Below, piece by piece: positions 1 through 32,172 of a stretch of 32,172 nt of DNA (positions within the stretch are counted from its first letter, which is position 1; each line of letters opens with the position of its first letter). The DNA comes from an uncultured Erysipelotrichaceae bacterium (GTDB lineage: Bacteria; Bacillota_I; Bacilli_A; Erysipelotrichales; Erysipelotrichaceae): the NCBI GenBank assembly GCA_947036815.1, contig CAMQRS010000019.1, forward strand, positions 1 to 32,172, read 5' to 3'. A program made the position numbers and the translations under genes. The notes beneath the pieces are model-generated. The model made no database searches. It was not told where the DNA came from and saw only the letters and a program-made list of their open reading frames with translations.

Positions 1-906
1 GGAATCATGAATCAAATGAACCAAATATTATTATTAATAGGGTTAGGCTATTTTTTATACAAAATAAGTATAATAACTGAGGTGTTTAATAAGAATCTAT
101 CTACATTGTTAGTTAGTGTCACAATGCCGTGTTTAATTATATCGTCAATTTTATCTTTGTCGTCGTATAAACCGATAGCGGAAATTGCATATATATTTAT
201 GGTAGCGATAGCAACCTATATTTTATTGCCAATAGTTGGTGTCGTATTGAATAAATTACTTGGAATACATAGTGAAAGCAAATCACTCTATCTATTTATG
301 CATGTCTATTCCAATGTAGCTTTTATGGGATTCGCTGTGATTGATTCTATCTTTGGTACAGAAGGATTATTTTATGCAGTTATATTTAATATCATATTCA
401 ATATCTCATTATTTTCGTTTGGTATTGTATTATTCGATAAATCCAATCATAAATTCACATTAAAACAATTTTGTTCGCCTGTAATTATATGCTCAATAGT
501 ATCAATCATTTTATATTTATTAAAAATTCAAACCCCTGCTGTAATTATCTCAACAGTGAGTAGTGTAGGAAATATGACAACGCCTATCGCTATGCTACTA
601 TTGGGAAGTTCACTAGCGATGATTCCAGTAAAAGAAGTGTTTAGTGATGTTCGAGTATATGTGTATTCTTTTGTTAGACAACTTCTATTTCCAATCATGT
701 GTTTACCAATATTAACATGGTGTATTCATGATGAATTATTAAGAGGAGTGGTATTTGTATTATTAGCTATGCCTATCGCAAGTATTGGAGTTATTTTTGC
801 AACAAAGTATGATGGTGATGTCATAGAGGTAAGTAAGTGTGTGTTTATGACTACGCTATTCTCTATTTTTTCAATTCCTTTTTTGGTAAATTTGTGTTTA
901 GTATGA
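1..906 (+). CDS. AEC-family (auxin efflux carrier) transporter, probably 5'-partial
   Basis: This is an integral membrane carrier of the AEC family, whose bacterial members move small organic acids such as malate. About 300 residues are visible from the ATG at 7. They are very hydrophobic and fall into two sets of roughly five membrane segments separated by a short polar stretch near residues 143-152, which is the family layout. The opening segment (ILLLIGLGYFLYK) and the VTMPCLIISSI stretch match the conserved first helices. The GGA at 1-3 is too close to the ATG at 7 to be a good ribosome-binding site, the frame is open to base 1, and relatives usually have several more N-terminal residues, so the true start is probably outside the window. 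The substrate cannot be read from the sequence. Confidence 0.8.
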   Translation, partial: GIMNQMNQILLLIGLGYFLYKISIITEVFNKNLSTLLVSVTMPCLIISSILSLSSYKPIAEIAYIFMVAIATYILLPIVGVVLNKLLGIHSESKSLYLFMHVYSNVAFMGFAVIDSIFGTEGLFYAVIFNIIFNISLFSFGIVLFDKSNHKFTLKQFCSPVIICSIVSIILYLLKIQTPAVIISTVSSVGNMTTPIAMLLLGSSLAMIPVKEVFSDVRVYVYSFVRQLLFPIMCLPILTWCIHDELLRGVVFVLLAMPIASIGVIFATKYDGDVIEVSKCVFMTTLFSIFSIPFLVNLCLV

Positions 907-1003
907 TACAATATATGCTGTTTGTGTAGCAAAAAAAAGTAAATGAGAGTTTATTTAATTGGGCATATCACGTGTATATGGATGAAATAAGAGTTAGTAT
1001 AAT
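906..1003 (+). promoter_or_regulatory. nrdD upstream region with possible NrdR box and -10
   Basis: A TATAAT at 998-1003 lies 24 bases before the nrdD start and is the best -10 candidate, although no good -35 precedes it. At 906-921 the 16-mer ATACAATATATGCTGT resembles the NrdR box consensus at about 13 of 16 positions, by my recollection of that consensus. I see only one convincing box, whereas NrdR sites normally occur as a phased pair, so this is tentative. Confidence 0.25.
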
Positions 1004-1027
1004 AGAGAAAGTCAAAGGAGATTAGTT

Positions 1028-3148
1028 ATGGTCAAAATAATAAAAAAAGATAATACGAGTGAAGTATTTAATATACAAAAAGTGGTGATAGCAATTAATA
1101 AATCAGCATATAGAACTTTGTATTCATTTAAGAGCGATGAAATAGATGATATTTGTAAAATCGTAGAGGAAAAAGTAAAAACATTAGGAAATGTCGATGT
1201 TACTATAGCACAGATGCACAATATCGTAGAAGATGCATTAGAGAAAGTAAACCCTAAAGTAGCTAAAAGCTATCGTGACTACCGTAACTATAAAACTGAC
1301 TTTGTACATATGTTAGATGAAGTTTATAAAAAAAGTCAAAGTATTATGTATATTGGAGACAAAGAAAACTCAAATACAGATAGTGCTTTAGTATCAACGA
1401 AACGTAGTTTAATATTTAATGAACTGAATAGAGAGTTATACAAAAAATTCTTCTTAACAACACAAGAGTTACAAGCATGTAAAGATGGATATATCTATAT
1501 CCATGATATGAGTGCTAGAAGAGATACGATGAATTGTTGTTTATTCGATGTTCAAAACGTCCTAAAAGGGGGTTTTGAAATGGGTAACCTTTGGTATAAT
1601 GAGCCTAAAACATTGGATGTCGCATTTGATGTAATTGGAGATATCGTATTAAGTGCAGCATCTCAACAATACGGTGGGTTTACAGTACCAAATGCAGATA
1701 CTATTTTAGAATCATATGCGGAAAAATCATACACTATCTTTAAACAAAAATATGTTTCTTTAGGTCTAGATGAAGAGACAGCAGACAGAGTAGCATACAA
1801 TGATGTATCTAAAGAAATGAAGCAAGGATTCCAAGGTTGGGAATACAAATTCAATTCGGTATCAAGTAGTAGAGGAGATTATCCTTTTATCACTGTAAGT
1901 ATTGGTTCAGGAACAAATCGATTTGCTAAACTGGCTAGTATTTGTATGTTAGAAGTACGTATGGATGGACAAGGAAGAAAAGGAAAGAAAAAACCTGTTC
2001 TCTTCCCTAAAATAGTGTTCTGTTACGATAAAAATTTACATGGTGTAGGAAAACCATTGGAAGATGTATATGAAGCAGGAATTAATTGCTCAAGTAAATC
2101 TATGTATCCTGACTGGTTAAGCTTAACTGGAGAAGGTTATGTTTCTGATGTGTATAAAAGATATGGAGAAATAATTTCTCCAATGGGATGTAGAGCATTC
2201 TTATCACCTTATTACCGTAGAGGTGGAATATATCCTGCTGATGAAAGTGATTCACCATTTTTTGTAGGAAGATTTAATATTGGTGCAATTTCTTTACATC
2301 TACCAATGATTTTAGCAAAAGCAAATCATGAAGGAAAAGACTTTTATGAGGTGTTGGATGTATATCTAGAAATGATCCGTAATCTACATTTAAGAACGTA
2401 TGATTATTTAGGTGAAATGAAAGCGAGTGTAAACCCGTTAGCATATTGTGAAGGTGGATTTGCAGGTGGAACACTAGGGCCAAATGATAAAATTAAACCA
2501 TTATTAGAAAGTGCAACAGCATCTTTTGGAATTACAGCGTTAAATGAATTACAACAATTATTTAATAAGAAATCACTTGTACAAGATGGTAATTTTGCAA
2601 TTGAAGTACTAAATCATATTAATAAAAAAATTGATGAATACAAAAATGAAGATGGTAGATTATATGCGATTTATGGAACGCCAGCAGAAAATTTATGTGG
2701 GCTTCAAATTAAACAATTCAGAAAAAAATACGGAATTATTGCAAATGTAAGTGATAGAGAATACGTAAGTAATTCATTCCACTGTCATGTAAGCGAAGAA
2801 ATAACACCAATTCAAAAACAAGATTTAGAAGGAAGATTTTGGGATTTAAGCAATGGGGGTAAAATTCAATACGTAAGATACCCTGTCGCATACAATAAGG
2901 AAGCGATTAAAACATTGATCAATAGAGCAATGGAAAAAGGATTTTATGAAGGTGTGAATCTATCACTATCATATTGTGATGATTGTGGACACGAAGAATT
3001 AGATATGGAAGTATGTCCCAATTGTGATAGTGAAAACCTTACAAAAATTGACCGTATGAATGGGTATTTATCGTATTCTAGAGTTAAAGGAGATACTCGT
3101 TTAAATGATGCTAAAATGGCTGAAATTAAAGAAAGGAAGAGTATGTAA
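1028..3148 (+). CDS. nrdD: Anaerobic (class III) ribonucleoside-triphosphate reductase
   Basis: This oxygen-sensitive glycyl-radical enzyme reduces ribonucleoside triphosphates to deoxyribonucleotides in the cytoplasm during anaerobic growth. Its 706 residues are full length. Residues 1-90 form an ATP-cone regulatory domain. A catalytic-site cysteine pair is at C170-C171 (MNCCLFD). Near the C terminus a zinc site is made by C650, C653, C663 and C666 (CDDC and CPNC), followed by the radical loop RMNGYLSYSR, with the radical on G679. The start is supported by AAAGGAG just upstream. The stop codon overlaps the nrdG start by one base, so the reductase and its activase are translationally coupled. 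Confidence 0.97.
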   Translation: MVKIIKKDNTSEVFNIQKVVIAINKSAYRTLYSFKSDEIDDICKIVEEKVKTLGNVDVTIAQMHNIVEDALEKVNPKVAKSYRDYRNYKTDFVHMLDEVYKKSQSIMYIGDKENSNTDSALVSTKRSLIFNELNRELYKKFFLTTQELQACKDGYIYIHDMSARRDTMNCCLFDVQNVLKGGFEMGNLWYNEPKTLDVAFDVIGDIVLSAASQQYGGFTVPNADTILESYAEKSYTIFKQKYVSLGLDEETADRVAYNDVSKEMKQGFQGWEYKFNSVSSSRGDYPFITVSIGSGTNRFAKLASICMLEVRMDGQGRKGKKKPVLFPKIVFCYDKNLHGVGKPLEDVYEAGINCSSKSMYPDWLSLTGEGYVSDVYKRYGEIISPMGCRAFLSPYYRRGGIYPADESDSPFFVGRFNIGAISLHLPMILAKANHEGKDFYEVLDVYLEMIRNLHLRTYDYLGEMKASVNPLAYCEGGFAGGTLGPNDKIKPLLESATASFGITALNELQQLFNKKSLVQDGNFAIEVLNHINKKIDEYKNEDGRLYAIYGTPAENLCGLQIKQFRKKYGIIANVSDREYVSNSFHCHVSEEITPIQKQDLEGRFWDLSNGGKIQYVRYPVAYNKEAIKTLINRAMEKGFYEGVNLSLSYCDDCGHEELDMEVCPNCDSENLTKIDRMNGYLSYSRVKGDTRLNDAKMAEIKERKSM

Positions 3149-3636
3149 TGAACTATCATAATATTACAAAAGATGATATGTTAAATGGAGATGGTATTCG
3201 TACCGTGCTATGGGTATCGGGATGTACACATGCCTGTCCTAATTGTCAAAACCAACAGACTTGGGATATCCATAGTGGACTTCCTTTTGATGAAACGGCA
3301 TTCAATGAAGTAATGAATGAATTAAGTAAAGATTACGTTAGTGGAATCACACTGAGTGGTGGAGATCCATTACATCCTATGAATCTAAATGAAATCGAAA
3401 CATTAATAGAAGATATACATAATTTATATCCTACAAAAACGATTTGGTTGTATACTGGGTATGTATTTGAAGATATTAAAAATCTTGAAGTTATGAAGAA
3501 TGTAGATGTATTGGTAGACGGTAGATATGATGAGTCATTAAAATCATTAGGTGCACAATGGGTAGGAAGCACTAATCAGAGAGTGGTTGATGTGCAAGCA
3601 TCATTGAATACAAATAGTATTATTTTAAAATCTTAA
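3148..3636 (+). CDS. nrdG: Anaerobic ribonucleotide reductase activating protein
   Basis: This radical-SAM activase uses a [4Fe-4S] cluster and S-adenosylmethionine to place the glycyl radical on NrdD. Its 162 residues carry the NrdG-type cluster motif C26-x3-C30-x2-C33 (GCTHACPNC), followed by NQQTWD. The SAM-binding glycine segment TLSGGDPLHP lies near residues 68-77. The ATG shares one base with the nrdD stop, so the two proteins are probably made together. A terminator follows directly, closing a two-gene nrdDG operon. Confidence 0.95.
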   Translation: MNYHNITKDDMLNGDGIRTVLWVSGCTHACPNCQNQQTWDIHSGLPFDETAFNEVMNELSKDYVSGITLSGGDPLHPMNLNEIETLIEDIHNLYPTKTIWLYTGYVFEDIKNLEVMKNVDVLVDGRYDESLKSLGAQWVGSTNQRVVDVQASLNTNSIILKS

Positions 3637-3657
3637 AAGGAGTTTACTCCTTTTTTT
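3635..3657 (+). terminator. Intrinsic terminator of nrdDG
   Basis: The arms AAAAGGAG and CTCCTTTT enclose a TTTA loop. The run of T after the stem lies right behind the nrdG stop codon. Confidence 0.85.
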
Positions 3658-3698
3658 ATATATGGATTATGATACAATAATACAGAAAGAGGTGGGTT

Positions 3699-4208
3699 AT
3701 GAAATTAGCAAAATTCGAAAAAGTAAGCGTTGAACAATTTTATACAGGATATAAGAGTTGTTTTGATAGTATAGGTGAAGAGGAATGTTTGAATATATAT
3801 AATGATATAAAATTACCTAAAAGAGCAACGAAAGGTAGTGCAGGATATGATTTCTTTAGTCCTGTAGATATTACAATAGCACCACTAACAAGTATTAAAA
3901 TTCCTACAGGAATACGTTGTTGCATGAATGAACATTGGGTTCTTCAATTATTCCCAAGAAGCTCACTGGGATTTAAGTTTAGATTACAATTAAATAATAC
4001 CGTAGGTATTGTAGATTCAGATTACTATTACTCAGATAATGAAGGTCATATATTTGCGAAAATCACAAATGATACAAACGAAGATAAGACAGTACAAATC
4101 AAGGCTCAAGATGGATTTATGCAAGGAATATTCTTGATGTATGGAATTGTTGAAGATGACGATGTAACAGAGTCAAGAAATGGTGGATTTGGAAGTACTA
4201 ATACATAG
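3699..4208 (+). CDS. dut: dUTP diphosphatase (trimeric dUTPase family)
   Basis: The likely role is hydrolysis of dUTP to dUMP and pyrophosphate, which keeps uracil out of DNA and supplies dTMP synthesis. The family motifs appear in order: AGYD at 48-51, PRSSLGFK at 86-93, NTVGIVDSDYY at 100-110 and the C-terminal RNGGFGST at 160-167. Motif 4 (QDGFMQGIF) is weaker than usual, and a short insert (YSDNEGH) follows the catalytic Asp region. A related member acting on other deoxynucleotides cannot be excluded. GAGGTG precedes the ATG. Its position behind nrdDG fits deoxynucleotide metabolism, although a terminator separates them. Confidence 0.85.
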   Translation: MKLAKFEKVSVEQFYTGYKSCFDSIGEEECLNIYNDIKLPKRATKGSAGYDFFSPVDITIAPLTSIKIPTGIRCCMNEHWVLQLFPRSSLGFKFRLQLNNTVGIVDSDYYYSDNEGHIFAKITNDTNEDKTVQIKAQDGFMQGIFLMYGIVEDDDVTESRNGGFGSTNT

Positions 4209-4242
4209 TGTATGTTGCATATGTTGTAGTAAGGAGACTGTT

Positions 4243-4746
4243 ATGAAAAAAATAAATATTGAAGAATTACAATTTAATCCATTTACTAAGATAGGAAAAG
4301 AGTGGTTTTTGGTAGGAGCTAAAAACAAAGAAAATAAATTTAATGCGATGACCGCAAGTTGGGGAAGCATCGGTGTATTGTGGAGTAAAAATATAGTGAA
4401 TGTATATGTTAGACCACAACGATATACGAAGGAATTTATAGATAGTGGAGAATATTTCACACTTAATTTTTTTGATGAAAAATATAAAAAAGAATTGTCT
4501 TTATATGGTACGAAATCAGGAAGAGAGATGAATAAAGAAGAGGCATGTGGTTTTCATATTGAGGATGTAGAAAACAGTGCTCATGTGAAAGAAGCAAATC
4601 TAGTGTTTGTATGTAAAAAAATATACGAAACTAAGATTAACCCTGAGTTAATGATAGATCCTTTAATTGATGAAAAATGTTATCCACTTCAGGATTATCA
4701 CACAGTTTATGTTGCTGAAATCGTGGAAGTATTGTCTGAAGATTAA
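4243..4746 (+). CDS. Flavin reductase-like FMN-binding split-barrel protein
   Basis: This 167-residue protein belongs to the flavin reductase-like family, which binds FMN in a split barrel and transfers electrons from NAD(P)H or a partner protein. The stretch FNAMTASWGSIGVLWSKNIV near residues 36-55 is the family's flavin-binding signature region, followed by VRPQRYTKEFIDSGEYFTLNFF. I place the start at 4243 because AAGGAG lies at the right distance there. A longer reading from 4180 would overlap the dUTPase gene and has no ribosome-binding site. The physiological acceptor is unknown. Confidence 0.85.
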   Translation: MKKINIEELQFNPFTKIGKEWFLVGAKNKENKFNAMTASWGSIGVLWSKNIVNVYVRPQRYTKEFIDSGEYFTLNFFDEKYKKELSLYGTKSGREMNKEEACGFHIEDVENSAHVKEANLVFVCKKIYETKINPELMIDPLIDEKCYPLQDYHTVYVAEIVEVLSED

Positions 4747-4813
4747 ATGAATTATATACGATTTACTATGATTGAAAGCCAATACATGGTATTATCTTTA
4801 TGAGGTGAAGAAT

Positions 4814-5083
4814 TTGAAACTAATGATAATTAATGTACGTGATGAAGATAAAGATAAAGTGATGAAACGTTTGATTGAGAATAATTTCACTCCTACACAT
4901 ATAGCGTCTACAGGAGAGTTTCTCCATTTTGGAAAATCGATCTTTATGTTAGGGCTAGAGGGTGAGCGAGTAGATGAGGCAAGCAAAATTATTGCTGAGT
5001 GCACGAACTCAAATCAAATGAAAGAAGATAATAAACTAAAAGCAGAGTGGTATTTAATTAATACACAAATGCTACAAAAATAA
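4814..5083 (+). CDS. DarA/PstA-like (DUF970) PII-type protein, short form
   Basis: I read this from a TTG at 4814 preceded by GAGGTG, giving about 89 residues that begin MKLMIINVRDED. The N-terminal half aligns well with cyclic-di-AMP receptor proteins of the DarA/PstA (YaaQ) family: a short strand, then the NNF-x-ASTGEFL-x-GKSIFMLG block around residues 23-46. The usual DarA proteins have about 109 residues and carry a long loop ending in a PVEVEVGGA-like strand. Here that loop is missing, and only a final strand (EWYLINTQML) remains. The arginine after NNF is also replaced. It may therefore bind another ligand or only weakly bind c-di-AMP. Confidence 0.7.
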   Translation: MKLMIINVRDEDKDKVMKRLIENNFTPTHIASTGEFLHFGKSIFMLGLEGERVDEASKIIAECTNSNQMKEDNKLKAEWYLINTQMLQK

Positions 5084-5136
5084 AATTCTTTAAATTCAAG
5101 GGTTTATGCAGTAAAATCAATGATTAAATAGAGTGT

Positions 5137-5174
5137 AAAAAAGATATGAAAATATAAATTTCATATCTTTTTAT
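5137..5174 (+). terminator. Intrinsic terminator after the DarA-like gene
   Basis: The arms AAAAAGATATGAAA and TTTCATATCTTTTT, with a short AT loop, form a stem about 14 bp long that ends in T residues. Confidence 0.75.
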
Positions 5175-5262
5175 TATGTAATTTAATTATTCAATGATTC
5201 ACACAAATAATTAATGTATGAATTTTACAGAGAATTCAAGGATTGATACTATATTCAATATA

Positions 5263-5290
5263 AAACGCTGATAACTTGTTACCAGCGTTT
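5263..5290 (-). terminator. Hairpin terminator of the DUF3169-like gene
   Basis: AAACGCTG pairs with CAGCGTTT, with an inner TAAC/GTTA stem. It lies 22 bases beyond the stop of the minus-strand operon. The T tract is short on this strand, so termination strength is uncertain. Confidence 0.6.
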
Positions 5291-5312
5291 GTTGAACTAA
5301 ATTTATAGTATA

Positions 5313-6035
5313 CTACTTTTTATTATATTTTTTATCGCATTTATGAAGGTGATAAAAATATAGTAGTAGCATGGTCATCCATATAATCGATATTCCCAAA
5401 TAATACTCAGGTCTAAATGAGAATAATATTCCTACTAGTAGCAAAGGTACGAAGATAATAGGCATAAGTGAAATCACACTTGCTGAAGCTTCTCCCATTA
5501 TTTTTTTTTCTAATTCATCCATGCTATCAAGTAATTTTTTTTGATATGTTATATCTAGTAATGCATGATTTTTATCAGGTTGGACCTTGCCCACTAGTTT
5601 AATTATTTTTGCATCATTATATATAGTGATAAAGCAACAAGATGCAGTGCTAATAGTAGAGAAAATGACGGTAGAATAATGATTTTGGTACAAAATCATT
5701 ATTCCTAAACTTGTAAAAGTAAGTGGTGAAATTAATGCTGAAAGAATCATGCAAAAGCTTAATTTTGTTTCCAACTTATCAAATGCCGAATTTTCATCAT
5801 CGTTATAATTTTCCTTTTTTATCTTTTTGCTTGCATATATTCTAATTGCTAGACAATAGACAGTAATTAAAATACATATGAATGCAATTATGACAGGTAC
5901 ATAAACAAATATTGAGTTAAAGTCTGAAATTGATGGTAATGAACCCAAAGCGCCCATAAATCCAATGATACCGCCTATGATAGAACAACATACAAACATT
6001 AATATGCTTAATATCTTATTTTTATTCTTCTTCAT
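5313..6035 (-). CDS. DUF3169-like membrane protein
   Basis: This is a 240-residue polytopic membrane protein of unknown function, resembling the DUF3169 family. It shows six hydrophobic segments, near residues 9-32, 40-68, 93-118, 122-145, 188-208 and 213-233, with a charged cytoplasmic loop between the second and third. Members are commonly found directly downstream of a small XRE regulator, as here. The ATG at 6035 follows a strong GAGGAGG and overlaps the end of the regulator gene by 14 bases, so the two are translationally coupled. The basic, lysine-rich tail and start suggest both ends face the cytoplasm. Confidence 0.75.
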   Translation of the reverse strand: MKKNKNKILSILMFVCCSIIGGIIGFMGALGSLPSISDFNSIFVYVPVIIAFICILITVYCLAIRIYASKKIKKENYNDDENSAFDKLETKLSFCMILSALISPLTFTSLGIMILYQNHYSTVIFSTISTASCCFITIYNDAKIIKLVGKVQPDKNHALLDITYQKKLLDSMDELEKKIMGEASASVISLMPIIFVPLLLVGILFSFRPEYYLGISIIWMTMLLLYFYHLHKCDKKYNKK

Positions 6036-6225
6036 AAATAAATACCTCCTCTACAGTTGTATTAAATAACTGTGCTAATTTTAATGCTAAAACTATGGAT
6101 GGATGATAATCTCCGCGTTCGATAGAGCTTATGGTCTGTCTAGATACTTTAATGATTTTTCCAAGATCAGTTTGAGATAGCTCTAATTCTTCTCTAAAAA
6201 ATTTTACTTTATTAACTAATGGCAT
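6022..6225 (-). CDS. XRE-family HTH regulator (YgzD-like)
   Basis: This small DNA-binding protein of 67 residues consists almost entirely of an XRE helix-turn-helix: KVKFFREELELSQTDLGK, then VSRQTISSIERG, then HPSIVLALKLAQLF. The fold ends in an acidic tail (VEEVFIYEEE). The start at 6225 is chosen because GGAGGTG lies at ideal spacing. An upstream in-frame ATG at 6255 falls inside the operator region. Two inverted repeats in the promoter and leader suggest autoregulation. Its partner is the membrane protein downstream. Confidence 0.9.
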   Translation of the reverse strand: MPLVNKVKFFREELELSQTDLGKIIKVSRQTISSIERGDYHPSIVLALKLAQLFNTTVEEVFIYEEE

Positions 6226-6235
6226 TGCACCTCCA

Positions 6236-6254
6236 TTGACAACTATGTTTGTCA
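6236..6254 (-). promoter_or_regulatory. Operator repeat 2 near the regulator start
   Basis: TTGACAACTATGTTTGTCA contains the inverted arms TGACAA and TTGTCA, one base from the GGAGG of the XRE gene. Binding here would block transcription through the leader. It resembles the repeat over the -35 box at 6275-6294. Confidence 0.6.
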
Positions 6255-6265
6255 TCTGTATTTAC

Positions 6266-6294
6266 AGTTTATCATTGACTATTATAGTTGTCAA
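6266..6294 (-). promoter_or_regulatory. Promoter with overlapping operator for the XRE/DUF3169 operon
   Basis: On the minus strand TTGACA (6289-6294) and TAAACT (6266-6271) are 17 bases apart, a good vegetative promoter. The -35 box is part of an inverted repeat TTGAC...GTCAA (6275-6294), the expected arrangement for self-repression. Confidence 0.65.
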
Positions 6295-6445
6295 TGATGA
6301 AGTTTAATTTATATTCATATGAAATTTATAAAGAAAAGTTTTTTTGATTAGTATATACATCAGTTTATTATGGCGGTATATACAATTTATAGTTACTGCT
6401 ACGTACCTCTTAAATATTGTGTAGTCTTTAATAGTGAAAACGAAA

Positions 6446-6485
6446 TAAAAAACGGTTAAATGTTAACTATGTTCCTTTACCGTTT
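6446..6485 (-). terminator. Intrinsic terminator of the NUDIX gene
   Basis: On the minus strand AAACGGTAAA pairs with TTTAACCGTT with one bulge, followed by a T-rich run. It sits about 60 bases downstream of the gene. Confidence 0.6.
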
Positions 6486-6541
6486 ATTTTGTTCTTGTCG
6501 TAATGTCATGTAATCTGATTATTTCTATATGAGCTTATATA

Positions 6542-6928
6542 TTAAAATATATCTTTTAACTTACTTGTAATAGGGATATCTGCTTCAAGCCACTCTACAA
6601 GATCTAGCTCGTGTGTATTAAGCCATTTTGCATCACTATGTTCTAATAGTGTAATACAGTCACTTTTTAAAGTACATATATAAGAATGCATTAATAAATG
6701 AAATGTTGGATAATCATATTCAATGCTCATAAAGTATTTTTCTACTTCTATATCAGCATCTAACTCTTCTTTTATTTCTCTAATTAAAGCCTCTTGCTGC
6801 GATTCACTCGCTTCCATCTTACCGCCTGGAAATTCCCAGTATCCTTTATAGTCCCCATAAGAGCGTTGAGTTGATAATATTTTATTATCTTTTATAATAA
6901 TTGCAGCTACTACTTCTATTTTTTTCAT
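6542..6928 (-). CDS. MutT-like NUDIX hydrolase
   Basis: This NUDIX hydrolase of 128 residues is probably an 8-oxo-dGTP-type nucleotide sanitiser. The NUDIX box begins with GGKMEASES near residues 35-42 and continues through QQEALIREIKEELDA, with the metal-binding REIKEE core intact. The usual glycine after EEL is replaced by aspartate, which is seen in some MutT homologues. The preceding WEFPGGK motif is typical of MutT. The ATG at 6928 is preferred because AGGTG lies six bases upstream. An in-frame GTG three codons earlier would overlap that site. It is a single gene with its own terminator. Confidence 0.85.
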   Translation of the reverse strand: MKKIEVVAAIIIKDNKILSTQRSYGDYKGYWEFPGGKMEASESQQEALIREIKEELDADIEVEKYFMSIEYDYPTFHLLMHSYICTLKSDCITLLEHSDAKWLNTHELDLVEWLEADIPITSKLKDIF

Positions 6929-7169
6929 ATTTATCACCTGTATGAATTATATCATAATAACTACGTACACACGCAATTGATAATGCTAAAATCTTTGGAA
7001 TTTAATGCATGAAGTTTTCACATAAGCAGTATACATCATGAAGACTCTATTATTTCTATATAAATAAAAAGCAATAGAAGTTTAATATAAAATTATTTCA
7101 CTATAATTAAGCATTTTTATGCAAGTGTGTATAAAGTAAAAAAAAGGACACAAGTTAGTAATAAATGTA

Positions 7170-7198
7170 TTGCACTCATATAATGTATATGATAAAAT
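7170..7198 (+). promoter_or_regulatory. adhE promoter
   Basis: TTGCAC (7170-7175) and TAAAAT (7193-7198) are separated by 17 bases, giving a transcription start just before the Rex-like palindrome and a leader of roughly 45 bases. Confidence 0.65.
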
Positions 7199-7211
7199 AG
7201 ATTTGTAGAAC

Positions 7212-7229
7212 AAGTGAAATATTTCACAA
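7212..7229 (+). promoter_or_regulatory. Rex-like operator
   Basis: AAGTGAAATATTTCACAA contains a perfect 14-bp palindrome (GTGAAATATTTCAC) and matches the Rex consensus TTGTGA-N6-TCACAA at 10 of 12 fixed positions. It lies 14 bases after the -10 box, where bound repressor would block adhE. Rex control of adhE by the NADH/NAD+ ratio is well established in Firmicutes. The rex gene itself is not in the window. Confidence 0.6.
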
Positions 7230-7251
7230 GTTCAAAAAAACAGGAGGCATT

Positions 7252-9864
7252 ATGGCAAAAGAAATAGTAAAAGAAGTTGTTAGTGAAATTAGCCCAGCAG
7301 TAGCTGAAGTAAATTCATTAGTTGAAAAAGGGTTAGTAGCTCTTGAAGAATTTAGAAAATTGAATCAAGAACAAGTAGATTACATTGTTGCGAAAGCAAG
7401 TGTAGCTGCTTTAGACCAACATGGTGTATTAGCGTTGGCTGCAGTAACTGAAACGGGACGTGGAGTATTTGAAGACAAAGCGACTAAAAACTTATTCGCA
7501 TGTGAAAACGTTGTAAACAGCATGAGAGATTTAAAAACTTGTGGAGTTATCAACAGAGATGAAGAAGCTGGAATTGTTGAAATCGCAGATCCAGTGGGAG
7601 TTGTTTGTGGATTAGTACCAACAACAAACCCAACTTCTACAGCTATTTTTAAATCATTAATTTGCTTAAAAACTAGAAATCCAATTGTATTCTCTTTCCA
7701 CCCAAGTGCAATTAACTGTTCAATCCAAGCAGCTAAAGTTGTATATGATGCAGCAGTGGCAGCTGGAGCTCCAGAAAACTGTGTTCAATGGGTAGCTAAA
7801 CCTTCTATGGAAGGTACTGGAGCATTAATGAACCATGACGGAATTAGTACAATTCTTGCAACTGGTGGTAATGCGATGGTTAGAGCTGCTTACTCATGTG
7901 GTAAACCTGCATTAGGAGTTGGAGCTGGAAATGTCCCTGCATATGTAGAAAAAACTGCAAATATTAAACAAGCTGCACATGATATAATTATGTCAAAAGC
8001 ATTCGATAATGGAATGATTTGTGCATCTGAGCAAGCAATTATTATCGATAAAGAAATTTACGATGAAATGCGTGCAGAAATGAAACAATACCATGCTTAT
8101 TTTGCAAATGCGAAAGAAAAAGCAATGTTAGAAAAATTCATGTTCTCTGAAACTGGAGCATTGAATGCTAACGTAGTTGGAAAAAATGCTACTTGGATTG
8201 CGCAACAAGCGGGATTCACAGTACCTGAAAGAACAAATATTATTTGTGCTGAATGTAAAGAAGTTGGACCTAAAGAAATCTTAACAAAAGAAAAATTATC
8301 TCCAGTTTTAGCTGTTCTTAAATCAAACTCTACACAAGAAGGATTTGACATGGCAGAAGCAATGTTAGAATTCGGTGGATTAGGTCACTCGGCTGCAATT
8401 CATACTTCAAACGAAGATTTATCAATTGAATTCGGTCACCAAATGAAGGCAGTTCGTATTATTTGGAATAGTCCATCAACTTTTGGAGGAATTGGAGATG
8501 TTTATAACTCATTCTTACCTTCATTAACTTTAGGTTGTGGATCATATGGAAGAAACTCTGTAAGTAATAATGTTGGAGCTGTTAACTTAGTAAACATTAA
8601 AAGAGTAGGGAGACGTAAAAACAATATGCAATGGTTCAAAGTACCTTCAAAAATCTATTTTGAAAAAGATTCAGTAACATACTTAAAACAAATGAGTAAT
8701 GTAAACCGTGTATTCATCGTAACTGATAAATCAATGGTAGAATTAGGATACTTGGACAAAGTAACTAGACAATTAGATGCAAGAAAAAATAATGTACAAT
8801 ATCAATTATTCTGTGATGTTGAACCAGATCCAGATATAACTACAGTACAAAAAGGTGTAGCTGCTATGGCTAACTTTGCACCAGATGTAATTATTGCATT
8901 AGGTGGAGGTTCAGCAATGGACGCTGCTAAAGGTATGTGGTTATTCTATGAACAACCAGAACTTGACTTTGATGATATTAAACAAAAATTCATGGATATT
9001 CGTAAACGTGCGTTCAAAGTGCCTGAATTAGGAGAAAAAGCTAAATTAGTTTGTATTCCTACTACTTCTGGAACTGGATCTGAGGTAACTCCATTTGCAG
9101 TTATTTCTGATAAAGCAAACAACAAAAAATACCCATTAGCAGATTACGCATTAACACCAAGTGTTGCGATTATTGACCCTGCATTTACAATGAGCTTACC
9201 AGCTTCTATTACTGCAGATACTGGTATGGACGTATTAACTCATGCCGTTGAAGCATTAGTAGCTACATTGGCCAATGACTATACAGATTCATTCGCTTTA
9301 AGAGCAATTAAAATGGTATTCGAATATTTACCAAGAGCTGTTAAAGATGGAAGAAACGATGCAGAAGCAAGAGAAAAAATGCATAATGCATCAGCAATGG
9401 CTGGTATGGCATTCGCAAATGCATTCTTAGGAATGAACCACTCTATGGCTCATAAAATTGGAGCATACCACCATGTACCTCATGGACGTGCTAATGCAAT
9501 ATTATTACCACATACAATACGTTACAACGGAGTAAAACCTAATAAAACTTCTACTTGGCCTAAATACAACTACTTTAAAGCAGATGCTTTATATGCAGAA
9601 TGTGCTAAAATGATTGGTTGTGAATTCAACACTATTCCTGAAGGAGTAGAAGCATTCGCAAAAGCTGTAGAAAACTTAGCTAAAGAGGTTGGTTTAACAC
9701 TAAGTATTGAATCACAAGGAATTGATGAAAAAGCATGGTTTGACTCAATCCACGATATCGCTATGAACGCATTCGAGGATCAATGTTCTCCAGCTAACCC
9801 TAGATTACCATTAGTTGCTGATATGGAAGATATTTTAGCGAGATCATACAAAGGAATTAAATAA
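7252..9864 (+). CDS. adhE: Bifunctional aldehyde-alcohol dehydrogenase
   Basis: This enzyme converts acetyl-CoA to acetaldehyde and then ethanol, regenerating NAD+ during fermentation; AdhE typically assembles into spirosomes. Its 870 residues comprise an N-terminal CoA-acylating aldehyde dehydrogenase (about 1-450) with catalytic C257 in GMICASEQ, and the nucleotide-binding stretch VGAGN. A linker leads to an iron-dependent alcohol dehydrogenase (about 460-870) with GGGSAMDAAK and the metal-site region GMNHSMAHKIGAYHH followed by PHGRANA. AGGAGG precedes the ATG. The gene stands alone between its own promoter and a terminator. The Rex-like site fits redox control. Confidence 0.97.
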   Translation: MAKEIVKEVVSEISPAVAEVNSLVEKGLVALEEFRKLNQEQVDYIVAKASVAALDQHGVLALAAVTETGRGVFEDKATKNLFACENVVNSMRDLKTCGVINRDEEAGIVEIADPVGVVCGLVPTTNPTSTAIFKSLICLKTRNPIVFSFHPSAINCSIQAAKVVYDAAVAAGAPENCVQWVAKPSMEGTGALMNHDGISTILATGGNAMVRAAYSCGKPALGVGAGNVPAYVEKTANIKQAAHDIIMSKAFDNGMICASEQAIIIDKEIYDEMRAEMKQYHAYFANAKEKAMLEKFMFSETGALNANVVGKNATWIAQQAGFTVPERTNIICAECKEVGPKEILTKEKLSPVLAVLKSNSTQEGFDMAEAMLEFGGLGHSAAIHTSNEDLSIEFGHQMKAVRIIWNSPSTFGGIGDVYNSFLPSLTLGCGSYGRNSVSNNVGAVNLVNIKRVGRRKNNMQWFKVPSKIYFEKDSVTYLKQMSNVNRVFIVTDKSMVELGYLDKVTRQLDARKNNVQYQLFCDVEPDPDITTVQKGVAAMANFAPDVIIALGGGSAMDAAKGMWLFYEQPELDFDDIKQKFMDIRKRAFKVPELGEKAKLVCIPTTSGTGSEVTPFAVISDKANNKKYPLADYALTPSVAIIDPAFTMSLPASITADTGMDVLTHAVEALVATLANDYTDSFALRAIKMVFEYLPRAVKDGRNDAEAREKMHNASAMAGMAFANAFLGMNHSMAHKIGAYHHVPHGRANAILLPHTIRYNGVKPNKTSTWPKYNYFKADALYAECAKMIGCEFNTIPEGVEAFAKAVENLAKEVGLTLSIESQGIDEKAWFDSIHDIAMNAFEDQCSPANPRLPLVADMEDILARSYKGIK

Positions 9865-9912
9865 TAATTTAAACTTCTTTAAGTGAAAAATAGAATTTAT
9901 TTATTAAAACAT

Positions 9913-9951
9913 AAAAGGAATGGAAATAGAAATATTTTCATTCCTTTTTAT
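9913..9951 (+). terminator. Intrinsic terminator of adhE
   Basis: AAAAGGAATG pairs with CATTCCTTTT around an AT-rich loop and is followed by T residues. Confidence 0.75.
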
Positions 9952-10136
9952 TATATATAGCAATGTTTACTACTCAAATGATTCAACATAAGTGTAATTA
10001 TTTTATGTTGATTTTAACTATTGCATTGTTTCATCATTTTTTTATTGTACCTTCGGATTATTTGTTTTGTAAATAAGTTTACTTAACTGTATAACTCATC
10101 TTATATTTTCGTTATGATTGGGATTATTGGAATATA

Positions 10137-10166
10137 AAAGAAACTATACAAAGGTATAGTTTCTTT
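10137..10166. terminator. Bidirectional hairpin
   Basis: AAAGAAACTATAC and GTATAGTTTCTTT form a perfect 13-bp stem with an AAAG loop. AT-rich flanks on both sides allow termination from either direction. No gene directly abuts it. Confidence 0.5.
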
Positions 10167-10205
10167 AGTATGTAATTGAATGATGTACAATTCATTTCTT
10201 AAAAG

Positions 10206-10230
10206 AAAAAAGCCTTAAGATTAAGGCTTT
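10206..10230 (-). terminator. Terminator of tRNA-Arg
   Basis: AAAGCCTTAA and TTAAGGCTTT form a stem followed, on the minus strand, by a T-rich run, 10 bases past the tRNA 3' end. Confidence 0.8.
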
Positions 10231-10239
10231 GTTTTATAA

Positions 10240-10316
10240 TGGCGTCCACGAAGGGATTCGAACCCCTGGCCGCACGCTTAGAAGGCGTGTGCTCTATCCA
10301 GCTGAGCTACGTAGAC
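10240..10316 (-). tRNA. tRNA-Arg (anticodon TCT)
   Basis: Read on the minus strand, this gives a full cloverleaf. The acceptor arms are GTCTACG and CGTGGAC (one G-T pair), the D arm includes GCTCAGCTGGATAGAGC, the anticodon stem ACGC/GCGT carries loop CTTCTAA (anticodon TCT at 10280-10282), and the T arm contains GGTTCGAATCC. The 3' CCA is encoded, which is common in Firmicutes. It decodes AGA, a major arginine codon in this AT-rich sequence, so it should be highly used. Confidence 0.97.
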
Positions 10317-10340
10317 AGTTACACTTAACAGTGCTAATCT

Positions 10341-10369
10341 ATAATAACAAATATTAGACATAATAGCAA
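10341..10369 (-). promoter_or_regulatory. Promoter of tRNA-Arg
   Basis: On the minus strand TTGCTA (10364-10369) and TATTAT (10341-10346) are 17 bases apart, about 25 bases before the mature tRNA 5' end. Confidence 0.6.
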
Positions 10370-10528
10370 GTTAAATTTTAAAATAATTAATAATAATGAG
10401 ATGTATACTTCTACCTTCTAGTAGGACTAAAGAAACTAAAAGTATATGTACTCACATATATTCAATTATTTTATGTGTACTTGTAAGATAATATAGCTTA
10501 ATTCATAAAATTACTATTTTTGTATTCG

Positions 10529-10726
10529 CTAGTCTACTATAATTTCTTGAACTCTACCAACTTGACCGTCGTTCAGCATTACTTTAATTCCATGTGGATG
10601 AAACTTACTGTTAGTAAGTAATTTAGCAACTACCCCTTCAGTTAATTTACCTGTTCTTTGATCCGCCTTTAATACAATTCTTACTGTTAATCCAATCGAA
10701 ACGTTATCTCTGTTTTGTCCGTTCAT
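10529..10726 (-). CDS. ywbE: YwbE-family small protein
   Basis: This is a 65-residue conserved protein of unknown function (YwbE family, DUF2196). It opens with MNGQNRDNVSIGLTV and carries the family landmarks VLKADQRTGKLTEG, HPHGIKV and DGQVGRVQEI, essentially full length. The small, beta-rich, glycine-containing layout suggests an SH3- or OB-like barrel, but no activity is established. AGGAG lies nine bases upstream of the ATG. It is transcribed alone, divergent from the HAD gene. Confidence 0.92.
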   Translation of the reverse strand: MNGQNRDNVSIGLTVRIVLKADQRTGKLTEGVVAKLLTNSKFHPHGIKVMLNDGQVGRVQEIIVD

Positions 10727-11047
10727 GGGGTTTCTCCTAATTTCTCATGTGATGTAAATACTAAATGTGTATACATGTAAATAATTTAATCAACCTCACT
10801 AATATATCACATATAATAGCAAATAGAGATATATTTTGTATAAAACTATCATATAACTAAAAAACTTATGCATTTTGGAAAGAATAATTATCTTGTGACG
10901 ATAATATAGAAAGTGTAAATATGCATAAATTCTAGTTGTGGTAATAATAAATACGATGATATCTAAAAAATACATACGTAGTTATAGAATATTTTATGAT
11001 ATAATTGATGCATACAAACGAGTAATTCGTTATGATTGAGGTAACAC
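10727..11047. other. Intergenic region between divergent ywbE and HAD genes
   Basis: It holds the start signals of both genes: AGGAG for ywbE and GAGGT for the HAD gene. TATAAT at 11000-11005 is a plausible -10 for the HAD gene without a clear -35. An 8-bp palindrome TGTATACA lies near 10768-10776. Nothing else is recognisable. Confidence 0.5.
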
Positions 11048-11857
11048 ATGAAATATAAATTAGTAGCAGTAGATATGGATGGAACATTATTAAATGATGA
11101 AAATATAGTTACAAACTTAACTAGACAAAAAATTAAAGAAATAAAAGAATTAGGAGTAATATTTACAATTTCAACGGGCAGACCGTTTCAAGGGGTTGCT
11201 AAATACCAACAATTATTAGATATTACACATCCTATCATTACATATAATGGGGCTATGATTGTACACCCACAAACAAATGAAATACTATATGAACAAGGCT
11301 TAAATAGTGAAGATGCAAGAAAAATTATAGAATTAGGAATATCGTTCGATACGACGATGTGTATATGGTCAGATAATAAATTATATGGAAACAAGTTAAA
11401 TGATAAAATTCATGAATATAAAAAAATGTCAGGAGTAGAACCGATATTAATGAGTGATGTGGATGCACTGCTAGAACAAGGGATTACTAAAATATTATGG
11501 TATGATGAAATAATAAATATTAATTCATACCAACAAGAATTAATGAATGAAACATTCGATGAAGTAACGTATTGTACATCAAAACCAATCTTTTTAGAAT
11601 TTTTTAATTCAAGTGTATCAAAGGCGAAAGCGATTGAACGTCTTGGGGATATCTATGAATTAAATATGAGCGAAATAATTACTATAGGGGATGCAAGTAA
11701 TGATGTAAGCATGATTGAATATGCTGGATTAGGTATTGCCATGGAAAATGCTTGTACTGAGGTAAAACAAGTTGCTAACTATATAACAAAGTCTAATAAT
11801 GATGATGGAATAGCGTATGCACTAGATAAGTTTATAATACAACCAGCGGGAAAATAG
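11048..11857 (+). CDS. Cof-type HAD-IIB phosphatase
   Basis: This cytoplasmic phosphatase of the haloacid dehalogenase superfamily, Cof subfamily, has 269 residues. Family members hydrolyse sugar phosphates, pyridoxal phosphate, FMN precursors and similar phosphometabolites. Motif I is DMDGT with D9 and D11, motif II is STGR (42-45), the motif III lysine is in SKAKA (K192), and motif IV is GDASND (214-219). The cap domain between motifs II and III is the type IIB insert. GAGGT precedes the ATG. The next gene starts one base after its stop, so they probably form an operon. The substrate cannot be inferred. Confidence 0.92.
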   Translation: MKYKLVAVDMDGTLLNDENIVTNLTRQKIKEIKELGVIFTISTGRPFQGVAKYQQLLDITHPIITYNGAMIVHPQTNEILYEQGLNSEDARKIIELGISFDTTMCIWSDNKLYGNKLNDKIHEYKKMSGVEPILMSDVDALLEQGITKILWYDEIININSYQQELMNETFDEVTYCTSKPIFLEFFNSSVSKAKAIERLGDIYELNMSEIITIGDASNDVSMIEYAGLGIAMENACTEVKQVANYITKSNNDDGIAYALDKFIIQPAGK

Positions 11858-11858
11858 T

Positions 11859-12791
11859 GTGGATGAACTAAGAAAAAAAGTGAAACTGTTAATTGAACAG
11901 CAAGCTAGATATGAGAAAATACAAGGTATACTAATATGTCTTCAAAATGAATTGCTACAAAAACAACAGACTCATAAAAAGTTTGAAAGTCAATTAAGCA
12001 AAGAAGAAGCTGATGTAATTCGTTTAGAGAAAAAAACGGTATCTAAAATTATTCATTCATTGATTGGAAACTTAGAAAATAAACTGAGTAAAGAACAAGA
12101 AGAGGTAGTGAAAGCACGTGCCAAATATAGAATTTCACTTCAAGAAGTAGAAGAAAACGAATATCAAATACACAAGTTAGAAGAAGAACTTGAATCATTA
12201 AAATATTGTCACGATGAATTATTAATATCGAAAGAACAATTAAAAAATCAAATGATGAAGACACACGAAGGAGCAAATGAACTGCTAGTTGTGGATAACC
12301 AGATTGTATTAGGTGGCATAAATATAAAAGAAATTAAAGAAGCGATAGCAGCTGGTGAACATTGTCTGGAAATTCTAGGTAAGGTAAAAAAAAAGTTGTC
12401 AAGCGCTAGTGGATGGAGTACTATCGATATCATCGGTGGTGGTGTCATTAGTGATTTGATGAAGTACGATAAAATGGATAAAGCACAAATAGAAATGAAT
12501 CATTTTCAACAAGGCTTACTCTCATTTAAAAAAGAATTATCCGATTTAAATGATGATGTAACAAGTCAAATGTTTCAGTTTAGTACGGTAGAAAAGTTTT
12601 TTGATATTGCATTCGATAATATCTTTTCAGATATTAGTACGAGCATGAAAATTGATAAAAGATTATCTGATGTATTTATATTATATAAAGATATTGAGAA
12701 ACGAGTACAAGATTTAAAAGTGAAAGAAAAGCATGAAGTCATTGATTATGAAGCTTTGAATGTGAAGCTGAATCAATTAATAATTAGATAA
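11859..12791 (+). CDS. Conserved coiled-coil protein of unknown function
   Basis: This 310-residue soluble protein has no signal peptide and no membrane segment. Residues 1-130 are charged, heptad-rich and probably a long coiled coil. Residues 186-210 contain a conserved-looking block, SGWSTIDIIGGGVISDLMKY, followed by KMDKAQ. I recall similar W-(S/T)-x-D-x-x-GGG blocks in uncharacterised Firmicute proteins, but I know no function. The tail is again helical. The start is a GTG one base after the HAD stop with only a weak GCGGG upstream, so translation may depend on coupling. A terminator follows. Confidence 0.7.
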   Translation: MDELRKKVKLLIEQQARYEKIQGILICLQNELLQKQQTHKKFESQLSKEEADVIRLEKKTVSKIIHSLIGNLENKLSKEQEEVVKARAKYRISLQEVEENEYQIHKLEEELESLKYCHDELLISKEQLKNQMMKTHEGANELLVVDNQIVLGGINIKEIKEAIAAGEHCLEILGKVKKKLSSASGWSTIDIIGGGVISDLMKYDKMDKAQIEMNHFQQGLLSFKKELSDLNDDVTSQMFQFSTVEKFFDIAFDNIFSDISTSMKIDKRLSDVFILYKDIEKRVQDLKVKEKHEVIDYEALNVKLNQLIIR

Positions 12792-12792
12792 C

Positions 12793-12815
12793 AAGGGAGC
12801 GAAAGCTCCTTTTTA
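12793..12815 (+). terminator. Intrinsic terminator of the HAD/coiled-coil operon
   Basis: GGGAGC and GCTCCT, extended by A-T pairs, enclose a stable GAAA tetraloop and run into TTTTT. Confidence 0.85.
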
Positions 12816-12872
12816 TTTTAGAATAGATACGAATATGTAACGTATAAAATAATCTCTTATATTAGTGCCAAA

Positions 12873-12892
12873 TTAGTGAAAATATTCACTTA
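12873..12892. promoter_or_regulatory. Palindrome upstream of the IclR gene
   Basis: TTAGTGAAAATATTCACTTA has arms AGTGAA/TTCACT and a TGA-N6-TCA core, matching a Rex site at 9 of 12 fixed positions. It may instead be an IclR operator. A related half-site (ATATTTCACTTA) recurs at 12947-12958 over the ribosome-binding region. Confidence 0.4.
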
Positions 12893-12971
12893 TAAGGGAT
12901 TACTCAATCCATAGTTTTTTAGCTGTAAAGTATGTTATAATTCATGAATATTTCACTTAGGAGAATTAAAC

Positions 12972-13760
12972 ATGCCACATTCACAAATAGTAGAGAAGAT
13001 GAAAAATAATAAAAGTACAAGTAAAACTCTTGCTATTTTATCCACATTCAATGAAATAATGCCGATGCAAAGAACATCGGATATTGCACAGCTATTGAAT
13101 ATGAATATCAGTACAGTATCTAGACATTTGAACACACTCTTAGACTGGGGCTTCTTAGAACGAGATGAGAGTGGATATTATTATCCAGGACTTCAAATTA
13201 TCACATTAGCTGGTACTGCGTTACACAATATGCCAGTATATCGTTATTGTTATTCAGAATTAATGTTGTTGTCTAATCAATTGGGTCTACACGGCCATAT
13301 GTCGGTTGCTAGCGGTCATGAGATTGTGCACTTAATTAATACTTGTAGCACAAATACAAAGCAGTTGTTCATACCTACAGGGCATCGTCAACCGATGTAT
13401 TGTTCTGCTATGGGTAGAATTATGATGGCATATATGCATGATGAAGAACTTGCTCGTATTTTTAAATCTACTAAAATGATGAAGATAACACCAAATACAA
13501 AAATTGATGAGAATGAAATAATATTAGAATTACAAACCATACAAAAGAGAGGGTATAGTATTGTTGAAAATGAACTTACACTAGAAGTAGGTTCAATATC
13601 AATGCCCATCTTTGATCGATCAAGAAAAGTAGTTGCAGCTATTAGTGTTTCTATGAGTGTGAATAGCTTACAAAATCCACAAAGAGTAAAAGAAATTTTA
13701 AAGATAATGAGTGTTCGTGCAAACAAAGTTTCAGGACAATTGGGATACTTCCCTTTATAA
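12972..13760 (+). CDS. IclR-family transcriptional regulator
   Basis: This 262-residue regulator is full length. It has an N-terminal winged helix-turn-helix at about residues 14-75 (LAILSTFNEI, then TSDIAQLLNMNISTVSRHLNTLL, then GFLERDESGYYYPG). The IclR effector-binding domain occupies about 90-260 and includes the typical YCSAMGRIMMAY and SISMPIFDRSRKVVAAISVS segments. Such proteins bind small organic acids or aromatic compounds. It sits directly upstream of the transporter/aldehyde dehydrogenase/ligase operon on the same strand, with its own terminator between them, so it is the obvious local regulator. TAGGAG precedes the ATG; TATAAT at 12936-12941 is a likely -10. Confidence 0.93.
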   Translation: MPHSQIVEKMKNNKSTSKTLAILSTFNEIMPMQRTSDIAQLLNMNISTVSRHLNTLLDWGFLERDESGYYYPGLQIITLAGTALHNMPVYRYCYSELMLLSNQLGLHGHMSVASGHEIVHLINTCSTNTKQLFIPTGHRQPMYCSAMGRIMMAYMHDEELARIFKSTKMMKITPNTKIDENEIILELQTIQKRGYSIVENELTLEVGSISMPIFDRSRKVVAAISVSMSVNSLQNPQRVKEILKIMSVRANKVSGQLGYFPL

Positions 13761-13780
13761 CTACCTTCGGGTAGTTTTTT
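13759..13780 (+). terminator. Intrinsic terminator of the IclR gene
   Basis: AACTACC and GGTAGTT enclose a UUCG-type tetraloop and lead into a T run. The stem begins within the stop codon. Confidence 0.85.
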
Positions 13781-13789
13781 ATTTACAAA

Positions 13790-13830
13790 GGTTGTTGCAT
13801 ATGGTGCAACAACCCGTTAACATATGCAAC
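13790..13830. promoter_or_regulatory. Inverted-repeat cluster, candidate IclR operators
   Basis: GGTTGTTGCA and TGCAACAACC (13790-13814) form a perfect 10-bp inverted repeat. In addition GTTGCATATG (13794-13803) recurs inverted as CATATGCAAC (13821-13830). The cluster lies about 55 bases upstream of the operon promoter and after the IclR terminator, fitting a regulator-binding site rather than a terminator because no T tract follows. Confidence 0.55.
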
Positions 13831-13885
13831 TCACATGCTGTATTTAACAACTTATTTTACATAATGAGAAGTGCCATAAACATGG

Positions 13886-13913
13886 TTGTAATATATATTA
13901 TCTAGTCTATAAT
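13886..13913 (+). promoter_or_regulatory. Promoter of the transporter-ligase operon
   Basis: TTGTAA (13886-13891) and TATAAT (13908-13913) are 16 bases apart. The -10 is consensus and the -35 is weak, consistent with activated or regulated expression. Confidence 0.5.
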
Positions 13914-13965
13914 CATAAATGTAAGCGATATCAAGGGAGTCGCAAAGAAAGAATGAGGAATTTCA

Positions 13966-15390
13966 ATGAGTAAAAAAACGCTTCAAATAATTGCAGGACC
14001 AGTGATCATGTTGATTACCACACTTCTGCTACAAGATGCACTGACCCTAAAGGGTGCGCAAGCAGTAGGAGTATTAATTTGGACGATATACTGGTGGGGA
14101 GCTAGACCTGTACACATTGCAGTAACAGGAATGATGCCAGTAATTGTGAATGCGTTGGTAGGAATTGTTCCTATATCGACATTAACCTCACAATATGTAT
14201 CATCTAGTATTATTTTAGTATTTGGTTCTGGGTTATTAATTATGCCTTGGGCTAAGATTGGATTAGATAAAAGACTAGCATTAAAAACTTTATCGATCAT
14301 CGGACCTTCAATGAAAAGTCAAATAGTCGTATGGTTACTTGCAAGTACAGCAATCTCGGTAGTAATGCCAAATGTTGCGGTGTGTGCATTAATGACACCT
14401 ATTGCTGTCTCAATGTTAAAAGCAGCGGGATATGATGATATTAAAAAAGCAGCACCAGCAGTACCTATCCTATTGTGTATCGGTTGGGGAGCAGGACTAG
14501 GGGGAGTTGGTTCGCCACTGGGTGGAGCAATGAACTTAGTTGCGATAGATTTATTACAAGGGTATACAGGAGTAGAATTTATGTATATAGATTGGGTAAT
14601 TAAAATATTCCCATACTTCTTCTTTGCTACGATTGCACTATTAACATTTATGTTATTAATGCCATTAAAGGTAAAAACCTTAGAAGGTACAAAAGATTAC
14701 TTTGCAACAGCATATAAAGAATTAGGGCATATGAAAAAGGATGAAAAAATATGTTCATTATTATTTATGCTAGCTTTAATTGGAGCATTCGCACGACCTT
14801 GGTATCAAGACATTATGCCAATGTTAGAGCCAGCCTATGTATTCTTAATTTTAGGATCACTAGCCTTCTTTATTACAAATAAAAAAGATAGCCCATTATT
14901 AACTTGGGAAGAAGCCCAAAAAAATACAATGTGGGGAATGATGATTCTATTTGGTGGTGGTTTAGCTTTAGGTGTATTAATTAATGGATCTGGAGCAAGT
15001 GCAGCATTAGCAGACATTGTTACCAGTATGAATATGGACGGTGGATTAACAACAATTATTATCTTTACGATTGCAGCGCGTTTAATAGGTGAGTTAACAA
15101 ACTCCACAGCAGCAGCAGCAATCATTATACCAATCATGTTACAGTTCTGTGTCGGATTGGGATTAAATCCAATTCCATATTGGTTTATTGTAGTTATGGC
15201 TTATAATGCAGAATATGTATTACCTATTAGTGTTCGTGCCATTCCAGTAGCATATGGATTGGACGCAAATATAATGTTCAAACGTGGATCATTAATGACT
15301 GTTATTTCAATGGTTATTGTCGTAATCGTTGGATGGGTATGCTTACAATATTGGCCAGAATTTGGACAGTTGTCTAATTTTGTATATTAA
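13966..15390 (+). CDS. DASS/SLC13-family anion transporter
   Basis: This 474-residue, strongly hydrophobic inner-membrane carrier belongs to the divalent anion:Na+ symporter (DASS/SLC13) family, which moves dicarboxylates, sulfate and related anions. The inverted-repeat topology shows two re-entrant regions: VVMPNVAVCALMTPI (about 132-146) and ELTNSTAAAAIIIPI (about 376-390). In characterised relatives these carry Ser-Asn-Thr signatures. Here the first is Pro-Asn-Val (135-137) and the second Thr-Asn-Ser (378-380). GVGSPLGGAMN near 180-190 replaces the usual GTPPN-like substrate loop. It heads the operon, with GAGGAA before the ATG, and probably imports or exports the acid handled by the next three proteins. 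Confidence 0.88.
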   Translation: MSKKTLQIIAGPVIMLITTLLLQDALTLKGAQAVGVLIWTIYWWGARPVHIAVTGMMPVIVNALVGIVPISTLTSQYVSSSIILVFGSGLLIMPWAKIGLDKRLALKTLSIIGPSMKSQIVVWLLASTAISVVMPNVAVCALMTPIAVSMLKAAGYDDIKKAAPAVPILLCIGWGAGLGGVGSPLGGAMNLVAIDLLQGYTGVEFMYIDWVIKIFPYFFFATIALLTFMLLMPLKVKTLEGTKDYFATAYKELGHMKKDEKICSLLFMLALIGAFARPWYQDIMPMLEPAYVFLILGSLAFFITNKKDSPLLTWEEAQKNTMWGMMILFGGGLALGVLINGSGASAALADIVTSMNMDGGLTTIIIFTIAARLIGELTNSTAAAAIIIPIMLQFCVGLGLNPIPYWFIVVMAYNAEYVLPISVRAIPVAYGLDANIMFKRGSLMTVISMVIVVIVGWVCLQYWPEFGQLSNFVY

Positions 15391-15418
15391 TAAAATTCAA
15401 AAAAAGGGAGAAATCAAA

Positions 15419-16795
15419 ATGAATGAAACAAATGTATTAACAGTAGAAGAACTAATTAAAAAATCAAAAGCGGCACAAGTTGCATTTGCGAATGCAACTC
15501 AAGAACAAGCAGATGCAGCAGCAAAAGCGATGTGTAAAGTGATTTATGATAACCAAGTAGAGCTTGGAACAATGGCAGCAAACGATACAGCAATGGGAGA
15601 TGTTGAACATAAAATAGCGAAATGTCGTAATAAGTCATCATTGATTTGGCATTCTTTAAAAGGAAAAAAATCAGTAGGAATTATCAACCGTGATGAAGAT
15701 AAAAGAATATATGAAGTAGCGAAACCAATGGGTGTAGTAGCGTCAGTAATACCGTCAACGAATCCAGTAGTAACACCGATGTCAAATGCCGCATTTGCAT
15801 TAAAAACAAGAAACTCAATTATATTTGCACCACATCCACGTGCTGTTAACTTAACAAAAGTTGTGGTACATTTATTAAGAGAAGAATTAGGAAGATTAAA
15901 TTTACCAAAAGACTTAGTATTGGGATTAGAAAGTGTTTCTATTGAAGGTACAAGTGAATTAATGAGTAAATCAGATGTGATTATCGCAACTGGTGGTATG
16001 GGAATGGTAAAATCAGCATACTCAAGTGGAAAACCTGCATATGGAGTAGGTGCTGGAAATGTACAAGCAATTGTAGATACAGATGCAAACTTAGAAGATG
16101 CAGCTCAAAAAATAATCACAGGACGTTACTTTGATAATGGATTAATCTGTTTAGGAGAACAATGTGTATTTGTTCATGAATCACAATATGATGAATTCGT
16201 AGCAACGATGATAGATAATGGTTGTCACTACATTAGTGATGAGGCAGAAGTAGAAAAAGTAAGAGAAGGAGTATTCCCAGCAAAAGGACCATTAAATCGT
16301 CATATTGTTGGATTAAATGCAGTAGATGCAGCAAAAGTAATTGGTATTGAAGTGCCAGAAGCAACAAAAGTATTATTAGTAAAAGGAACAAAAGCAGGTA
16401 GTGAAGATATCTTAAACCGTGAAAAAATGGTACCTGTATTAACAATTCTTCCATATAAAGATTTCAAACAAGGTGTTGACATGATGGTTGAAAATTTAGC
16501 ATACGAAGGAATTGGACATAGTGTAGTAGTACATACGAATTCAAAAGAAAATGCAGAATACGTAGGAATCACTTGTAGTGTTTCTAGATGTATTGTAAAT
16601 CAAGCTTCTGGAACAACTGGTGGAGGATCTCCAACAAATGGGTATGGAGCAACAACAACATTAGGATGTGGATCTTGGGGAAATAATAGTTTCTCAGGAA
16701 ACTTAGGATATGAACAATTGATGAATATCACACGTATCGGATATCCATTAGACGAATCATACTTACCAAGACCTGAAATGGCATGGGAAGACTAA
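15419..16795 (+). CDS. CoA-acylating aldehyde dehydrogenase
   Basis: This NAD(P)-dependent enzyme interconverts an acyl-CoA and its aldehyde. Its 458 residues match the aldehyde half of AdhE and the SucD/EutE-type acylating dehydrogenases. Visible features are IPSTNP (111-116), TGGMGMVKSAYSSGKPA (191-207), VGAGN (210-214) and the catalytic C244 in GLICLGEQ, with the late TLGCGSWGNNSFSGN motif. The start at 15419 has GGGAG upstream; a longer reading would run into the transporter gene. The gene lies between the transporter and the ligase subunits, so its acyl-CoA is probably the ligase product. It has no alcohol dehydrogenase domain and no microcompartment targeting tail that I can see. Confidence 0.92.
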   Translation: MNETNVLTVEELIKKSKAAQVAFANATQEQADAAAKAMCKVIYDNQVELGTMAANDTAMGDVEHKIAKCRNKSSLIWHSLKGKKSVGIINRDEDKRIYEVAKPMGVVASVIPSTNPVVTPMSNAAFALKTRNSIIFAPHPRAVNLTKVVVHLLREELGRLNLPKDLVLGLESVSIEGTSELMSKSDVIIATGGMGMVKSAYSSGKPAYGVGAGNVQAIVDTDANLEDAAQKIITGRYFDNGLICLGEQCVFVHESQYDEFVATMIDNGCHYISDEAEVEKVREGVFPAKGPLNRHIVGLNAVDAAKVIGIEVPEATKVLLVKGTKAGSEDILNREKMVPVLTILPYKDFKQGVDMMVENLAYEGIGHSVVVHTNSKENAEYVGITCSVSRCIVNQASGTTGGGSPTNGYGATTTLGCGSWGNNSFSGNLGYEQLMNITRIGYPLDESYLPRPEMAWED

Positions 16796-16808
16796 TATAT
16801 AAATAGAT

Positions 16809-16836
16809 ATGGTAATTAAATATACATAATTATCAT
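16809..16836 (+). other. Intercistronic hairpin
   Basis: ATGGTAATTA pairs with TAATTATCAT (one G-T pair) around an 8-base loop, between the dehydrogenase and ligase genes. No T tract follows, so it is more likely an mRNA processing or stability element than a terminator. Confidence 0.4.
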
Positions 16837-16855
16837 CATACAGAAAGGGAACTAT

Positions 16856-17989
16856 ATGGATTATTTAGAAATTGAAGGTAAAATACAATTAGAACGTTTT
16901 GGAATACCAATTAATGAAAGCATTCTTTTTGAAGGGGATGAAATTCCAGCGAATGTACCACTTCCTTGTGTCTTAAAAGGACAAATTCTATCAGGAAAAA
17001 GAGGAAAGCATGGAGCAGTACGAGTAGTTAAAACACGTGAAGAGTTAATCGAAGTTAAAAAAATAATTGAAGGAATCACAATTAATGATTTACCGATGGA
17101 AGGTGTGATTGCTTGTGGGTTCTTACCAATTAAAGAAGAATACTACTTAGGGATGACATTGGATGTAACGAATGCTCAGATGTTGTTGATGTTTACTCCT
17201 TTTGGAGGAATGGATATTGAAGAATTAGCAGCAACTGCGCCTGAAAAATTATTGAAGTTTAATGTTACAAGTGGGTTTGATAAAGAAGCATTTATTGAAG
17301 CATGTAATATGTTTGATTTAAAACAAATTCATTTAGATCAAGTAGTAGATATTGCTAGTAAATTAGTAACAGCAGGATTTGAACTAGATGCAACAACAAT
17401 TGAAATTAATCCTCTAGCTTTATTAGAAGATGATTCAATTATTGCGATAGACTGTAAATTAGCAATTGACGACAATGGAATGTATCGTCAAGGAGACTAT
17501 AAAGTTTTTCCTAGAACATCTGAAGAATTCTCACATGAAGAATTAGAAGCACAATCTCATGATTTAACATACGTAGAATTAAATCCAAATGGAGACATCG
17601 GAACGATGACTGGTGGGGCTGGAATCGGAATGGCTACAATGGATACAGTGAAACACTATGGTGGATTATGTAATAACTTCCTTGATTTAGGAGGAGGAGT
17701 TACTTCAGAAAAAACATATCATGCAATGAAAATATTATTATTGAATGAAAGTACGAAATACATTTTTGTGAATATATTCGGGGGAATTAATAACTGTGCA
17801 GATATGGCAGAGGGTATTTCTAGAGCATATACAGAATTAGCAAGCAATAAACCAGTAGTTGTTAAGAGTCGTGGATTCAATCAAGAACAAGGTTGGGAAA
17901 TTTATGATAAACTAGGTTTCCAACAAACTAAGTTTGGGACAACAGATGAAGCAGTACAATTACTACTATCACTTAAGGGGGCACAATAA
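16856..17989 (+). CDS. SucC-like beta subunit of an ADP-forming acid-CoA ligase
   Basis: This 377-residue protein has the ATP-grasp plus CoA-ligase layout of succinyl-CoA synthetase beta subunits. Landmarks are EINPLALL (184-191), GGAGIGMATMD, NFLDLGGGVT and VNIFGGINNCADMAEGI. The N-terminal grasp loop, normally VHAGGRGKAGG, reads ILSGKRGKHGA here, and overall it is divergent from housekeeping SucC. It should activate a carboxylic acid with CoA and ATP together with the next gene product. No other citric-acid-cycle gene is nearby, and it is embedded with an anion transporter and an acylating dehydrogenase, so a dedicated catabolic substrate is likely. AAAGGGA precedes the ATG. Confidence 0.88.
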   Translation: MDYLEIEGKIQLERFGIPINESILFEGDEIPANVPLPCVLKGQILSGKRGKHGAVRVVKTREELIEVKKIIEGITINDLPMEGVIACGFLPIKEEYYLGMTLDVTNAQMLLMFTPFGGMDIEELAATAPEKLLKFNVTSGFDKEAFIEACNMFDLKQIHLDQVVDIASKLVTAGFELDATTIEINPLALLEDDSIIAIDCKLAIDDNGMYRQGDYKVFPRTSEEFSHEELEAQSHDLTYVELNPNGDIGTMTGGAGIGMATMDTVKHYGGLCNNFLDLGGGVTSEKTYHAMKILLLNESTKYIFVNIFGGINNCADMAEGISRAYTELASNKPVVVKSRGFNQEQGWEIYDKLGFQQTKFGTTDEAVQLLLSLKGAQ

Positions 17990-18906
17990 TGAGTATCTTA
18001 ATTAATGAAAATACATCAATGCTGATTATTGGTATTACTGGTAAACAAGGGCGTATTCATACAAAACGCACATTGGAAGGTGGATCTAAACTAATTGCAG
18101 GAGTATCACCTGGAAAAGGTGGACAAGAAGTAGAAGGTGTTCCCGTATTTAATAGTGTAAAGGATGCACTTAGTGTACATCCGCAAATAGATGCAGCATT
18201 ATTATTAGCACCTAAACAATTTGTGAAGGGTGCAGCAATTGCAGCCTTACATGAAGGAATTAAATTATTAGTAATCATTACGGAGTTTGTACCAGTAATG
18301 GATATATTAGAAATAGTAACTCTAGCTAAACAAGTGGGAGCAAAAGTGGTAGGACCAAATACGATTGGTATCATTTCACCGGGTAAATCAAAATTAGGAA
18401 TCATGCCAGATTATATTTATGGACAAGGTCATATTGGAGTAATTTCTCGTAGTGGAACATTAACACACGAAACAGCATCCAATTTAACTTTTAAAGGATA
18501 TGGACTATCTACCTGTGTTGGAATCGGTGGAGATCCAATTGTAGGAATGAGTCATGCAGATGTAATTGAATTACTTGCCAACGATGAAGATACAGATGCC
18601 ATTGTATTAATTGGGGAAATCGGTGGAACAAGTGAAGAAATGGCTGCGGCTAAAATAAAAGAATTAGGAATTACAAAACCTATTTGCGCATTCATTGCAG
18701 GAATGAATGCACCAGAAGGTAAGAAGATGGGTCATGCTGGAGCAATCATAAGTGGCGATATGGGAACAGTAAAATCTAAAATAACTGCATTAGAAGCAGT
18801 AGGAGTCACTATTTGTCCTACACTAGGATCAATTGTAGACTTTATGAAAGAACATAATCAAGCAAGTGGTGGTAGACTATTATCATTAGAGCCACAAAAA
18901 GACTAA
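17989..18906 (+). CDS. SucD-like alpha subunit of an ADP-forming acid-CoA ligase
   Basis: This 305-residue partner of the SucC-like protein binds CoA in the N-terminal Rossmann domain (GITGKQGRIHTKRTLEGG, then GVSPGKGG at 38-45). It carries the phospho-histidine H249 in KKMGHAGAII, with the SRSGTLTHE and GGDPI motifs conserved. The expected reaction is acid + CoA + ATP to acyl-CoA + ADP + phosphate, and it is reversible. The ATG overlaps the SucC-like stop by one base, so the subunits are coupled. A strong terminator follows. Substrate-contact differences from SucD could not be scored by eye. Confidence 0.9.
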   Translation: MSILINENTSMLIIGITGKQGRIHTKRTLEGGSKLIAGVSPGKGGQEVEGVPVFNSVKDALSVHPQIDAALLLAPKQFVKGAAIAALHEGIKLLVIITEFVPVMDILEIVTLAKQVGAKVVGPNTIGIISPGKSKLGIMPDYIYGQGHIGVISRSGTLTHETASNLTFKGYGLSTCVGIGGDPIVGMSHADVIELLANDEDTDAIVLIGEIGGTSEEMAAAKIKELGITKPICAFIAGMNAPEGKKMGHAGAIISGDMGTVKSKITALEAVGVTICPTLGSIVDFMKEHNQASGGRLLSLEPQKD

Positions 18907-18910
18907 AAAT

Positions 18911-18945
18911 AAAGAACTTTACAATTTAATTGTAGAGTTCTTTTA
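18911..18945 (+). terminator. Intrinsic terminator of the transporter-ligase operon
   Basis: A 15-bp stem (AAAGAACTTTACAAT with ATTGTAGAGTTCTTT, one G-T pair) with a TTA loop ends in T residues right after the last gene. Confidence 0.85.
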
Positions 18946-19042
18946 CTGCATTTAGTAGTCCGAAATGGTAAGATATAAATCGTATATTATATGAACCAGT
19001 GAGTGTCCTTTTATTTTCGATATGTGAGGAAGTATTAAGGTA

Positions 19043-19070
19043 TTGACTCATGTAGTTCTGCATGTAAAAT
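19043..19070 (+). promoter_or_regulatory. Promoter of the PRD regulator gene
   Basis: TTGACT (19043-19048) and TAAAAT (19065-19070) are 16 bases apart, giving a leader of about 22 bases. Confidence 0.6.
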
Positions 19071-19098
19071 AAAGGTATACGAGAGTGAGGTTAACACG

Positions 19099-21039
19099 GT
19101 GAAAAAAAATAAAATTATTAAATTTTATGAACTACTTTTTCAAGAAACTCAAATTAAAAAAACAGAGTATTTTGCACAACATTTAAATGTATCAACAAAA
19201 ACAATTTTTAATTACTTAAATGAACTAGAGTATCAAATTCAAAATTACAATTTAAACATATGTCGTAAAACAGGTGTTGGACTATTCGTTGAAGGGTCGC
19301 AACAAGAAAAAGAGAAGTTTATGAAGTTCATCATCAATGAGGGGATTCATACTTCTAATAGTATAGAAAGAAGAGAACTCATAAAAGAAAAACTAGTTAT
19401 GATGGATGAAACGATATCAATTCGAAAATTATCTGAAGAGTTTAATGTAAGTAAAACATCCGTAGTAAAAGATATAGAAATTATTGAAGAAAGTTTAAGA
19501 AAAAAAGAGTTATCACTGAATAAATCAAAAAAAGGAACGGTCATTACTGGTAAAGAACAACGAATTAGAAGTGCAAAACGAAGATTCATCTACAATCGAT
19601 TGAAAAATGATTTAAAACTAGAATATGATGTTAACGTTGAACAATGTGATGTAGTACTTAATCTTTACTTTAATGATACATATATAAGCATCGCTAAAGA
19701 AATGGTTGCGTATATAAAACATGAATTGAATTTTGAGATAGGATTAAACTTTCATATTCAAATATTAATACAATTTACGATATTCATAGAGAGGATTGCT
19801 AATGGGCATCAGCTAGTGAGTACTCCCAATAGACCAGTTACTTCAGAGTTACATGTATTGCAAACATATCCGATAGCACAATCGCTATGTAAGGGAGTAG
19901 AAAGTCAAGTCGGTGTAGAGATACGAGAGATGGATATTCGATGGATTAACGCAAGAATTGCTGGCGTATACCATGAACGAAAAAATCTTGAATTATTTAC
20001 TCATAAAGCAGAAGTGACAAGCTTAGTATTAGAGTTAATCGAGTCTGTAGAAGATGTATTTAATTCAAATTTAAGAGAAGATAAAATTTTAGTTAATGGA
20101 TTGGAAAAGCATTTTGTACCAATGATATCAAGAATTACTAATCATATAACAGTAAATAATCCCTTTATTGAACAAATAAAGGAACAATATACTGCCATGT
20201 TTAGTGTAGTGTGGCTTGCTTCATCAATTATAGAAAAGAGATTGGGAGTTCAACTATCAGAAGATGAAATAAGTTTTGTATTGATTCATTTTCAAGGAGC
20301 TATGGAACGTAAAAATTTATCAAAAAAAATTGCGGTAATTAGTAACTATGAAACAGCGCAAACTCAGTTAATTGTATCACGAATTAAAACACAATTGCCT
20401 ACCTTTGATGTTCTTGAATCATTTCATATACAAGAGATAAAAGAAGAGGATTATGATACGTTTGATTTAATAATATCAACTAGTGCGTTAAATCGATGCG
20501 CTACACCTATCATACAAATATCTCCAATCGCTTCTGATTCTGATATTCAAAAGATAAAAGATGTGTATGTCAAACTATTCGCAGAAAATAAAAGTAATAA
20601 ATATGTCAATTTATTAAAAGCATTAGATGAAGACAGCGTATGTTTGAAAAAAGATTTCAACTCTAGAGAAGAGGTTCTTCAGTACGCAAATGAAATACTT
20701 GTTAAGAAAGAGGTGATAAGCGAAGGCTTTTATGAATCTGTATTAGCCAGAGAAGCCATCTCAGCGACAGAACTTGGGCAAGGTATCGCAATCCCACATG
20801 GACTAGATAAATATGTTATTTATACGCAGATAGTTGTGATCACATTAAAAAATCCAATCATCTGGGAAAAAACAGAAGTGAACTTAATTTTTTTATTGGC
20901 AATAAACTTCGATAATAAAGTATTTTCAAAACAACTATTTAATAATATATATCATATAATTAATTCAGACAAACTAGTTAAAAAGATAGAGAAATGTAAC
21001 ACATATCAACAATTTATAACCCTATTAAAGGAAGAGTAA
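19099..21039 (+). CDS. PRD-domain transcriptional regulator with EIIB-like and EIIA domains (MtlR/BglG type)
   Basis: This 646-residue PTS-controlled regulator starts at GTG behind GAGG. Two helix-turn-helix regions lie near residues 5-75 and 90-160 (RKLSEEFNVSKTSVVKDIEII). Two PTS regulation domains follow, about 205-300 and 320-425; the second contains LVLIHFQ-like FVLIHFQGAMER. A degenerate EIIB-like domain (about 425-500) lacks a catalytic cysteine at its start, and a mannitol/fructose-type EIIA domain (about 510-646) has H567 in GIAIPHG. The second histidine typical of EIIA enzymes is missing, so this is a sensor domain. The PTS operon at 25.5-28.7 kb is the likely target, although an export module separates them. 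Confidence 0.9.
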   Translation: MKKNKIIKFYELLFQETQIKKTEYFAQHLNVSTKTIFNYLNELEYQIQNYNLNICRKTGVGLFVEGSQQEKEKFMKFIINEGIHTSNSIERRELIKEKLVMMDETISIRKLSEEFNVSKTSVVKDIEIIEESLRKKELSLNKSKKGTVITGKEQRIRSAKRRFIYNRLKNDLKLEYDVNVEQCDVVLNLYFNDTYISIAKEMVAYIKHELNFEIGLNFHIQILIQFTIFIERIANGHQLVSTPNRPVTSELHVLQTYPIAQSLCKGVESQVGVEIREMDIRWINARIAGVYHERKNLELFTHKAEVTSLVLELIESVEDVFNSNLREDKILVNGLEKHFVPMISRITNHITVNNPFIEQIKEQYTAMFSVVWLASSIIEKRLGVQLSEDEISFVLIHFQGAMERKNLSKKIAVISNYETAQTQLIVSRIKTQLPTFDVLESFHIQEIKEEDYDTFDLIISTSALNRCATPIIQISPIASDSDIQKIKDVYVKLFAENKSNKYVNLLKALDEDSVCLKKDFNSREEVLQYANEILVKKEVISEGFYESVLAREAISATELGQGIAIPHGLDKYVIYTQIVVITLKNPIIWEKTEVNLIFLLAINFDNKVFSKQLFNNIYHIINSDKLVKKIEKCNTYQQFITLLKEE

Positions 21040-21056
21040 ATCTCTTTCTTTTTTTA
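21027..21056 (+). terminator. Intrinsic terminator of the PRD regulator gene
   Basis: AAAGGAAGAG and CTCTTTCTTT pair across the stop codon and run into a long T tract. Confidence 0.8.
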
Positions 21057-21080
21057 TAGTAAGAAAAAAACATTGTTTAA

Positions 21081-21132
21081 AAAAGTAATTATATGACAAA
21101 AGTAACTATTATTTTATTGGATAGTGTATAAT
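21081..21132 (+). promoter_or_regulatory. Promoter with direct repeats before the helical-repeat regulator
   Basis: A perfect TATAAT lies at 21127-21132 with no good -35. In its place are direct repeats AAAAGTAATTAT (21081-21092) and AAAAGTAACTAT (21098-21109); the second ends about where the -35 should be. This looks like an activator-dependent promoter. Confidence 0.5.
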
Positions 21133-21160
21133 GAATGAAATGAATTTAAGGGGTGTTTGT

Positions 21161-22360
21161 ATGAACGATAAGATATTGTTAGAATATTATAGAAAAAAAT
21201 ATAAGTTAAGCTATGAATCACTGTTATATAATTCAAGTGAAAACACAAGAATTTGCAGTGTAAAAACTTATAAAAATATCATTCAAGGTCATGAAGTTAG
21301 ACATTCAGATAAAATTATAATGGAGTTATATGATCGAATCAATAAAACAAGAGTAAGTAATGTACAAGTAGATTACTCAAGATTGAGCACGTTGATTGAA
21401 TATGAAGATGAAAAAAAAATACGAAAAGAACTTGAATGTCTATTAGAATATATGGAGACGTATAAGGATAACGCCTTGTATGATTGTCATTATAATGGAA
21501 TTAATATTATTTATCAATTTTATAAGTTTCGAGAATATCCTTTAAAAGAGGTAACCTTAGAATATTTAAGTATCAAAGATTTGTTGGATGAAACACTAGT
21601 TTCTTTATTAATGATAATCTTTTCTTATGCGTATTGTATGGGTATTTATTATATCGATTATACTAAAGTTTATGGATTTGAACCAAGACATTTATTAATG
21701 AAACTAAATTGTTTTGTTCATTATATCGATGTAAAAAATGAAGGAAAAGCATATGCAATATCTACGGAGATAGATAAGCTAATAAAGGAAGATAATTATT
21801 TACTTAAGATTAGATACTATCCTAGTAAGATATATTTATATAGAAAAATGGAACTGGATTACAAAACAGTAGAGGATGAATTAAATGGTATTTTAATGGA
21901 TGGTGACCTTGATATTTCTAATAAAAATAGAAATATCGCATTAGCAAATCAAGCGATTTATTCTATCTTACGTAAAGAGTATGAAACAGCGCTTTATAAT
22001 TTGATGAAAATGGAAGAAGTAGAAGAGAAACGAAAACAACAAGTAGAGTTATATATTCTTTTTTGTAAGACCCATTTAGGTTTAGAAATAGATTATGAAA
22101 AAAATATACTTGCAACAGATAAGGTTATAGTAGGTGCTACCTCTGATTTATATAACTATTTCTTAAACACACAAATAAAATTATCTGTTAAAAATAAAGG
22201 CTTACATAGAATTGCGAAAAAACATCTTGAAAAAACAGATTCATTATATCTATTTATAATAGAAGAAGAATTATATAGAAATTGTTCATTGCTTAAGTGT
22301 TATAAGGATTATTATGATTTTAGGGAAATCAAAAGTTCGATTTTGAATAAAAAGTATTGA
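21161..22360 (+). CDS. Putative RRNPP-like regulator: HTH plus helical repeats
   Basis: This 399-residue protein has a short XRE-like helix-turn-helix at its start (about 3-60; LLEYYRKKYKLSYESLL, then CSVKTYKNIIQG). The remainder is all-helical, rich in Tyr, Leu, Lys and Glu, and looks like tetratricopeptide-type repeats. This is the layout of peptide-sensing regulators such as Rgg, PlcR or AimR, although I cannot assign it to any of them. The start at 21161 has AAGGGGTG upstream; an earlier ATG at 21131 overlaps the -10 box and is rejected. It precedes the exporter genes on the same strand and is the best candidate to bind the dyads at 22373 and 28965. Confidence 0.65.
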   Translation: MNDKILLEYYRKKYKLSYESLLYNSSENTRICSVKTYKNIIQGHEVRHSDKIIMELYDRINKTRVSNVQVDYSRLSTLIEYEDEKKIRKELECLLEYMETYKDNALYDCHYNGINIIYQFYKFREYPLKEVTLEYLSIKDLLDETLVSLLMIIFSYAYCMGIYYIDYTKVYGFEPRHLLMKLNCFVHYIDVKNEGKAYAISTEIDKLIKEDNYLLKIRYYPSKIYLYRKMELDYKTVEDELNGILMDGDLDISNKNRNIALANQAIYSILRKEYETALYNLMKMEEVEEKRKQQVELYILFCKTHLGLEIDYEKNILATDKVIVGATSDLYNYFLNTQIKLSVKNKGLHRIAKKHLEKTDSLYLFIIEEELYRNCSLLKCYKDYYDFREIKSSILNKKY

Positions 22361-22372
22361 TGGATAACTAAA

Positions 22373-22393
22373 ATTATGTAAAACCGAAACAAT
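22373..22393. promoter_or_regulatory. Dyad motif, copy 1
   Basis: ATTATGT, spacer AAAACCG, then AAACAAT. The right part belongs to a 15-mer AAACCGAAACAATGA (22381-22395) that is identical to one at 28973. The left arm matches the inverse of the right arm at 5 of 7 positions. It lies 58 bases upstream of a -10-like TATACT (22439-22444) that would serve the 713-residue membrane protein gene. Confidence 0.6.
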
Positions 22394-22512
22394 GATTAAT
22401 AATTGATTAAGGTTTTTAATAGTATATTAAATCAATGTTATACTTTAGATAGAAGAAGCGTACATAGTATTTGGATAAAGTAATTAGGTATGTTTATATT
22501 TTATATTAAACG

Positions 22513-22559
22513 ATTTAACCAATACAATATATTCGTAACACAAGTGTAGGTGGTTAAAT
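22513..22559 (+). other. Leader inverted repeat
   Basis: ATTTAACC (22513-22520) and GGTTAAAT (22552-22559) are perfect inverted arms 31 bases apart in the transcribed leader, 40 bases before the start codon. They could fold the leader RNA or bind a regulator. A 19-codon ORF from 22490 overlaps this region but has only a weak ribosome-binding site. Confidence 0.35.
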
Positions 22560-22598
22560 TAACTTCCTGCATTTTTTGTATAAAAAGGAGAATTAAAA

Positions 22599-24740
22599 AT
22601 GAAAAAAATATCGATTATCATGTCAGGATTATTAGCTTGCTTATTTTTTGTATCAATGTTTTTTTCGATGGGAAATGATAACTTTAAGAACGCATTAAAT
22701 GCTAATGGTTATTTCGATAAGTTAAATTTTGAAACGGATAAGGGAATCTCCTTGATTTTAAACAATCAAATTATTGAAAATGAAGCTTATCAAACACAAT
22801 TATATGAAATTTTTAAAAAATATGATGTTGTGGCAACTGGTTTTCTTCAATCGGAGAATATTCATGCTCAAAGTAATTCTGTTTATATTTATGCAACAAG
22901 TGATATTTATGTAGATGACATACAAACAATTAATAATGAACGAATCCAATTTTCAAATGAGGATGAAAATCGTTATTATACATTAGATACTAACAATAAT
23001 GAAAATGCTATTTTAATCGATTTACTGAATCCTTTATTTTACGACTATGTAGTACCTTATGAATATCATCCATTTCATCAAGCAATCGGAAATAAGATTC
23101 CCACTCTGTACACGATTGAGGGAATTAGTGTTGAAGAATTTGAAAATGAAATTAAAGGAACAGATTTTAGAAATTATATTGAAAATTTAAGCGTACTTGA
23201 TGAACACGGTACATTTACAATAATTAAGGATGAAGGAATTCAGTTTGATCCAAATAATATTTTATTCATCTGCATGGGATTAGCCTGTGTGAGTTTAATG
23301 ATGTTAATTGTAGTGAATACTATTAAACATAAAAAATACATAGCAGTATGCCGACTAAACGGAGTAGGAAAAGTAAAAATATTAAAGAATAAATTTTTAT
23401 TGTTTTTATTAAGCTTAGCTCTTTCGTATGCATTAGTTCAAATATTACTTCTACTTATATTTGGTGGAGGATTCAGAGAAGCAAGTGAAGCATTTTACCA
23501 AATTATTGTCTTATCTATTTTAGGCTTTTTAGGAGTGATTGTACTTCTAATTGTATTTGTATATGTTTATTTATCACTGTATCGTAATTTTCATGACTTA
23601 AAACAAAATAAAATTAATTCATTTAGTATTTATTTGAATATTATTGTTAAGACACTTGCAACTGCGATATTAATGGCACCATTTGTTTCCATTGTTCCAG
23701 ATTTTTACATACAAGCTAACGAGGCGAAGCTACTTTATGAACACAAGATAGAGAATGAAAATAGGTATGCAATTCGTGTTTTTGCAGATAAATATACGAA
23801 TGAAATAGGAGGCGAAGCAGCCGTAGATATCAATAGAGATATTATCGAGCATCTTTCTAATGAATATGAGGGAATGTATTATAACCTGTATGATTGGGTT
23901 GTTCAATCTGAGATAAGCAAGGATGTTTATGACCCTGTCACAGGCACTATGGATCAAAGCTATGAGGTTCCTTTTATATATGTAAATCGTAATTATTTGA
24001 ATGATTACCCCGTAATAGAACATGGGACAAATAATCAAATCGATATTGATTCATTATCCGGAGGTGTCTTACTTGTTCCTAAGCGATATGAAGAAAGTGC
24101 ATCATTAGAAAGTTATAAACAATGGTATGTGTATCAAGAAGTTATTTTTGTTGAAGACTTCATACAACAATTTAAAACATTAGACTTTAGAGAGGTGGAA
24201 GATAACGCTAAATATATTAAAAATCCTATTGTATATGTATGTGATGAAAACATAGCGGAAACACTAAATGGCTCAGGTTCCTATTACTTCAATACTACAA
24301 ACTTACCTAAGGTATATGATGAATTAAGTGAAATGGGCTATAAAGACAATGTAGATTTATACTCTTTATATCCAGAAGTACAGATGGCTTTTCATAGACA
24401 TCTTGTTACTTTCTCATCGATGTTATTTCTATTAATAGGATATTTATCAGTATATTTAGTATTTGTATACCAAAGCATTTATGTATACTTAGATGTATTT
24501 AAAAAGAAAATATCAATACAGTATTTGAATGGATATTCATATATAAAAAGGTATCATGAGATATATATTATTAATGCTTGTGCATACATTATCGCTGGAA
24601 TAATTGCATCCTTAGTGTATCACGTTGAGATAAAAGGAATTGTGTTATATATTCTTTTCTTTGGTTGTATGGAAGTCTTGTTTGAGGCTTATCAAATAAG
24701 AAGATTTCAAAAGAAAGAAGGCATGAATGCATTAAAATAG
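22599..24740 (+). CDS. Bacteriocin-associated integral membrane protein (FtsX-like permease)
   Basis: This 713-residue membrane protein has the layout of the bacteriocin-associated integral membrane or putative immunity family seen in lactococcin 972-type clusters. It is two similar halves. Half one has a membrane anchor at about 5-24, an extracytoplasmic domain at 25-218, and three membrane segments near 219-241, 265-287 and 300-328. Half two has an anchor at about 347-365, an external domain to about 608, and three membrane segments near 610-632, 655-675 and 678-695. AAGGAG precedes the ATG, and the ATPase gene follows 10 bases after its stop. Together they should form an ABC system that exports a peptide or gives resistance to one. 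Confidence 0.75.
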   Translation: MKKISIIMSGLLACLFFVSMFFSMGNDNFKNALNANGYFDKLNFETDKGISLILNNQIIENEAYQTQLYEIFKKYDVVATGFLQSENIHAQSNSVYIYATSDIYVDDIQTINNERIQFSNEDENRYYTLDTNNNENAILIDLLNPLFYDYVVPYEYHPFHQAIGNKIPTLYTIEGISVEEFENEIKGTDFRNYIENLSVLDEHGTFTIIKDEGIQFDPNNILFICMGLACVSLMMLIVVNTIKHKKYIAVCRLNGVGKVKILKNKFLLFLLSLALSYALVQILLLLIFGGGFREASEAFYQIIVLSILGFLGVIVLLIVFVYVYLSLYRNFHDLKQNKINSFSIYLNIIVKTLATAILMAPFVSIVPDFYIQANEAKLLYEHKIENENRYAIRVFADKYTNEIGGEAAVDINRDIIEHLSNEYEGMYYNLYDWVVQSEISKDVYDPVTGTMDQSYEVPFIYVNRNYLNDYPVIEHGTNNQIDIDSLSGGVLLVPKRYEESASLESYKQWYVYQEVIFVEDFIQQFKTLDFREVEDNAKYIKNPIVYVCDENIAETLNGSGSYYFNTTNLPKVYDELSEMGYKDNVDLYSLYPEVQMAFHRHLVTFSSMLFLLIGYLSVYLVFVYQSIYVYLDVFKKKISIQYLNGYSYIKRYHEIYIINACAYIIAGIIASLVYHVEIKGIVLYILFFGCMEVLFEAYQIRRFQKKEGMNALK

Positions 24741-24750
24741 GAGGAATCAG

Positions 24751-25392
24751 ATGAAAGCACTAGAAGTGAAGAATATAAATAAAAAATTTGGTGAAATAGA
24801 AGTATTAAAGGATTTTAGTATGGATGTAGAAGAAAATGAAATGATCTGTATTATTGGGGAAAGTGGATGTGGAAAAAGTACCCTATTAAATATTATTGGA
24901 TTACTTGAAAAAGCAGATAGTGGAAGTATTTTGTATGATGGAGAAAAAGGACATGCTCCGTATACAAGAGGAGCAGAGCACTTACTTCGGTATGAGATAG
25001 GATACTTGTTTCAAAATTTTGCTTTGGTAGAAGATGATACGGTGTATAATAATTTAAAAATAGCTTTAGAATATAGTAAAGCAGCGAATAAAAAGGAATT
25101 AATTAGCGAGGCATTAGAAGAAGTAGGGTTAACAAGAATGGAAAATAAACAAGTGTTTAAGTGTTCAGGAGGAGAACAGCAAAGAATCGCAATCGCAAGG
25201 CTATTATTAAAACCATGTAGAATAGTCTTAGCAGATGAACCTACAGGAAGTTTGGATCCACATAATAAAGGTATTATTTTACAGTTATTATGTAGATTTA
25301 AAGAAAAAGGAAAAACTTTACTAATTGTGACACATGATTCAGATGTGGCAAATATTGCAGATCGTGTAATAGAATTAAAAAAAGTAAGATAG
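24751..25392 (+). CDS. ABC transporter ATP-binding protein, lactococcin 972 export type
   Basis: This 213-residue cytoplasmic ATPase partners the preceding permease. Walker A is GESGCGKST (36-44), the Q loop is Q88 in YLFQNFALVEDDTV, the signature is CSGGEQQ (138-144), Walker B is RIVLADE (157-163) and the H loop is H195. The YLFQNFALVEDDTV stretch is characteristic, from memory, of the lactococcin 972 bacteriocin-export subgroup of MacB-like ATPases. AGGAGG sits before the ATG, in the same operon as the permease. A terminator follows. It might also energise the half-permeases at 29.9-32 kb, which have no ATPase of their own in the window. Confidence 0.9.
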   Translation: MKALEVKNINKKFGEIEVLKDFSMDVEENEMICIIGESGCGKSTLLNIIGLLEKADSGSILYDGEKGHAPYTRGAEHLLRYEIGYLFQNFALVEDDTVYNNLKIALEYSKAANKKELISEALEEVGLTRMENKQVFKCSGGEQQRIAIARLLLKPCRIVLADEPTGSLDPHNKGIILQLLCRFKEKGKTLLIVTHDSDVANIADRVIELKKVR

Positions 25393-25416
25393 GTAATTAT
25401 ATATAGTATATTGATT

Positions 25417-25440
25417 AGAGAGCGATGCTCTCTTTTTTTT
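25417..25440 (+). terminator. Intrinsic terminator of the exporter operon
   Basis: AGAGAGC and GCTCTCT form a 7-bp stem with a GAT loop and a T run of eight. Confidence 0.85.
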
Positions 25441-25487
25441 GTTGTGTATGTCTTTTATTTTCCAGAAGTAATGGAATAGCATTGATA

Positions 25488-25516
25488 TTTGCACGATTAG
25501 AAATATGACTTATGAT
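25488..25516 (+). promoter_or_regulatory. Promoter of the PTS operon
   Basis: TTTGCA (25488-25493) and TATGAT (25511-25516) are 17 bases apart, about 55 bases before the EIIA start. I see no catabolite-response palindrome close to it. Confidence 0.5.
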
Positions 25517-25570
25517 AGGTGTGTAAGATAAATTACATTAAATACATGAATAGAGAAAGGAGAAAAAAAT

Positions 25571-26008
25571 ATGTTTGAACAGTGTTTAACGCAAGTTTGC
25601 GAAGAAAATTTTAAAGACAAAATAGAAGTCATTACGTATCTAGCAAACCTTGCTGGAGAGAGTAAAAAGATCTCAAACGTTGAAGATTACATTAAGGCTG
25701 TATTACTGAGAGAAGAAATAGTATCAACTGCCATTGGATATGGTGTAGCCATTCCACATGGCGAATCAGACACGGTGAATGAAACATTTGTTGGATGCTT
25801 AAAATTAACAAAGCCAATCTTATGGGATGGGGTTGAAACATCATTAATATTTATGATTGGTGTATCCACTGAAAATAGAGAAAAAGAACATTTGAAAATA
25901 TTAGCGATGTTAAGTAGGTCTTTAATGAGAGAAGAATTTAGAACCAGATTGAATAATGCAAAAACGAGTGAAGATTACTTTGGTATAATTAAAGAGTTAG
26001 AAAACTAG
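25571..26008 (+). CDS. PTS EIIA component, fructose/mannitol type
   Basis: This 145-residue phosphocarrier takes phosphate from HPr and passes it to the EIIB below. The phosphorylated histidine is H63 in GVAIPHGE, and the second conserved histidine is H107 in EKEHLKILA, so it should be active. It is the first gene of a four-gene operon (EIIA, EIIB, EIIC, GatZ-like), with AAAGGAG before the ATG. The sugar is not evident from EIIA. Confidence 0.93.
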   Translation: MFEQCLTQVCEENFKDKIEVITYLANLAGESKKISNVEDYIKAVLLREEIVSTAIGYGVAIPHGESDTVNETFVGCLKLTKPILWDGVETSLIFMIGVSTENREKEHLKILAMLSRSLMREEFRTRLNNAKTSEDYFGIIKELEN

Positions 26009-26021
26009 AAAGAGGAAATCA

Positions 26022-26336
26022 ATGAAGATAGTTAGTGTTACTGCCTGTTCAACTGGAATTGCCCATACATATATGGCGCAAGAAGCAATTGAGCAAGAAT
26101 GTAAAAAAAGAGGATATGAAGTAAAAGTTGAAACCCAAGGTGGAATGGGAATTGAAAATGAAATTAGTGAAGAAGAAGTAGCAAGTGCAGATGTTGTGTT
26201 GCTAGCGATTGGAATTGGAATTGAAGAAGCTGAACGTTTTGAAGAAAAAGAGGCGCAAGGGAAAGTGCTTACGGTAGATCCATCTGTGGTAATTAAGGAT
26301 CCAGTTGGAATTATTGACAAATTAGAAAAACTATAA
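26022..26336 (+). CDS. PTS EIIB component, fructose type
   Basis: This 104-residue cytoplasmic domain transfers phosphate from EIIA to the incoming sugar. The phosphocysteine is C9 in SVTACSTGIAHTYMA, the typical fructose-family EIIB opening. It lies 13 bases after the EIIA stop, and AGAGG provides the ribosome-binding site. In this operon the three domains are separate proteins rather than a fusion. Confidence 0.94.
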   Translation: MKIVSVTACSTGIAHTYMAQEAIEQECKKRGYEVKVETQGGMGIENEISEEEVASADVVLLAIGIGIEEAERFEEKEAQGKVLTVDPSVVIKDPVGIIDKLEKL

Positions 26337-26348
26337 AAGGGGAAAATT

Positions 26349-27389
26349 ATGTTTAAAACAATAAGTAAAGATTTATTAAAAGCATTTAATACCGGAGTAT
26401 CATATTTCTTACCAGCAGTAGTAGTTGGTGGGGTATTCTTAGCAGCAGCATTAGCAACTGGAGATGCTGGAGAAGGTGGAATGAGCGTTACATCACCATT
26501 CTTCGCAAATTTATTAGCCATCGGATCAGCAGGGTTTGCCATGATGATTCCAATGCTATCAGGATACATTGCATATTCATTAGCAGGGAAGCCAGCACTA
26601 GCGCCAGGGATGATTGCAGGATACATCGCAAATAATCCAATTGGAGAAAATAATGTTTCAACAGGATTCTTAGGTGCAATGATTGTAGGGATTTTAACTG
26701 GATATATCGTAAAATGGATGAAAACATGGAAAGTTAGTCCAACGGTTAAATCAATTATGCCGGTATTAATTGTTCCTATGTTCTCAACATTCGTAGTATG
26801 TATGGGATATATTTACATCTTAGCAAATCCATTAGGATACATGATGACTGGATTAACATCAATGTTGTCAAATCTTTCAGGAGGTAGTGCATTACTACTA
26901 GGATTAGTAATTGGTGGGATGACAGCAGTAGATATGGGAGGTCCTATTAATAAAACAGCTTCTGCATTTACAATGGCATTAATGGCAGAAGGTATGTTTG
27001 GTCCAAATGGAGCATTTAGAATTGCAGTCGCAATTCCACCGCTTGCAATGGCAGTATCAACATTCATTTCAAGAAGAAAATATACAACAGATGAAAAACA
27101 ATTAGGAGTAACAGCAGGGTTTATGGGATTGATTGGAATTACTGAAGGAGCTATTCCATTTGCGGTTAAGGATATTAAACGAGTATTACCAGCAATTATT
27201 ATAGGTTCAGCAGTAGGAGCAGGATTAGGAATGTTACATGGAGTAGAATGTTTTGTACCTCATGGTGGATTGATTGTTATTGCAGCAGTAAATAATCCTA
27301 TGTGGTATGCAGTGGATATGTTCATTGGAGTAGCAGTAGCAGTAGCGATATTACATTTCACGAAACCAAATATCGAAACAAGCAAATAA
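26349..27389 (+). CDS. PTS EIIC component, fructose type
   Basis: This 346-residue membrane permease forms the sugar channel of the PTS. Eight or more hydrophobic segments are visible. The family signature regions are GYIAYSLAGKPALAPG (near 76-91), DMGGPINKTA (near 195-204) and ITEGAIPFA (near 258-266), which contribute to sugar binding and phosphotransfer. It starts 12 bases after EIIB behind AAAGGGG. The length is that of stand-alone fructose-family EIIC. The imported compound is probably a hexose or hexitol of the fructose or tagatose type, given the next gene. Confidence 0.93.
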   Translation: MFKTISKDLLKAFNTGVSYFLPAVVVGGVFLAAALATGDAGEGGMSVTSPFFANLLAIGSAGFAMMIPMLSGYIAYSLAGKPALAPGMIAGYIANNPIGENNVSTGFLGAMIVGILTGYIVKWMKTWKVSPTVKSIMPVLIVPMFSTFVVCMGYIYILANPLGYMMTGLTSMLSNLSGGSALLLGLVIGGMTAVDMGGPINKTASAFTMALMAEGMFGPNGAFRIAVAIPPLAMAVSTFISRRKYTTDEKQLGVTAGFMGLIGITEGAIPFAVKDIKRVLPAIIIGSAVGAGLGMLHGVECFVPHGGLIVIAAVNNPMWYAVDMFIGVAVAVAILHFTKPNIETSK

Positions 27390-27462
27390 ATAATTATATA
27401 AATATCGTGGGGATAAATTATATGATTGATAATAATAAATATAATGAAAGTGGGAAAAAGAT

Positions 27463-28743
27463 ATGAATAAAAAGTTACCAATTAAAAGCGTAGTAGAAGG
27501 AATGTTAGAATTACAAAAAACGGGGAACAGTGCGACATTATTAGGGATAGGACCAATGTCTTCAAACTTAATGCAAGCAAGTTTTGAATTAGCGAAAGAT
27601 TATGACTTTCCGTTAATGTTCATTGCGAGCCGAAACCAAGTGGATAAAGATGAACTTGGTGGAGGATATGTAAATGCATGGAATCAAGAACGATTTAATC
27701 AGGATATAAAAATAATTGCTGATGAAGTAGGGTTTGATGGTTTATATTATCTATGTAGAGATCATGGTGGACCATGGCAAAGAGATCAAGAACGTAATGC
27801 TCACTTGCCACTAGAAGAAGCAATGAAATTAGCAAGAGAATCATACTTAGCAGATATTGAAGCAGGATTTGATTTACTTATGATAGATCCAACTAAAGAT
27901 CCATTTGAAATGGGTAAAGTAATGCCATTGGACGTTGTATTAGAAAGAACAGTTGATTTAATCGAATTTTGCGAACATGCAAGAGTAGAAAGAAACTTAC
28001 CTGAAATAGGATATGAAGTGGGAACAGAAGAAACAAATGGTGGATTAACTTCAACAGAAAAATATCAAGAATTCATTGAAAAATTAGAAGTTGAACTGAC
28101 AAAAAGAAGTTTACCGATGCCAACCTTCATTGTAGGACAAACAGGAACGTTAACTAGAAAAACAGAGCAAGTAGGAACATACAACTTTAAAAATGCTTAT
28201 GATTTAGCACAAATGGCGAAAAAATATAAAGTGGGATTAAAAGAACATAACGCTGATTATCTTGATGATATTACATTGCTTGAACATATGCCTGCACAAG
28301 TAACAGCAAGTAATGTTGCTCCACAATATGGTACAGAAGAAACAAGAGCATACTTAAAATTATGTGAGTTAGAACAAATATTAAAAAAAGAAGAATTAAT
28401 TGAAGAAGCATCTAATTTGAAAGAAGTTCTATTAATTAAAGCAATTAAAACAGAACGTTGGAGAAAATGGATGGTAAACGAACAAAAAGACTTAACAGTA
28501 GACCAAATTTTAGCTAGTACAGAATTATCGTTAGATATCTTAGATATTTCAGGTCATTATGTATTTAATGATACAGAAGTGAAAAAAGAAATTGAAGTTC
28601 TATATGCAAACTTAACAAATCATCATGTCGATGGAAAAAGATTTGTGGTTGACCATATAAAAAGACCATTACAAGCATATGCAGAGTGCTATAACTTGAA
28701 AGGAATTACAAGTAGAGTACGAGAAGTATTAGCTAATAAATAG
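27463..28743 (+). CDS. GatZ/KbaZ-like tagatose-bisphosphate aldolase subunit
   Basis: This 426-residue protein belongs to the GatZ/KbaZ family, which in enterobacteria is the non-catalytic subunit that supports class II tagatose-1,6-bisphosphate aldolase (GatY/KbaY). The family regions are MFIASRNQVD, GGGYVNAWNQ, LCRDHGGPWQRDQERN, MIDPTKDP and GYEVGTEETNGG, and the protein is full length. No GatY/KbaY and no phosphofructokinase-like gene are in the window, so it may act alone, with a distant partner, or on a different phosphosugar. A 73-base gap holds a 14-codon ORF whose TGA overlaps this ATG. A terminator ends the operon. Confidence 0.88.
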   Translation: MNKKLPIKSVVEGMLELQKTGNSATLLGIGPMSSNLMQASFELAKDYDFPLMFIASRNQVDKDELGGGYVNAWNQERFNQDIKIIADEVGFDGLYYLCRDHGGPWQRDQERNAHLPLEEAMKLARESYLADIEAGFDLLMIDPTKDPFEMGKVMPLDVVLERTVDLIEFCEHARVERNLPEIGYEVGTEETNGGLTSTEKYQEFIEKLEVELTKRSLPMPTFIVGQTGTLTRKTEQVGTYNFKNAYDLAQMAKKYKVGLKEHNADYLDDITLLEHMPAQVTASNVAPQYGTEETRAYLKLCELEQILKKEELIEEASNLKEVLLIKAIKTERWRKWMVNEQKDLTVDQILASTELSLDILDISGHYVFNDTEVKKEIEVLYANLTNHHVDGKRFVVDHIKRPLQAYAECYNLKGITSRVREVLANK

Positions 28744-28747
28744 CATG

Positions 28748-28777
28748 AAAAAGAAGGTTCGAATGAACCTTCTTTTT
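28748..28777 (+). terminator. Intrinsic terminator of the PTS operon
   Basis: AAAAAGAAGGTTC and GAACCTTCTTTTT form a perfect 13-bp stem with a GAAT loop, directly after the GatZ-like gene. Confidence 0.9.
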
Positions 28778-28964
28778 GTTTGTTAGAGAAGATCACCTAC
28801 CATAATAACTGAATGTATTCATACAATAGATATCTACACTGATCTTTTATGTTGAAGGACTAAGAGACAGTATTTACAATTTGCTACGTTGTTAGATCGG
28901 ATTTACTGGTTTAAAAGTCATAAAAAGTTCGTTTATGAAAATAAAACACGGATGAATGGCTTGA

Positions 28965-28985
28965 ATTGTGTGAAACCGAAACAAT
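28965..28985. promoter_or_regulatory. Dyad motif, copy 2
   Basis: ATTGTGT, spacer GAAACCG, then AAACAAT. The arms are inverted at 6 of 7 positions. It includes the 15-mer AAACCGAAACAATGA (28973-28987) found also at 22381. It lies 47 bases upstream of a perfect TATAAT at 29020-29025, 11 bases (one helical turn) closer than in copy 1. Confidence 0.6.
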
Positions 28986-29120
28986 GAATTCAAATTCGCA
29001 TTTACATAATATTTTAATGTATAATTTACTTAATTAAATAGAAACAATTCGAATTATATGCAAACTATTTTGTAATAAGAATAGTGAAATTATTGAAAAT
29101 GAGAAAGAGAAGAAAAAAAT

Positions 29121-29738
29121 ATGAATATAAAACTTATGATAAGAGTGTGTATATCAATGATTCAGTATTTAATGATATCTGCAATGGGGTGTTTGGGTTT
29201 TGTGTATATTGACAGAAATATTACGATAGCGATCGGTCTATGGGTCAGTGCATTACTTGGTTTCGTATTTTATATGTATTGCGACTATAAATATTATATT
29301 AAGATGCAACAAGATAAGTGCTTCTATAGTAAATCTTCTGTATTTATTATTATCTGTATGGCTACTATTCTTTTATACTTCACGTATATGACTCAAGTCA
29401 GACATTTTCCACTAGCTAATTTAAATACGGATCAAATTAAAACAATACATGTATCCGTGGAGAATGGTGAAACGTATTTATTATGTGATGAAGAAATGGA
29501 GAAACTAGTAGCACTGCTTCAAGGCATAGAACATGAAGAAGAACCACATTACTATGGAAATACTTCTGAAATATTAACGTTCACAATCTCGAAAAATAAA
29601 TTCACCACTTCTGTTATTTTAGATGCAGCTGGAATTACAATTAATAATGAACGTATTTCACCAAGTGAAGAATATTTCTATGAACTCTTTATTTATGGAA
29701 CTGATATTATTGATGCTCATTTATTAGAGGAAGGATAG
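29121..29738 (+). CDS. Small membrane protein with extracytoplasmic domain, unknown
   Basis: I do not recognise this 205-residue protein. Three hydrophobic segments lie near residues 9-29, 33-53 and 72-91, followed by about 110 hydrophilic residues with an alternating strand pattern (IKTIHVSVENGETYLLCDEE, then LTFTISKNKFTTSVILDAAG), predicted to be outside the membrane. It is the first gene of the second membrane module, downstream of dyad copy 2, and may be a sensor, immunity or accessory subunit for the two half-permeases. The ribosome-binding site (GAGAAG) is weak. Confidence 0.65.
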   Translation: MNIKLMIRVCISMIQYLMISAMGCLGFVYIDRNITIAIGLWVSALLGFVFYMYCDYKYYIKMQQDKCFYSKSSVFIIICMATILLYFTYMTQVRHFPLANLNTDQIKTIHVSVENGETYLLCDEEMEKLVALLQGIEHEEEPHYYGNTSEILTFTISKNKFTTSVILDAAGITINNERISPSEEYFYELFIYGTDIIDAHLLEEG

Positions 29739-29752
29739 TAATTCGGATTAGT

Positions 29753-29777
29753 TAAATCAATATGATTTGTTGATTTA
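29753..29777. repeat. Inverted repeat between the small membrane protein and permease genes
   Basis: TAAATCAA and TTGATTTA are perfect 8-bp arms with a 9-base loop. No T tract follows. It may be an operator or an mRNA element in the 125-base gap. Confidence 0.35.
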
Positions 29778-29863
29778 TGTAAGAATAATGTATACAATTA
29801 ATATAAGAGTAAGAAAGGAGTTAGGTAGCAAATAATAAAGGGAATGCTATCTACATAAATTAC

Positions 29864-30919
29864 ATGCTAAACGCTTATAAAAAGAATATCATTATATTTC
29901 TTTTATTTATTTTGGTGAATGTATTTACACTTCAAATGCTAGGAAATATGGTGGCAGTTGCGAATCAAAATAAAGATAGGGTATATAATTTATCTCAAGA
30001 CTACATTACGATAAGCAAAGAAGAATTATTGAATAGTGGGGTTGCGTTAACTGATATCATAGATATAGAAAAAGATGAAATCATGGTATTAGCAACAACA
30101 AAAGACCAAGTCGATATTGAACGTATCGCAATTTTTGATCCGAAAGGAATACAATACAAACTTGCTAACGGAGAAAAAAACAAATTATTTAGATACTTCA
30201 ATACTGAAGATTATTTAACAGGAGCTAATGTTGCTGTATATAATACAAATTCGAGTGAAACTTCAGCAGCTCAATTAAATAAAGTAGCTAGTGAATATCA
30301 TTTGGATGAAGTACTCTCTGTGATGCAAACAGGTTTATTAGTTCCACCTGTAAATATTGCAGAAAATTCAGATATTTTGTTAAATGAATCTTTAGATTTT
30401 TTATTTGTGAATTTATTTGTACAAGAAATAGAGAATATAGAAATGTTGTATATTGATTTTTATGATTCAAACACAAGGAATGAAGTCCTAAGTCGTATCG
30501 ATAGCTTAGGTATTATGATTACCTATCCGAAAACAGAAACACTACTATTTGCAAGTGTATTAGCATCAATGGCAGATAAAAATATAATTATAGTATTTGA
30601 ATTTATAATTCTGATAAGTGTGAATATATTATATTTCCTAATTGCTATTATTCATTCTTCTCATTATAAAGAATACATGGAAGTGAATGAAGCTAATAAT
30701 ATAAATGTTAAACAATATATTTTACTAAATACACTAATGTATTACATTGTTGCAGGTGGATGCGTGTATTTTATGATTCCGTTGTTGAGTGATGACATAA
30801 TATATTATTTAAATATTTCATATGCATTTGTGAAACTATCAATTCTGTATTTAATAGTACATATAGTACTCGCAAATCGCATTTATCGTCGTTATGGAGG
30901 TACATGTGATGTTAAGTAA
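29864..30919 (+). CDS. FtsX-like half-permease, N-terminal-half equivalent
   Basis: This 351-residue membrane protein has an anchor at about 8-28, an extracytoplasmic domain of roughly 210 residues, and three membrane segments near 239-262, 285-306 and 313-338, the MacB/FtsX-type half-permease topology. This equals one half of the 713-residue protein at 22599. No ribosome-binding site stands at the proper distance from the ATG at 29864. AAAGGAG at 29814-29820 is too far away, and the in-frame upstream sequence is open to 29825 without a start codon. The next gene overlaps its end by 11 bases. No ATPase gene is in this module within the window. Confidence 0.7.
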   Translation: MLNAYKKNIIIFLLFILVNVFTLQMLGNMVAVANQNKDRVYNLSQDYITISKEELLNSGVALTDIIDIEKDEIMVLATTKDQVDIERIAIFDPKGIQYKLANGEKNKLFRYFNTEDYLTGANVAVYNTNSSETSAAQLNKVASEYHLDEVLSVMQTGLLVPPVNIAENSDILLNESLDFLFVNLFVQEIENIEMLYIDFYDSNTRNEVLSRIDSLGIMITYPKTETLLFASVLASMADKNIIIVFEFIILISVNILYFLIAIIHSSHYKEYMEVNEANNINVKQYILLNTLMYYIVAGGCVYFMIPLLSDDIIYYLNISYAFVKLSILYLIVHIVLANRIYRRYGGTCDVK

Positions 30920-31994
30920 AGAACGAATTAAACAAAATTTAAAATTGGGATTACGTGACTGTAAAGATTATAAAACAATAGTAATTACAAGTATATTAGC
31001 ACTAAGTATCACTGGTTATTTTGTAGGAGTTGTGGCTCTTAGTGTTAGACAAGAAATTAAAAATAATGAGTATGTAAATGGATACACAGATAATTTCTAC
31101 TATGTTGCACAAAGTCAGGATTATATGACTCGGGAGCAAACGGAGGAAGTAATAAACTTTATTTATGATTCTGGATATTCGAGTACTAAAATAGAAACTA
31201 GACACGATGGCATGCTGTTACCTATGTATTTAGTACTAGGTAATGAATCATATGAAAGCGATTCTGAGTTTGGTACACTTTATCTAAATAGTGGAGATAT
31301 CGCATACTATGAACAATTGGGATTAGATTATGAGATTGAAGAAGTAAGCGAAGATATGAAACTAATAATTGATTATTGGATTATTGAAGAAGTAAGCATA
31401 CCCATCCAGTTTGTAAGTAAAGAGGATTTTTATGAACATATTAACTTTGAACAAATAGACGGTACAGAAAGATTACATTATAAATCACAATTAGTGATTG
31501 AAACCTTAGTGAATAATTTCAAAATTGATGCAGATGTATCAGTTGATACATTTAAACAAATATTTGAAGGTACGTGTGTGTATGTAGATACCCATGAAGA
31601 TACGAAACTATCACAATTGCGTATGCAATTCATTAATTCCTATCATTTAACGAATATATTACCTGTCTTATTTATTGTTTTCATTAGTATGATGATTTTA
31701 TATAAAGCAATGCGTTGTAAAATATTAAAAGAATACGGGATGAATCCAGTGTCTAGATCACAAATGAAAGATATGTATGTACGTATTGGTTCGTTGATAT
31801 TTGTGGTAACTTGTATGTCAGGTGTGCTAGCTTTACTATTAATTACACCTATGGCTCTTGCAAGTTTGGTTTACTCTGAAACGTTATTATATATAGGAAT
31901 CTACACACTGCTAATAACTATCATTTTAATTATTGGATTATTTATGAATGCCTATTCATGGGGTTACTTGAAAAATATGTTTAATAAAAAATAA
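30909..31994 (+). CDS. FtsX-like half-permease, C-terminal-half equivalent
   Basis: This 361-residue partner of the preceding protein has the same topology. A cytoplasmic lead is followed by an anchor near 25-47, an extracytoplasmic domain to about 245, then three membrane segments near 250-267, 293-315 and 325-347. The start at 30909 is chosen because GGAGG ends eight bases upstream, inside the previous gene; an ATG at 30894 lies before that site. The 11-base overlap implies coupled synthesis and a heterodimer. With its partner it totals 712 residues, almost the size of the fused 713-residue protein. Peptide or antibiotic export or resistance is plausible but not shown. Confidence 0.72.
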   Translation: MLSKERIKQNLKLGLRDCKDYKTIVITSILALSITGYFVGVVALSVRQEIKNNEYVNGYTDNFYYVAQSQDYMTREQTEEVINFIYDSGYSSTKIETRHDGMLLPMYLVLGNESYESDSEFGTLYLNSGDIAYYEQLGLDYEIEEVSEDMKLIIDYWIIEEVSIPIQFVSKEDFYEHINFEQIDGTERLHYKSQLVIETLVNNFKIDADVSVDTFKQIFEGTCVYVDTHEDTKLSQLRMQFINSYHLTNILPVLFIVFISMMILYKAMRCKILKEYGMNPVSRSQMKDMYVRIGSLIFVVTCMSGVLALLLITPMALASLVYSETLLYIGIYTLLITIILIIGLFMNAYSWGYLKNMFNKK

Positions 31995-32125
31995 GAGTGA
32001 AATTGAAACGATTAATTTTTTTATAATAATTAGCTTATAAAGAGATGCTCTTAAGTGGATACATAAAGAGTGTAGAATAAATTATGAATAGGAACAGAAA
32101 ATAAAAAAACCTGCACGATGATATG

Positions 32126-32165
32126 TACCCTCTTTACTGGACAAACCAGTGAGGAGGGTATTTTT
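32126..32165 (+). other. Hairpin at the right edge: possible IS end or leader of a truncated gene
   Basis: TACCCTCTTTACTGG and CCAGTGAGGAGGGTA pair over 15 bp (two G-T pairs) with an ACAAA loop, followed by five T residues. This could be an intrinsic terminator for the membrane module. However, AGGAGGG inside the 3' arm is spaced seven bases from an ATG at 32166, the last readable codons of the window, so the hairpin could mask the ribosome-binding site of a new gene. The sequence TGTACCCTCTTTACTGGACA (32124-32143) is reminiscent of IS3-family (IS150-group) terminal repeats. The window ends too soon to decide. Confidence 0.45.
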
Positions 32166-32172
32166 ATGCGTT

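Follow-up and report, generated by a model that had tools for sequence, protein, structure and literature searches.

A 24-bp element shared by two separate membrane-protein operons beside a predicted RRNPP-type peptide receptor in an Erysipelotrichaceae bacterium

Our analysis highlights a specific regulatory site common to two separate transcription units in a 32,172-nucleotide stretch of Erysipelotrichaceae DNA (the window, which is the whole of contig C19 of its assembly). That such a site precedes two separate membrane modules, as a sequence-only reading of the window had proposed, is well supported by the uniqueness of the element, by shuffled-sequence controls, by the -10 box downstream of both copies and by the terminators that divide the region. 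We consider it somewhat more probable than otherwise that the 399-aa regulator encoded immediately before the first copy would bind the element and, in dependence on a peptide, would activate a regulon of two operons. All features described below lie on the forward (+) strand.

Results

The shared element and its promoters

The 15-mer AAACCGAAACAATGA occurs exactly at 22381-22395 and 28973-28987, where the sequence-only reading had placed it, and has no third copy in the window at up to two mismatches. Without gaps, the two places match over 24 bp (AATTRTGTRAAACCGAAACAATGA), covering 22372-22395 in copy 1 (AATTATGTAAAACCGAAACAATGA), which begins 11 bp past the regulator's stop codon, and 28964-28987 in copy 2 (AATTGTGTGAAACCGAAACAATGA), upstream of a gene for a 205-aa protein. 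The two copies are identical at 22 of 24 positions, and both differences are A/G transitions. A dyad with 7-base arms around a 7-base spacer, read earlier from the same letters, is present in imperfect form: the arms pair at 5/7 positions in copy 1 and 6/7 in copy 2, one A/G change in the left arm costing copy 1 a pair. The element core is described about as well by a direct repeat of period 6 (AAACC.GAAACA). The dyad symmetry of the element is thus not well supported, and its poor quality counts against a dimer site.

The assembly to which the window belongs (1,675,750 bases, 1.68 Mb, in 68 contigs) was searched for further copies. At up to three mismatches, the 22- and 23-mer forms of the element are restricted to the two loci, the backwards controls giving 1 and 0 matches; a search of viral contigs for the motif returned no match. 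Within the window, the next-best 24-mer has 7 mismatches. It is improbable that the pair is simply a word repeated by chance in AT-rich intergenic DNA and picked by eye among many, even if the plain match score was equalled in 39 of 2190 shuffles (1.8%) of the window's 4164 intergenic bases and the 15-mer at up to two mismatches stands at background level in the assembly, with 10 matches against 15 for the control. Against chance, a composition-weighted score was equalled in 2 of 3019 shuffles of the same intergenic bases, the match runs to 24 bp with two transitions, both copies stand just upstream of a -10 box, and every other near match, namely the eight other places where the 15-mer occurs at two mismatches, falls inside an open reading frame (at least 80 codons). 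For these two intergenic regions specifically, 1 of 21900 shuffles reached the score. The element pair is real and specific, with some doubt left under the plain score across the whole window.

Both copies lie upstream of a -10 hexamer, at exactly the 58 and 47 bases from the start of the 15-mer that had been reported. Predicted promoter 1 (22416-22444), recognized by consensus, reads TTAATA-17-TATACT, with the -10 TATACT at 22439, an extending TG one base upstream and a -35 that matches at 4/6 positions with 17 bp spacing. Predicted promoter 2 has its -10 TATAAT at 29020-29025, and no -35 was found at 16-18 bp from it. The earlier description of both promoters as lacking a good -35 accordingly applies to copy 2 and not to copy 1. 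The 11-base difference between the two distances amounts to one helical turn, so that an activator bound at either copy could stand on the same side relative to RNA polymerase. Intrinsic-terminator-like hairpins at the end of module 1, after its ATPase gene (25417-25433), and at the end of the phosphotransferase system (PTS) operon, after the GatZ-like gene (28748-28777), divide the region into three units: module 1, the PTS operon and module 2.

The neighbouring regulator and its relatives

The gene that ends before copy 1 (21161-22360) encodes a 399-aa protein with an XRE-type helix-turn-helix (HTH) domain (residues 1-63) and a Rap/NprR-type TPR domain. By its sequence alone this protein reached no Pfam or NCBIfam model, HTH models included. 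Its AF2 model (pLDDT 85) was aligned best by VIA-align to Rap (Z 18.7) and NprR (14.8), with the helical repeats of proteasome and LGN proteins at 14.2 or less; Foldseek returned nothing below E 0.001, with Rap, Rgg2, NprR, AimR and PlcR among its first matches. A profile of the N-terminal region built from 19 relatives matched the solved structures of the HTH proteins HipB (7e-5), PezA (3e-4), PlcR (7e-4) and the 434 repressor (9e-3). Together, the fold match and the N-terminal profile point to an HTH and TPR protein of the RRNPP kind, bearing out the original description of this neighbour as an HTH/helical-repeat protein, and on this modelling the regulator is a predicted RRNPP-type peptide receptor from an unnamed Erysipelotrichaceae clade. 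The genome holds one paralogue (38% identity, contig C1), followed 106 bp further on by a 58-codon open reading frame for a secreted peptide; no element-like site was found before that peptide gene. The regulator was not found in plasmids, and a search of further genome contigs returned a single locus, in genome G029.

The clade to which the regulator belongs tends to carry a peptide gene that the window does not. Taking as a peptide gene any open reading frame of 30-70 codons that bears a signal, has a ribosome-binding site and lies no more than 600 bp downstream, we found a secreted-peptide gene (38-58 aa) after 15 of the 27 clade regulators with enough downstream sequence, the window's included, compared with 2 of 130 control genes, which were other genes of the same loci. 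No secreted propeptide gene was found within 600 bp downstream of the window's regulator, and because a gene common after its relatives is absent here, the regulator looks like an orphan receptor. A 19-aa open reading frame, MFIFYIKRFNQYNIFVTQV (22490-22549), separates the permease gene from promoter 1; it has a weak ribosome-binding site and is non-secretory, and might conceivably encode a leaderless peptide.

The best reason for assigning the element to this regulator is the linkage of regulator genes to ABC cassettes. In G029, a regulator homologue is followed by genes for a secreted peptide, a 114-aa secreted protein, a DUF1430-like permease and a TIGR03608-like ATPase (253.1 bits, slightly below the cut-off), a locus that repeats the gene order of module 1. 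Two more regulator homologues (loci L120 and L121) precede genes for a MacB/TIGR03608-like or LolD-like ATPase and a permease. The proposal that the regulator activates both modules is partly supported, by the nature of the protein and by kin beside the same kind of ABC cassette, while its binding to the element is something we infer. The AAACCGAAACAAT element was not found in the corresponding interval of homologues from other genera. The intergenic regions of distant homologues do not align, conservation being confined to the genus, and a common box across them was rejected for that reason. Absence of the element from distant homologues would be expected if specificities have diverged, yet it lends no support to the assignment either. 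A third, autoregulatory element before the regulator gene was also considered and rejected, as 376 of 1000 shuffles gave an equally good site. The absence of an element here and before the peptide gene of the paralogue counts against the assignment, and so does the failure of Pfam and NCBIfam models to detect an HTH in the protein itself.

Two membrane modules and an intervening PTS operon

Module 1 consists of a 713-aa permease (22599-24740) and a 213-aa ABC ATPase (24751-25392). The permease scores barely above the cut-off for DUF1430 (28.4 bits, cut-off 28.2) and below it for TIGR01654, bact_immun_7tm (47.2 bits over residues 215 to 713, cut-off 189). The ATPase exceeds the cut-off for TIGR03608 (L_ocin_972_ABC, 'putative bacteriocin export'; 260.9 bits, cut-off 254.85), and its closest other relative in the same genome is 38% identical. 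No small secreted open reading frame that could serve as a bacteriocin precursor was found from the regulator to the permease or after the ATPase. Judging from these family matches, module 1 appears to be a bacteriocin-immunity or export cassette that lacks a bacteriocin, its role in immunity or export being putative.

Module 2 encodes three membrane proteins that belong to no family, of 205 aa (29121-29738), 351 aa (29864-30919) and 366 aa (30894-31994). In the two larger proteins a single transmembrane segment at the N-terminus is combined with about three at the C-terminus. This is the 1+3 topology of MacB/FtsX permeases and the one feature that speaks for the earlier label 'FtsX-like'; none of the module 2 proteins matched Pfam or NCBIfam, the FtsX/MacB profiles included. 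The idea that they are split halves of a DUF1430 protein was discarded, since neither has a significant match to the DUF1430 profile. The 366-aa protein has no homologue in 273 genomes of the family besides its own and none in plasmids, and its single-sequence structure model is poor (pLDDT 44). No ATPase gene accompanies module 2 up to the end of the contig (position 32172), which stops in IS-like sequence just past the module. Contigs C58 and C22 were considered as an ATPase-bearing continuation of the window and rejected, as their ends show no overlap with it.

Between the modules lies a fructose-type PTS operon (EIIA-EIIB-EIIC and a GatZ-like gene, 25571-28743), and upstream of the 399-aa regulator lies a gene for a PRD/EIIA regulator (19099-21039), likewise a bystander. 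Homologues of this PRD regulator adjoin EIIA-EIIB-EIIC in two relatives, directly in G164 and with one extra gene before EIIA in G239, whereas in the window the regulator-DUF1430-ATPase cassette sits between the PRD gene and EIIA. A PTS locus is therefore broken up by the regulator cassette. No element was found upstream of the PTS operon, where the best match has 11 mismatches. The PTS operon is a bystander, and the original notion of a regulon around it is not supported, given the missing element, the operon's own terminators and its PRD-adjacent counterpart in two relatives.

These observations bear on two further explanations of the shared element. One is that the promoter region was copied between the modules by recombination or by the end of a mobile element, so that identity would reflect descent and not selection. 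The IS-like end of the contig and the interruption of the PTS locus are consistent with a mobile region; the similarity, on the other hand, is confined sharply to 24 bp, ending abruptly at the element borders, with unlike flanks and a different spacing to the -10 box, and we regard copying as very improbable. The other is that the element is genuine and serves a different factor, be it a global, CcpA-like regulator or the PRD protein, with the neighbouring regulator controlling something else. It would account for the regulator's own promoter having no element, and the element core, a CG between A-rich flanks, loosely resembles half of a cre site. By inspection, copy 1 differs at three and copy 2 at two of the defining positions of the cre consensus, which counts against a CcpA-like factor; a global regulator would moreover have many sites where this genome has two, and the presumed PTS promoter of the PRD protein carries none. 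A different factor is therefore unlikely in our view, if a more serious contender than copying.

Discussion

Under the reading that we favour, the 399-aa regulator would bind the 24-bp element, and a small peptide imported into the cell would probably take part. Once bound, it would activate the promoter of the permease and ATPase genes, which may form a bacteriocin-immunity or export transporter, and it would also activate the second operon, that of the three membrane proteins. As an apparent orphan, the regulator may answer a peptide from outside its own locus, either that of the C1 paralogue or that of a neighbouring strain.

The layout of the window appears closest, by analogy, to that of pneumococcal scbR-box-scbBC/scbABC. 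In the scbR-scbBC (streptococcin B) system the ComR-type regulator ScbR is encoded directly upstream, and its box stands 20 bases from TATAAT (box-N20-TATAAT) (PMC11796350). Pneumococcus has no scb pheromone gene and about a quarter of strains have no bacteriocin (PMC11796350), yet its scb promoter responds to a peptide made by a related species, S. pseudopneumoniae (PMC11796350). Like that system, the window has an RRNPP-type regulator gene directly upstream, a box between regulator and promoter, and a putative bacteriocin-immunity-type membrane protein with an ATPase; the pneumococcal locus, too, has versions without the bacteriocin and without the pheromone gene. In contrast to ScbR, whose box is a strong palindrome (PMC11796350), the window box is weakly symmetric and lies 32 and 43 bases from its -10 hexamers, and it is shared by a second operon with no ATPase gene. 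A pneumococcus-like arrangement, with immunity-type genes but no bacteriocin, is seen here in Bacillota of a distant group.

A fuller picture may be sketched from this analogy, which we put forward tentatively and think less likely than not to hold in all its parts. An orphan RRNPP receptor, with no pheromone or bacteriocin of its own, would hear the peptides of other cells and switch on an immunity transporter along with a permease operon that shares its box, has no ATPase gene and would borrow the ATPase of module 1; the receptor itself would belong to an undescribed quorum-sensing branch in Erysipelotrichaceae.

Other known systems share parts of this logic. As in PlcR-PapR and NprR-NprX (RRNPP/RRNPPA), the predicted receptor combines HTH and TPR domains, a small Sec-type peptide gene follows the receptor in relatives, and one box is common to several operons; unlike them, the window protein goes unrecognized by Pfam and NCBIfam, has no adjacent peptide gene and is paired with another box sequence. 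Module 1 resembles lactococcin 972-type cassettes (DUF1430/TIGR01654 with TIGR03608) in its ATPase family, in the order of the two genes and, at a borderline DUF1430 score, in its permease family, and differs from them in having no bacteriocin precursor in the window and in a TIGR01654 score (47) far under the cut-off (189).

In a survey with RRNPP_detector, biosynthetic clusters linked to quorum sensing were found in eleven families, with Erysipelotrichaceae not included (PMC10075063), and none of the papers that we searched names RRNPP and Erysipelotrich- together. With two promoters as targets and one candidate box, the window makes regulator, box and peptide testable at once. The regulator profile matched in 41 of the 316 genomes searched in the order, a sign that peptide-receptor regulators with secreted peptides encoded beside them form a branch that extends across Erysipelotrichaceae.

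Peptide ORFs beside the regulators

Directly 3' of the RRNPP-like regulators of the Erysipelotrichaceae lies a small secreted-peptide ORF in 15 of 27 cases, compared with 2 of 130 control genes from the same loci, and many of these ORFs have Cys or acidic C-termini. Examples directly after the regulator are found at L016 7931-8107 (minus strand), L017 8824-8988 and L027 7309-7473, with others 3' of the regulators in loci L114, L115, L118, L119, L124 and L126. These regulator/peptide-ORF pairs look like a set of peptide signalling pairs undescribed so far. In two species of one genus (L029 and L109), a conserved inverted repeat with a long spacer, GAGTTAAAGT ... ACTTTAACTC, is positioned upstream of the -10 of the peptide gene and is a candidate operator for that branch. 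In genome G244 (L027 5920-16872), a giant surface-protein-like ORF of 3125 aa, possibly a density-controlled surface protein, comes after the regulator gene and a peptide ORF of 54 aa.

Genomic setting of the cassette

The regulator/DUF1430/ATPase cassette splits a PRD regulator-PTS operon locus (window 19099-28743) that is uninterrupted in relatives. The contig stops in IS-like sequence with the inverted repeat TACCCTC...GAGGGTA (window 32050-32172), which cuts off the sequence past module 2. Another export-like cassette of the same genome (contig C22, L076 2469-6745), lacking a copy of the 24-bp site, encodes a 174-aa secreted protein, two anchored proteins, an ABC ATPase and a permease-like protein.
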